DNA of 51,413 nt, taken from Syntrophomonadaceae bacterium (GTDB lineage Bacteria; Bacillota; Syntrophomonadia; Syntrophomonadales; Syntrophothermaceae). Each line of letters opens with the position of its first letter. The first letter of the stretch is position 1. The stretch is from assembly GCA_012799365.1 (NCBI GenBank), contig JAAZLJ010000022.1:1-51413 (forward strand), written 5' to 3'. Both the position numbers and the translations under genes were made by a program. The notes beneath the pieces were generated by a model. The model searched no databases. It had not been told where the DNA came from and was given only the letters and a program-made list of their open reading frames with translations. Of this stretch, positions 1-51,413 are shown piece by piece.

Positions 1-243
1 CAGCTTGCTTCAGTGTGAAGCGGACCCCTCAGGATTCGGCGTCCATGCACTCAGCCTTCGGTGCTCGAAACGTCCTGTTTCTCGCTCCGCTTCACAGCCC
101 TCAGCTTCGCTGTGTACTGCGACGTCGGCTTCGTATGTCGCTTCGCGGGTTACCACACTTCCGTATATAGAGTTATTTTTATTATCTGCGTGCATCAGCG
201 TGTATCTGCGGTTTCAAAGTTATTTTCATAAAAGATGTCTAAA
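1..243 (+). repeat. Dispersed composite repeat, copy A (right part, cut by window start)
   Basis: This gene-free stretch is the right-hand part of the composite intergenic repeat found throughout the window. It has a middle section of short GC-rich inverted segments, then the right module ending ATCTGCGGTTTCAAAG followed by TTATTTTCATA. Bases 1-75 are identical to 51339-51413, so the missing left part of this copy looks like the copy that runs off the other end. The repeat stops about 30 bases before the stop codon of the following minus-strand hydrolase gene. Long open frames through it are not genes. Confidence 0.85.
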
Positions 244-274
244 AGCGGGGTCGCCCCCGCCTATCTTGACAAAA

Positions 275-907
275 TTACCTTTTATAGTCAAGCACTATAA
301 CCCGCGGCTCTCCCACCTCAACCGGAGCCTCCAGTTCCAAATAAGGCTTTTTGACCACCTGCTCATACTTCTGTATAAAACCTTCTACCGGGGCAATCTC
401 AAAAGAGAGATGGGGCGTCTTGAAATGCATAGGCACCACTATTTGAGGTTTAAGCAGGTCCACCATTTGGAAAGCATCATCCGCATCAATAGTGAATGTG
501 CCTCCTACCGGGATAAGAAGGACATCTACACTGCCGATGGTCTTAATCTGTTCCTCCGACAGCTGGTGTCCCAGATCCCCCAGATGAACCACTTTCATCC
601 CTTCCACGGTATAGACATATATGTTATTCCGACCTCTTTCCCGTCCCTGGGAACGGTCGTGGTAGGAACCAGTACCCTCGATTTTAATACCATTTATCTC
701 AAATTGGCCGGGCTGGCGAACTACCCGGGGACTGCCCCCGATGGTCTCCACGGCGTTATGATCCCAGTGTTCATGGCTGATAGTTACGATATCTGCTTCA
801 ACTTGCGGAATATCATAACCTACCTCATCATTAAACGGATCGGTAACAATCCTCTGCCCCTGGCCCTCAATCAGAAAACAAGCATGTCCAAACCATGTGA
901 TCCTCAT
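275..907 (-). CDS. Metallo-beta-lactamase-fold metal-dependent hydrolase (UPF0173-like)
   Basis: A 210-residue cytosolic protein of the metallo-beta-lactamase fold. The metal-binding signature SHEHWDH is at residues 44-50, and further likely ligands are His83, His108/Asp111 in VVHLGDLGH and His161 in VPMHF. The length and the simple single-domain layout resemble the UPF0173/YtkL-like group, whose physiological substrate is not established; hydrolysis of an ester or phosphodiester bond is only what the fold suggests. It is the last gene of an argS - delta-like - hydrolase unit on the minus strand, with 17 bases separating it from the gene upstream. The start is ATG with a GGAGGG-type site just upstream. 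The dispersed repeat begins shortly after its stop codon. I am confident of the fold, not of the substrate. Confidence 0.9.
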   Translation of the reverse strand: MRITWFGHACFLIEGQGQRIVTDPFNDEVGYDIPQVEADIVTISHEHWDHNAVETIGGSPRVVRQPGQFEINGIKIEGTGSYHDRSQGRERGRNNIYVYTVEGMKVVHLGDLGHQLSEEQIKTIGSVDVLLIPVGGTFTIDADDAFQMVDLLKPQIVVPMHFKTPHLSFEIAPVEGFIQKYEQVVKKPYLELEAPVEVGEPRVIVLDYKR

Positions 908-924
908 GAAACATACCCTCCTTC

Positions 925-1137
925 TTACCTTATTTTTATATCCCAGTACCCATCTTTCACATGGTATAAACGATTATCCAGATTGAGCTGCGTGTAGACT
1001 GAAGCCATATTTCGGGTGTTAACCTCCCGTTTCATACGCTTCAGGATTTCTTCCACCAGGTCCCAACAAAACAAAGGCTGCTTTTTTTCCTGCAATATCT
1101 GTATCGCCCAGTCAGCCTCGCTCTTCTTTTCTACCAT
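925..1137 (-). CDS. RNA polymerase delta (RpoE)-like HARE-HTH small protein
   Basis: A small protein of about 70 residues that resembles the N-terminal winged-helix (HARE-HTH) domain of the Firmicutes RNA polymerase delta subunit. It has the WAIQILQEKKQPLFCWDLV start of that domain and the characteristic ending VYTQLNLDNRLYHV followed by DGYWDI. It lacks the long acidic tail of Bacillus RpoE, so it is a domain-only version. It directly follows argS, the same order as argS-rpoE in Bacillus, which supports the call. I chose the second ATG (1137) because the G-run ribosome site of the argS 3' end then has normal spacing; an ATG six bases upstream would sit on the site itself. It could also be a stand-alone DNA-binding protein unrelated to polymerase. 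Confidence 0.75.
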   Translation of the reverse strand: MVEKKSEADWAIQILQEKKQPLFCWDLVEEILKRMKREVNTRNMASVYTQLNLDNRLYHVKDGYWDIKIR

Positions 1138-1149
1138 AATCATCCCCCC

Positions 1150-2832
1150 CTACATCCTCTCGGGAGCTGAAACTCCCAGAATATTTAGAGCTTTTTTTAT
1201 GGTTCTTCTTATTATCTCCATTAAAATCAACCGGGCATCCCTCAACTCTGCTTCTTCATTCAACACCCGGTAATGATTGTAGTAACTGTGAAACATTCCG
1301 GCCAGTTCCAGTACATAACGAGCAATACGGTGAGGCCCCATGGTCTCGGCCGCAGTCAGAATCTCGTTAGGAAAGTCCGCCACTTTGCGCAGTAAAGCCA
1401 GTTCCTCATCGGCTGCCAACCTGCGGACATCAACCTGATCTGGAGATTTAATCTCAATACCACTGGCCTGCGCCTGTCTCAGTATGCTGCAGATACGAGC
1501 ATGAGCGTACTGAACATAATATACAGGGTTTTCCTGGCTCTCTTGTTTGGCCAGTTCCAGATCAAAATCAAGGTGGCTATCAGCACTTCTCATCACAAAG
1601 AAAAAGCGAGCTGCGTCCCGACCTACCTCTTCTATTAACTCATTCAAGGTAACCAGAGTACCGGTACGTTTGGACATACGCACCATCTCGCCGCCTCGGT
1701 ATAATCGCACTAACTGCATCAGGAGTACCTCCAGCCGATCCGGATCATATCCCAGAGCAGCCACAGCAGCCTTCATTCTAGCTACATGTCCATGATGGTC
1801 CGCACCCCAGACGTTGATAACCTGGTCAAATCCACGTTCGAACTTGTTCTGGTGGTAGGCAATATCGGCAGCAAAATAGGTAGGCGTGCCGTTATTACGA
1901 ATGACTACCTCATCCTTGGCCTCCCCCTCCTCAACTCCGGCTTTAAACCACCAGGCTCCGTCCTCCTCGTAGAGACAGCCTGCGTCTTTTAGCTCGCGGA
2001 TCACCTCGGATAATTTTCCTGATTGATGCAAACTGCTTTCCTTGAACCACACGTCATAGGTAATGCCAAACTGTTCCAACGTGGTTTTAATGTAAGCTAT
2101 TTTTTCTTGCAGAGCGTACCCGGTCAAAGCCCGAATGCGAGCTTCGGCCTCAGCGCTAACCAGAGAATCACCGTGCTCCGCGATAAAGCGCTGTACGGTC
2201 TCTACCACATCCTCTCCGGCATACCCCGCCTCGGGAAACTGGAATTCGCGCCCACAAAGCTCAAGATAGCGTGCTTCCAGAGAAAGACCGAATAACTCGA
2301 TTTGATTGCCGGCGTCATTTATATAGTATTCTCGTTCTACTTCGTAACCAGCCAGGCTTAAAATATTGGCCAAACTATCGCCGATAGCTCCTCCCCGGGC
2401 GTTACCCATATGTAAATCGCCAGTAGGATTGGCACTAACAAACTCCACCTGTATCTTCTGCCCATTGGCAAGTTCTTGTCCATAGTTCTCCCCGGCCTCC
2501 CAGACTACCCGGGGAACGTCATACAACCAATCGGGGCGCAGAAAAAAGTTTATAAAACCAGCTCCGGCTACTTCCACCCCTTCAATCAGAGCATCATTCT
2601 TATCAAGATTAGAAACAATAATATTAGCAATACGTGCGGGAGCCATGCGGGCCTGACGTGCCAGCAGCATGGCCACATTACAAGCAAAATCTCCGTGCTG
2701 CTTTTCCCGGGGCACTTCGATGACAAAAGAAGGAACTTCCTGGTACGAAAGCTCTCCCTTTTCTCGGGCCTGAGCCAGTGCAGTTTCCACCCACCTGCGC
2801 AGCCCCTCTTCCATCTGTTTAACCAGATTCAT
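1150..2832 (-). CDS. argS: Arginyl-tRNA synthetase
   Basis: Class I aminoacyl-tRNA synthetase that attaches arginine to tRNA-Arg in the cytosol. It has an N-terminal arginyl-tRNA synthetase additional domain (about residues 1-85), the HIGH-type motif as HMGN at 141-144 within a [17 protein letters not shown] context, the KMSKS-type motif as MSKRTG near 386, and a C-terminal anticodon-binding (DALR) domain ending GVSAPERM. The 560-residue length is standard. The longer frame begins at a TTG seven codons upstream, but AGGAGG lies inside that extension at the right distance from the ATG at 2832, so the ATG is the start. It is the first gene of a minus-strand unit with the delta-like and hydrolase genes and is divergent from the small gene at 2924. 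Confidence 0.97.
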
Positions 2833-2923
2833 TCTACGAATCCTCCTGCTCAAAATTACATTAAATGGCCTTATATTAAATAATAGCTCGGTAAGACTAT
2901 CTCTTAAAAGGGGAGCAGATATT

Positions 2924-3226
2924 ATGAATGCTGAAAGAAATGAACTTATACTGATTTACTTCCCCAGCTTCAGTGCTGCGGCGTCCGCTTATAACACCCT
3001 CAAGGAATCAGGGATAACGCATCTCAGTATAGAAGAAACGCTGCCCATCGGAAATACCGATAGTACGCCATCATCATACGTTTACTCTCTTTCCTCGGCA
3101 GCTGTAAGTAATACTCCGCCCTGCGGTCCGGCCTGCCGCTGGCTGCTGACCATGTCCAAACCCGCAGGTGACGTAAGTAAAGCAATTGACATCGCAATGG
3201 ACTATGGCGCCCTATTCGTTGAATAG
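2924..3226 (+). CDS. Small hypothetical protein (100 aa)
   Basis: A 100-residue protein I do not recognise. It starts at an ATG with AGGGGAG about eight bases upstream, and a convincing rho-independent terminator follows the stop, so it is very probably a real single-gene plus-strand unit. The beginning ([20 protein letters not shown]) reads like a beta strand followed by a helix of a small ferredoxin-like or ACT-like fold, and a PPCGPACRW segment carries its two cysteines at about residues 67 and 71. No signal peptide or membrane segment is visible. It is divergent from argS. Function unknown. Confidence 0.75.
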
Positions 3227-3234
3227 CTAAACCC

Positions 3235-3285
3235 GATAAGGGGCTAAAATTCATTTTACAGCCCCCTATCACAATTTTTTATTTT
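3235..3285 (+). terminator. Rho-independent terminator of the 100-aa gene
   Basis: An inverted repeat GATAAGGGGCT / AGCCCCCTATC (one mismatch) is followed on the plus strand by ACA and a T-rich tract. It begins nine bases after the stop codon at 3226. Confidence 0.85.
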
Positions 3286-3353
3286 ACATCGTTAACTCCA
3301 CCAAAGCAAGCCCCTCTGCAAATCCGAGCATCTAACCGTAGAAAAATCCCCTA

Positions 3354-3830
3354 TTACTCTTTAGATTGAAGTAACGAAGCGATAATAGCCACACAGTAGT
3401 GGTCGTGGATCATATCCCGGGGTACTACCTTATGAGGCCCGGTATTTTTGGATATGATCCATTTTATGCTCTGCATGCGAGGACAAACGAAAAGCAGACC
3501 TTCTCTATCCGCCTGACGACAGTACTCTCGATAGGAGCAGCTTCCGTTAAAAATACGTACTTCTATATTATCTCCAATTTCTTCAAACTCATAATGCTCC
3601 TCGACTACAAATCCCTGCCTGGACAGAAGCCTGATCCAGGCTCTGGCCCAATCCACGGGGTCATTTCCCAACGGATATAGATCTTTTTCGAACTGGTCAA
3701 GCACCCTATCTGATAGACCCTCTATTATCCGCTCCAATAAAGTTCTACCATCTGGCAATGGCTGCATGGTCTCACTGGCAGCCAGTAAAAGTTTGTTCAC
3801 CAGGGTGTACATAAACAATCGGTTATCCAT
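3354..3830 (-). CDS. Hypothetical protein (158 aa), Cys-containing
   Basis: A 158-residue soluble protein I do not recognise. The N-terminal half is helical (FMYTLVNKLLLAASETM; LLERIIEGLSDRVLDQFEKDL). The C-terminal half carries three cysteines in a CSYREYC ... FVCPR arrangement, which resembles the small-molecule or metal-binding cysteine layout of some archaeal-type sensor and hydrolase domains, but the similarity is too weak to name a family. The start is ATG with a GGGGG ribosome site a few bases upstream. It lies 76 bases upstream of the M1-type peptidase on the same strand and could be co-transcribed with it. Function unknown. Confidence 0.7.
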   Translation of the reverse strand: MDNRLFMYTLVNKLLLAASETMQPLPDGRTLLERIIEGLSDRVLDQFEKDLYPLGNDPVDWARAWIRLLSRQGFVVEEHYEFEEIGDNIEVRIFNGSCSYREYCRQADREGLLFVCPRMQSIKWIISKNTGPHKVVPRDMIHDHYCVAIIASLLQSKE

Positions 3831-3906
3831 TGGGAAACCCCCTTTTCTTCCCGGTGGAACACACCAGGTACAGGACCAACACCTCCATTATTGATGACCT
3901 ACTTTT

Positions 3907-5415
3907 TCATTCACCAACTGTACTCTTTTTTCCTGCCATCCGAGCACTTTGAAACCACTTTTTAAATAAGGGGGTCATATCCTGCCCGGCTTCCTTTTCG
4001 ATAACCGCGTGCAAATCAGCAGCCGATGCCAGCTGGTACCTGTACTCCGCCAGATAACTCCGCAGTACCTCGATTACTTTTTTATTTCCCAGTTCATGTT
4101 CCAGTTCCCGCCAGAACCGTTCTCCATTCCTGTAAGCCAGGTTAAAATACTCCTCCCGACCGCTCATCTCGGACAAGCTGCGCCCCAGGTCGGTCTGGTA
4201 GTCCGGGCTGATCCTGGCCGCGGCGTTCTTGCCATCCCTTTCTCGCAGATAACTCCAGGCCGACCAGTTGGCCAGGCCCTCATCCAACCAGGGCTCCCGC
4301 AGCTGGTCATTCCCCACCAGTCCAAACCACCACTGATGAGCTATTTCGTGGGCCAGCAGAAAATCTTGCCTTGCTTCTCCGTAAGCGGGGCCAAAGGCTT
4401 CCCGACATAAGAAGATAACCCCACTATATTCCATCCCCTGAAACCCTTCCATCGGCACCTGAACGATGTCAAACTCTCTGTAGGGATAAGAACCAAAAGT
4501 ACATGAATAGTACTTGAACATCCGAGCAGCCCTGACCAGCACCTCTTTCCCCGCTTCTTCATATCCCGGCAGCACATGACACCTGAGTATGGTATCCATT
4601 TCTTTTTGCTGCAGGGTCTGATAGGTTGGTGCAGCCACCAGGACAAAGTCCCGCGCCCGTTCCGCCTGAATCAAAAGGGTGTCTCTTCCGCCGGGATCTG
4701 CCTCCCGTCCCAGCACGACTCCGGTTGAAATAATCTGGTATTCGGAAGGAACATTTAACTTGACCAGGTAATCAGCACATTGAAAACAGAAAGGATCCCC
4801 AAAAGAAATGTTTTGGGATAAAAGCCATTCCCCACTCTTCCACACATTGAGCACCGGGTATATATGACTGAGCATCATGACTCCATCGCAAGTTCCCAGA
4901 CGATACGCAGCCTGCGGAATTCTGGTCTCCCAGGTCATTTCGATCTTCACCGCCTGTCCCGGAAGTATATCCTCGGGCAGCAGCGCCATCAAAGAAAGCT
5001 CGTCCTGTTGGCAGGGAACCTGTTGCCCATTGACTTCCATAGTATCCAGTTTAAGCCAGCCGGGGTTAAAACCATGGCGATAGGCTGAGGAAGGCATGGG
5101 GGATTTTTCCCGAGTTTGAAAGGCATTGGGATAGACTGTAAAATACAGCTCCGATAGAGCCCGGCCCGTGTTGTTCTCGGTTTCGACTACACTCTGCCCC
5201 AGTACCAGTTGATTGCCCACATCCAGGTACAGCCCCATCCGGTAGATAGTCCCGTCTGGCGGCGGGAAAATCTTCTCCGCTTCGGTTGTCGACCGGGACA
5301 CATTGACTGGCTGGAAAACACTGCCCGAAGTATCACGCCCCAGATAAAGAAAAATGGCGGCGCCTATTAGACCCAGCACCGCTATTATGATAACATACGT
5401 TTTTTTCTTATCCAT
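3907..5415 (-). CDS. Membrane-anchored M1-family metallopeptidase
   Basis: A gluzincin metallopeptidase of the aminopeptidase N (M1) type. The zinc site is HEIAHQWW at about residues 356-363, with the third ligand glutamate 19 residues after the second histidine in WLDEGLANW. The substrate-amine motif is a variant GMEYSG (GAMEN in typical members). A single hydrophobic segment at residues 5-25 after a lysine cluster predicts an N-terminal membrane anchor with the catalytic part outside. About 500 residues is short for M1: it has the N-terminal beta domain and catalytic domain but not the long C-terminal helical domain. The frame extends to a GTG four codons upstream; I prefer the ATG at 5415. 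A likely role is extracellular peptide trimming. Confidence 0.88.
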   Translation of the reverse strand: MDKKKTYVIIIAVLGLIGAAIFLYLGRDTSGSVFQPVNVSRSTTEAEKIFPPPDGTIYRMGLYLDVGNQLVLGQSVVETENNTGRALSELYFTVYPNAFQTREKSPMPSSAYRHGFNPGWLKLDTMEVNGQQVPCQQDELSLMALLPEDILPGQAVKIEMTWETRIPQAAYRLGTCDGVMMLSHIYPVLNVWKSGEWLLSQNISFGDPFCFQCADYLVKLNVPSEYQIISTGVVLGREADPGGRDTLLIQAERARDFVLVAAPTYQTLQQKEMDTILRCHVLPGYEEAGKEVLVRAARMFKYYSCTFGSYPYREFDIVQVPMEGFQGMEYSGVIFLCREAFGPAYGEARQDFLLAHEIAHQWWFGLVGNDQLREPWLDEGLANWSAWSYLRERDGKNAAARISPDYQTDLGRSLSEMSGREEYFNLAYRNGERFWRELEHELGNKKVIEVLRSYLAEYRYQLASAADLHAVIEKEAGQDMTPLFKKWFQSARMAGKKSTVGE

Positions 5416-5476
5416 CACTACTCCCACCGATTCTATACCCGAGATGACAATTCTTTCGTAATTACATATACCATAA

Positions 5477-5832
5477 CGTATGTGATACGAATGATATCAC
5501 AGTAAAGGCAGAAAATGCTGCATTTATTGGGGTGTGGTTAACCCGCTCGCTCCCGGACTCGTCGACTGCAGTGTATGAATTTACGCTGAGTTCTAACCCC
5601 GTAGCGAAGGCTTCAGCCTTCGCAGGAACCGCAGTAAGAGAATAGCTTCCGCTCCACTGTAGTGGAAGCTTTAGCTTCCGCCGGGTAGGCTGAAGCCTCC
5701 CCTACTGCTGCTTCGTAAGTCGCTCGACTCGGTTAATACTCTCCTGGTGAGGGTTATTTTGTTTCTTCAGCATTTTCATAATATTCTGCGTTATCTGCGT
5801 CCATCAGCGGTTTCAAAAACTATTTTCATAGC
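5477..5832 (+). repeat. Dispersed composite repeat, copy B (nearly complete)
   Basis: This fills the 436-base gap between two minus-strand genes. In order it shows a decayed left palindrome (GTGATACGAATGATATCAC), the junction GTGTGGTTAACCCGCTCGCT, a middle with nested hairpins (GCGAAGGCTTCAGCCTTCGC; a GGAAGCTTTAGCTTCC block), the TCGGTTAATACTCTCCTGG segment and the right module ATCTGCGTCCATCAGCGG then TTTCAAA. It is an inverted counterpart of copy F near 25.0 kb, sharing the same middle type. No open frame with a ribosome site is seen. Confidence 0.9.
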
Positions 5833-5851
5833 AGCAGCATCACCTGCGGTC

Positions 5852-7417
5852 CTACGGAAGATAGCGGTACAGGTGATCCCGATAGTCCTGGCGCAGATCC
5901 TGGTTCAGAAACTCCCGGAAACGATCCAACATAGCTGCCGCCTCAGCCCGAGTCACGATATCATGGGGCCGAAAGATCCTTAATCCCCCGGTAAAATCTC
6001 CCCGGATCAGCCCGTATTCCTGGGCTACATAAACCGCATCTTTGGCCCAAGAAGGTATCTGATAGTCATCTTTAAACCCGGTACTGAATTGAGGCGTAGG
6101 AGCCAGGTGCTCCAATCCCATGGCTTTTACCAGAATAGTAACCGCCTCGGCCCGGGTCAGGTTATCATCAGGACGGAAAAACTTTTCGTGGGTTTCAACC
6201 AGGCCCTTTTTACCCGCCGTCTGTACGTACTTGTAATAAGGGCTGCGGCTATCTACATCAAAGAAATAAGCCTGTTCCTGATCCTGCCCCCGCCGTCTGC
6301 CTGCTTTCTGCTGCTCTTCTGGTTCAATATCCAACCCTCCCACCGTTACCAGAGCTCTGATGAACTCTCCGCGCCGGCAGGCAACCCCGGGATGGAAATA
6401 ATCGCCCCGAATATCATAAGCCCCCAGACCACACATGGCCTCAATCGGCCGCTGTGCCCAGTGGCCTCTTACATCCTTGCATTCCTTAACAAACAACCGC
6501 CTCTGCTCCGGGGGAGAATAGGCTGACAGATTAAAAACTCCCTGGTTTCTCCCACCATATATATCTGAATCATCTTCTTCAGCGGCATTCTGCTCATCTT
6601 CATCCTCATCCTGGTCCCTGGTACGTCTTCCCCGCTCATTCTCCACCGGCACCTGACCGGGCAGCAGATCATAATCAGCCGTCAGCAGCTCTTCACCCCG
6701 CAGCTCATCAACAAATCCGCCCGTAAAACTAATCAGTTCGGGCTGGCTGGGTACATAGATCAGATCGCGACAAAGGTTATCATTCATGGCCATCCGTACC
6801 GTACCCTGCCAGATAGGACAGGTAGGCTCTCCGCGCAGAACCATATCCATGGTGCGGGTTTCCCCGCTTCCCCAGACGTTGTTATAACCCTCCGTCTGCC
6901 CGCTCAACTCTACCATAACCTCACTTTTGTCTCTTCTACCCGCCTCATATACCTTTTTGAGATACCAATTCCCGGTGATAAAATCGACTGCTGGCTGATG
7001 GTCAATCACCCGTGAGCCGCTGAAAAACACGTAGTCTTTTTTAGTCTTGAACTTCTGTCCCGCAGTTTCAATGGTTTCATTGTAGTTGTCCAATTCGGTG
7101 ACATAGACCTCCTGGTCCCCGCGGGTCTCAACTTGAGAAGTAAGCTTCACCGTTCGGTTCAGCTTTCCGGTACCACTTTCGCTCTCCAGCTTGTATCTCA
7201 GATTGATCTGAACGATATCACCCTTCTTTTTGACGGTCTCCTTCACCGTACCCTTGAATACCTCGGGAGTACCGCCCAGAAACACCACTTCCCTATACTC
7301 CTGACCATCTGCTACCCCCGGCTCGAAACCGGTAAAGGCACTGGCGGCTCCCGGTAATGCCAATACCCAGAGCCCAACCAATACCATCGTTACTGTAATC
7401 AGCTTTAATCTTCTCAT
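5852..7417 (-). CDS. Exported protein with three C-terminal SLH domains
   Basis: A 521-residue secreted protein. Residues 1-27 are a signal peptide ending ASA. The first two thirds (about 30-290) are a beta-rich region with many charged residues that I do not recognise, followed by an acidic, glutamate/aspartate-rich linker around residues 275-290. The last 200 residues are three SLH domains, starting at CKDVRGHWAQRPI, YFFDVDSRSPYYKYV and GFKDDYQIPSWAKDAV, each with the RAE or RRGEF element. SLH domains bind secondary cell-wall polymer, so this is probably a surface-layer-associated protein. It lies 11 bases after the next SLH gene, whose end carries its GAGGGG ribosome site, so the two are co-transcribed. 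Confidence 0.92.
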   Translation of the reverse strand: MRRLKLITVTMVLVGLWVLALPGAASAFTGFEPGVADGQEYREVVFLGGTPEVFKGTVKETVKKKGDIVQINLRYKLESESGTGKLNRTVKLTSQVETRGDQEVYVTELDNYNETIETAGQKFKTKKDYVFFSGSRVIDHQPAVDFITGNWYLKKVYEAGRRDKSEVMVELSGQTEGYNNVWGSGETRTMDMVLRGEPTCPIWQGTVRMAMNDNLCRDLIYVPSQPELISFTGGFVDELRGEELLTADYDLLPGQVPVENERGRRTRDQDEDEDEQNAAEEDDSDIYGGRNQGVFNLSAYSPPEQRRLFVKECKDVRGHWAQRPIEAMCGLGAYDIRGDYFHPGVACRRGEFIRALVTVGGLDIEPEEQQKAGRRRGQDQEQAYFFDVDSRSPYYKYVQTAGKKGLVETHEKFFRPDDNLTRAEAVTILVKAMGLEHLAPTPQFSTGFKDDYQIPSWAKDAVYVAQEYGLIRGDFTGGLRIFRPHDIVTRAEAAAMLDRFREFLNQDLRQDYRDHLYRYLP

Positions 7418-7428
7418 GGTTCAGCCCC

Positions 7429-9924
7429 TCACTCCACCAGAATCAAAGTCGCATACACACCGGTATCGCCATCGGCCAGATTGGCCCTGAGCAGGTAAAC
7501 CGGGTCACCCTGGGCCAGACTGTAGGGATCCCTGCCCTCTCCATTTTTGACCGCCACCGCGTATTTAAGGTCGAGGGTCATTTCACCCGGCTGCGTCTCC
7601 CAACGGCCGCCGTAGTTCGACCAGCTGCTGACCTCGTCTATTACCATCCGTTCCCTGGTAGTACTGACCACCCGCCCCCGGGTTATAGCCTCATTGGTGA
7701 ACTCTATATCTTCATCCCAAATAACAACCGCCAGCGCCTTATCTCCATCGGCAATCATCTGCATATCCCGGCTGAGTAAATCTTCGTCCCGATTATAAAA
7801 CTGGTTATCGTTAAGCCTCTCGGCCCGGCCAGAATCATCTACATAGAGGAAACGGGTATTGCTATCGTAGTAGTACTCTGGATAGCTGCTGTAGCCCCGC
7901 CACTTGTTGTCCTCCAGACGATCCAGCAGCTCCATATCAAACTTGCTCCGCGACATGATATCCCGCAAGACACCTTTGTAGAACTCATACCGGGTTCTGA
8001 CTTCCGGAGCGTTGACCACGATAACCCGAGCCTTCAACGTACTGCCGCTGCCTCTTTCGGCAAATACCACCACATTATCACCCGTATTGATGGCGCCACC
8101 GTCAATCAAGCGATTGTTCTTGACCACGATAGTACCGCTATCCCAGGCGATACGATCCGGCTCATACTTTATGGCAAAGCTCTTCAGGCTGGAATTGATT
8201 TCATGCACTTTCCCGGTTAGACGCCGTTCCGTATCCCCACGCAGGGTCAGCTTGATAACCCGCTCTTTGTCATTACGATAAGCGGTAACAAAGTAGGCCC
8301 GTTCTCCCCGATATTTTTCCAGATTACGCAGGGTCATATCTTTGGCCCCTTCGAAGATCTCCGCATCATCCGCCACATCCAGCGTAAGATTACTGGGACT
8401 GCTGCTTACCAGATCCTCATTCTCGTAACGGCACAGATAAGCAAAGTCGATTTCTTTGAACACATCCCGAATGTTGTTCATGGTTCCCCGGTAGATACGA
8501 TAGGTTCCCTCATCCTTACGAACATCCGCCCGGATAACCCGGCCTCTGCTGTCCAGGGCCAGTTTCACATAATCTCCGGTTTTCAGGTCATAATAGTCGA
8601 CCGATAAACCATTAACATAGTACATGGTGTGGTCGGTAAGGCTGTAAGTGTAGGGATTGCCGTTATCATCCCTGATGCTTAATTCATCCGGATTCTTACG
8701 GAACAGTTTGCCAAAAGCACTGCGGGTATCCCGGGGCAGGGCTCCGGCCACCGCATAGTTGATAGAACTCCTGATCTCGGATACCTGGGTCCCAGTAAGA
8801 AAGAGGGAAACTTCCTGCCCCGGTACCAGGTCATACAGCTGTCCCATACCCCCGCTCAGATTGACCCGACACACGGGACTGAGATTCATGCTGTAGGACT
8901 TACCATCCCATCCGCTAAGATAAATCTTATTGCCGGACTGATCCACGTAATCCAGAGTACCATTAAGGACGCTGCCCAACCCGGAAACCGCCTCCACCAA
9001 TACGATTTCACCGGTCGGCTTGGCCAGCACTTTGATGCTGTCTCCGGTTTTAAGTATCGAACTGCGTCCCAGACTCCGGCCATTGTACACCAGAAAATCC
9101 CGTTCCGGTTCAGCAATCAGATAAAAACTCTGCCCATCGGCCTGAATTACCTGATAGTATCCACGGTTAGCTGTCCCCATGCCTGACCACTGAGAATTGA
9201 TCTGCCCTACCGTTCCTTCCCGTCTTTGAAACCCGTTCATAGCCAGATATACCTCAGCTGCCTTGTCCAGGGCCGCCGCCAATTCGCCTCGTTTGACCTC
9301 GTGACGGGGGTAAAACATACCCGCGGCCCGTCCAGTCATGATGTTGCTGCCAATAACCGCTTCACAATAGGGGGTTTTAGCCTTATCAAACTTATCACCA
9401 TCTGCGAAACTATAGACGGCCTGTTGGTCCCGACCATACACCGGCGGGAAATTCAAGATGCGCGCCATCCAGTAGGCCAGCTCCTCCCGGGTGGCCGGGT
9501 TCTTCCACTTGAGTGTGGCCCGTTCCTCGGCGGTGATGATGCCCATGCGCTGGGCCATAATCACGTAATTAGCCCCCCAGGGATTCTGGAAATCTGCCTC
9601 CTCTTCCGGAGCCACCCGCATCTGCTGTGCCATGCCTTCCAGCTCACCCAGTCGCATCAATGCTCCCAGGGTATCTTCTTTGCTGGCCAGGGCCTCCGGA
9701 CGGTAAGCATCTCCACTATCCCGGATCACGCCCAGAGCGGCCATCCGATAGATATATGCTCGGGCCCAGTGTTGAGAAATATCATTAAAACTGGCATTGG
9801 TGTACAGGGCATTGATAGCAGGGGTACCGTAGTAGTTCTCGGCCCCTGCCGCTTCTCCCACCGGCATCCACATGCCCATTACCAACGATATGATGATAAC
9901 CCATGCCCAACTTTTTCTAACCAT
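7429..9924 (-). CDS. Large S-layer homology (SLH) protein with N-terminal SLH domains
   Basis: An 831-residue exported protein with a signal peptide (residues 1-28, ending GEAAGA). Three SLH domains sit at the N-terminus: FNDISQHWARAYIYRM, a middle one around FQNPWGANYVIMAQRMG, and SFADGDKFDKAKTPYCEAV followed by KRGELAAALD. The rest (about 240-831) is a repetitive beta-rich region with several GD..KV/L and 'SG..YSL' type segments, which looks like a series of small beta-barrel modules; I see no catalytic motif. The opposite SLH placement to its neighbour (N-terminal here, C-terminal there) suggests complementary wall-anchored components. Start ATG with GGGGAGAG upstream. It is second in a TIG - SLH - SLH gene series. 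Confidence 0.92.
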   Translation of the reverse strand: MVRKSWAWVIIISLVMGMWMPVGEAAGAENYYGTPAINALYTNASFNDISQHWARAYIYRMAALGVIRDSGDAYRPEALASKEDTLGALMRLGELEGMAQQMRVAPEEEADFQNPWGANYVIMAQRMGIITAEERATLKWKNPATREELAYWMARILNFPPVYGRDQQAVYSFADGDKFDKAKTPYCEAVIGSNIMTGRAAGMFYPRHEVKRGELAAALDKAAEVYLAMNGFQRREGTVGQINSQWSGMGTANRGYYQVIQADGQSFYLIAEPERDFLVYNGRSLGRSSILKTGDSIKVLAKPTGEIVLVEAVSGLGSVLNGTLDYVDQSGNKIYLSGWDGKSYSMNLSPVCRVNLSGGMGQLYDLVPGQEVSLFLTGTQVSEIRSSINYAVAGALPRDTRSAFGKLFRKNPDELSIRDDNGNPYTYSLTDHTMYYVNGLSVDYYDLKTGDYVKLALDSRGRVIRADVRKDEGTYRIYRGTMNNIRDVFKEIDFAYLCRYENEDLVSSSPSNLTLDVADDAEIFEGAKDMTLRNLEKYRGERAYFVTAYRNDKERVIKLTLRGDTERRLTGKVHEINSSLKSFAIKYEPDRIAWDSGTIVVKNNRLIDGGAINTGDNVVVFAERGSGSTLKARVIVVNAPEVRTRYEFYKGVLRDIMSRSKFDMELLDRLEDNKWRGYSSYPEYYYDSNTRFLYVDDSGRAERLNDNQFYNRDEDLLSRDMQMIADGDKALAVVIWDEDIEFTNEAITRGRVVSTTRERMVIDEVSSWSNYGGRWETQPGEMTLDLKYAVAVKNGEGRDPYSLAQGDPVYLLRANLADGDTGVYATLILVE

Positions 9925-9957
9925 AGCTCTCCCCTATTCTAAACTTCATGATTAACA

Positions 9958-10021
9958 TGTGAAAATTGAACCCGCAGATTAACGCAGAAAAATTATGAAT
10001 ACGCTGAAAACACAAAAACAT
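9958..10021 (-). repeat. Decayed fragment of the dispersed repeat, copy C
   Basis: A short remnant of the right module in inverted orientation (TTGAACCCGCAGATTAACGCAG, then GAATACGCTGAAAACACAAAAA). It lies in the 100-base gap between the TIG protein gene and the SLH gene. The junction and middle are missing. Confidence 0.6.
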
Positions 10022-10032
10022 CCTGACCTGTA

Positions 10033-13000
10033 CTAGTTGAATATGGCATATATATTGGGCTGCCCCACCTTCACATTCACCCGTCCCGAACCAGAATCTG
10101 CATATCGGGTGGCATCCACCCAGCGCAGATTGGTGTCATCATAATAGACTGCCTGTAACCTTCCCAGCGGCACCGCCCGCTCTGCAGTCCAGGTTACGTT
10201 AATATCACTGGCCAGGAAGGTAAGCTCTGCCTGCCTGGTCTCGGAATAGAAATCGGTTTCCACCATAAATCCCCCGGCCAACCGGGATCCCGGCCGGTTC
10301 AGGACCATGGATTCCAGGTACCCACCAGGAGCCGGAGTCAACCGCAAACGTACGTAAGGGTCGCGCGTCAACCGGGCAAAACTCTCGTATTCAAAAGTAG
10401 TCAGGGCCCGAACCGGTATACTCACCTCAAAGGTGTTGGTTGATAACCGGATGGTGGTATCCGGGTTTTTCTCGATGCCCTCACCCGGAATCAACATTTC
10501 CAGAGAAGTACAGCCGCGCTGCACCGCATCCAGCATGATTTCATAGTAAGGGAACCGCCAGAACGTAAGATCCCGGCCCACGATGATTTTCAGCTCATCC
10601 CCTACCAACGTAATCTGAGGACTTACGTCATCAATGCGCGCCGTAGGCGGTCGATTCGTAATATCATCTTCGGACACGTAGATAGGATTGGCCTGGCAGG
10701 GTATAAAACCGGAAGTCCCATGCTCATTTATGGTCCGCAGCCAGAAATGATAGCGGCAATCGGCGTCGATATCCTCAAACATGTACTCGGTATCCCGGGT
10801 AGAACCCAGGTACTCACGGGAATCCTCGTAAGAGCTGGTGCTGACATAAATCTCGTAAGTGCTGGGCACCTCGGATGGAGTCCAGAACAGTTTGATGGCC
10901 CGCTTATTCCATATCTTACCGTCAAACTCCCCGGGAACCGGAGCTATGGTACGCTCATAGGTAAATCCGTTGGGCGCAATGGCTTCGCTGTAATCCGGAG
11001 CAGGATTACGTACGGCTACGTCTACCGCACCCGGCGGATGAGGAGGACTGATCACCAGCAGAGCATCGTATTTATAGCTCAGCATTTCGGCTTTTTTCTG
11101 CCCGAAAAACACCTCACACCCCTCACGGAAGTTCTCTCCCTGGATGGTAACTTTCGTACCGCCTTCGCTGGTGCCCCGATTCGGGTCGATGCTGGTAATT
11201 ACCGGTTCTCCCTCACCTTTAACGTAAGTGAAGCCATCCGGCTTGACTATACTGCCACCATCAACGGTATTGAATACCGTCACATCCACCCTGGCACTGG
11301 TTGCCATCTCCGGCAAAGAATAGGCCGGGGTACGCAGTACCAGCTCGGTCTCGGAAAACTTTATCAGCTCGGCCAGCTTATCACCGAAGTAAACCTCCAC
11401 CGGTTCTCGGAAATTGCTTCCGGTAATGGTGACATTGGTCCCCCCCTTGCTGCTGCCCTGATTGGGCTCAATGATAAACCTGCCGGGTTTCACCACCGGA
11501 GACACGTACTCAATCGTATAGTCTGCCTGCCCCCCATCCGGATTCTTGACCCGTAAAATACGAGAACCTACCCGATCCGCAGGAGAAATTACCACTCTTA
11601 TCGTCCCATCGCTTTTCACTTCGATGTTTTCGTACTCAACTCCATCTATGGTTGTATACCCGTCATCCGTCAAGTCACGCAATGAAGTAAATGAGGTACC
11701 GAAGGCATCACCGAGCAGCACATCGGTCCCCGCTTTCTTTCCGTTTTCTTTTACCGGCGGGACAAACTGACTGCCGTAAATCATGCCCAGGCTGGCATGA
11801 TGCCGCGAGAATTTAGACGGTATCACGGTACTGATGAGCGGCCGGCTGGTTACAAAAGTGTACCCCCCGGTCAGGGTATATGTACCGGAATCCGGATTGG
11901 TAATCGTAACATCCACCGCCCCTCCACCAGGATAGGCCGGAGTCCGCACTTTCAATTGAGCTCCCTGGGATATAGCGATGGTATCGTCTTTTATAACTTC
12001 ACCGGCTACCCCGCCAAAGGTTACCACCGGCCAAACTTTTTCGCCCGCCTTATTCTGGTCACGAAAATCAAGACCATGGAGAGTAACTACCTCATTTCCT
12101 TCCGCCGGCCCCTGGGCTGGTTCTACAGCCCGGATCTTAGGCGTGCTGCCAGGAACAATATAAGTAAATGCACCGGCCCTACGGGCAGTACCCCCGTCGG
12201 GATTGAGTACCATAACATCTACCGCCCCGGGAGATTCCCCCGCCGGTAGAGGCGGGGTTTTGGCCCGGATGAGACACTCGCCCCATACCCCTTTCTCCGC
12301 ATCAAACTCCAGCAGCTGCACCTCTAAAATAGCGGCCTGCTCTCTGCCGATATACAATTCCAGGTCTTTGTGAAAGTCGGAACCCTCCACCAATATATCG
12401 GTTCCGCCCAGATTGGAACCTTTTTGCGGTTCAACCCTGGTTATCTGGGGAACACTTCTCGGAATCTGGAACACAAATTTGTCCCGGGCCGCCGCTTCCG
12501 CCGTATCCGGATTAACCACCCGTAATTCGTAAGGACCCGGCTCTCCCAAATCCGGAACTATGAACTGGATCTCGGTAGGGGATTTTACGTATACCTGTCC
12601 GGCCACGGTAGCCGGTGTACTCACGGTATGCAGCTGGCGAGAACCCAGGAAAACCCTGGTATCAGACCCCACCACAAAATCATTCCCCTGCACATAAACC
12701 TTGGTGCCTTCTCCCCCATGGGTGGGGACAAACTTTTCAATAACCGGACGGGTAAATACCGTATGATACCTGAATCCCTCATCTACCGTAACCATTCCGA
12801 TGCCGGTAGGATCTACGTTTATTACCTGCAGCGGCACCCAGACCTCGGCCCGGGTCCCCGGCGGCGTAACACAGGATATCTCCTGCCCCGCCCGACCCAC
12901 GGAAACCCCGGTCGCCAGGCGGCCATCGATGGTGACCAGACAGCCTTCCCGGAAATTGGTGCCGGTAATAATTATGGTCTCTCCACCCCCGATGTTCCCT

Positions 13001-15657
13001 TCATTGGGGTGGATACTTTTGACAACTGGCTTGAGATCCTCCTTGAACTCCTTATAGACAAATTTCTTATCCCAGGACGCCCATCCCCGATCCGGATTGA
13101 TGACGGTCAGTTCATGCTCCCCGGCCTCCCCCGACGGCACCTTCAATATTATCTGGTTGCCCAGATCGGTATCATAATCCTGCAGTTCCACACCATCCCT
13201 GGTAACCCTGATCTTGCCGCCGCTATGAAAAGTTATGGTTTCCTCAGGAAACAGTTCCTTCAGCAAAGCCCGGTAATACTCTTCGCTCTTTGATTCATCT
13301 TCGTAAACCTTACCCACCACCACCTGGGAACCGATTTTAACCGCCAGGCCGTACATGAACTCCTGCCCATCAATCGCCAGATAAAGACCACCGGTTTCCG
13401 GTGCCAATCCCGGATTCACCGCTGTAACCTGCGGACTGCTGACGTACTCAAAGCCGTCTTCAGCTACCGCCTCACCTTTGTCCCAGTTCTGTACCCGCAC
13501 ATCGACTTTCCCCCGCACACCGCAGGCCGGGGTATGTAGTTTAATTGTGGCCTTCTGGCGGCCGCCTTCGATTGGGCCTGGAATAACTTCGTCCACCCTG
13601 GCCCGCACCGTCCCGAAATACACCTCTACCCCGTTATAAAAATTAAATCCCTCAACGATTACCTCTGTATCCCCGGCCGTAGGCCCGTAATTGGGGGTTA
13701 TTGAGGTTATATCCGGAGTACTGCTCAAACGCACATAGCTGAAAGCTTGGGATAAAATAGCTCTCTCGACCACAGGTGGGTCGTCTTTAATAACCAACCG
13801 CTCTCGCTCCAGCCCCCCATCTTTTACCAGATACATGGCTTCATTGACCGTAACCTCAACGTCTACTGTTCTCTCCAGTTCCAGCGGTTCCAGGGGGTGA
13901 GCCCGGGTAGTCCCGCGCAGGTACTGAATACCATCCTGGCCCGTTTCCAGCCCGGTTATTGCAATCGGAATCCCCCCCAGAGAAAAGGAAACGGTGCGCT
14001 CTATTTCTACATTTTTATATCCTTTATATTCGGATAGTTTTTCCTTCAAAACCACCCCTGTAGAAGGAGGTGAAACCTTTATTTCGTTTTCGTTCGCATC
14101 ACCAGGGAGTTCATCTTCATTTACATAACGTTTGGAGCCTTCCTGCCGGAATTTAAAGAAATTCTCTCCGGTAAGTATAACTTCAGTTCCGCCTTTTTCG
14201 GAACCAATTTTCGGCGCAATTCCGGTCAGACGCAGTTCCTGGCCGCGATGGGTATAGAAAAACCCATCAATCCGCGTATCTTTAACTATAGCCGGCAGGT
14301 TTTTATCTCTCACGGTTACATTAACCGGTCCCGTATACGTTCCCCTGCCAGGAGCCTGCGGAGTAGTGATGCTCAATGCCACCGCTCCCTCCTCATACCC
14401 GGCCGGAACCTCATCTGCAGAAAGCAGCTGGAGTTCCTGCCCCAACCCTTCCCATTTCTGGTCAGGTGCCTGAAACGCTACTTCGGTGTTGGTATCAAAG
14501 CCTTTCCCGATAAGGGTGACCTTATCTCCTCCCCCGGGCTTACCGAAGTTAGGCAGAACATCCAGCAGCTCGATGTCGCCGGGGGTAGGTATGATATTGA
14601 TAGCACCGGTGTATACCGCCTCCGCCTCCACTCGCCCGTCGGGCTCAGGCCTTTTAACTTTGATCCTTAGAGTATGCTGGTTGAGATCCGCTGCTCCCGG
14701 AACCGTAACCACCAATTTATGAGCTGACCCCGACTGTACCTCGGCCTTACCGCCAGCGATGAACACCTCATTATGCTCTATATTTAATTCTTTGAAATTA
14801 CTGCCGATGATCTCCAGTTTCATGCCCCGTACCAGGGCGGCCGGGCTGGGATTGAAACTGCTGGCCTCGGGAATACCTATTTTAGAAAGCTGTTGATCTC
14901 CCTGTACCTTCGTATATTCTTCCGATTCGCCCCTCGCGGTGTTTTCCACCTTTATGGTCAAGTCGTTACCATCCATGATTTTATTATTCCAACGAATATA
15001 AGGACCCCCAATATAGACACCATCTTTATCCTTATCCCATTCAATAACACCCGCATAGTTAGGTTCTTCTTTATCTCTCTCCAGGATGCTGTACAAGACC
15101 GAATTCCCCCCTGCAGTTGAAACCGTGATTCGCATGGCTTTCTCCAGGTTCTTCCCCTCGAAGGCCACCTGTTTACTGTCTGATTCTACGATAGGGCTGC
15201 CATCCGACTTGAATCCGCTGATCCTTGATTTCTTAATCGGATAGACATTGTCAATCTCAGGATTGTTTATATACCTTAGTTGTTTAGCCGTATAACTTGC
15301 ACTTCTATCTGCAGTTTTGACAATCACTGCTTCTACTTCCTGCGGTGGCGTTAACCCGGTTGGTAAATTAGGTGCCGCCACGATCACCTCATTAGGGGAC
15401 CAGGCCAGAATATCTTCTGCTTTTACGGATAAGGATTGTTCACCAACACGAAAAATCACATGCCCGGTATCACCAAAACCCGTCCCTTCGATGATGACGG
15501 TGGTACCCCGGGTTACATCCCGGAACCCGTAGGCATTCTTGATATCAGTAATCTTAATTTCATCAGCCGCCTGTCCCGGCAAGACCGGCACCAGGGTAAA
15601 CATGAATACAAATAAAACCAACCAGGCCAGCGAACGGTATCTATGTATATGACGCAT
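10033..15657 (-). CDS. Giant exported IPT/TIG-repeat surface protein
   Basis: A protein of 1874 residues. A signal peptide (about 1-30, ending GQAA) is followed by about fourteen IPT/TIG immunoglobulin-like repeats up to residue 1560, recognisable by the recurring pattern P..G...GGT.V.I.G.NF followed by V.FG. The best copies are the last two (EPNQGSSKGGTNVTITGSNF and DPNRGTSEGGTKVTIQGENF); several earlier ones are diverged. About residues 1571-1660 form a fibronectin type III-like domain (KLFWTPSEVPSTYEIYVS), and a C-terminal domain of about 200 residues is unrecognised. No SLH or LPXTG anchor is seen, so retention at the surface may depend on the two SLH proteins encoded just downstream. The ATG at 15657 is preferred over a GTG three codons upstream because AGGAG then has eight-base spacing. 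Likely a structural or adhesive envelope protein. Confidence 0.92.
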   Translation of the reverse strand: MRHIHRYRSLAWLVLFVFMFTLVPVLPGQAADEIKITDIKNAYGFRDVTRGTTVIIEGTGFGDTGHVIFRVGEQSLSVKAEDILAWSPNEVIVAAPNLPTGLTPPQEVEAVIVKTADRSASYTAKQLRYINNPEIDNVYPIKKSRISGFKSDGSPIVESDSKQVAFEGKNLEKAMRITVSTAGGNSVLYSILERDKEEPNYAGVIEWDKDKDGVYIGGPYIRWNNKIMDGNDLTIKVENTARGESEEYTKVQGDQQLSKIGIPEASSFNPSPAALVRGMKLEIIGSNFKELNIEHNEVFIAGGKAEVQSGSAHKLVVTVPGAADLNQHTLRIKVKRPEPDGRVEAEAVYTGAINIIPTPGDIELLDVLPNFGKPGGGDKVTLIGKGFDTNTEVAFQAPDQKWEGLGQELQLLSADEVPAGYEEGAVALSITTPQAPGRGTYTGPVNVTVRDKNLPAIVKDTRIDGFFYTHRGQELRLTGIAPKIGSEKGGTEVILTGENFFKFRQEGSKRYVNEDELPGDANENEIKVSPPSTGVVLKEKLSEYKGYKNVEIERTVSFSLGGIPIAITGLETGQDGIQYLRGTTRAHPLEPLELERTVDVEVTVNEAMYLVKDGGLERERLVIKDDPPVVERAILSQAFSYVRLSSTPDITSITPNYGPTAGDTEVIVEGFNFYNGVEVYFGTVRARVDEVIPGPIEGGRQKATIKLHTPACGVRGKVDVRVQNWDKGEAVAEDGFEYVSSPQVTAVNPGLAPETGGLYLAIDGQEFMYGLAVKIGSQVVVGKVYEDESKSEEYYRALLKELFPEETITFHSGGKIRVTRDGVELQDYDTDLGNQIILKVPSGEAGEHELTVINPDRGWASWDKKFVYKEFKEDLKPVVKSIHPNEGNIGGGETIIITGTNFREGCLVTIDGRLATGVSVGRAGQEISCVTPPGTRAEVWVPLQVINVDPTGIGMVTVDEGFRYHTVFTRPVIEKFVPTHGGEGTKVYVQGNDFVVGSDTRVFLGSRQLHTVSTPATVAGQVYVKSPTEIQFIVPDLGEPGPYELRVVNPDTAEAAARDKFVFQIPRSVPQITRVEPQKGSNLGGTDILVEGSDFHKDLELYIGREQAAILEVQLLEFDAEKGVWGECLIRAKTPPLPAGESPGAVDVMVLNPDGGTARRAGAFTYIVPGSTPKIRAVEPAQGPAEGNEVVTLHGLDFRDQNKAGEKVWPVVTFGGVAGEVIKDDTIAISQGAQLKVRTPAYPGGGAVDVTITNPDSGTYTLTGGYTFVTSRPLISTVIPSKFSRHHASLGMIYGSQFVPPVKENGKKAGTDVLLGDAFGTSFTSLRDLTDDGYTTIDGVEYENIEVKSDGTIRVVISPADRVGSRILRVKNPDGGQADYTIEYVSPVVKPGRFIIEPNQGSSKGGTNVTITGSNFREPVEVYFGDKLAELIKFSETELVLRTPAYSLPEMATSARVDVTVFNTVDGGSIVKPDGFTYVKGEGEPVITSIDPNRGTSEGGTKVTIQGENFREGCEVFFGQKKAEMLSYKYDALLVISPPHPPGAVDVAVRNPAPDYSEAIAPNGFTYERTIAPVPGEFDGKIWNKRAIKLFWTPSEVPSTYEIYVSTSSYEDSREYLGSTRDTEYMFEDIDADCRYHFWLRTINEHGTSGFIPCQANPIYVSEDDITNRPPTARIDDVSPQITLVGDELKIIVGRDLTFWRFPYYEIMLDAVQRGCTSLEMLIPGEGIEKNPDTTIRLSTNTFEVSIPVRALTTFEYESFARLTRDPYVRLRLTPAPGGYLESMVLNRPGSRLAGGFMVETDFYSETRQAELTFLASDINVTWTAERAVPLGRLQAVYYDDTNLRWVDATRYADSGSGRVNVKVGQPNIYAIFN

Positions 15658-15765
15658 GATTAACACTCCTATTCATCAACCTGAGCCCGGAATAAACCAA
15701 CCCCGCAGCCCATATACTTTATCAGATAGAACATCGAAAAACGAAATATTTTGTTTAATATGCAT

Positions 15766-15816
15766 AAAGGCACCTGGGACCGGCTAAATAGCCATATTCT
15801 CCTGCTATTGCCCTTT
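15766..15816 (-). other. Candidate structured 5' leader of the TIG-protein gene
   Basis: On the minus strand an outer imperfect stem AAAGGGCA / TGCCTTT encloses a smaller hairpin GGCTATTTAGCC. It lies about 110 bases upstream of the TIG gene start, in a 327-base gap that otherwise holds only the terminator of the preceding gene. I compared it mentally with known riboswitch signatures and found no match, so it may be chance. Confidence 0.3.
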
Positions 15817-15838
15817 AATGCCGCTGTTTAACTGCATG

Positions 15839-15873
15839 AAAAAAAGCCTCCCGTTCGAAAGACAGGAAGCTTT
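15839..15873 (-). terminator. Terminator after the Gly/Cys-rich protein gene
   Basis: On the minus strand AAAGCTTCCTG and CGGGAGGCTTT pair with two G-T wobbles around a nine-base loop and run into a T tract. This separates the small gene at 15985 from the TIG gene. Confidence 0.8.
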
Positions 15874-15984
15874 AGAGTTGTTTCCTTGATGCTGCTGCCC
15901 GGTTCAGACGGACCGGTATCAGAGGTGAGACCCGGGCAGCTCCGAACTTGACCTCATTCAGCCATAGCCGCCCTGCCCGCTGTA

Positions 15985-16284
15985 CTAAATAATCCGGGTA
16001 ATCAGGGTGATCTGGCTGATGGGGATGTAGGTTACTGGCGTGGTTCCACCAGCAATAGTGATGAACTGCGGGGTGATCCCCACCAAAAGACCAACTACCG
16101 GGGCTACGTCACCTTCAGTTAATACCGAAACATTAAAATTTAACAGGCTGAATAAAAGAGCGATGAAACTCTGCCGACCCACCCCCGGCCCGAATCCACC
16201 ACAATACCCGCCAGCCCCCAGTTGATAATCTCCCCAATCGGTAAATGGGCATCCGCAGCCATTAGAGCCGTAACCTCTTCTCAC
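15985..16284 (-). CDS. Small Gly/Cys-rich hypothetical protein
   Basis: A 99-residue protein with two distinct parts. The first 38 residues are rich in Gly, Tyr and Cys (GYGSNGCGCPF; GAGGYCGGFGPGVG), like some spore-coat or surface proteins of Firmicutes. The remaining part (FIALLFSLLNFNVSVLTEGD, then GLLVGITPQFITIAGG ... TYIPISQITLI) has the 'V.G.....T....Y.PI..I' pattern of small Sm-like beta-barrel domains such as those in DUF2642-type spore proteins. That match is suggestive only. The gene has its own terminator, and its start is probably the GTG after GGAGGG; a TTG one codon upstream is also possible. Its position upstream of the S-layer-type genes hints at an envelope or spore-surface role. 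Confidence 0.65.
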   Translation of the reverse strand: MRRGYGSNGCGCPFTDWGDYQLGAGGYCGGFGPGVGRQSFIALLFSLLNFNVSVLTEGDVAPVVGLLVGITPQFITIAGGTTPVTYIPISQITLITRII

Positions 16285-16404
16285 CAATATCCCTCCCTTG
16301 ATAAATATTTTCCTTATCTCCCCAGCAATGAATGCAATCTACTTTATTCTATGTTGGTATCTGTCTGGTTGTTACTTCCCATACATTCCGGTTAATTATC
16401 TCAC

Positions 16405-16453
16405 TAAAACAAAAGGACCTGCCTTTTCTCTCCGCAGAGAGCCAGCAGATCCT
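16405..16453 (-). terminator. Rho-independent terminator of glnS
   Basis: On the minus strand AGGATCTGC and GCAGGTCCT pair (one G-T) around an inner CTCTCTGCGGAGAG hairpin and are followed by TTTTGTTTT. It lies 80 bases after the glnS stop codon. Confidence 0.85.
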
Positions 16454-16533
16454 GCCTGACCACACTACAATAAATACCTGAACTTGCTGTTAATTATACC
16501 TCCGATGATGATACACCGATTCATGGATACCTG

Positions 16534-18243
16534 CTATTTTTTGCCGCCTCTAGCTTTCTGGATTTTGGCCCATGTATCCCGCAGGGGTACGATACGGTTG
16601 AATACCAGGTTCTCCACACTGGAATCCGGGTCAACACAAAAATATCCCTGCCGCAAAAACTGATAGCGTTGGCCTGGTGCTGCGTCTGCCAGTTCCGGTT
16701 CCACCCTGACCCCGGTCAAGGTAACCAGCGAATTGGGGTTCAGCATCTGTTCCAGTTCCAGCGCCCCGGTCTCCGCTTCCTCTGCCGCCTCATCTTCCAG
16801 GAAAAGATAGTCATACATCCGTACCTCAGCCTCGAGAGCATGAGCAGCTGATACCCAATGCAGGGTCCCTCTTACCTTGCGGGTACTTCCTTCACTGCCG
16901 CTGCGCGTAGTCGGATCATAGGTGCACCTCAGCTCTATCACTTCGCCGGTTTCCTCATCCTTGATTACCTCTTCACACCTTATGATGTACGCGTTCATCA
17001 GCCGCACCTCACGTCCCGGAGCCAGACGGAAGAATTTCTTCGGTGGATCCTCACGGAAATCTTCCCTTTCAATGTACAGTATCCGTGAAAACGGTACCTT
17101 CCGGATACCCATAGCCGGGTTCTGCGGGTTGTTTTCCATCTCCATCTCTTCGGTCAATCCCTCTGGATAGTTCTCGAGCACCACCCGTAAGGGCTCCAAG
17201 ACCGCCATTCTCCGTGGTGCCCGAGCATTGAGGTCTTCACGTATACAGTGTTCCAGAAGGGCCACCTCTACCACGCTGTTGCTCTTGGCTACCCCGATGC
17301 GATTACAAAAATCGCGAATAGCCTCCGGGGTATAGCCCCGCCGACGCAGACCCGATATCGTCGGCATCCGGGGATCGTCCCAGCCATTCACATACCCTTG
17401 CTCCACCAACTGGCGCAGCTTGCGCTTACTCATCACCGTATGAGTAAGCTCCAACCGGGCAAATTCAATCTGCTGCGGCCGATGGTTAACATCAAACCCC
17501 AGAGACTCCAGTACCCAATCATACAATGGACGGTGATCCTCAAACTCCAAAGTACAAATAGAATGGGTAATATTCTCAATGGCATCAGACAGAGGATGAG
17601 CATAATCGTACATAGGGTAAATACACCACTCATCCCCGGTGCGGTGGTGGGTAGCCCGTAAGATGCGGTACAGTACCGGATCCCGCATATTTAGATTGGG
17701 AGAAGCCATGTCGATCTTAGCCCGCAAGACCCGAGAACCATCCTCGAACTCCCCGGCCCGCATACCTCGGAAAATATCCAGGTTCTCGTCTATCGTCCGC
17801 TGGCGGTAGGGACTCTCCTTACCCGATTCAGTTAACGTGCCGCGATACTCGCGCATCTCCTCGGAACTCAGGTCGCAGACATATGCTTTGCCCGCCTTGA
17901 TCAGCTGTTCCGCATATTCATACATCTGTTCAAAATAATCGGAAGCATAGTAGATTCGGTCATCCCAGTCAAAACCCAGCCATTTTACGTCTTCCTGAAT
18001 CGAATCTATATACTCGACTTCCTCTTTAATAGGATTCGTATCATCAAAACGCAGATTACACAGTCCTCCATAACGATCGGCAATGCCAAAATTAAGACAA
18101 ATGGACTTGGCATGACCGATATGTAGATAGCCGTTAGGCTCGGGTGGGAAGCGAGTATGAACCCGACCCTGATTTTTGTTCCTTTCCAGATCTTCATTTA
18201 TAATGTTTTCGATAAAATTACTCGGTACAGGTTTTTGGGTCAT
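16534..18243 (-). CDS. glnS: Glutaminyl-tRNA synthetase
   Basis: A class I aminoacyl-tRNA synthetase of 569 residues that charges tRNA-Gln directly. The HIGH motif is exact ([21 protein letters not shown] at 41-44), and the KMSKS-type motif appears as VMSKRKL around 270-276. Two C-terminal anticodon-binding beta-barrels follow. The signature residues favour GlnRS over GluRS ([13 protein letters not shown] and [10 protein letters not shown]). Many clostridia use the Glu-tRNA-Gln amidotransferase route, so a dedicated GlnRS is a useful lineage marker. The start is ATG with GGGAGAT upstream, and a terminator follows. Confidence 0.97.
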
Positions 18244-18291
18244 TTATTATCTCCCTCTCCGGTATATATTTCTGCCACCTGTCATGGAAAT

Positions 18292-18560
18292 AGCTTTTGA
18301 AACCGCGGATATACGCTGATATATAAAACAACTCTTACGAGGAGTGTGCCCAATAAGTCCGGGGACTGTCCCCGGACTTATTGGGCTTATCAGTCTCATC
18401 TCAATCAATTATATTACCTCATAATCACCGTAATTTCCACTCCACGCTCGAAAAATCCCCTGCCCAGCAATGAAAATTGAAACCGCAGATGAACCATCAC
18501 ATTCCAACAAACGCTGTAAACCTGCTATTTTCATACCTTTGCTGGTTATACCACCGATAT
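18292..18560 (-). repeat. Dispersed composite repeat, copy D (inverted, interrupted)
   Basis: This is the gap between glnS and rlmH. Right-module sequence (TTTGAAACCGCGGATATACG) opens it in inverted orientation, with a second right-module start (TTGAAACCGCAGATGAACC) at 18486 and a decayed left palindrome near 18540. The junction and middle are missing and have been replaced by a perfect 39-base palindrome. No gene is visible. Confidence 0.7.
18348..18386. repeat. Perfect 39-base palindrome
   Basis: Two 18-base arms (GCCCAATAAGTCCGGGGA and its exact complement) are separated by three bases (CTG). No T tract follows on either strand, so it is not a standard terminator. The GGGGACTGTCCCC core is of the REP-like kind seen in several bacterial genomes. 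It interrupts copy D of the composite repeat, which suggests a nested insertion. Confidence 0.9.
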
Positions 18561-18581
18561 TATAGACGTCTGCACTAAAAT

Positions 18582-19061
18582 TCACTTATGATACGGATGA
18601 AAATGGAGGATAGTGAAGGCCCGGTACAGCTGCTCAGCTGCTATCAACACTGCCAGTTGGTGGGGGAAAGTAAGTTGAGAAAGCGAAAGCAGGTAGTCGG
18701 CACGATCTTTAAGCCGGGCAGATACGCCGGTAGGTCCGCCGATTACCAGATTGAGCCGGGTTTTCCCTTGCTGCCGACAGCGCTCCAGTAGAACTGCCAG
18801 TTCTTCGGACGTGGCACTCCGCCCCTTCTGATCCAGAACAATCAGAACTTCGCTGCTCTTAATTATGGATAGAACTTTGTCGGCCTCTTTACGTCGTGCC
18901 TCGGCCAATTCGGCCTCCCGGGCCCGGGGACTGATACGATAATCCAGCCCGTCGAGCAGAGTGACCTTGATATATGGCCGCAGCCGTTTAATATATTCCT
19001 CTACTCCCTGCCGGTAAAATTTTTCCCGTACTTTTCCCACCGAGATCAACCGTAATTCCAT
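18582..19061 (-). CDS. rlmH: 23S rRNA (pseudouridine-1915 N3) methyltransferase
   Basis: A SPOUT-class methyltransferase that methylates pseudouridine 1915 in helix 69 of 23S rRNA. The protein begins MELRLISVGKVREKF and ends with the diagnostic AEQLYRAFTILHFHPYHK; the glycine-rich SAM-binding knot is LVIGGPTG around residue 105. From the ATG at 19061 the product is 159 residues, the usual family length; an ATG five codons upstream is also in frame. It follows htrA with a 61-base gap, the same order as the yyxA-rlmH pair in Bacillus. Confidence 0.96.
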   Translation of the reverse strand: MELRLISVGKVREKFYRQGVEEYIKRLRPYIKVTLLDGLDYRISPRAREAELAEARRKEADKVLSIIKSSEVLIVLDQKGRSATSEELAVLLERCRQQGKTRLNLVIGGPTGVSARLKDRADYLLSLSQLTFPHQLAVLIAAEQLYRAFTILHFHPYHK

Positions 19062-19122
19062 TCTTACCACCGACATTATTCTAACCTGAAACCTTATTTA
19101 AAACCACCCACGACCGTTTCAT

Positions 19123-20232
19123 CTACGAAGCCGTAGTGGTTTGGCCTGCTGTATCCTCTCCCAGTTTAACCTTTATTATTAATTCCCGAGTTTTCTGACC
19201 TTCTATTCGGGGCAGACGTAATATGTCCAGCTTGACCTCATCTCCTAATTTGTGGCTTAGAATCACCTCTTGCAGCTCGGCACTGCTTTTCACCTGCTGG
19301 TTGTTAACCTTTTTTATGATATCGTAGTCCTGCACCCCGGCTTTATCGGCTGGTCCATTCCTGACCGGAATCACCACCACCCCGCTTTTAATCGGCAGCC
19401 GGTAGTAACCCGCTTCTTCCCCACTAATCTCCCTTACCAATTCCACACCCAGAACCGGACGTTTGACCCGGCCGTGCTGACGCAGATCCTCCACTACCGC
19501 CCGAGCCTGATTGGACGGAATGGAAAACCCCATCCCCTCAAACCCGGGAGCCGCTATCTTAACCGTATTAATACCAATAACCTCCCCGGCCAGGTTTACC
19601 AGCGGGCCCCCGGAATTACCGGGATTTATCGCCGCATCCGTCTGAATCAACTTGAGCTGGAAACCCTCCTGGGTAGTTATTACCCGGTTCAGTCCACTGA
19701 TTATCCCCGCAGTAACCGACTGAGCAAACCCGAGTCCCAGCGGGTTACCAATGGCTACCACCGACTGGCCCACCACCAGTTTACTCGAATCCCCCCAGCG
19801 GGCCGAAGTCAACTTGCGGACCCCCTTTACCTGCACCAGGGCCAGATCACTGCGCGCATCCTGCCCCACCACCTCAGCCTCCTTGCGGGTTCCATCAGAT
19901 AGCACCACCATCAACCGCTGTGCCCCCTGCACCACATGGTGATTGGTCACCACCAGCCCGTTACGGTCTATTACCACCCCGGAACCCGTCTTCTCTTCCG
20001 TCTTACGCGTAAAAAAGTCGCCCGTTTCACTGTAGTTCAATACACCTACCAATGAAGCAGTTACTTCCCGGGCTACCTTACTTACGCTGTCCCCTTCCGG
20101 TGAGACAACTGTTATTGGATCTGCAGTCCGCCTGGCGGTAAAATCAACCTGGTTCAGGCCCCAGCCCAGCCCGACCCCCAACAACAAAACGACCACAATC
20201 ACCAAACTCTGTCGATACGGCTTGCGCAACAC
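19123..20232 (-). CDS. Membrane-anchored HtrA/DegP-type serine protease
   Basis: An S1C trypsin-like protease with one PDZ domain. Residues 9-26 form a single N-terminal membrane anchor, so the protease acts outside the membrane, where HtrA proteins degrade or refold damaged exported proteins. The catalytic triad is visible: His99 in VTNHHVV, Asp129 in RSDLALV and Ser207 in NPGNSGGPL. The PDZ domain occupies about 255-355 (GPADKAGVQDYDIIKKVN). A GTG start at 20232 and a TTG one codon later both sit downstream of AGGTGG. It is followed by rlmH. The paralogues htrA/B/C cannot be separated from this sequence, although position matches Bacillus yyxA (htrC). Confidence 0.95.
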   Translation of the reverse strand: MLRKPYRQSLVIVVVLLLGVGLGWGLNQVDFTARRTADPITVVSPEGDSVSKVAREVTASLVGVLNYSETGDFFTRKTEEKTGSGVVIDRNGLVVTNHHVVQGAQRLMVVLSDGTRKEAEVVGQDARSDLALVQVKGVRKLTSARWGDSSKLVVGQSVVAIGNPLGLGFAQSVTAGIISGLNRVITTQEGFQLKLIQTDAAINPGNSGGPLVNLAGEVIGINTVKIAAPGFEGMGFSIPSNQARAVVEDLRQHGRVKRPVLGVELVREISGEEAGYYRLPIKSGVVVIPVRNGPADKAGVQDYDIIKKVNNQQVKSSAELQEVILSHKLGDEVKLDILRLPRIEGQKTRELIIKVKLGEDTAGQTTTAS

Positions 20233-20403
20233 CTTTCCACCTTTCCGACCCGATATATTGCCATTACAGATAGTTTCTTGATTTGGTCATAATTATATAC
20301 TTGGCCGGATTCGGGCTTTTCGACAATAGATCTCAGATTTCGATAGAGGAAATGGAAATAAGAAGGGGAAAGTTATAGATAAGTGGGTTGTAGCTGTATA
20401 TTT

Positions 20404-20412
20404 TGGTATAAT
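20404..20412 (+). promoter_or_regulatory. Extended -10 promoter of the histidine kinase gene
   Basis: TGGTATAAT is a perfect extended -10 element with no good -35. It lies about 20 bases upstream of the kinase ATG at 20432, with a GGGAGGGA ribosome site between them. The short distance implies a very short leader. Confidence 0.65.
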
Positions 20413-20431
20413 TTGGGAGGGATTATGCGAG

Positions 20432-21478
20432 ATGAACAAACTGGCTCCAGCCTTTGCCTGCCTATCTTCTGATTGCTGGCTTGACCCGATTCCAGAGTTA
20501 GATAAGTTTCCCTGCCCTCTGGTGGGTACGGATAGTAAGGGCATCATTAATCTCATCAACCAACCGGCCGAACAGCTGACCGGTAAACGCACTCACTACC
20601 TGGGCCAACCGATTGAGGCTCTGCAGAAGATATGGCCCTCTTTACCCCGATTGGTTTCTCGTACCCTGCTAACCGCAAGGCAAATCTGCCATGTAGAACA
20701 CCACGACGATGAGCACTGGGCCATCAGCACCCACTTGCAGAAAACTCCCTCAGGGGTAGTAGCCTCTGTGCTGATTGTTTTTCAAAATATCACTTTTTAT
20801 TGCAACCAACAAAGAAAACACTACCAACGTGAAATGTTACTTTTACTCGAACACCTGACAGGACAGACCGCTCATGGTATCCGCAACCCTCTGACCACTA
20901 TAAAGGGCTTTATCCAATTATATCGCTCCGAGCCTGGCTCCCTGCCCTGGGATCTGCTAGAAGAGGAGATCAGATCCATCGAAATGGTTATCGGACAATT
21001 GCTGGCCTTCTCTTCCCGCCACCCGCAAGAATTGACAACGGTTAACATAAACCAGATGGTCTGTGAACTATGCCCAGAAATTGAAGCTCGCGCCCGGGCC
21101 CAGGGAGTTTGGGTACAGCTGACCCTCCCGCCCCATCTGCGTCCCATGACCGCTGAGATAGGTAAGGTCAAAACGCTTCTCGCCCAACTGTGTCATAATG
21201 CACTCGATGCCATGCCCCACGGTGGCGTATTGTCCATGATCACCGCCCAAAAAGGACGACACCTTATTTTTCAGGTGACCGACACTGGCACCGGCATTGA
21301 ACCAGATCACCTGCCCCGGATCTTTGAACCGTTTTTTACCACCCGCCCGAATAAGACCGGATTGGGGCTTGCCATCTGTCACCAAATAGTCTCCGGCTAC
21401 CAGGGCAGCATAAAAATAAACAGCAGAGTGTCCGGGACCACCGTCACCGTCTCTCTGCCTCAATCGGCCAAAATTTGA
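20432..21478 (+). CDS. Soluble PAS-domain histidine kinase (NtrB/sporulation-kinase type)
   Basis: A 348-residue sensor kinase without membrane segments, so it senses an internal signal. A PAS domain (about 20-122, GTDSKGIINLINQPAEQLTG) precedes the dimerisation helix and an HATPase_c domain. The N box is CHNALDAM near 254-261, G1 is DTGTGI at 284-289, the F box is FEPFFTT and G2 is GLGLAI. The IRNPLTTIKGFIQL context around the phospho-acceptor is typical of NtrB and Spo0A-pathway kinases. The acidic residue that normally follows the histidine is glycine (AHGIRNP at 147-153). No response regulator is adjacent. It is one of three plus-strand genes and has its own promoter. Its TGA stop lies in sequence shared with repeat copy E. 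Confidence 0.9.
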   Translation: MNKLAPAFACLSSDCWLDPIPELDKFPCPLVGTDSKGIINLINQPAEQLTGKRTHYLGQPIEALQKIWPSLPRLVSRTLLTARQICHVEHHDDEHWAISTHLQKTPSGVVASVLIVFQNITFYCNQQRKHYQREMLLLLEHLTGQTAHGIRNPLTTIKGFIQLYRSEPGSLPWDLLEEEIRSIEMVIGQLLAFSSRHPQELTTVNINQMVCELCPEIEARARAQGVWVQLTLPPHLRPMTAEIGKVKTLLAQLCHNALDAMPHGGVLSMITAQKGRHLIFQVTDTGTGIEPDHLPRIFEPFFTTRPNKTGLGLAICHQIVSGYQGSIKINSRVSGTTVTVSLPQSAKI

Positions 21479-21660
21479 AACCGCTGGTGTACGCAGATAA
21501 ACCACTAAATAGACGCAGAATACACTGAAAACTTATGAACACGCTGAAGATACAAAAATATATCTTCGCGGGAGCTAGTTAACCATATTTCAATAGACGC
21601 GTAAACTTACTATTATCATGCCTCCGATGGTGATACCTCCGGTACCTTGGCGGGTCTGCC
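21473..21660 (-). repeat. Dispersed composite repeat, copy E (inverted, shortened)
   Basis: Right module (TTTGAAACCGCTGGTGTACG), then AACACGCTGAAGATACAAAA, then a shortened junction (GGGAGCTAGTTAACC) and the left palindrome as GATGGTGATACCTCCGGTACC at about 21630. The middle is almost entirely deleted. It occupies the gap between the kinase and murA, which converge. Confidence 0.8.
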
Positions 21661-21749
21661 AGGAAAAACATTATATTCTGGTTGACTGCCTTTCCCCCAC
21701 CCGGTATGTACCGGAACTCGTTTCAGTCTATGCGTATGGCTGGAGAAAA

Positions 21750-22997
21750 CTATCTCACTTTAGCCCCCAGCCCTCTTAGTTTAGCCTTGACATCTTCGTA
21801 GCCCCGATAAACATAGTAAGCGTTGTCGATCTCCGTGGTCCCCTTGGCCATCAGCCCTGCAATAGCCAGAGCCGCCCCCGCCCGCAGATCACTGGCCTTG
21901 ACCCGAGCACCGAATAACCTCGGAACCCCCTGCACCACAGCGGCATGTCCCTCCAGTTTTACCTCCGCTCCCATCCGCTTGATTTCATCAACCATGCGAA
22001 ACCGGTTTTCAAATACATTTTCCACAATAACACTGGTACCTTTGGCCACCGAAAGCAGGGCGATCATTTGCGATTGCATATCAGTCGGAAACCCGGGGTA
22101 GGGCAGAGTCTTGATATCTACCGGCAGTATCTCCTTACCCCCTATTACCCTTAATCCGCGGCCCTCCTCCTGGATAGTGGCCCCTGTTTCTTGCAGCTTG
22201 GCAATTATAGGGTACAAATGAGTGGGGATAACATTTTCCACCAGAATATTTCCTCCCGTGGCTACCGCCGCCGCCATGTACGTTCCGGCCTCTATGCGAT
22301 CGGGAATAACTGCATACCGTGTACCCCGCAGTTCTTTGACTCCTTCGATCCTGATCATATCCGTACCGGCACCCCTGATCCTGCCGCCAGAAGCATTTAA
22401 AAAATTAGCCAGGTCTACTATTTCCGGCTCCTTGGCAGCGTTTTCTATCATGGTCTGCCCCGGAGTAAGAGTAGCCAGCATCATTATGTTTTCCGTCGCC
22501 CCTACACTGGGGAAATCTAAATAAACCCGATTGCCCTGCAAATGCCTGGCACTGGCCTCGATGTAGCCATGATCCAACTTTACTTTGGCCCCCAGTGCTG
22601 AAAGCCCCTTTAAATGAAGATCCATCGGCCGGGAGCCGATATCACATCCACCCGGTAAACATATACGAGCTTCTTTCCTGGTGGCCAGCAAAGCACCCAG
22701 CAGTAAATTCGAGGCCCGTAACTTTTTGGCCAGATCATAAGGGGTCTCCCCCCCCACATCCTCAGGAACGATAATGGACAGGCTGTTGTCCTCCTGCCGG
22801 GTAACACTGACCCCCAGACGTCTCAGAATATTTGCCAGTACCTCAACATCACGAATACGGGGGACATTTTCCAGAATAGTCTGTCCCTGTACCATTACAC
22901 TGGCAGCCATAATTACCAAACAGGCATTCTTGGCCCCGCTAATCCAGACCTTACCTTCCAGGGGGTACCCCCCTTCAATATGCAACGGTTCCTCCAA
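21750..22997 (-). CDS. murA: UDP-N-acetylglucosamine 1-carboxyvinyltransferase
   Basis: MurA transfers enolpyruvate from phosphoenolpyruvate to UDP-GlcNAc, the first committed step of peptidoglycan synthesis in the cytosol. The 415-residue product has the substrate-binding lysine at 23 (GAKNACL) and the catalytic, fosfomycin-target cysteine at 118 in LPGGCDIGSRPMDLH. The inside-out alpha/beta barrel repeats are intact. The start is TTG with GAGGAGG seven bases upstream. It follows the peptidase gene by 12 bases and is probably co-transcribed with it and trxB. Confidence 0.97.
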   Translation of the reverse strand: MEEPLHIEGGYPLEGKVWISGAKNACLVIMAASVMVQGQTILENVPRIRDVEVLANILRRLGVSVTRQEDNSLSIIVPEDVGGETPYDLAKKLRASNLLLGALLATRKEARICLPGGCDIGSRPMDLHLKGLSALGAKVKLDHGYIEASARHLQGNRVYLDFPSVGATENIMMLATLTPGQTMIENAAKEPEIVDLANFLNASGGRIRGAGTDMIRIEGVKELRGTRYAVIPDRIEAGTYMAAAVATGGNILVENVIPTHLYPIIAKLQETGATIQEEGRGLRVIGGKEILPVDIKTLPYPGFPTDMQSQMIALLSVAKGTSVIVENVFENRFRMVDEIKRMGAEVKLEGHAAVVQGVPRLFGARVKASDLRAGAALAIAGLMAKGTTEIDNAYYVYRGYEDVKAKLRGLGAKVR

Positions 22998-23009
22998 CGA
23001 AGTACCTCC

Positions 23010-23870
23010 TCACCCTGCATGCCGTAAACGAGCATATAAATCTTTGGTAAAGGAATCATACTCTACCTGTAGTCCCTTTTCTATCGCTCCGGGTAATGTA
23101 TAACCTTTCCCTAGAGCTTCAATAACCCTCAAAAGTCCGGGTTCTCCACCCAGTTCCACCATGTACTCCACTGCCTGCAGCGATTGCCAGTACGCCATAC
23201 CCTGATCCAATTGGTCAAAATCCCTCTCCAGGGTCGCGAAGTTATAAACCTCGACCTTACCATCGAACGAAGGTGCCTCCAGGGTAAATCCGGTTACCTT
23301 TTTCTCTACGTACTGAGCCACACCTTCCGTAAACCAGCGGTTATAGTTACCCCTGGTCAGTTGGTCAACCACAAGATGAGTATACTCATGAACGACCGGA
23401 CCATCTCTGGTGAAGGTTTGCTCCAGGTCTCCTTCATGGATCCATTCACGTGGCGATAGTACCCTGATGATACCCCCCCAGTACACCCCCATGGCTCGTT
23501 CGTCTTTATCCCAACCGAAACTGCTGGCGAGGGTTTCTCCGTCCGGGTACATAACGATAACCGCTTTGTCTCGGGGTTGGAAAGAAAAAAAAGCAGTAAC
23601 CGGCTCAAAAGCATTCTCCGCAGTCCGCGCCACCAGATCGCTATAGCCTCTATCTTCCTCCACAAATTTTATCACAAAATGTTCGGTTTCTATCCACTCA
23701 AAGTTAAAAGTACGGATCTCGTTCTCTTCATGGGCCAGATAGCGAAATAATTCATAACACCCCTGCCGCGGCAGAGCAGTGTTTTTAAAAACCAAAATAA
23801 AAAGCAAAGCAGCACAGGCCAGAACAATCCCTGCTGCCAGGCGCACTATACGAAGGCCGTTCCCCAACAA
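23010..23870 (-). CDS. Membrane-anchored gluzincin peptidase (peptidase MA-like)
   Basis: A 286-residue protein with an N-terminal membrane segment (about 8-28) and an external zinc-peptidase domain. The zinc site is HEYTH at residues 161-165, with the third ligand Glu182 in RWFTEGVAQYVE, the peptidase MA-like gluzincin layout. The cell-surface location and the position between trxB and murA suggest an envelope task, but no substrate can be read from the sequence. The start is one of two consecutive TTG codons; GGGGGAG lies upstream. Family membership is solid at the motif level. Confidence 0.85.
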   Translation of the reverse strand: MLGNGLRIVRLAAGIVLACAALLFILVFKNTALPRQGCYELFRYLAHEENEIRTFNFEWIETEHFVIKFVEEDRGYSDLVARTAENAFEPVTAFFSFQPRDKAVIVMYPDGETLASSFGWDKDERAMGVYWGGIIRVLSPREWIHEGDLEQTFTRDGPVVHEYTHLVVDQLTRGNYNRWFTEGVAQYVEKKVTGFTLEAPSFDGKVEVYNFATLERDFDQLDQGMAYWQSLQAVEYMVELGGEPGLLRVIEALGKGYTLPGAIEKGLQVEYDSFTKDLYARLRHAG

Positions 23871-23956
23871 ACTGCTCCCCCCTCCCCGCCTTAATTATAC
23901 TACTCAAAGCCGGGTGAAAGGATTACCAAATAGTACCGTGTGGATGTGATTATTCT

Positions 23957-24871
23957 CTAGCGTGACTCCTCCAATAAACGAGTAGCGGTAAGACCAGCTA
24001 TAGCCCCATCACCGACCGCGGTAGCCACCTGACGAACGGTCTTGTACCGGATATCCCCGGCAGCCAGTATCCCGGGTACTCCAGTTTTCATCTCCTCATC
24101 GGTAACAATATAACCGTTGCGGAGAGTCAGCCCGCTAATAAAGTCAGCCGCCGGCTTCATACCAATACTGACGAATACTCCATCTACCGGTAGTTCTTCC
24201 TTCTCCCCGGTCACCGTATCTTTCAGCAGCAGGCTGTTAAGTTTGCCCTCTCCCATGATCCGCTCCACCACCCGGTTGAACTTGAACTGCAGTTTCGGGT
24301 TAGCCAGAGCCTTCTCCTGGGTAGTGCGATTGGCACGCAGCTGATCACGCCGGTGGATAACGTACACGGTAGAAGCCAGGGTAGAAAGGTATAAGGCCTC
24401 CTCTATGGCCGAATCCCCTCCCCCTATTACCGCAACCTTCCGCTCTTCGAAAAATGGTCCATCACAGGTGGCACAGTAAGAAACCCCTCTTCCCGCCAGC
24501 TCTGCCTCCCCCGGTACCCCCAGTTCCTGTCTTCTCACCCCACTGGCTATAATAACTACCGGGGCCAGATAAGCCCCTTCCGGGGTAACCACTTTCTTGC
24601 CAGCAGTCGTAACTTCCAAACCCGTAACCTGGCTCATTTTAATCTGCAGGTCAAACCGCTCCGCCTGAATCCGGAACTGATCCATAAGATCCGGACCCGA
24701 AATACCAAAGGGGAAACCCGGATAATTCTCAATCCTATCCGTCAATGCGGCATTACCACCCGGAACGGCCGCTTCCAGCAGCAGCACTTTCAAGCGGGCT
24801 CGAGCCACGTACATACCCGCGGTAAGACCGGCTGGCCCCCCACCGATAATAATTACATCGTACCTTTCCAT
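23957..24871 (-). CDS. trxB: Thioredoxin reductase
   Basis: An FAD/NADPH flavoprotein of 304 residues that reduces thioredoxin. The FAD-binding GGGPAGLTAG is at residues 10-19, the redox-active disulfide is CATC at 133-136 (SYCATCDGPFF), the NADPH site is IGGGDSAIEEA, and the C-terminal FAD motif is GILAAGDIR. It is a standard low-molecular-weight bacterial TrxB. The start is ATG with GGGGGAAT upstream. It is the first gene of a trxB - MA peptidase - murA series on the minus strand. Confidence 0.96.
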   Translation of the reverse strand: MERYDVIIIGGGPAGLTAGMYVARARLKVLLLEAAVPGGNAALTDRIENYPGFPFGISGPDLMDQFRIQAERFDLQIKMSQVTGLEVTTAGKKVVTPEGAYLAPVVIIASGVRRQELGVPGEAELAGRGVSYCATCDGPFFEERKVAVIGGGDSAIEEALYLSTLASTVYVIHRRDQLRANRTTQEKALANPKLQFKFNRVVERIMGEGKLNSLLLKDTVTGEKEELPVDGVFVSIGMKPAADFISGLTLRNGYIVTDEEMKTGVPGILAAGDIRYKTVRQVATAVGDGAIAGLTATRLLEESR

Positions 24872-24892
24872 CTGCTATTCCCCCTGTCTTCC

Positions 24893-25250
24893 TTAAATAT
24901 ATACGCAGATAACGTTCATAATTGCGGATAGCACCGCAAATATAAAATAACTCTTAAAGAGAACGGGTTAACCCGGCGATGCGACCTGCGAAGCCAACGT
25001 AGCAGTAGGGGAGACTTCAGACTCCCCGCGGAAGCTAAGGCTTCCGCTACAGTGGAGCAGAAGCTATTCTCTTACCGCGGTTCCTACGAAGGCTGAAGCC
25101 TCCGCTACGGGGTTAGAACTCAGCGTAAATTCATATACTGCAGTCGACGAGTCGGGGAGCGAGCGGGTTATCACAATCCAATGAATGTACTATTTAATGT
25201 ACTATTTTCATGTCTCTAATGATGATACCATCGTATCATGGATATCTTTC
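24893..25250 (-). repeat. Dispersed composite repeat, copy F (nearly complete, inverted)
   Basis: This fills the gap upstream of trxB. It carries the same middle type as copy B in inverted orientation: GGTTAACCCGGCGATGCGAC, the nested CTTCCGCTACAGTGGAGC hairpin block, ACTGCAGTCGACGAGTCGGG, GAGCGAGCGGGTTATCAC and a decayed left palindrome (GATACCATCGTATC) at 25226. The right module at its outer end is partly rearranged. No gene is present. Confidence 0.88.
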
Positions 25251-25255
25251 ATGAT

Positions 25256-25288
25256 AAAAAATCCCTGAGCAGGTCAGGGATTTTAGAT
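25256..25288 (-). terminator. Terminator of the M23 peptidase gene
   Basis: On the minus strand AAAATCCCTGA and TCAGGGATTTT form a perfect 11-base stem with a short loop, followed by TTT. It starts 9 bases after the stop codon. Confidence 0.9.
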
Positions 25289-25296
25289 TATGCTAA

Positions 25297-26643
25297 TTAT
25301 TTAAGATACCCCAATGGATTATTATGTCTGCCCCCGTTGATGACTTCAAAATGTAGATGAGGCCCGGTACTACGTCCGGTAGAGCCTACATGTGCAATTA
25401 CCTGCCCCTTGGAAACCTTGCTCCCCTTGCTTACCAGCAGCTTGGAACAATGGGCATATCGGGTGACCACTCCATTACCGTGGGCGATTTCTACCATTTT
25501 CCCGTAGCCACCACTCCAACCGGCAAATCTCACCGTCCCGCCATCAGCGGCCCGAATAGCCGTACCGGTCTTGGCTCCAATATCGATACCTTTATGACTG
25601 CCTCCCCGGGAACCATAGCTAGAAGTAATCCTGCCATAAATAGGCCAACTCAATGTTCCCGAACTTCGTCCGCTGCCACGCGAGGCAACCACGATTCTTT
25701 CGCCCTTAACTATTACCCTATCCACAGCTTTTTCTATGATGTTCTCACTGAGGATATTTTTGTCTACCGTAGATCCATTCTTACAGGTTAGTCGATAAGT
25801 TACTTGCTTCCGGCCCTCTTTCCCTGCTTGCTTAACTTTCACACTGCTGCTCTTGCGGTCTACCTCAACCCTGGTCTTATAAGGGATTTTTTCCTCCCGA
25901 GTACCCTCTACCACTGTAACCACGTCAACATAAGGACTGGTTGTAGATATCGCCAATTTCTGTCCCAGCTGCAGCCGTTCACTCTTCAGCTTGTTGGCAG
26001 CTACGATATCCACGACATGTGTATCATGCCGTCGGGCTATCAGCCACAGTGAATCTCCCTCTTTAACCTCATAGATAGTAGGTGAATCCGTGCCGGTCTG
26101 TAGTATCTGCAAAGCCTGATCCGGGCTAACAATCTTATCAGTAGAAACCGTCTTCTGATTAATCTCTACTTTTTGCTCAAATTCCGCTGAAACAAGTTTT
26201 TCCCCTGACTCACAGCCAGTATACCCTTTTTTGAGCCGTTCCAAAACCTCTTTGGCCTTAGACTCACTGCTGACCACCACGACTGGTTTCCCATCCACTA
26301 CGATGGCCGCCCCGGTGGTAACCAGCTTCAATTCTCGGGCAATTATTTTCGCTACCTGGGCATCAGCCAGAATAGCTTTCTCATTAACCAGGACCCTCTT
26401 AAACTTGAGCTCATCCTTTACGTTAACCGGATGTCCCGTAGCCTTAGCCTGCTCCTGACAGACCTTATGTAGTTTATTCTGAAATTCTCCGGCATCTTTA
26501 ACGACACAGACCTGTTTGCCGTTAACATACACTTCATAGGCAGTCGTACGGCATCCTACCAAACACAACATCAAGACCAGCGACAAACTAAGCAGCGTAA
26601 GCAGTGGGAAGAGGACCCGTTTCTGGGTTAGTTTTTGCTTCAT
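25297..26643 (-). CDS. Lipoprotein with LysM, G5 and M23 peptidase domains
   Basis: A 448-residue cell-wall hydrolase. The N-terminus is a lipoprotein signal with lipobox LVGC (Cys about 31), which would anchor the protein in the outer face of the membrane. A region of about 150 residues without a clear domain follows, then LysM (190-234, YEVKEGDSLWLIARRHDTH) for peptidoglycan binding, a G5 domain (235-315) and a C-terminal M23 (LytM) endopeptidase. Zinc ligands are in SHKGIDIG (His350, Asp354) and GPHLHFE. This architecture is common in spore-formers, for cell separation or cortex/engulfment functions. The ATG at 26643 with GGGAGAAG upstream is preferred to a TTG ten codons earlier. Confidence 0.93.
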   Translation of the reverse strand: MKQKLTQKRVLFPLLTLLSLSLVLMLCLVGCRTTAYEVYVNGKQVCVVKDAGEFQNKLHKVCQEQAKATGHPVNVKDELKFKRVLVNEKAILADAQVAKIIARELKLVTTGAAIVVDGKPVVVVSSESKAKEVLERLKKGYTGCESGEKLVSAEFEQKVEINQKTVSTDKIVSPDQALQILQTGTDSPTIYEVKEGDSLWLIARRHDTHVVDIVAANKLKSERLQLGQKLAISTTSPYVDVVTVVEGTREEKIPYKTRVEVDRKSSSVKVKQAGKEGRKQVTYRLTCKNGSTVDKNILSENIIEKAVDRVIVKGERIVVASRGSGRSSGTLSWPIYGRITSSYGSRGGSHKGIDIGAKTGTAIRAADGGTVRFAGWSGGYGKMVEIAHGNGVVTRYAHCSKLLVSKGSKVSKGQVIAHVGSTGRSTGPHLHFEVINGGRHNNPLGYLK

Positions 26644-26746
26644 TGGTCTTCTCCCATCATTTTTATCCCGCAATGAATTCTACACCAAAGTATGAAAATC
26701 CTCCTTATGAATTCAATTTGTGAACAATTTCATCAAATTTGTCACA

Positions 26747-28159
26747 TCACTGCAGGCCTCCCCCCTCGACATGACCGGCTTTCGACCGGATTTTTTCAAT
26801 TTCCAAATAAATCGCACATTCCACTCTTTTACGATGCATAGCACAGGCAGTACGGGCTGGTATTTCCAGGCACCCGTTACTGAAATAGGCATTAGCATGA
26901 CATCCGCCCCCACAATAAAAACGCGCCCAGCATTTACGACATTCTGCTTTGGATGACAAATAATTCCTGGTCAGGCGCTGTTTAACCTGCGGGTCGGTGA
27001 TACCCGTCTCTACATTACCCATTAGAAATTCTTCTTCTCCTATAAACTGATGGCAGGGATAGATGTCTCCTCCCGGCGTAATAGCCAAATATTCACCGCC
27101 TGCCCCACAGCCGGTTAATCGCCGGGCCAGACAAGGACCCCGGGCCAGATCCAGGTTAAAATGAAAGTAGTTTATCTCCTGGCCCGCCTGATAGTGAGCC
27201 CACAGAGCCCGGGTAAGCCGATCATATTCCTCCAGCACCCGGGGAATAACCTCTTCCCCAATGGCAAATTCCTCATAAGGCCCTACCGCCGGCTCCAGAG
27301 ATAAGTTGGTAAACCCGCAGGCTATCAGGTGTTCCAAATCCTGAGTAAAATCTAGATTGCCCCGAGAGAAAGTACCCCTTACGTAATAGCTGACCGGATT
27401 CCTGGCTACCATCTGCTGAATGCGGGGCAAAACCACATCATAGCTCCCCTGCCCATTGTTAAGAAGCCGGCAGCGATCATTTACTTCCCGGCGTCCGTCC
27501 AGGCTCAGAATCACAGAGATCCCTTCTTCAACCAGGTAATCCATTTTCTCTTCATCCAGAAGCAGGGCATTGGTGGTGAGCGTAAACCGCAGGTTTTTAC
27601 CAGCCTTGCGCCCCTGCTTACGCCCGTACGCCACCAGACTACAGACTACATCCCAATTAAGCAGCGGCTCGCCCCCAAAAAAATCCACTTCTAGATTGGT
27701 AATATCCTGGCTCCCAGAAATAAGAAAATCCAAAGCTTGGCGGCCCACCGCCTCACTCATCAGCCCTTTTTCCGTCCCGAAATCTCCCTGCCGGGCAAAA
27801 CAATAAGTACATCTCATGTTACAAAGATGAGCAACATTCAAACAAAGTGCCTTTACAGGCATCTCCTCCAGATTGAGAATCGGTAATTCCACCGGGGTAA
27901 AAAGCGTTTGATCATCGTATGCCTGTTTCAACTCGTCTTCCACTTCTGTCGCTGCTTCGGTGCCAAAAAGCTGCCGACATCTGGCACCGGCCTGGGCAGC
28001 ATCACCTTGATTCTCGATTAGAGCAGTTACAAATTCCCGCGCCGGTTCGTCCAGCAAATGAATCGCTCCACTGTTAACATCCACCAAAATATGGTCCCCT
28101 TCAACGGAAAACAAGTGGATATTAGACGCAAAATCGTATCCGCTGACGTCCATCACCAT
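26747..28159 (-). CDS. SCIFF-type radical SAM peptide maturase
   Basis: A radical SAM/SPASM enzyme of about 470 residues that installs thioether crosslinks in the small six-cysteine peptide encoded immediately upstream. The N-terminal part (VDVNSGAIHLLDEPA) is the precursor-recognition region typical of SCIFF maturases. The radical SAM cluster motif is CNMRCTYC at 113-120. The SPASM region carries many cysteines for auxiliary 4Fe-4S clusters (CGAGGEY; PCHQF; ECRKCWARFYCGGGC). The frame extends upstream to a GTG inside a GC hairpin; I prefer the ATG at 28159 downstream of GGGGAGG, or the ATG two codons later. In characterised systems this enzyme makes Cys-to-Thr thioethers using S-adenosylmethionine. 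Confidence 0.93.
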   Translation of the reverse strand: MVMDVSGYDFASNIHLFSVEGDHILVDVNSGAIHLLDEPAREFVTALIENQGDAAQAGARCRQLFGTEAATEVEDELKQAYDDQTLFTPVELPILNLEEMPVKALCLNVAHLCNMRCTYCFARQGDFGTEKGLMSEAVGRQALDFLISGSQDITNLEVDFFGGEPLLNWDVVCSLVAYGRKQGRKAGKNLRFTLTTNALLLDEEKMDYLVEEGISVILSLDGRREVNDRCRLLNNGQGSYDVVLPRIQQMVARNPVSYYVRGTFSRGNLDFTQDLEHLIACGFTNLSLEPAVGPYEEFAIGEEVIPRVLEEYDRLTRALWAHYQAGQEINYFHFNLDLARGPCLARRLTGCGAGGEYLAITPGGDIYPCHQFIGEEEFLMGNVETGITDPQVKQRLTRNYLSSKAECRKCWARFYCGGGCHANAYFSNGCLEIPARTACAMHRKRVECAIYLEIEKIRSKAGHVEGGGLQ

Positions 28160-28188
28160 AGCTTGAGCTTGCCTCCCCACAAAAGACA

Positions 28189-28209
28189 AGGCGGGCATCA
28201 CGCCCGCCT
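28189..28209 (-). promoter_or_regulatory. GC-rich hairpin between SCIFF precursor and maturase
   Basis: A perfect 8-base stem (AGGCGGGC / GCCCGCCT) with a five-base loop, followed on the minus strand by TTGTCTTTT. It sits 58 bases after the precursor stop and just before the maturase. It could be a weak terminator or an mRNA stabiliser that makes the peptide more abundant than the enzyme. Confidence 0.65.
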
Positions 28210-28267
28210 ATTTATTCGTTATAAGTAAAACTCAGCGCCATATTACCTGAAAACATTTCCGACGAAA

Positions 28268-28408
28268 CTATTGTTTTTCGCACACCTGGTTACCAACTGT
28301 GCAAGAGGTCTTGCAAGCTGATTGACAGGATGCCTGACATTCACGACAATTAGTTTCCCCGCTGTCCCGTTTAAGCACCGGGCCCACAATAGTCTGTAGA
28401 TGCTTCAT
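28268..28408 (-). CDS. SCIFF ranthipeptide precursor (46 aa, six cysteines)
   Basis: A 46-residue peptide that fits the SCIFF definition (six cysteines in about forty-five residues). It starts MKHLQTIVGPVLKRD and has Cys at 21, 24, 28, 32, 36 and 43 with spacing C-x2-C-x3-C-x3-C-x3-C-x6-C. The leader part (residues 1-20) has no cysteine; the core ends CEKQ. An ATG with GGAGGGGG about nine bases upstream starts it. The radical SAM maturase follows on the same strand, as in other clostridial SCIFF loci, so this is the substrate. It is short enough for gene finders to miss. The biological role of SCIFF peptides is not settled; quorum or metabolic signalling has been proposed. Confidence 0.95.
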   Translation of the reverse strand: MKHLQTIVGPVLKRDSGETNCRECQASCQSACKTSCTVGNQVCEKQ

Positions 28409-28479
28409 TAAAAATATCCCCCTCCCCCATGAACCTGAAACCATTTAAATATAAACCGCCCAAGAGCGGTATGCTTTTC

Positions 28480-28554
28480 TGGAGCGGGAAACGGGATTCG
28501 AACCCGCGACCCTCGGCTTGGGAAGCCGATGCTCTACCACTGAGCTAATCCCGC
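28480..28554 (-). tRNA. tRNA-Gly (CCC)
   Basis: A 75-base cloverleaf including the encoded CCA. The acceptor stem begins GCGGGAT and pairs with TCCCGC. The anticodon stem TCGGC/GCCGA encloses loop TTCCCAA, giving anticodon CCC (reads GGG, glycine). The T loop is TTCGAAT. It lies upstream of the SCIFF precursor on the same strand. Confidence 0.96.
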
Positions 28555-28609
28555 GCAACAATATTTTAACTCACAGGGCTGTGGTTCGTCAACTCCACAG
28601 CAGACGCTC

Positions 28610-28936
28610 ATTATACCGGAGGTATCATCATCAGAGACAGGAAAACTACATATTTACGGAGTGTGGTTAACCCGCTCGCTCCCCGACTTGTCGACTGCAG
28701 TACATCAGCTCGCTTCAGTGTGTACTGCGACGTCGCCCACGGCCAGCGCTCAGGCTCCGCCTTCGATTCCGCCGACACTGGCGAAACATCGTCGGCTTTG
28801 TTAGTCGCTTCACCAGTCTATCTAAGGATTGTTTTATATATTCAGCGTATTCATAAGTTTCTGCGTAATCTGCGTCTATTTGCGATTCATCTGCGTCCAT
28901 CAGCGTATATCTGCGGTTTTAAAAGTTTTTATAGCA
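28610..28936 (+). repeat. Dispersed composite repeat, copy G (complete)
   Basis: One of the cleanest copies, filling the gap between tRNA-Gly and the methyltransferase. Left palindrome TACCGGAGGTATCATCATCAGAG, junction GTGTGGTTAACCCGCTCGCT, a type-II middle (GCTCAGGCTCCGCCTTCGAT; GCGAAACATCGTCGGC), an extended right module (three successive TCTGCGT units) and the terminal CTGCGGTTTTAAAAG followed by TTTTTATAGCAG. The right end overlaps the last codons of the methyltransferase gene. Confidence 0.92.
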
Positions 28937-29756
28937 GATCGGCTGACTCATACTCTTCCTCATCCTCATCCTGGTCTTTCATGTAGGTCAGCAGCCTGTA
29001 CTCCTCGGTAATTCCCCCCTGCTCCAGCCGATCCAATATCATCTGATGATAGACCTGATCCACCTCGGTAGAAATAAAATGCCGATCCAGCCGTCGACAG
29101 ACTTCCACTTCCGCCCCGCTGCCCCCGAAAAGTATCAGCACCACATCACCAGGCATAGTACATGCCTTTATCAATAACTCAGAGAGGTCTTGAGGTATCT
29201 GACAGGCATGATAGGTTTTCTCCCGGCTTACATTCTTCACCAAATCAAAGTAAAACCAATCATAGGGCATCCTGCCCCTGGAGCCCCGCGCCAGGTTCTG
29301 TCTGATGCGACGATCTGTGGGATTTTTGTAAGGCTGGGCCACGTTATTCTTATAGAAACTATTGTCCTTCGTCTTGCGCGCATGAAGAATACTACGGTGG
29401 GCAGTGGTAAATCGCCGAGGACTGTGCCCCACATTGGTGTTATAAACCCAGGCATAGTCATGCACTTCATAACAGGCTTCATCCAGGTATTTCACTCGCA
29501 GGTAAGCATTTTGTTTGGGATAATTGATGAAAAACAGATTACCCGTATCCTTTAATACCCTCAGTGATTCCCGCGCCAGCTCCACATACCACTTTATATA
29601 CTCATTAAAAGCCCGGGTATAAGTCTTACCCCGGTATTTTTTTCCTACATTGTAATCAGGGTCACCAAAGACCATGTCCACAGAATTTTCCGGAAGCTCT
29701 CGCAGCAGTTCCAGAATATCCATCAAAAACACCTGGTCTATGTACTTTTCTAACAA
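28929..29756 (-). CDS. Orphan DNA methyltransferase (N4-cytosine/N6-adenine, beta-type order)
   Basis: A 275-residue DNA methyltransferase of the N6_N4_Mtase family. The catalytic motif IV is DPDYN at 32-36 (variant of DPPY), and the S-adenosylmethionine motif I is FGGSG at 210-214, C-terminal to it, the order of the beta class. The region between (about 110-180) is basic and would hold target recognition. No restriction endonuclease, specificity subunit or repair gene is adjacent, so it appears solitary, and such enzymes usually mark DNA for regulation. The C-terminus is strongly acidic (QDEDEEEYES). The last residues and the stop lie in the dispersed repeat. Start TTG with GGGGAGGAA upstream. 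Target base and sequence cannot be told from here. Confidence 0.88.
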   Translation of the reverse strand: MLEKYIDQVFLMDILELLRELPENSVDMVFGDPDYNVGKKYRGKTYTRAFNEYIKWYVELARESLRVLKDTGNLFFINYPKQNAYLRVKYLDEACYEVHDYAWVYNTNVGHSPRRFTTAHRSILHARKTKDNSFYKNNVAQPYKNPTDRRIRQNLARGSRGRMPYDWFYFDLVKNVSREKTYHACQIPQDLSELLIKACTMPGDVVLILFGGSGAEVEVCRRLDRHFISTEVDQVYHQMILDRLEQGGITEEYRLLTYMKDQDEDEEEYESADLL

Positions 29757-29842
29757 CCCATTCCTCCCCTTAAATATATACTAATCGAGGCTGTAATAGA
29801 CCGACCATATTAGTCTCTAACAGCAAACCCTTTGAACTCGTT

Positions 29843-30016
29843 TTACTTCAGCAGCATCTCTCTATCTTCTTTACCCAGAAACTCCCCGAGTTCTTCATAG
29901 GAAACTTTGGCCGCCTCGTAGCCTTCGTCAAACCCCCGTTCTTTACCAACAGCAAATCCGGCCAGAAAAGCCACACCCGTAGCAGCTATTATAATTAGAA
30001 TCACTTCCGGAGTCAT
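29843..30016 (-). CDS. 57-residue single-membrane-segment protein
   Basis: A short gene with a strong start: ATG preceded by AAGGAGGGG at six bases. The product begins MTPEVILIIIAATGVAFLAG, giving one membrane-spanning segment at about 4-24, followed by a charged, probably cytosolic tail (GKERGFDEGYEAAKVSYEEL ending EMLLK). The GKERGFDEGY segment resembles the short extension seen in several small Firmicutes membrane proteins, but I do not recognise a family. It lies between tRNA-Val and the methyltransferase on the same strand, with an 86-base gap to the latter. Confidence 0.75.
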   Translation of the reverse strand: MTPEVILIIIAATGVAFLAGFAVGKERGFDEGYEAAKVSYEELGEFLGKEDREMLLK

Positions 30017-30185
30017 AGCGTACCCCTCCTTTTTTCTATATTCTACACTATATTATCTGTTTATGCCTATGAGATAATATCTTACATTCTGCTTACATTT
30101 TGCGGTAACATTGTTATAGAAGACGGTGTGCGGTCAAGTAGAAACCATTACTTGGCAAGTGCCAAACCTGGGTTACCAAACACAA

Positions 30186-30214
30186 AACGGCGAGGGTCTG
30201 AAACCCCCGCCGTT
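30186..30214 (-). terminator. Terminator after tRNA-Val
   Basis: On the minus strand AACGGCG and CGCCGTT enclose GGGTT/GACCC pairing, followed by TTGTGTTT. It starts about 13 bases past the tRNA 3' end. Confidence 0.85.
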
Positions 30215-30226
30215 ACTGACTTCTTA

Positions 30227-30301
30227 TGGTGGGCGATACAGGATTTGAACCTGTGACTTCTTCCGTGTGAAGGAAGCACTCTCCCACTGAGTTAATCGCC
30301 C
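30227..30301 (-). tRNA. tRNA-Val (CAC)
   Basis: A 75-base cloverleaf with CCA encoded. The acceptor is GGGCGAT/ATCGCCC, the anticodon stem is CTTCC/GGAAG with loop TTCACAC, giving anticodon CAC (valine, GUG). The T loop is TTCAAAT. A terminator follows. Confidence 0.95.
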
Positions 30302-30357
30302 TTTTACCCTCTCATGATATTACCCCTGCATCCCCCTGTCAAGTATGGTTTTAGGAT

Positions 30358-31641
30358 TCATTTTCGAGCAAACACTTCATTGGTAACGATAGTCTGATTT
30401 CGCTCCGGACCAGTAGCGATAAGGCAGTGTCTAACCCCGGTCAGTTCCGTGATCTGGTCTATATACCGCCGGGCAGCCGTGGGTAGTTCCTCGTAGGTTC
30501 TACACCCGGATAGGCTGGTTTTCCATCCCTCCATCTCGATATATACCGGCTCACAGTCCTGTAATATACGAAGACTATCAGGAAACTCCTGGATTATTTT
30601 ACCTCGCCACCGATATCCTACACAGATTTTGACGGTATCCATCTCATCGAGTACATCTATCTTGGTTATAGCCAGGTCAGTGAGACCATTAACCCGGGCA
30701 GCATAACGCAAAACCACCGCATCCAGCCACCCACAACGCCGGGGCCGACCGGTGGTGGTACCGAACTCAGCACCTCGTTCCCGGATATGACTGCCGGCCT
30801 CATCATCCAGTTCAGTGGGAAAGGGCCCTTCTCCCACCCGAGTGGAATAGGCTTTAGCCACCCCTACCACCCGGGAAATACGTGTAGGCCCAACTCCCGC
30901 ACCTATACAAGCTCCCCCTGCGGTAGGATAAGACGAAGTAACATACGGATAAGTTCCATGATCTATATCCAGCAGGGTACCCTGCGCCCCCTCCAGGAGC
31001 ACCTTCCGCCCCTTATCTATAACCTGGTTGACCAGTAAAGAAGTATCAGCAATATAATCCTGGATGTATTCTACATATCCCAGGAGTTTATCCAGCATCG
31101 CCTCATGATCATAACCAGCATGGTCATACAACCGCTGTAAAATTCGGTTTTTTTCTCGCACCAGAACCGCAAACCGAGCCGGAAAATCGGTATCCATCAC
31201 ATCTGCCAGGCGGAACCCGACTCGCTCCATCTTATCCGCATAAGCCGGGCCAATACCCCGCCGCGTGGTTCCCAGCTGCCGACCACCGTGTTCCTGCAGT
31301 TCGTCAAACTTTTTATGATACGGCATTAGAATGTGTGCCCGATTACTGATACGCAGATTGGAGGTATCGATACCCTGGCTTTCCAGGGTCTTCAATTCCT
31401 CTACTAATATCGCCAGATCCAGAGCCACCCCGTTACCGATTACGCAGAGCTTATCCGGATAAAGTATACCTGACGGCATCAAGTGCAGCATATATTTACG
31501 GCCACCGTCCACCACAGTATGTCCGGCATTGCTGCCTCCCTGATACCTGACTACACAATCGGCCTCCCGGGCCAGGAAATCAGTAATCTTTCCCTTGCCC
31601 TCATCTCCCCACTGCGCACCTACCAGTGCTACCACCGACAC
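30358..31641 (-). CDS. purA: Adenylosuccinate synthetase
   Basis: PurA joins IMP and aspartate with GTP hydrolysis, the first step from IMP to AMP. The signature GAQWGDEGKGK lies at the N-terminus (about residues 7-17), the IMP-binding QGGSNAGHTVV follows, and the GTP-binding C-terminal part ends with LIATGPERNQTI. The frame opens at a TTG eight codons upstream, but the GTG at 31641 gives a 427-residue product, the family length, and has GGAAGGTGG upstream. It is probably a single-gene unit, since lonC upstream has its own terminator. Confidence 0.97.
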   Translation of the reverse strand: MSVVALVGAQWGDEGKGKITDFLAREADCVVRYQGGSNAGHTVVDGGRKYMLHLMPSGILYPDKLCVIGNGVALDLAILVEELKTLESQGIDTSNLRISNRAHILMPYHKKFDELQEHGGRQLGTTRRGIGPAYADKMERVGFRLADVMDTDFPARFAVLVREKNRILQRLYDHAGYDHEAMLDKLLGYVEYIQDYIADTSLLVNQVIDKGRKVLLEGAQGTLLDIDHGTYPYVTSSYPTAGGACIGAGVGPTRISRVVGVAKAYSTRVGEGPFPTELDDEAGSHIRERGAEFGTTTGRPRRCGWLDAVVLRYAARVNGLTDLAITKIDVLDEMDTVKICVGYRWRGKIIQEFPDSLRILQDCEPVYIEMEGWKTSLSGCRTYEELPTAARRYIDQITELTGVRHCLIATGPERNQTIVTNEVFARK

Positions 31642-31720
31642 GGGCGTCCACCTTCCTTTAGCCAAAAAATGTCACCACAAAAAGCATACTTATCTTAGCA
31701 GATGCACCGAAGGGTGTCAA

Positions 31721-31749
31721 TAAAAAGAGCCGAGGCTTATCCCCCCGGC
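31721..31749 (-). terminator. Terminator of the ribosomal protein/lon unit
   Basis: On the minus strand GCCGGGG and CCTCGGC (one G-T pair) enclose a seven-base loop and run into TCTTTTTATT. It lies beyond copy H of the repeat and upstream of purA. Confidence 0.75.
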
Positions 31750-31763
31750 CATGGAACACTGAT

Positions 31764-31975
31764 TTGAAACCGCAGATGATAACAAATAGACGCAGAGAAC
31801 GCGAAATGTATGAATCCGCTGAAGAAACAAAATAACCCATCACTTCAGGAGGGCATTAATGATTCGAGCGACTTGCGAAGCCGACGATTTTTGGCAAGTA
31901 TTGGCAGCCGAAGCGCAGCCTGGGCGCCCACTGAAGCTAACGATGTTTCGCCAGTATCGGCAACCATATTGTTTA
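31764..31975 (-). repeat. Dispersed composite repeat, copy H (inverted)
   Basis: Gap between lonC and purA. The right module comes first (TTGAAACCGCAGATGATAAC, then GAATCCGCTGAAGAAACAAA), followed by a type-II middle in inverted orientation (CGACTTGCGAAGCCGACGAT; GCTAACGATGTTTCGCCAG). The junction and left palindrome are missing. Confidence 0.8.
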
Positions 31976-31997
31976 TCTCCGGGTTAGAGCCGCTCTT

Positions 31998-33899
31998 TCA
32001 GGTTACGGCCAGAACATGCCGGAAAGCATCTTCGATCCTATCGATGGTTACGATTTCAATATCCCGGGCACTGCCAGCAGGAAGCTCCTCATAATTATCG
32101 ACCGGACATAGAATCCTGGCCATGCCTGCCTGGCGGGCCGCATAAAGCTTCTCACTCAGACCTCCCACCGGCCTGATCCTACCCTGAATAGATAGTTCCC
32201 CGGTAACCGCCACGTCCTGGCGTAGAGGAATATTCCGCACCGCACTCATCATTACCAGGAATACAGCCGCCCCTATCGAGGGGCCGTCGATATTGCCTCC
32301 TCCTACCACATTAATGTGTATATCGTAGGCAGATATATCTTCCCCGGTCACCTGACGAAAAACTGATACCGCATTAAATACGGAATCCCGAGCCATAGGT
32401 CCCGAGGTATCATTGAACCTGATATAGCCCTCTCCTTTTCTCTGAGCCGGAAACGAAACCGCCTCCAGTTCCACCAGAGTACCCAGATAACCCACCACTC
32501 CCAATCCAAATATTTTACCTACTTTCGGTTCAGGAGACGCCTTAATATGGGCATAAGAGGTGATACGGCTGCTCCGAATAACTTCCAGGATATGCTTCCT
32601 GGTCACCCGGATGTGACGCGAGGGGTTATCGAAAATGGCTATAGCATAGGCATCCGCCAGTATGCTGTTAGCCTTTCGCCCCTCGTTAGTATACTCGCTT
32701 ATAAGCTGACTAACCCCTGCTTCCAGGGTAAGCCCCAGGCGGGCGGCTGAACTCTCCACTATCCCTCTTATATCGTCAGCAGTGAGTGGTTCGAAATACA
32801 CTTCCGCACAACGAGAACGTAGAGCCGGACTCAGTTCTTCCCGCCGCCGGGTAGTGGCCCCAATCAATATAAAATCAGCTGGCACTCCATGGTCAAACAT
32901 CTTTTTAACGTACTGTGGAATCCGCTGATCGTGTGGATCATAATATGATGAGTCAAAATAAACCCGTTTGTCTTCTAAAACTTTAAGTAATTTGTTATGT
33001 AAGAACGGGTCCATATCCCCGATCTCATCAATAAACAAAATACCCCCATGAGCTTCCGTAACCAGCCCCGGCTTAGGTTCCGGTATACCGTCTTCTGCCA
33101 GGTCTTTTTTGGCACCCTGGTAAATGGGATCGTGTACCGAACCCAACAAAGGATTGGTTCCCTCCCGTGGATCCCACCGCAGGGTAGCACCATTTACTTC
33201 AATAAAGGGAGCCCCCGCGCTAAAAACGCTCCCCTCCACCTTTTTTGCATATTCCAGGGCCAATCGGGCACAAGTAGTTTTTCCCACCCCGGGCGGTCCA
33301 TACAGGAGTATATGCTGGGGAAACGGGGCACACAGTTTGGAAAGCAAGGCTCGGACCGCTCGTTTTTGACCCACGATTTCCTCAAAATTCAGCGGTCTGA
33401 CCTTTTCTATAGCTGAGGTGGATAACTGTGTATATTCCAGTTTTTCCAGGTACCCCAGCTTCTTAAGCGTAGCAGCATTCTCGGGTTCGGCATTTTCCTT
33501 GAGTACCTGCCTGCGTATTTCGCTTACATACTCCTCATAACGTTCTTCAATTTTTTGCCGAACCTTCTTTTCCAGTCTTTCTTCTACCGCTTTCCGAGCC
33601 AGGAGCTCTGAGGCTGATTCTTCCAACTCCCTGATGGTTTGTGGAAGTGCCTCCGGATCAGAAGTTGAACTCATCTCCTGTTCGCCATACACCAATATTT
33701 CCAGTGCCTTTACCCGTTCATAGAAATCCGTTGACTTCATGAGGTCCGTCACCTTCAACCGGTCGGCCCTCCTGGTAATTCCCTGAGCCCCATATACCCG
33801 CAATAGCATCTGATAAATGGTATCAACCTTGCGCTGCAGATCACTAAAGAGCCGGCCCGAATTTTTCTCAGGCCTGGGGTTAGAAAGATAGCTTTCCAC
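31998..33899 (-). CDS. lonC: Spore-lineage Lon-type ATP-dependent protease (LonC-like)
   Basis: A 633-residue AAA+ protease whose proteolytic domain is of the Lon type. The N-terminal 165 residues are a charged helical region, different from the Lon N-domain. Walker A is GPPGVGKT at 201-208, Walker B is ILFIDE at 287-292, and the catalytic dyad is Ser541 (DGPSIG) and Lys584 (LSEKLYAA). The layout fits the Lon family members restricted to spore-formers (the 'spore_lon_C' type). It would degrade specific cytosolic proteins, but its substrates and timing are not known from the sequence. The start is GTG with AAAGGAG ten bases upstream, 23 bases after rplI, so the two genes are probably co-transcribed. 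Confidence 0.93.
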   Translation of the reverse strand: MESYLSNPRPEKNSGRLFSDLQRKVDTIYQMLLRVYGAQGITRRADRLKVTDLMKSTDFYERVKALEILVYGEQEMSSTSDPEALPQTIRELEESASELLARKAVEERLEKKVRQKIEERYEEYVSEIRRQVLKENAEPENAATLKKLGYLEKLEYTQLSTSAIEKVRPLNFEEIVGQKRAVRALLSKLCAPFPQHILLYGPPGVGKTTCARLALEYAKKVEGSVFSAGAPFIEVNGATLRWDPREGTNPLLGSVHDPIYQGAKKDLAEDGIPEPKPGLVTEAHGGILFIDEIGDMDPFLHNKLLKVLEDKRVYFDSSYYDPHDQRIPQYVKKMFDHGVPADFILIGATTRRREELSPALRSRCAEVYFEPLTADDIRGIVESSAARLGLTLEAGVSQLISEYTNEGRKANSILADAYAIAIFDNPSRHIRVTRKHILEVIRSSRITSYAHIKASPEPKVGKIFGLGVVGYLGTLVELEAVSFPAQRKGEGYIRFNDTSGPMARDSVFNAVSVFRQVTGEDISAYDIHINVVGGGNIDGPSIGAAVFLVMMSAVRNIPLRQDVAVTGELSIQGRIRPVGGLSEKLYAARQAGMARILCPVDNYEELPAGSARDIEIVTIDRIEDAFRHVLAVT

Positions 33900-33921
33900 C
33901 GCCTTGAATCTCCTTTGCTTG

Positions 33922-34368
33922 TTACTCCGGCTTAACCAGAACCTTAAGTGTCGCTTGGATTGATGGGAAAACTTTGATCCTTACCGAATACTCTCCCAGA
34001 GTTCGAATCGGTTCCTGAATCTCAATTCTCTTTTTATCGATTGAGACCCTGAAATCCTCTTGTAAAATATCGGCAATTTCCATGGCGGTAACCGTACCGA
34101 AAAGCCGTCCGTCCTCTCCAGCCCGGGCTTTGACCTCAATGGTTTTTCCGTCTATCTTGGCTTTGGTTTTTAAAGCCTTTTGTTCCTCTTTTTCGCGCTT
34201 CTTCTCCCGGCGTTCCTGCCTTTCCTGTAATTGTTTCACTTTCCCGTCGGTAGCTTCGATCGCTAACCCCCGAGGCAGCAGGAAATTCCTGGCATATCCA
34301 TCTGATACCTCTTTGACTTCTCCTTTTTGTCCCAGTTTTTTAACATCCTGTTTAAGAATTACTTTCAT
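33922..34368 (-). CDS. rplI: 50S ribosomal protein L9
   Basis: A 148-residue protein that starts [20 protein letters not shown] and carries [13 protein letters not shown], the conserved rRNA-binding N-domain. A long helical linker rich in Lys/Glu/Arg ([19 protein letters not shown]) follows, then the C-domain ending VLVKPE. It binds 23S rRNA near L1. It is separated from rpsR by a terminator and appears to have its own promoter. Confidence 0.98.
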
Positions 34369-34520
34369 TACTAGAACCCCCTTTTACTATCCTATTACAT
34401 AATATCAAACGGCCCTCTTTCCCGTCCAACCATCCTCAAATAGTATCAAGTCATCCTTAACTGACCTTTCTAACTTCAATGACCGGGCCGATGATCTTCA
34501 TAGCCTATGGTTATATTCTC

Positions 34521-34560
34521 ATTATACACGAAGGGGTCTTTCCAACCCGGAAGACCCCTT
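34521..34560 (-). promoter_or_regulatory. Candidate rplI promoter with overlapping inverted repeat
   Basis: On the minus strand a perfect TATAAT (34521-34526) lies about 150 bases upstream of rplI. Immediately upstream is an inverted repeat with 10-base arms (AAGGGGTCTT / AAGACCCCTT) and a ten-base spacer, where a -35 would be. The repeat has no T tract, so it looks more like an operator than a terminator. The -35 match is weak. Confidence 0.4.
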
Positions 34561-34638
34561 GCTTAATCCCCATAACATTCAATTATAAAGCTGCAATAAA
34601 GTAAGTTCTCCTTCTTGCTGCGTATTCCTGCCGGTTAA

Positions 34639-34668
34639 CAAAAAAATAACCCCCCGGCAAGGGGGGTA
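34639..34668 (-). terminator. Terminator of the rpsF-ssb-rpsR operon
   Basis: On the minus strand CCCCCC and GGGGGG flank a TTGCC loop and are followed by TTATTTTTTTG. It begins six bases after the rpsR stop codon. Confidence 0.92.
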
Positions 34669-34673
34669 GGTCT

Positions 34674-34898
34674 TTAATCTGAACTAAAGGGCAGCAGCGC
34701 CATGGTACGTGCCCTTTTTATAGCCACAGTCAGTGCGCGCTGATGCTGGGCACAATTCCCGGTGATACGCCGGGGCAATATCTTGCCTCTTTCTGTAATA
34801 AAACGGCGCAGCCGGCCGGCCTCTTTGTAATCTATATGGTCAATCTTTTCTGCACAAAAGTTACATTGGCGTCTTTTTCTTCTCCGTTCCTTTTTCAC
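34674..34898 (-). CDS. rpsR: 30S ribosomal protein S18
   Basis: A 74-residue basic protein starting [14 protein letters not shown], with the conserved [16 protein letters not shown] segment and the ending [16 protein letters not shown]. The CNFC pair near residue 13 is the cysteine-containing version of S18 (some paralogues lack it). It binds 16S rRNA as a pair with S6. It is the last gene of the operon. Confidence 0.98.
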
Positions 34899-34913
34899 GG
34901 TCAGACGTCCTCC

Positions 34914-35369
34914 TTAAAAAGGTACTTCTTCATCTCCATCCTTGATGATATCCACGTTGTCCAGGTTTACCTCTTCTCCAATAGCTTCCCAGGGATCGCG
35001 CTGAACATCAGAACTACGGCGGGCTTCATTAGCTTCGGATACTGATTTGCCAGGCCGATCCAGGAATCTCACATTGTCTGCTACCACTTCGGCAACCCTG
35101 CGTTTCTGTCCTTCCTGAGTCTCATAAGAACGGATTTGCAGACGACCCTCAACCGCCACCAGCCTTCCCTTGCTTAAATAATTAGCACAAGTTTCAGCCA
35201 GTTGTCTCCAGGTAACAATGTCGATGAAATCGACTTCCCGCTCTCCCGCCCGGTTAGTAAACGGCCGGTTTACAGCTAACGAAAACTGGCACACCCCGAT
35301 GCCAGTCGTGGTATATCTCATCTCCGGATCCCGGGTAAGCCTCCCAATCAGTATTACACGGTTTAGCAA
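34914..35369 (-). CDS. ssb: Single-stranded DNA-binding protein
   Basis: A 151-residue protein with the OB-fold start MLNRVILIGRLTRDPEMRYT and the FIDIVTWRQLAETCANYLSK core. A flexible linker follows, and the acidic tip DEEVPF binds partner proteins of replication and repair. The location between rpsF and rpsR is standard in Firmicutes and suggests the essential housekeeping SSB. Confidence 0.98.
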   Translation of the reverse strand: MLNRVILIGRLTRDPEMRYTTTGIGVCQFSLAVNRPFTNRAGEREVDFIDIVTWRQLAETCANYLSKGRLVAVEGRLQIRSYETQEGQKRRVAEVVADNVRFLDRPGKSVSEANEARRSSDVQRDPWEAIGEEVNLDNVDIIKDGDEEVPF

Positions 35370-35387
35370 AGCCCTCTCCCCTCTCCC

Positions 35388-35681
35388 CTATTGCTCGTCT
35401 AAACGCAAAATCATATGTCGTAAGAAAGTCTCTGAAATCTTCATCACTCGATCTAACTCGGTGACTGTTTCAGGTTGTCCTTTAAAGTACCAAACTACAT
35501 AGTAACCTTCTCGATAATCGTTAATTTCATAGGCCAGGCGTCTTTTGCCCCAGCCATCTGCCTCTTGCTCGAATTCGCCACCCGTATTAGTGATTATGCC
35601 CTTTATTCGCTCCTTAATTGCTTCGATGGCTTCGGGTGTCAATTCTGGCTGCAAAATGTACATGAGCTCATATGAGCGCAC
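35388..35681 (-). CDS. rpsF: 30S ribosomal protein S6
   Basis: A 97-residue protein (RSYELMYILQPELTPEAIEA ... WGKRRLAYEINDYREGYYVV), standard S6. The start is GTG after GGGAGGAGG. It heads the rpsF-ssb-rpsR operon and is preceded by a strong promoter and an RNA hairpin. Confidence 0.98.
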   Translation of the reverse strand: MRSYELMYILQPELTPEAIEAIKERIKGIITNTGGEFEQEADGWGKRRLAYEINDYREGYYVVWYFKGQPETVTELDRVMKISETFLRHMILRLDEQ

Positions 35682-35694
35682 CGCTTCACCTCCT

Positions 35695-35735
35695 CCCTGC
35701 GGACTAACGGCCCCGTTCTACAACCCGGGGCAGGG
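35695..35735 (-). promoter_or_regulatory. Candidate S6:S18 autoregulatory leader
   Basis: The leader transcript folds as an outer CCCTG/CAGGG stem enclosing a CCCCG/CGGGG hairpin and an unpaired CCG-containing stretch (CCGTTAGTCCG) on one side. A CCG in an asymmetric loop ahead of rpsF is the hallmark of the S6:S18-binding leader described for many bacteria. I cannot run the covariance model, so this is a structural resemblance. Confidence 0.6.
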
Positions 35736-35746
35736 ATATCTTTGAC

Positions 35747-35775
35747 ATTATAGCAAGAAAACCCGCCTTTTTCAA
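35747..35775 (-). promoter_or_regulatory. Strong housekeeping promoter of rpsF-ssb-rpsR
   Basis: On the minus strand TTGAAA and TATAAT separated by exactly 17 bases. It is about 65 bases upstream of the rpsF start, and the candidate S6:S18 leader lies between. Confidence 0.85.
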
Positions 35776-35924
35776 ACCTAATATCGGACCAAGCGCATCT
35801 ACTCGCTATTCAGAAAGTAAACCAGGAATTACACAGACATCGCCAGCGCCAGCTTCTCGTCATCAGCTATATAACATTCTAGCAAACATCTGTTCGATAT
35901 GCAAGCATTATTTTCCATGACAAT

Positions 35925-36065
35925 TATCAGCTGCATACTGTAAACAAATAAGCGCAGCGGACAGTCTGCGACAGCAAATCGCGCCTGAAGTAAGTGCTGT
36001 ACTGCAGTCAACGCGTCCGGGAGCAAGCGAGTTAACATACTACACTAAATCGGGCTGTTCTCATA
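35925..36065 (-). repeat. Dispersed composite repeat, copy I (inverted, decayed)
   Basis: The gap upstream of rpsF holds an inverted, degenerate copy: TACTGCAGTCAACGCGTCCG then GGAGCAAGCGAGTTAACAT is the junction, with a shortened middle before it. The left palindrome is not clear. The rest of 35776-36159 holds nothing else I recognise. Confidence 0.65.
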
Positions 36066-36159
36066 TTTTGTTGGTATCAACCTGACCGACATGAGGGTCT
36101 GAAATATCTCAAACAAGCTGAAGCCCTTGTTTTGATAAGTGACTCCGAGCATACAAATA

Positions 36160-36194
36160 CAAACGCCGGGTATAAACCCGGCATCTTTTTATTT
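36160..36194. terminator. Bidirectional-looking hairpin terminator
   Basis: GCCGGGT and ACCCGGC pair with a four-base loop. The T tract is stronger on the plus strand (CTTTTTATTT) than on the minus strand (GTTTGTATTT). The nearest gene ending toward it is the 71-residue gene on the minus strand, 30 bases away. Confidence 0.7.
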
Positions 36195-36223
36195 ACTTTT
36201 TTGTAGAACTTGAAATAATAAAA

Positions 36224-36439
36224 CTATAGCCTTCCCCTGAGCAGCAGGCTCTGAAGATCCCAAATCGGCCTCTCTACGATACAGGTCTGATTGAACAGGC
36301 CCTTCAGTATCGCCAGCCTCTCCCCATTCGGGTTACGCTTAAATCCAATTATACAGAAGTGGGTTTTGTCATCCAGCGACCTCACGATAACCAGATCACC
36401 CACCCGAAAGCGCCTGTCCTGCAAATCTGTGACCGTCAT
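36224..36439 (-). CDS. Small hypothetical protein (71 aa)
   Basis: A 71-residue protein of beta-rich character: RFRVGDLVIVRSLDDKTHF and GERLAILKGLFNQTCIVERP look like two strand pairs of a small barrel, as in KOW- or SH3-like domains. I do not recognise it. The ATG has GGAGGG four bases upstream. It is 126 bases downstream of the DUF951 gene and is followed by a terminator, so it probably closes the yedF-selD side unit or forms its own. Confidence 0.65.
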   Translation of the reverse strand: MTVTDLQDRRFRVGDLVIVRSLDDKTHFCIIGFKRNPNGERLAILKGLFNQTCIVERPIWDLQSLLLRGRL

Positions 36440-36565
36440 TTCCCTCCACCCTCCTCCGGAGTGTCAAAGATGGTCTTATTCAGACTATATGCAATTTACC
36501 GGAAAAGGTGCTTTTTTGCAGAACCAATACCGCTCCGTCGGTCCCCATACCTGACAAAACTGCTC

Positions 36566-36766
36566 CTAAGTCTGGCCCGAGTCCGGGATGATCCGTTTAA
36601 TTCTTTTTTCAAATTTGGAGCGCGGCAGCATTACCTGCCGATTACACTTACAGCAGCGAATCTTGATATCAGCCCCCATACGAGTTATCTCCCATTCGTA
36701 ACCACCACAAGGATGTGGTTTTTTCATCCGCACCACATCCCCCAGACCATACTTCCTGACCTCCAC
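36566..36766 (-). CDS. DUF951 family protein (YyzM-like)
   Basis: A 66-residue protein with the DUF951 pattern: GDVVRMKKPHPCGGYEWEI, then MGADIKIRCCKCNRQVMLPR and SKFEKRIKRI. Cysteines in PHPCGG and CCKC look like a small metal-binding site. Bacillus YyzM is in the same neighbourhood between yyaC and rpsF. The start is GTG with GGGGGAG upstream. It is close (21 bases) to the end of yedF. The molecular function of the family is not established. Confidence 0.92.
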   Translation of the reverse strand: MEVRKYGLGDVVRMKKPHPCGGYEWEITRMGADIKIRCCKCNRQVMLPRSKFEKRIKRIIPDSGQT

Positions 36767-36787
36767 CCAGACTCCCCCATTTCACGA

Positions 36788-37375
36788 TTATAGGGTTATA
36801 ACCTTCGGTGCTGCCGCTATAGCCTCAACTATAGTGTACATATTGGCCAGCTCTCCGACCATCAGTTTATCCCTCAAGCGATAAAGCTCTACACTGGTTC
36901 GGCAGCACAGTACCCGAATTCCTGCTCGCTCCAATTCCAACAGATATCCTAACGTCTCGGAGCCTTCCACCGCCAAAAACACCGCAGAATTATAAAGTAC
37001 AATGGTAGATGCCACACTCTTCATCTGGCAAAAAGTATATAGAAAGTTCCTGAGCAGATTCCGTCCCAGAACTTCGTTACCCTGACCCATGACATCGCTG
37101 CTCAGCATCAATACCACCTGCTCCACTCCCATCAGCCCCGGAGTAGGGCTCATCTGGGGTTTTTCAATGTGGATATAGTAATCACCCGCCCGTTCCTCGA
37201 CCTCCACCTCACACCCCAGTTTATGGGCCATTTGAGTAACGTTCTCCAATGCAGTCGAACTGTTCACCACTGTAGTCACTATCCCGCGCTCCATCTGTTC
37301 CAGAGCCTGTCTGGTCACGACCACCGGACCGGGGGAGGTAAGCCCCCGAGCATCTACCACTTTTTGCATTATCAT
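36788..37375 (-). CDS. yedF: Selenium metabolism protein YedF
   Basis: A 195-residue protein of the sulfurtransferase-like YedF type, which accompanies selenium genes in many genomes. Residues 1-70 form a TusA-like domain (VVDARGLTSPGPVVVTRQAL); the remaining part is a DsrE-like domain (VVLMLSSDVMGQGNEVLG) with conserved cysteines near CCRTSVELY. The TusA position that usually carries the catalytic cysteine (CPxP) is serine here (SPGP). The ATG overlaps the selD stop codon as ATGA, so translation is coupled to selD. The role in selenium delivery is inferred from gene neighbourhood in this family. Confidence 0.93.
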   Translation of the reverse strand: MIMQKVVDARGLTSPGPVVVTRQALEQMERGIVTTVVNSSTALENVTQMAHKLGCEVEVEERAGDYYIHIEKPQMSPTPGLMGVEQVVLMLSSDVMGQGNEVLGRNLLRNFLYTFCQMKSVASTIVLYNSAVFLAVEGSETLGYLLELERAGIRVLCCRTSVELYRLRDKLMVGELANMYTIVEAIAAAPKVITL

Positions 37376-38418
37376 CTTCCCCCTTTGACCACCACGGAGT
37401 AAGACCTCGTCGGTACCGCCCGGCCAACGATGGCATAGCTCACACCTTTTCTCGTCAGGGCCTCCGCCATAGCGTTACCCCTATCCTCAGGCACACCCAG
37501 CAGGAGCCCGCCAGAAGTCTCGGGGGAGTACGCCACATCCTTCACCGCTCCATCAACATTATCCTCAATGATAACCCGTGTACCCAGATAATCACGGTTG
37601 GCATATGCTCCACCGGGTACCAATCCCATGGAAGCGCATTGCAGGGCCTCACGCATGAAGTAAAGCTGGTCTGCAAACACCTCTGCCGATACCCCACTGG
37701 CCTCGGTCATCTCCACTAAATGACCCAAAAGTCCGAACCCGGTTACATCGGTTCCGCACTGCACTCCAACATCAACCGCCGCCTCTGCTGCCGCACTATT
37801 AAGGGTGGCCATCCACCGAACTGCTTCTTCTACCACGGGAACTGAAACCATTTCCGCCTTAATAGCAGTGGCGATGATACCGCTGCCCAGAGGTTTGGTT
37901 AAAAAAAGAATATCTCCCGCCCGGAGCCCGTTATTCCGAATCAACTTCTGGGGGTGGACAACTCCGGTAACCGCCAGGCCATACTTGGGTTCATTATCAT
38001 CAACACTATGTCCGCCCACCAGCAGGGCCCCGGCCTCTTTCACCTTATCCACCCCACCCCGGATAATATCACGCAAAATGCTGTAATCTTCACAGTTCGG
38101 GAAACACACTATATTCATAGCGGTTAAAGGCTTGCCTCCCATAGCGTAGACATCGCTCAGAGCGTTGGCTGCCGCCACCTGCCCAAAAAGATAAGCATCA
38201 TCTACAATGGGCGTAAAGAAATCCAGGGTCTGGATCAGGGCCAGGTCATCTTGTAGTAAATAAACCCCGGCATCATCCAGAGTATCAAAGCCTACCAGCA
38301 AACGGGGATCCCGAGGCAGCTCTATGCCCCGTAAAAGATCTTCCAGGGCCGCCGGCCCTATTTTAGCCGCTCACCCGGCCGCCCGAACCATATCAGTTAA
38401 TTTAAGCTCCCTGGTCAC
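37372..38418 (-). CDS. selD: Selenophosphate synthetase, itself a selenoprotein (in-frame TGA)
   Basis: SelD makes selenophosphate from selenide and ATP. Reading from the GTG at 38418 (GGGAGGGGG nine bases upstream) gives VTRELKLTDMVRAAG, then TGA at 38373-38371, then AAKIGPAALEDLLRG. This is the SelD N-terminus with selenocysteine at residue 16, the position of E. coli Cys17. The frame continues without a break to the stop at 37372, making 348 residues, the family length. A short frame starting after the TGA (from about 38301) lacks the catalytic residue and the ATP-binding lysine. A GC hairpin directly after the TGA could be the bacterial SECIS. selD overlaps yedF by four bases. All other Sec genes are present within 12 kb. 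Confidence 0.95.
38345..38373 (-). promoter_or_regulatory. UGA selenocysteine codon and candidate SECIS hairpin in selD
   Basis: TGA is followed by 11 bases and then a perfect AGGGCC / GGCCCT stem with a three-base GGC loop, which starts about 18 bases after the TGA. Bacterial SECIS elements sit immediately downstream of the UGA with a small apical loop containing G residues that SelB binds. The distance and loop are compatible. Confidence 0.65.
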
Positions 38419-38457
38419 TACTGAACACCCCCTCCCAAAACGTTCCCTCCCGGCAGA

Positions 38458-39870
38458 CTAAACCCACAGACCTGCTCCCCGGGTCGGATCCGCCTGCAAG
38501 AAAACGTGGTATCCCTTATAAGCCGCGTACAGATCTGCTTTACTGGTTACTTCGAACGGCGAATGCATACCCAGCAGGGCCACACCACAATCAAGTACCT
38601 CCATACCGTAACGGGCCAGGTACTGAGATACCGTACCACCGCCCCCTTCGTCTACCTTACCCAGTTCGCCAATCTGCCATGGCACTCTATTATCGTCAAA
38701 AATCCGGCGCACCCAGGCTACAAACTCGGGGTTAGCATCGCTGGCATCGTACTTGCCCCGGGAACCAGTATACTTGGTCACCACCACTCCTTCACCCAGA
38801 AAAGAGTTGTTCATTTTCTCAAACACCTGCTCATAATTCGGATCCACCGCTGCATTGACATCTGCAGACAGGGCGTGAGAACTGGCCAGGGCTTTGCGCA
38901 CCTGGTAGTAATCGCAGGCACCCGCCCGGTGCAGGAGTTCAGCCGCTAGATTTTCGGTAAAATATGATCGTAGACCCGTATTCCCCACGCTGCCGATTTC
39001 TTCCTTATCAGCGAAGATACAGACTGCCGTACGCTGCGGCCGCTGTAGATTCAGCATGGCTTCCAGCGAAGTAAATACACTGACCCGATCATCCTGTCCG
39101 TAGCCACCAACCATACTGCGGTCAAAACCTATATCTCGAGCTGGAAAAGCGGGTACCGCCTCCAATTCCGCACTGGTAAAATCGTTTTCTTCAATACCGT
39201 ACCGTTCTTGTAATATTTTTAGAATGGCTTTCTTTATGCGTTCCTGTTCTCCGTCTTCCCCGGGTATACTGCCCACCAGTATATTCAGGCTCTCGCCCCC
39301 CACTCCCTCGCTCATCTTCTTTTCCATCTGCTCCCGGGCCAGGTGAGGCAGCAGATCGGTGATGGTAAATGCCAGTTCCCCCGGTTCTTCTCCCAGACGA
39401 ATAGTAATACGACTGCCATCTTTCTTTACCACTACGCCGTGCAGGGCCAGAGGAATAGCTGTCCACTGATATTTCTTAATCCCCCCATAATAGTGGGTCT
39501 TTAACAGGACCATTCCATCAGTTTCATACAAAGGCATGGGTTTCAGATCCAACCGCGGACAGTCAACATGCGAAGCCACAATATTAAATCCGTCTTCCAG
39601 GGGAGCATCCCCCACTGAAATCAAGGCCGATATCTTGTTTTTCCTGGTCATGTACAACTTCTGTCTTGGTTGGATACCAGATACAGTTTTCAAGTCTACA
39701 AAACCATACTCCCGAGCCTTCGCCTCAATAAACTCGGTGGTCTCTCTCTCCGTACGAGCCTGATTCAGAAAGTCGATATACCTGGTTCCCAGATCAAAAG
39801 CCATCCTTCGTTCATCATCATCCAATTTCAACCAGGCGTTTTTCCTGGTACGCTCATCTTTTCCTGCCAT
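38458..39870 (-). CDS. M18 family aspartyl aminopeptidase-type metallopeptidase
   Basis: A 470-residue cytosolic dizinc aminopeptidase of family M18. The metal-binding residues are recognisable in VASHVDCPRLDLKP (His and Asp), FADKEEIGSVGNTG (catalytic Glu pair) and MHSPFEVTSKADLY near the C-terminus. It removes N-terminal, often acidic, residues from peptides. The start is ATG with AAGGGGG upstream. It lies 39 bases upstream of selD, whose ribosome site falls in that gap, so co-transcription with selD is likely. A connection with selenium is not implied. Confidence 0.95.
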   Translation of the reverse strand: MAGKDERTRKNAWLKLDDDERRMAFDLGTRYIDFLNQARTERETTEFIEAKAREYGFVDLKTVSGIQPRQKLYMTRKNKISALISVGDAPLEDGFNIVASHVDCPRLDLKPMPLYETDGMVLLKTHYYGGIKKYQWTAIPLALHGVVVKKDGSRITIRLGEEPGELAFTITDLLPHLAREQMEKKMSEGVGGESLNILVGSIPGEDGEQERIKKAILKILQERYGIEENDFTSAELEAVPAFPARDIGFDRSMVGGYGQDDRVSVFTSLEAMLNLQRPQRTAVCIFADKEEIGSVGNTGLRSYFTENLAAELLHRAGACDYYQVRKALASSHALSADVNAAVDPNYEQVFEKMNNSFLGEGVVVTKYTGSRGKYDASDANPEFVAWVRRIFDDNRVPWQIGELGKVDEGGGGTVSQYLARYGMEVLDCGVALLGMHSPFEVTSKADLYAAYKGYHVFLQADPTRGAGLWV

Positions 39871-39921
39871 ACAATAACAACCCCCTTTATTCCGTTATAT
39901 TGTGTCCATATACTCATATTA

Positions 39922-40560
39922 TTACAGGCTCAATCCAGTAAATTGTGATAACAAAGTGAAAAAATTCGCCAGGGACGGGACCAAAATCGAACTATCCAGA
40001 TAAGCACGGGTAGTAATCGCCCATTTCATCTGCAGCTTGCTCCCCACGTCCACAAGCGGAATTAATAAACCCACTACAATTGATAAGCCCAGCACTTTAG
40101 CCCCCAGGTTTAAAAGGGCTCCCCCCATCTGGTTCAAGTTACCCAGGACTCCCCAGCCCAAAACTCCGGCTAACAGCGTCCACAGGATATTGGTGAGACG
40201 GCTGATCACCAGATAAAGAACCACAAACGAAACTACCACCAGCAGTAGATGAGCTAACTGGGAATGCAGCGGCGAAAATATTTCCGGTTCAGCAATAAAT
40301 GATCCGACTGCCGGATAGGAATAGAAAGCCGGCAGGGGTATCTTTTTTTCCAGCCCTTCGGCTATTACGGTCACCAGATGAAACTTGGAATCCAAATAGA
40401 ACACCAGATCATTACAGTAAAGCGCGGCCAGTACCAGACCCGCTGCCAGGCTTACCATACCGCCCAGGGTCTGCAAAAGCCCACGATGGTAGCCAGCAAT
40501 AACCGCCAGAATCAAAATCAGCAATAGAAAATAATCCAGCATGCTCAGGCTCATCAACAT
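39922..40560 (-). CDS. CvpA family membrane protein
   Basis: A protein of about 212 residues with an N-terminal pair of membrane segments (LDYFLLLILILAVIAGYHRG, then GGMVSLAAGLVLAAL), a short external loop and two further segments (HLLLVVVSFVVLYLVISRLT and around 160). The GYHRGLLQTLGG start is the CvpA/colicin V production pattern. The function of the family in Firmicutes is unclear; it is sometimes linked to cell-envelope stress. Several closely spaced start codons (GTG, ATG, ATG) are possible; ATG at 40560 follows AAGG. It is upstream of the M18 gene by 51 bases. Confidence 0.88.
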   Translation of the reverse strand: MLMSLSMLDYFLLLILILAVIAGYHRGLLQTLGGMVSLAAGLVLAALYCNDLVFYLDSKFHLVTVIAEGLEKKIPLPAFYSYPAVGSFIAEPEIFSPLHSQLAHLLLVVVSFVVLYLVISRLTNILWTLLAGVLGWGVLGNLNQMGGALLNLGAKVLGLSIVVGLLIPLVDVGSKLQMKWAITTRAYLDSSILVPSLANFFTLLSQFTGLSL

Positions 40561-40605
40561 TCTCACCTTGTCCTTTGGTTGCAGTCACCATTCCGCTGCG
40601 GAATA

Positions 40606-40705
40606 GTTTTGAAACCGCAGATATACGCTGATAAACGCAGTTGATATTAAAAATATAAAATAACTCCTACGAGGTTATGTTAACCCAACGGAGCGACCTA
40701 TGAAG
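40606..40705 (-). repeat. Dispersed composite repeat, copy J (inverted, partial)
   Basis: The right module (TTTGAAACCGCAGATATACG, GATAAACGCAG) and a junction remnant (TATGTTAACCCAACGGAGCG) lie between the candidate cvpA promoter and cvpA. Here the repeat would be part of a 5' leader. Confidence 0.75.
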
Positions 40706-40747
40706 ATTAATACCAATAATAAATACCGCCACTGGTGCTTTGTAGAA

Positions 40748-40756
40748 ATTATATCA
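40748..40756 (-). promoter_or_regulatory. Extended -10 promoter candidate for cvpA
   Basis: TGATATAAT on the minus strand is a perfect extended -10. It is about 190 bases upstream of cvpA, with repeat copy J in the leader. No convincing -35. Confidence 0.5.
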
Positions 40757-41059
40757 CAGCGGAAGCAAAAAAAAATGAGCCTGACGCCTTTATCACACCC
40801 ATGACCCGCGTCCTGCTCGGGGAATAAATCTTTCAGGAGTTACTCAATACCCATTGCTGGGCTCCTGCTTGAATCACAATTATTCTTAAATTAAATTCAC
40901 CTGTTCTTTAAAAAAGAGTGATAAAACTAAGATACCGCTCAGGTTCAGGCAGCCAGTTCTAAAATAACCAGCCGCCTTATACAGCCGGTCATGTATTTCC
41001 TGTTGTTACCGGCTCACTCCGATACTCCCCAAAAGCAGCACATCGGCTTGTTTTGTCAG
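40757..41059. other. Gene-free stretch, possible gene remnant
   Basis: No gene that I can support. On the minus strand a short open frame at about 41001-41055 reads KSLTKQADVLLLGSIGVSR then stops. That looks like the C-terminal end of a protein and has no ribosome site, so a decayed gene cut by the adjacent repeat is possible. A short T-rich region precedes the cvpA promoter. Confidence 0.35.
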
Positions 41060-41117
41060 CGATTTCATGATATTCAGCGTTAATCTGCGTCCATCAGCGT
41101 ATATCCGCGGTTTCAAC
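41060..41117 (+). repeat. Dispersed composite repeat, copy K (right module only)
   Basis: TTCATGATATTCAGCGTTAATCTGCGTCCATCAGCG and ATATCCGCGGTTTCAA, the right module alone. It overlaps the 3' end of hicB and supplies its last six codons and stop. Confidence 0.85.
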
Positions 41118-41525
41118 TTGATGGTTTTCCCATAAACCAGCCGATGCTTTTCCGCCAAAATTATAAGAAAGCAAATACTGAATATACTGATTTAAACTGA
41201 CTCCCTCCTTTTTTGCTGTTTGGGCTAACTCTCGATGCAAAGTCTTTGGTATCCTGAGAGTAAACTTACCGCTGTAAGAATCCAGGCCTTCTTCTGGTAG
41301 CGGAATATTTTGTCCCCTTTTCAACGCTATTTCTAGCCAGGCCAGCTTTGCGTCTTCAATATTCTCCAGGGCCTGGTGTTGTGTTTCACCATCGGACATG
41401 CAGCCAGGCAAATCGGGTATTTCTGCCAACCACCCACCGCCATCCTCATCAGTTAATCTCTTGAGCATAATTGGATATTCTTGCTCTAAATAAAATTCGA
41501 TGTCTCTCGTATCATTCATCCTCAT
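41094..41525 (-). CDS. hicB: HicB-type antitoxin with C-terminal DNA-binding domain
   Basis: A 143-residue antitoxin. The N-terminal HicB domain shows YPIMLKRLTDEDGGGWLAEI and PDLPGCMSDGETQHQALENI; the C-terminal part (GKFTLRIPKTLHRELAQTAK, GVSLNQYIQYLLSYN) is a ribbon-helix-helix DNA-binding domain for autoregulation. It overlaps the hicA 3' end by 14 bases, with GGAGG upstream. The final residues (ETADIR) and the stop are encoded by the dispersed repeat, so the original C-terminus was probably different. Confidence 0.9.
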   Translation of the reverse strand: MRMNDTRDIEFYLEQEYPIMLKRLTDEDGGGWLAEIPDLPGCMSDGETQHQALENIEDAKLAWLEIALKRGQNIPLPEEGLDSYSGKFTLRIPKTLHRELAQTAKKEGVSLNQYIQYLLSYNFGGKASAGLWENHQVETADIR

Positions 41526-41766
41526 CGGTCATTACCTCCTCTAATAGCCCAATTAGCTTTTTAACATAAAATACTTTTACCCTGTTGCTGTGCACTGCAA
41601 CTGTAATGTTTTTATCAGAATCAGGATGATAAACTATCCAATGACTGCCTTTACCACCCTTTTCAATGACACAGTCGTAATGTTTTAAAATGGTTTGCAG
41701 CTCATCCCAGGCTATACCAACTGGATTGTTTACTATCTTTTGAAACCTTTTTCTTATTCTGGACAC
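41512..41766 (-). CDS. hicA: HicA-type mRNA interferase toxin
   Basis: An 84-residue toxin with a double-stranded RNA-binding-like fold: WDELQTILKHYDCVIEKGGK, then GSHWIVYHP with the catalytic histidine, and ITVAVHSNRVKVFYVKKLIG. In this family it cleaves mRNA when not bound by HicB. The start is GTG at 41766 with GGGGGG nine bases upstream; a longer frame begins 19 codons earlier within the promoter region and is unlikely. The hicA-hicB order is the usual one. Confidence 0.9.
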   Translation of the reverse strand: MSRIRKRFQKIVNNPVGIAWDELQTILKHYDCVIEKGGKGSHWIVYHPDSDKNITVAVHSNRVKVFYVKKLIGLLEEVMTDEDE

Positions 41767-41799
41767 ATCTCTCTTCCCCCCTATATTATTCGCAATACA

Positions 41800-41870
41800 C
41801 CGTATATGATACCAATATAACACCAGATCATGGATATTTGCCGTTTGGTATCATATATGGTATCATCCAA
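41800..41870 (-). promoter_or_regulatory. Candidate hicAB promoter/operator
   Basis: Three copies of the heptamer GGTATCA: inverted at 41807-41813 and direct at 41847-41853 and 41859-41865 (12-base period, about one helical turn). A TATATT-like -10 lies between. Autoregulation by HicB would fit. The heptamer also resembles the left palindrome of the dispersed repeat. Confidence 0.5.
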
Positions 41871-41909
41871 GTTTCAAATTATCAACCATTAAAATTAGAT
41901 AGCCGCCCC

Positions 41910-41955
41910 TAGAAAGAAATAGCCCGGGTCTACAACTTTGTTGCAAACCCGGGCT
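41910..41955 (-). terminator. Candidate terminator downstream of selC
   Basis: AGCCCGGGT and ACCCGGGCT form a nine-base stem with a sixteen-base loop, followed on the minus strand by ATTTCTTTC. It is 380 bases beyond selC, with repeat copy L between, so the assignment is uncertain. Confidence 0.4.
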
Positions 41956-42009
41956 GCCGCTTCCCGCAAATTTGACTTCATACGTCCGATACCCATACAA
42001 AGGCATAGA

Positions 42010-42215
42010 AACTGCATATTTGGGCTATGGTTAGCTCGCTCGCTCCCCGACTCGTCGACCTTCAGGTTTTGCCTTCGATACGTCGACACTTACCGAAACA
42101 TCATCGCCTTCGCAGGTTAATTCACCGGATTACTATACTCCCTCTAAGAGTTATTTTTATATCTTCAGCGCATTCATAATCTTCAGCATCCATCAGCATA
42201 TATCTGCGGTTTTAA
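42010..42215 (+). repeat. Dispersed composite repeat, copy L
   Basis: Junction variant TATGGTTAGCTCGCTCGCTC, CCCGACTCGTCGACCTTCAG, a shortened type-II middle (CGAAACATCATCGCC) and right module (ATCCATCAGCATATATCTGC then GGTTTTAA). The left palindrome is absent. It lies downstream of selC. Confidence 0.85.
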
Positions 42216-42335
42216 TTTCATTACACATGATTTTCCCGCAAATTTGTCGCGAATTTGGTTGCAGAAACAGTCATTTCAAAAACATGTGTTTGCGTAAATG
42301 AAGATTTGTCAAAACACTCTCAACCCCAGTATTAA

Positions 42336-42434
42336 TGGCGGAAGCGTGTGGGAATCGAACCCACCCACCGTGGGACCACCACGGCGCAGACTGGATTTGA
42401 AGTCCAGGCGGCCCACCAGAACCGATCCGCTTCC
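42336..42434 (-). tRNA. selC: tRNA-Sec (UCA)
   Basis: A 99-base tRNA with CCA encoded. The anticodon stem CTGGA/TCCAG encloses CTTCAAA, anticodon TCA, which reads UGA. The long variable arm (TCTGCGCCGTGGTGGTCCCA with pairing partners) and an extended acceptor starting GGAAGCGG and ending CGCTTCCG CCA are those of selenocysteine tRNA. A strong promoter lies directly upstream. With selA, selB and selD nearby it completes the Sec system. Confidence 0.97.
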
Positions 42435-42450
42435 CCGCGATTCATCTACT

Positions 42451-42478
42451 ATTATATCGGAAATAGTCGGTTACTCAA
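42451..42478 (-). promoter_or_regulatory. selC promoter
   Basis: On the minus strand TTGAGT and TATAAT with 16 bases between them, ending 16 bases before the 5' end of the tRNA-Sec. selC is therefore transcribed separately from the upstream activase operon. Confidence 0.8.
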
Positions 42479-42616
42479 TGTAAATTAATGTTTTAACCTC
42501 CCTAAACCAGGGTTATACCTCTTGCTTTCAGGCTTCTGCTGAACAAATGGGGGCATAAACCTCAAGCTCAAAAGGGTTCAGCTCCTGCCCGAATTCCCTC
42601 CCGCCGGCAGCCCGGG

Positions 42617-43579
42617 TTAACTGGCCTGGATCTCCCATTTACCACAGCGGTCTCCCCAACGGGCCACCACGCTGCCGTTTTCAGAGAACTGCACCACTTC
42701 ACAACAGTTGGGACAACCTTTACATTCGAAACTGGTAGTCTTAAAGGTAATGTCTTTGACCTCAAATCCCTTGAAAAGAGTTCCCGACTTTCTCTTTACC
42801 GCCTCAGAAGCCAGCAAAGCCGCCCCTATAGCCCCCATTACCTCGAAATGGGTCGGGACTATCATCGGATGGTCCAGATACTTTTCAAATGCCTTCACCA
42901 GTCCCTGGTTAGCTGCTACCCCTCCCTGGAAAAGAATCGGGGCCAGCAGTTCTTTGCCCTTACCCACATTATTCAAGTAGTTGCGTACCAGTGCTTCGCA
43001 GAGGCCGGCAACAATGTCCTCAGTATTATGCCCTAACTGTTGTTTATGGATCATGTCTGACTCGGCGAACACCGCACACCTGCCCGCTATACGAACTGGA
43101 TTATCAGACTTGAGAGCAATACCACCAAACTCCTCGATGGGTATACGCAATCGGGCCGCCTGCTGATCCAGAAAAGAACCGGTTCCCGCTGCACATACCG
43201 TATTCATGGCAAAATCTATTACTACTCCATCCCGCAAAATAATTATCTTGGAGTCCTGCCCACCAATTTCGATAATGGTTTGTACATCCGGGTTTACGTT
43301 CAGGGCCGCCACTGCATGAGCAGTTATCTCGTTCTTAACGATATCAGCCCCAACAACCATACTGCTGAGGTACCGGGCACTGCCCGTAGTTCCCGCTCCC
43401 GCGATAGTAACTTTACCTTCCAGCTCTTCTCCGGCCAGCTGAACCGCCCTCTGCACCGTCTGAATCGGCTTGCCATCCGTACGCAGATAACGGCTAAAAA
43501 GCAGATTACCTTCCTGATCGATAACCACCACATTGGTGCTTACGGAACCTACATCCAGTCCTAGATATCCCTTTAACAT
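42617..43579 (-). CDS. Acyl-CoA dehydratase activase-type ATPase (BadF/HgdC family)
   Basis: A 320-residue ATPase of the 2-hydroxyacyl-CoA dehydratase activator family. The actin-fold ATP site begins LGLDVGSVSTNVVVID. NTVCAAGTGSFLD and AGRCAVFAESDM contain the two cysteines that hold the [4Fe-4S] cluster between subunits in the HgdC model. It also has a 50-residue C-terminal extension rich in cysteine (ECKGCPNCCEV ... GDRCG), absent from the simplest activators. These proteins use ATP to push an electron to very low potential for a partner enzyme. The gene overlaps the partner-like gene upstream by seven bases. Confidence 0.93.
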   Translation of the reverse strand: MLKGYLGLDVGSVSTNVVVIDQEGNLLFSRYLRTDGKPIQTVQRAVQLAGEELEGKVTIAGAGTTGSARYLSSMVVGADIVKNEITAHAVAALNVNPDVQTIIEIGGQDSKIIILRDGVVIDFAMNTVCAAGTGSFLDQQAARLRIPIEEFGGIALKSDNPVRIAGRCAVFAESDMIHKQQLGHNTEDIVAGLCEALVRNYLNNVGKGKELLAPILFQGGVAANQGLVKAFEKYLDHPMIVPTHFEVMGAIGAALLASEAVKRKSGTLFKGFEVKDITFKTTSFECKGCPNCCEVVQFSENGSVVARWGDRCGKWEIQAS

Positions 43580-44679
43580 GCCCTCAACCTTCCCTGTTCC
43601 TTTCTCTTTCTCTCCCGCCTTTTTTCTAACAGATCAACAAACGCCTCTATCCTGGTCTGTACCCCGGCTTTACCAGTCTGTTCGTCAATAAAGAATGTTA
43701 GCACCGGAATGTCCTGTTCCCGACTTACCCGGGGAATAATGCTTTTGGCCACTATTTCCGGTATACAGGCAAAGGGGGCCAGCTGAATGACGCCGTCAAA
43801 TCCATTTTTCGCGTATAAGACCGTCTCCCCAATACTGTTGGTACCGTGCCCACCGATAGGTGCCTCATTCAAATAAGGCCGGGCCATGGCAAATATCTCC
43901 TCATTGGGCCTGTGCATCTCGCGGCGCCCACAGTAACCACTTAGATACATGGAACGGTCTACCTCTACCCCCGCTTCCCCCAACATAATCTGAATATAAT
44001 GGTTAGCGGAAGGTTCCAGCACCACATAGATCTCACCGATTATCCCCACCTTCAATGGGTCTCGCGTTTTATCCTGGGGCATTGAATTCAGCAGCTTCAG
44101 CCCCTCGGACCGAGCCTCTTTGATTTCCGGTATGGAGTTCGCCTCATCTAAAAAATCGAGTCCTTTCCATAACGTTCTGGAAGTCTCTCCCCGGTGGATT
44201 TCATAGGGACGCACCTTGAAAGATAACTGTTCCAAATCATCAATGGCCTTAAGTTTTTCCCAGGCCACCTTCATTACTCTTATAAACTCCCGGTACGAAA
44301 GCCCACCGCTCTTCCATACCAGCTTCAGCTTCTGCCAGAAATCGCTGATATTGTTCAGGGGTGGCTCAAATGCGATGATCTTTAGGTCAATCCCCAGTTC
44401 ATCCAACATCTGCTGATGCATTATCCAGTAGTACCCTGCCCGACAGGGCCCAATGCCACCAGAGGTTAAAACTACCTCTGCCCCCATGTCAGCCACTTCC
44501 AGATAGGTACCCGTAAGGATCTTGTAAGGTATACAGGCAAACTCGGGCGAGTACCTGACCCCCAGATCCAGAGTCCTCTCGCTGGGCTCAGGAGGAACAA
44601 TACACTCATGACCAATGTTCTCCACCAGCCATTTAAAAGCAATATACGAATACCCCATACGGGGGAAACTAATTTTCAT
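43573..44679 (-). CDS. 2-hydroxyacyl-CoA dehydratase-like (HgdB-type) protein, 368 aa
   Basis: A 368-residue protein of the HgdB/BcrC-like iron-sulfur family. Conserved cysteine motifs FACIPYK (about 50), GIGPCRAGYY (about 102) and FACIPEI (about 311) are placed as in the cluster-binding subunits, and the end (FFIDEQTGKAGVQTRIEAF) matches its neighbour, so the two are paralogous. The ATG follows GGAGGGAGAG within the end of the upstream gene. With the activase it forms an ATP-driven reductase-like module. The substrate is unknown; these genes do not sit with acyl-CoA metabolism enzymes here. Confidence 0.85.
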   Translation of the reverse strand: MKISFPRMGYSYIAFKWLVENIGHECIVPPEPSERTLDLGVRYSPEFACIPYKILTGTYLEVADMGAEVVLTSGGIGPCRAGYYWIMHQQMLDELGIDLKIIAFEPPLNNISDFWQKLKLVWKSGGLSYREFIRVMKVAWEKLKAIDDLEQLSFKVRPYEIHRGETSRTLWKGLDFLDEANSIPEIKEARSEGLKLLNSMPQDKTRDPLKVGIIGEIYVVLEPSANHYIQIMLGEAGVEVDRSMYLSGYCGRREMHRPNEEIFAMARPYLNEAPIGGHGTNSIGETVLYAKNGFDGVIQLAPFACIPEIVAKSIIPRVSREQDIPVLTFFIDEQTGKAGVQTRIEAFVDLLEKRRERKRKEQGRLRAC

Positions 44680-45670
44680 CTCTCTCCCTCCGATAACGCA
44701 GCATATCTAGAAAAGCTTCTATTCTCGTCTTGACACCACCCTCACCGGTGTGTTCGTCCACCATAATAGACATGAACGGCATCCCATACTTTTTCGCCTG
44801 AAATTCCATCATACGATCAACCATGGCGTCAGGCCCACAAGCAAAAGCAGTGACATGAATAACACCGTCAATATAATCCTGTTTCATAAAATAAACCGCC
44901 CCATGTACTGCCCGATTAGAAAAATACCAGAACATCTGCTTGGGCAGTTCCCGGCCCGCCTGTGCCATCTTCCTTGCTGACAGCATATCCTGGGTGTAGA
45001 CCCGGGCATCTTCCCGCTGCAGTAGTTTTAATAGGCCTACATTAACGTACGGATCGTATATAATATAAGGATAGCCCACCACCGCTATCCTGAATTCCGC
45101 CTCATCGTCCACCCGATTTACCGGACCAGGCTGGTCACCATACAGCACATCCATAGCCTCAGTCGGTGTCATCCCCTCATATAAGAGCTTTTCGAATTTT
45201 TTCTGTACCCTCCGCGCCCTGGTAACCGCTCTTTTGACCTGTACCGGGTTGTCACCCAGAATAGAACCAATTTCCTGTCCCGCCAGGTACAACTGTTTTT
45301 TCCCCGGACGCAGATGAAGGCGGGTATCAATAATGGGTGAAAGATCATCGATCGACGCCCGCAGCATGTCCGGCAAGCCCAGGAATTTAGGGCACAAAGT
45401 TTCAGTATCAAAATCTCCAAATTTACGAAACGACACCAGCCGGGGAGCAAAGATATAATCAACCTTGCCTATCAGATCAGCTACATGTCCATGGTAGAGT
45501 TTTATCGGAATACAGGCATCGGTTACTGTCTCCTTCACTCCCCGGTCCAAAATAGCCTTGCTGGTAGGAGTCGACAGAACGACCTCATGACCCAGAGAAT
45601 CAAAAAACTCCTTGCAGAATGGAAAATACAAAAAATATGCCAATGTTCTTGGTATGCCAATCTTTGCCAC
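44669..45670 (-). CDS. Acyl-CoA dehydratase activase-related (HgdB-like) protein, 333 aa
   Basis: A 333-residue protein of the DUF2229/dehydratase-activase-related kind. It begins KIGIPRTLAYFLYFPFCKEF, has TDACIPIKLYHGH and LCPKFLGLPD cysteine motifs, and ends VDEHTGEGGVKTRIEAFLDM like its neighbour. It overlaps the downstream HgdB-like gene by 11 bases. The start is GTG after GGAGGTAGACG. The three-gene series (this protein, the 368-residue protein, the activase) recurs in clostridial genomes, but its physiological reaction has not been assigned. Confidence 0.83.
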   Translation of the reverse strand: MAKIGIPRTLAYFLYFPFCKEFFDSLGHEVVLSTPTSKAILDRGVKETVTDACIPIKLYHGHVADLIGKVDYIFAPRLVSFRKFGDFDTETLCPKFLGLPDMLRASIDDLSPIIDTRLHLRPGKKQLYLAGQEIGSILGDNPVQVKRAVTRARRVQKKFEKLLYEGMTPTEAMDVLYGDQPGPVNRVDDEAEFRIAVVGYPYIIYDPYVNVGLLKLLQREDARVYTQDMLSARKMAQAGRELPKQMFWYFSNRAVHGAVYFMKQDYIDGVIHVTAFACGPDAMVDRMMEFQAKKYGMPFMSIMVDEHTGEGGVKTRIEAFLDMLRYRRERDEN

Positions 45671-45714
45671 CGTCTACCTCCTGCTCTGGGAAACTTATCG
45701 TAATCACAAACTTA

Positions 45715-45849
45715 TTATTTCGACACCAAGCGCCTTAGTTCCTTTTTTACCTCGGCGAGTAAATCAAAGTTACCTGCGCCCTCACCCGGCGAACCCTGGC
45801 ACACCACCGACCTCTTCGGCTGATATTGGTACCAGATAACATTGCTCAA
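45715..45849 (-). CDS. 44-residue hypothetical ORF between selB and the dehydratase module
   Basis: TTG start eight bases after AAGGGA, five bases past the selB stop codon, followed by 44 codons and TAA. The product begins MSNVIWYQYQPKRSVVCQG and ends VKKELRRLVSK: an N-terminal hydrophobic stretch, one cysteine at 17 in VVCQGSPGEG, then an amphipathic basic helix. It fills a gap in an otherwise tightly packed operon. No family is recognised. A chance ORF is possible because its start is TTG. Confidence 0.5.
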   Translation of the reverse strand: MSNVIWYQYQPKRSVVCQGSPGEGAGNFDLLAEVKKELRRLVSK

Positions 45850-45854
45850 GAACT

Positions 45855-47765
45855 TTATCCCTTGAATCGTACCCTGATATCACCCAAACGTTTGGTAAAA
45901 CGGATACGGTCATAATACTCCATCAAAGGCAATGTATAACGACGCGAACTTTTGAAAATATCCCGGGCCTCACCCAGCGTCAATTCTTTTTGTTCGGCGA
46001 AATAATCTTGCAGCAGCTGTTTTCCCCGCTCGATAGCCTCTGATAGAAAGTATGCATTCTCAGCCGCCTTCACTAAAATTTCACTCTCTAAAAGATAGCT
46101 TACCAGCTCACCCAATTCCTCGGGATCCAGCTGCAGCTTCTCCGCTATCTCTTTCAGGCCGGGAGGAGCAAATGGCTGTCGCGAAAACTCCTTTATCATG
46201 TAATCTAACAACTGCTGCTGACGCTGGTCAGGATGGGGTCGGTGCCCGGGAAGGGCCACGTGGTTGACTCCGGCAGTCAATGAGCCTCGATTCTGCAAAA
46301 CCCGAAGAAAGGCTCCGGCTGCTTTAGGAGGATATCCCTTGAGATGCCGACTGCGCAGTTCCTCCCTCGGGTAACCCCGCCGCAGAGGGAACTTTTTATG
46401 GTAAGCCTGCAGCACATCTTTCAAATTGGATTCAACCGCTTCAATTCCCAAACGGCCAACTAAATACTCCTTCCCTTCCACCTCAAAACTGTACACTTCT
46501 CCCTGATCCAGCAGCTCTGCGAGCTCTCCCCGAACCTGCTCCTCGTCTACTCCGAGGCTGCGCACCAATTCCTGTAAACTATAGAGTTCAACCCGGTCCT
46601 GAAGTTCCTGTAAGATAACATCTGCCAGGGTTCCTTCTTCCATAACAGCCAGACGAGCCAGTGCTTCCTCGTCAAACCTTTTTTGCCGGGAAGGGTTAGG
46701 GTCGATTACATGCCCGCCACCGATAGTGGTTATCGGTGAATAAAACCGGACGACAAACCGGTCATCCTTACTGGCCACCACCGGTTTTTCCATCACTATC
46801 TGAGCATAAGTCTCCTCACCCGGCATTAACTCCTCCCGTTCCAGCAGGATTACCCGTCCCAGATTTTCATCAGTTCCCAAATGAAAACGGATACGGGCCC
46901 AGTGCTTTATCGAACGCGGACTGGTACTTAACAAACGCAAAGATACATCCAATCGAAAGGAAGGGGTTAAATATCCGGGCGAGGCCAGAACATACCCCCG
47001 TTCGATATCAGCCACCTCCACCCCCTGCAGATTTACCGCAACCCGCTGCCCGGCCTGAGCTATATCTACCTTCTGGTCATGTACTTCCAAATTACGGATT
47101 CGAACCTGCCGGGCTATCGGCAGCAGCTCCAGTGTATCCCCTACCTTTAATTCACCCGACCATAAGGTACCCGTTACCACCGTACCAAACCCGGTTATAG
47201 TAAAAACCCGGTCAATAGGAAGGCGGGCCTGACCCTGAGGAGGTTTTTCCACTACCCCGCCAGCCATTTCTTGTAAAATTTTTAGCAGTTCAGGAATGCC
47301 CTCTCCGGTTGCAGCAGAAACTGCTGCTATAGGCGCATCCTTCAGCACCGTATGCCCCAGGTGTTCCCGAACCTCCTCCTCGATCAACATCAGCCAGTCC
47401 TCTTCCACCATATCCTTTTTGGTAATCGCTACTACCCCCCGATCAACCCCCAGCAGTTCAATGATAGCCAGGTGTTCCCGGGTCTGAGGCATAACCCCTT
47501 CATCGGCAGCTATAACCAACATCACCAGATCAATTCCCGAAGCCCCCGCCAGCATATGGCGAACGAACCTCTCATGACCTGGTACATCAACTATAGCAGC
47601 CTTCTGCCCATTCGGAAACGTAATAGGTGCAAACCCCAGTTCAATCGAAATACCTCGCTGCTTTTCTTCTTTTAAACGGTCAGTATCCAGGCCGGTTAAC
47701 GCTTTTACCAGCGTGGTCTTGCCGTGGTCTATATGCCCGGCCGTACCGATAATAACTCTATTCAA
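45855..47765 (-). CDS. selB: Selenocysteine-specific elongation factor
   Basis: A 636-residue GTPase. The GTP site is [13 protein letters not shown] at 8-20 with DVPGHERF and NKKD-like TKKDM following. Beta-barrel domains come next, and the C-terminal 250 residues are a series of winged-helix domains that bind the SECIS hairpin of selenoprotein mRNAs. It brings Sec-tRNA to the ribosome at UGA codons. The TTG start overlaps the selA stop, so the two are translationally coupled. Confidence 0.97.
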
Positions 47766-49170
47766 CCCTTATACCCCCTATAACCTGCTGCAGCCGGCCG
47801 GCGATAAGCTCTTCATCCCCCGGTAACAACGTGCGTAGACTGATTAACAGACGGTCATCCTGGATCCGAGTTAAAACTGATGGTTCCCCCGTTCGCAGCT
47901 TACCGACCACCCGGGCTGCGTTATCTCCCTTAAGACAGATCTCGACGGCATATCCCGGTAACCCCTGGGTAGGGTAAGCTCCACCGCCCACTTGATCCTC
48001 TACCTTTACCGTCTCAATGGACTGTATCAGAACCTCATCCCGTAGTTCTTCCTGCAGCCGGGCCTGGAACCGTTCCGCCCGCTGCTGCAGATCACCTTCA
48101 TCCATAGTCATCATAGATAAAGCCGGAATGTTTTGGCGCGCATCTCCAGTCAGATACTCCAACAAGGTAGCCTCCAGAGCGGCAATAGTAAATTTGTCAA
48201 CTCGTAAGGCCCGGGTCAGCTGATTTCTTTTCATCTCCTCTATGTAGTCTTTCTTACCCACAATGATACCCGCCTGGGGACCCCCGAGCAGTTTATCCCC
48301 ACTAAAGGTAACCACATCAACCCCCTGGTGGATACATTCCTGCACGGTAGGTTCATCCCTCAACCCCCAGGGTGACAAATCAAACAAGGCCCCACTGCCC
48401 ATATCAAACATCACCGGAAGGCCAGCGCTCGCCCCCAGTTCTACCAGTGCTTTTAAAGGCACCGTCTCTGTAAAACCAACGATTTGATAGTTTGAAGTGT
48501 GTACCGCCAATAGCAGTGCAGTCTCGGTCGTCAAGGCCTGTTCAAAATCACGTAAGTAAGTTCGGTTGGTAGTGCCTACCTCCACCAACCGAGAGCCGCT
48601 GCTCCGCATGACCTCGGGAATGCGAAACGCTCCCCCAATCTCCACCAGTTCGCCTCGAGATATGATAACCTCCCTGCCGGCAGCCAGGGTATTCAAGGCC
48701 AGAAGCACAGCCGCCGCATTATTATTAACCACCAGAGCTGCCTCCGCCCCGGTCAGGTTGGTTAAAACCCCCTCTACATGGGAATACCGCGAACCCCGAA
48801 CGCCTGTGGCCAGATCGAATTCCAGGTCAACATAGCCTTCCCCCACCTGGTTAATATAGCGGAGCGCCGAAGAAGAAAGAACCGCTCGTCCCAGATTGGT
48901 GTGTAAAACCACCCCGGTACCATTTATCACCCGATGCAAAGTACCACGGGTAATTTGCTCCAGACGTATTCCCAGGTGCTTAATGATGGTCTCCGTCATC
49001 TCTAACCGACTCGGGCTTTCTCCTCCGGTTCGGAGATGCTCCCGGAATTCTCCCAACAGTTCCCGAATCTGGCCCACCACCAGGCTGCGGGAATACATCT
49101 CTATAAACCCCTGTACCCTGCCATCACCGAGCAGCTCATCTACCGCGGGGATATTCCGTAAGCTGTTCAC
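47758..49170 (-). CDS. selA: L-seryl-tRNA(Sec) selenium transferase
   Basis: A 470-residue PLP enzyme that converts Ser-tRNA-Sec to Sec-tRNA-Sec with selenophosphate. PLP binds Lys293 in [13 protein letters not shown], the same place as E. coli Lys295. [14 protein letters not shown] and the QIVGFTE segment are typical. The start is GTG with GGAGAGG upstream. It is the second gene of ykvI - selA - selB. Confidence 0.97.
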
Positions 49171-49189
49171 CCTTAACCCTCTCCTTCGC

Positions 49190-50230
49190 CTACTGTTTTT
49201 TGGTCAACGTTCGCAAAGACACCACTCGAACCAGGATTCCAGCCACAAGCACCAGCCCCAGCACCCCAAACAAAGGATACACCGCAGCCACCAGAGAAGA
49301 AAAACTCTGGAACGAAAGCGGTAGTGCTGCGGTCAAGACCAGCAGCAGTGTAAACCTATAGGAAATGCCGGTAAAAGCAGCCAACCGCTGCGTAAATCCA
49401 TAGGCATCAGCCAGAGCCGTGGTTATTATTCCTATCCATAAAACTATAACATAAGTGAACTTCACCGGGACAGAGATGTTACCTGCTACAAAGAGCATCG
49501 GCACCTCATAATTCAATATCACAGGCACATACCTGACCATGGCCAGGTAGTAAAGCAGAGCCATACCACCCAACATCAGTCCTCCCAGAACCGCACCCAG
49601 GATACCCTCAGCCGGCCTTACCAAAACCCGATATTCACATAGCACTACCATGGCCAGGGCAAAATTATAAGCGACATAAAGAACTGCCGCCAATCCCCAG
49701 TATTCTATCCGATGCCAGGATATGGACACCTCACCGGTGGGAATGGTTCCCGTATCGGCAAAAAACGCTGCACATCCTACTATCAATAATAATAACAGAA
49801 TCTTGAGTGGTACCAAAAGGTTGTAAGAGAATACCAGGCCTCTTATTCCCCCGGCCAGCAGTACCAGAACACAGGCATAAGCCAGGAACACCCCCAGAGC
49901 CTTGGATAGATACAGGTGTTCTTCAAAAACGGCACCACTGGCCGAAAACATCACACAGATGCCAGCAAAAAGAAAAAGAGATAAGCAAACGTCCACTGCC
50001 TTACCGGCCCGAGAACCAAATACCACCTGCAGCAGCTGCTGGTAATTACCCACCCGGGTAATGCTGCACAAATACAGCAAGACCCCACCCATTAAGGCGA
50101 ACAAGATTCCAGCTATCACCGTTCCCCACCAACCACGCGGATGATAAATAACAAAAAACTGCACAATCTCCTGCCCGGACGCAAACCCCGCCCCGATAAC
50201 TGCCCCCAGATAGGCCAGAGCCACTATCAC
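49190..50230 (-). CDS. YkvI family membrane transporter
   Basis: An APC-superfamily-like transporter of the YkvI type (COG3949) with about ten membrane segments. The first visible segment carries YLGAVIGAGFASGQEI, the conserved start of the family; the last is near 300-330. The GTG at 50230 begins inside the first helix, about ten residues later than in homologues. In the same frame the upstream DNA reads KWGWRGINRRAV with no start codon, while an ATG at 50267 is out of frame by one base within a G run. A start problem or a single-base indel is likely. It lies 19 bases upstream of selA. The substrate is unknown. Confidence 0.82.
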   Translation of the reverse strand: MIVALAYLGAVIGAGFASGQEIVQFFVIYHPRGWWGTVIAGILFALMGGVLLYLCSITRVGNYQQLLQVVFGSRAGKAVDVCLSLFLFAGICVMFSASGAVFEEHLYLSKALGVFLAYACVLVLLAGGIRGLVFSYNLLVPLKILLLLLIVGCAAFFADTGTIPTGEVSISWHRIEYWGLAAVLYVAYNFALAMVVLCEYRVLVRPAEGILGAVLGGLMLGGMALLYYLAMVRYVPVILNYEVPMLFVAGNISVPVKFTYVIVLWIGIITTALADAYGFTQRLAAFTGISYRFTLLLVLTAALPLSFQSFSSLVAAVYPLFGVLGLVLVAGILVRVVSLRTLTKKQ

Positions 50231-50370
50231 CGCCCGTCGATTGATGCCCCTCCACCCCCATTTTCATGCTTTCGTTGTTCCTTTCTAAAATATATCCACA
50301 ACGACCATACATAATGAGAATAAAATCCCCCGCAAACGGTCACAATCATAAAAACGGGAGGAAGGATTTA

Positions 50371-50985
50371 ATGAACGGTCTTACCGGACAACCAGTCAAA
50401 AGTAATTATTCCTGGCACTTTGAACATCCAGACTGCATCATTCGAGTTCGCGATGCCTATCTAGCTCTGGCCCAACAGCTAAACCCCGGGCTGGCTAGAG
50501 AAACCATTGTGTTATGTATTGGTACCGACCGTTCTACCGGGGACAGCCTGGGTCCTCTGGTCGGCAGCAGGTTGACCCGCTATTCCTTGCCTGAAGCCAC
50601 CATCTACGGAACCCTGGACCAACCCGTTCACGCTGCCAATCTAGTTGAGACACTGGCCTCTATTCAAGAACGGTACTCCCATCCCTTCATAGTGGCCGTA
50701 GACGCCAGTCTAGGCCGCATTGAACGCATCGGTTACATAACTATCAAACCAGGTAAACTCCACCCCGGCACGGCATTAAAAAAGGAGCTCCCCCCGGTAG
50801 GGGAACTCCATATTTCCGGTGTGGTTAATGTAGCCGGATTCCTGGAACACCTGGTTCTACAAAATACCCGTCTGAACACCGTCTACAAAATTGCCAACAC
50901 CATAGCCGCCGGCCTCTGGCTGGCTCAGCGTTCCCTGGTCACCAGGACCAGTGATGAATTCAGTATCCAACGGTCAATAAATTAG
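50371..50985 (+). CDS. yyaC: Spore protease YyaC
   Basis: A 204-residue protein of the YyaC/Gpr-related hydrogenase-maturation-protease fold, found only in endospore formers. The core is VLCIGTDRSTGDSLGPLVGS at about 47-66, followed by IVAVDASLGR and VGELHISGVVNVAG. It is related to germination proteases in fold, and the function is thought to be in the spore or forespore. The start is ATG at 50371 with GGAGGAAGG eight bases upstream; a longer frame from 50266 has no ribosome site. It is divergent from ykvI. Upstream DNA has CATACATAAT, a weak resemblance to a sporulation sigma -10. Confidence 0.95.
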   Translation: MNGLTGQPVKSNYSWHFEHPDCIIRVRDAYLALAQQLNPGLARETIVLCIGTDRSTGDSLGPLVGSRLTRYSLPEATIYGTLDQPVHAANLVETLASIQERYSHPFIVAVDASLGRIERIGYITIKPGKLHPGTALKKELPPVGELHISGVVNVAGFLEHLVLQNTRLNTVYKIANTIAAGLWLAQRSLVTRTSDEFSIQRSIN

Positions 50986-51004
50986 GCATTCCCGGCAAAA
51001 AATT

Positions 51005-51240
51005 AACTAGCTGCTTCACAGCCCCGGCTTCGCCGTATGTTGCAACGTCTCGTCGGTCGGCGCTCAGGCTCCGCCTTCGATTCCGCCGACGCTGGCTAAA
51101 CATCGTCGGCTTCGCAAGTCGCTCGCTCGGTTAATACTCTCCTGGTGAGGGTTATTTTGTTTCTTTAGCGTTTTCATAATATTCTGCGTTATCTGCGTCT
51201 ATCAGCGTATATCTTGCAGTTTCAATTTTTATAGCAGACC
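51005..51240 (+). repeat. Dispersed composite repeat, copy M1
   Basis: Type-II middle (GCTCAGGCTCCGCCTTCGAT; GCTAAACATCGTCGGC), GCTCGGTTAATACTCTCCTG and right module (ATCTGCGTCTATCAGCGTAT, then TGCAGTTTCAA and TTTTTATAGCAGA). It lacks the left palindrome and junction and follows yyaC directly. Confidence 0.88.
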
Positions 51241-51413
51241 TCCATGATACCGGAGGTATCACCATCAGAGAATGAAAACAGCACGGTTATGGAGTGTGGT
51301 TAACCCGCTCGCTCCCGGACTTGTCGACTGCAGTACATCAGCTTGCTTCAGTGTGAAGCGGACCCCTCAGGATTCGGCGTCCATGCACTCAGCCTTCGGT
51401 GCTCGAAACGTCC
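51241..51413 (+). repeat. Dispersed composite repeat, copy M2 (cut by window end)
   Basis: A second copy in tandem with M1: the perfect left palindrome (GATACCGGAGGTATC), CACCATCAGAGA, junction GTGTGGTTAACCCGCTCGCT, GTCGACTGCAGTACATCAGC, then the same middle as copy A. The last 75 bases equal bases 1-75 of the window. Confidence 0.9.

Follow-up and report, generated by a model that had tools for sequence, protein, structure and literature searches.

Introduction

The first SCIFF peptide to be characterised in vitro was Tte1186a of Caldanaerobacter subterraneus, in which the enzyme Tte1186 forms a thioether at Cys32. The thermocellin system of Clostridium thermocellum, CteA/CteB, belongs to the same precursor family. 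Where the crosslink ends is disputed: Cys32 was joined to Thr37 when Tte1186a and CteA were modified in vitro, whereas co-expression yielded a Cys32-Thr34 bond, and the two reviews that describe this conflict leave it open (PMC8172795, PMC8326336). A further system, PapA/PapB, which makes freyrasin, shares the ranthipeptide chemistry and uses Cys-X3-Asp motifs.

Here we describe a gene pair on the minus strand of a 51,413-nt stretch (hereafter the window), which is one entire contig of a 2.24-Mb draft genome, 91.6% complete. The pair is a new instance of this well-described ranthipeptide system and not a new system; in fact, it is a very widespread clostridial gene pair. Its precursor shares Cys32, Thr34 and Thr37 with CteA at identical numbers, and its maturase aligns with CteB (PDB 5wgg, 431 bits) over almost the full length, including the RRE, radical SAM and SPASM parts. 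The likeness to Tte1186a/Tte1186 is drawn from the published description. The freyrasin system differs: the PapB model scored the maturase at 263.8 bits, below its cutoff of 340, and the precursor is without Cys-X3-Asp. Unlike CteA/CteB, the pair lies, in its own order, between a tRNA-Gly(CCC) and an M23 peptidase, and its core begins NCREC whereas GCGEC predominates elsewhere.

Taken by itself, the locus extends a known clostridial system, already nearly universal, by one species. Its added value lies in a hairpin between the two genes and in natural variants that make the crosslink-acceptor question directly testable. As a single explanation, we are highly confident in a standard SCIFF ranthipeptide locus, with Cys32-Thr34 as the most likely crosslink and a proposed partial termination between the genes.

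The precursor and its maturase

The precursor gene (28268..28408, minus strand) is a 46-codon frame with a TAG stop that opens with an ATG at 28408, ends at 28268 and encodes MKHLQTIVGPVLKRDSGETNCRECQASCQSACKTSCTVGNQVCEKQ, with a leader of about residues 1-20 and a core from C21 to C43. The frame and its six cysteines, at positions 21, 24, 28, 32, 36 and 43, proved to be exactly as given in the initial annotation, which had also pointed out a strong ribosome site; a purine-rich, Shine-Dalgarno-like run, GGGGGAGGGGGA, does precede the gene (28417..28428, minus strand). In profile searches the peptide matched TIGR03973 ("six-cysteine ranthipeptide SCIFF") at 67.6 bits (cutoff 50, E = 6.4e-19) and the Pfam SCIFF family PF13165 at 72.7 bits (cutoff 27, E = 2.1e-20). 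It carries the SCQSACKTSC core and the family's hallmark of six cysteines within about 45 residues, and the neighbouring maturase that membership also calls for lies on the same strand (frame 26747-28201). No second SCIFF was found in the draft genome beyond 28268-28408, and a PDB search with the precursor sequence gave no match. The remark that such a peptide is too short for most gene callers finds no support, because curated models for SCIFF peptides exist in both NCBIfam and Pfam; at 141 nt, the gene also exceeds Prodigal's usual minimum gene length of 90 nt.

The maturase frame matched the SCIFF-maturase equivalog TIGR03974 at 531.9 bits (cutoff 425, E = 1.3e-159), while the runner-up model, not_ScfB, reached 461 and stayed under its own cutoff of 855. 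The solved CteB structure (PDB 5wgg/5why) aligned over residues 27-469, and PF04055 and PF13186 cover the radical SAM and SPASM parts. The open frame could start as early as a GTG at 28201. This codon, however, lies inside the intergenic hairpin, the TIGR03974 match begins only at residue 28 of the frame, and the ATG at 28159 is preceded by GGGGAGG; for these reasons the ATG is, judging from sequence, the likelier start (gene 26747..28159, minus strand). Twelve cysteines, at positions 120, 127, 131, 134, 357, 365, 383, 421, 424, 430, 434 and 453, are present in every aligned maturase (up to 165). C127, C131 and C134 form the CX3CX2C radical SAM triad, and the eight from C357 to C453 belong to the SPASM part and its approach. 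From residue 27 onward the N-terminal part aligns with that of CteB, whose RRE domain is known from the structure, and would by this analogy be an RRE domain as well.

The initial annotation had read the two genes as a SCIFF precursor and, downstream, a radical SAM/SPASM enzyme with a SCIFF-maturase N-terminus, and had suggested profile models as a check. This identification holds: both products score above curated equivalog cutoffs, the genes lie side by side in the same direction, and no active-site or cluster cysteine is missing.

With the chemistry assigned by analogy to the published CteA/CteB and Tte1186 work, we envision the following sequence of events. The maturase would bind the leader of the precursor through its N-terminal RRE domain, and its radical SAM cluster would generate a 5'-deoxyadenosyl radical. 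Assisted by the SPASM clusters, the enzyme would then link the Cys32 sulfur to a threonine close by, most likely at the gamma carbon of Thr34, with a loss of 2 Da. Transcription from upstream would cover both genes as a unit, and only part of the transcripts would continue past the intervening hairpin, leaving precursor in excess over enzyme.

The pair travels together across genomes

Among 61 close relatives, SCIFF was found in 52 and a maturase above cutoff in 50. We then turned to 300 genomes of the same clostridial phylum, each at least 95% complete: a SCIFF match occurred in 241 and a maturase in 238, every one of the 238 maturase genomes had both, and 59 had neither (Fisher p ~1e-59; the genome lists were matched by eye and the Fisher tests computed). 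Co-occurrence is thus strict, with three genomes, G171, G228 and G241, showing a SCIFF match without a maturase. We rejected G171 as such a case, its match being a chance one of 22.4 bits, below cutoff and within a 1138-codon frame, and in G241 the match lies less than 800 bases from a contig end. Because the two genes are far apart in some genomes (about 310 kb in G280, for example), adjacency is common but not obligatory.

Two genomes, G034 and G037, looked like natural losses, both genes being absent from assemblies that are 99% complete in a genus otherwise positive. In each, only a short distance (108 and 81 bases) separates the M23 orthologue from the edge of its contig, so that the pair probably fell into an assembly gap and we dropped these candidates. 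In the opposite direction, the draft genome G045 holds two SCIFF-maturase-M23 copies (L157 and L158), a duplication that is uncertain because contamination of this draft is 5%.

A hairpin between substrate and enzyme

Between the two genes lies a terminator-like hairpin (28189..28209, minus strand; -16.5 kcal/mol), AGGCGGGC-GTGAT-GCCCGCCT, followed by TGTCTTTT, a modest T run. We noticed it first at this locus and looked for it in other loci afterwards, and most relatives have a counterpart. A first scan of SCIFF-maturase gaps gave such a hairpin at 42 of 53 loci, where dinucleotide shuffles would lead one to expect 2.5; with revised thresholds it was found at 37/41 loci in the order (2.9 expected) and at 35/48 outside it (1.5 expected). 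A larger set gave 107 of 153 loci, 38/42 in the order and 69/111 elsewhere, against 29/102 control gaps (Fisher p ~3e-12 and ~1e-6), counts in which related loci are not independent and the controls are other co-directional gaps of 60-180 bases, mostly from the order. Such hairpins are thus carried by 28% of ordinary co-directional control gaps. Because the stem sequences differ between lineages, conservation applies to the feature and not to one sequence. In the literature searched, we found no report of a hairpin between SCIFF precursor and maturase.

What might the hairpin do? Only about 30 nt separate it from the maturase start codon here, which leaves too little room for another promoter before the maturase. 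Partial termination with read-through, which would supply substrate in excess, is the simplest reading. The hairpin could instead stabilise the 3' end of the precursor mRNA. On balance, partial termination is the reading that we carry forward.

Thr34 or Thr37?

We collected 188 distinct peptides with a pattern that allowed any residue between the cysteines and required at least 7 of 12 positions to match. The pattern itself fixed Cys21, 24, 28, 32 and 43, so that their constancy is not a result. By contrast with these imposed positions, Q29, S30, A31, K33, T34 and S35 were free to vary and are invariant in 188/188. Thr37 is present in 181 and replaced by glycine in seven, which form one clade on the maturase tree, span six families and all have an adjacent maturase.

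Glycine at residue 37 cannot carry a gamma-thioether, and these sequences therefore favour Thr34 as the acceptor, at least in the Gly37 group. MKHLQTIVGPVLKRDSGETNCRECQASCQSACKTSCTVGNQVCEKQ has threonine at both positions, and its acceptor would by the same reading be Thr34. That Thr37 is the acceptor, as first reported in vitro for Tte1186a and CteA, seems to us unlikely, if still deserving attention: the in vitro reactions of these two homologues (PMC8172795, PMC8326336) and the presence of Thr37 in the precursor here and in the great majority of the peptides speak for it, whereas the Gly37 clade has retained its maturase while Thr34 stayed constant, and heterologous co-expression of CteA mapped Thr34. 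The natural Gly37 peptides offer a cheap test of the crosslink position.

Five of the 188 peptides have Leu or Ile in place of Cys36, through about four changes on the tree. These natural five-cysteine SCIFFs (L242, L257, L311, L342 and L345) each have an adjacent maturase, and they could show which thiols are needed for function. For clostridial SCIFF loci at large, we lean slightly towards a general picture in which a selected partial terminator sets the substrate excess, Thr34 and not Thr37 is the universal acceptor, and Cys36 is dispensable.

What is the peptide for?

The initial annotation had left the biological role open, which is partly outdated: according to the account of Chen et al. 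2020 given in PMC8102284, sporulation genes went down and agr went up in C. beijerinckii when both genes were disrupted. A mature peptide that acts as a sporulation signal or factor would explain the first of these effects, and Spo0A is encoded in the genome here and in its relatives. Yet across the 300 sampled genomes SCIFF is as common without Spo0A (32/39) as with it (209/261; Fisher p = 1.0), so that its occurrence is not tied to sporulation, and C. ljungdahlii gave no demonstrable sporulation link. We therefore hold a sporulation role to be improbable, and the lack of a Spo0A link narrows the search.

Somewhat less probable still is a bacteriocin. Antimicrobial activity is known from several sactipeptides, related thioether peptides that are likewise products of radical SAM enzymes; the SCIFF core, however, is nearly invariant throughout the phylum, genomes almost always have one copy of the gene, its conserved neighbours include neither an immunity gene nor a dedicated export gene, and the wide occurrence of the family has been counted against an antimicrobial role (PMC8326336). 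A near-invariant core and wide occurrence would be more in keeping with a conserved role in signalling or housekeeping. Finally, a decayed or unexpressed copy is hardly credible, since the frames are intact and have ribosome-binding-like sites, no active-site residue is missing, the core is invariant and synteny is conserved.

Genomic neighbourhood

The block tRNA-Gly(CCC)-SCIFF-maturase-M23 peptidase is kept in the order. At this locus the tRNA-Gly (anticodon CCC; 28480..28554, minus strand) lies directly upstream of SCIFF and is co-directional with it, an arrangement shared by 18 of 22 further loci from the order. Behind the tRNA is a terminator-like hairpin with a weak T run (28455..28470, minus strand), and upstream of it a promoter-like site, TTGACG-18-TAAAAT (28563..28592, minus strand), with 10/12 consensus matches, such sites being no commoner in the region than in shuffles. 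On the other side, the next gene encodes a LysM-G5-M23 peptidase (25297..26673, minus strand), conserved in the order and regarded here as a neighbour only. In most loci of the order SCIFF and maturase are followed by the LysM/G5/M23 peptidase, a thioredoxin reductase, an MA-clan peptidase and a MurA/EPSP-type synthase. One family has two genes resembling chromate-transporter halves (identified by eye) between the maturase and the M23 gene, and its thioredoxin reductase is elsewhere. Outside the order the neighbours vary, as in L067, with queA-tgt-yajC-SCIFF-maturase-HD hydrolase-secD-secF (named by eye).

Several other features of the window caught our attention. Between the tRNA-Gly and purA lies a DNA adenine methyltransferase-like gene (N6_N4_Mtase; 28929-29756, minus strand) that none of the other loci in the comparison shares. 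A pair of 28-nt inverted repeats (28771-28798 and 31934-31961), 89% complementary and 3.1 kb apart, flanks this methyltransferase, a tRNA-Val and purA, and is possibly a dispersed repeat element. The SelD frame at 37372-38439 (minus strand) extends upstream through one in-frame TGA, at read-through residue 23 (...MVRAAGUAAK...), where SelD proteins usually have a catalytic Cys or Sec; selA, selB and tRNA-SeC are in the window too, and this SelD is probably a selenoprotein. Finally, 10033-15666 (minus strand) encodes a protein of 1877 residues with repeated IPT/TIG domains, which is probably exposed at the cell surface.
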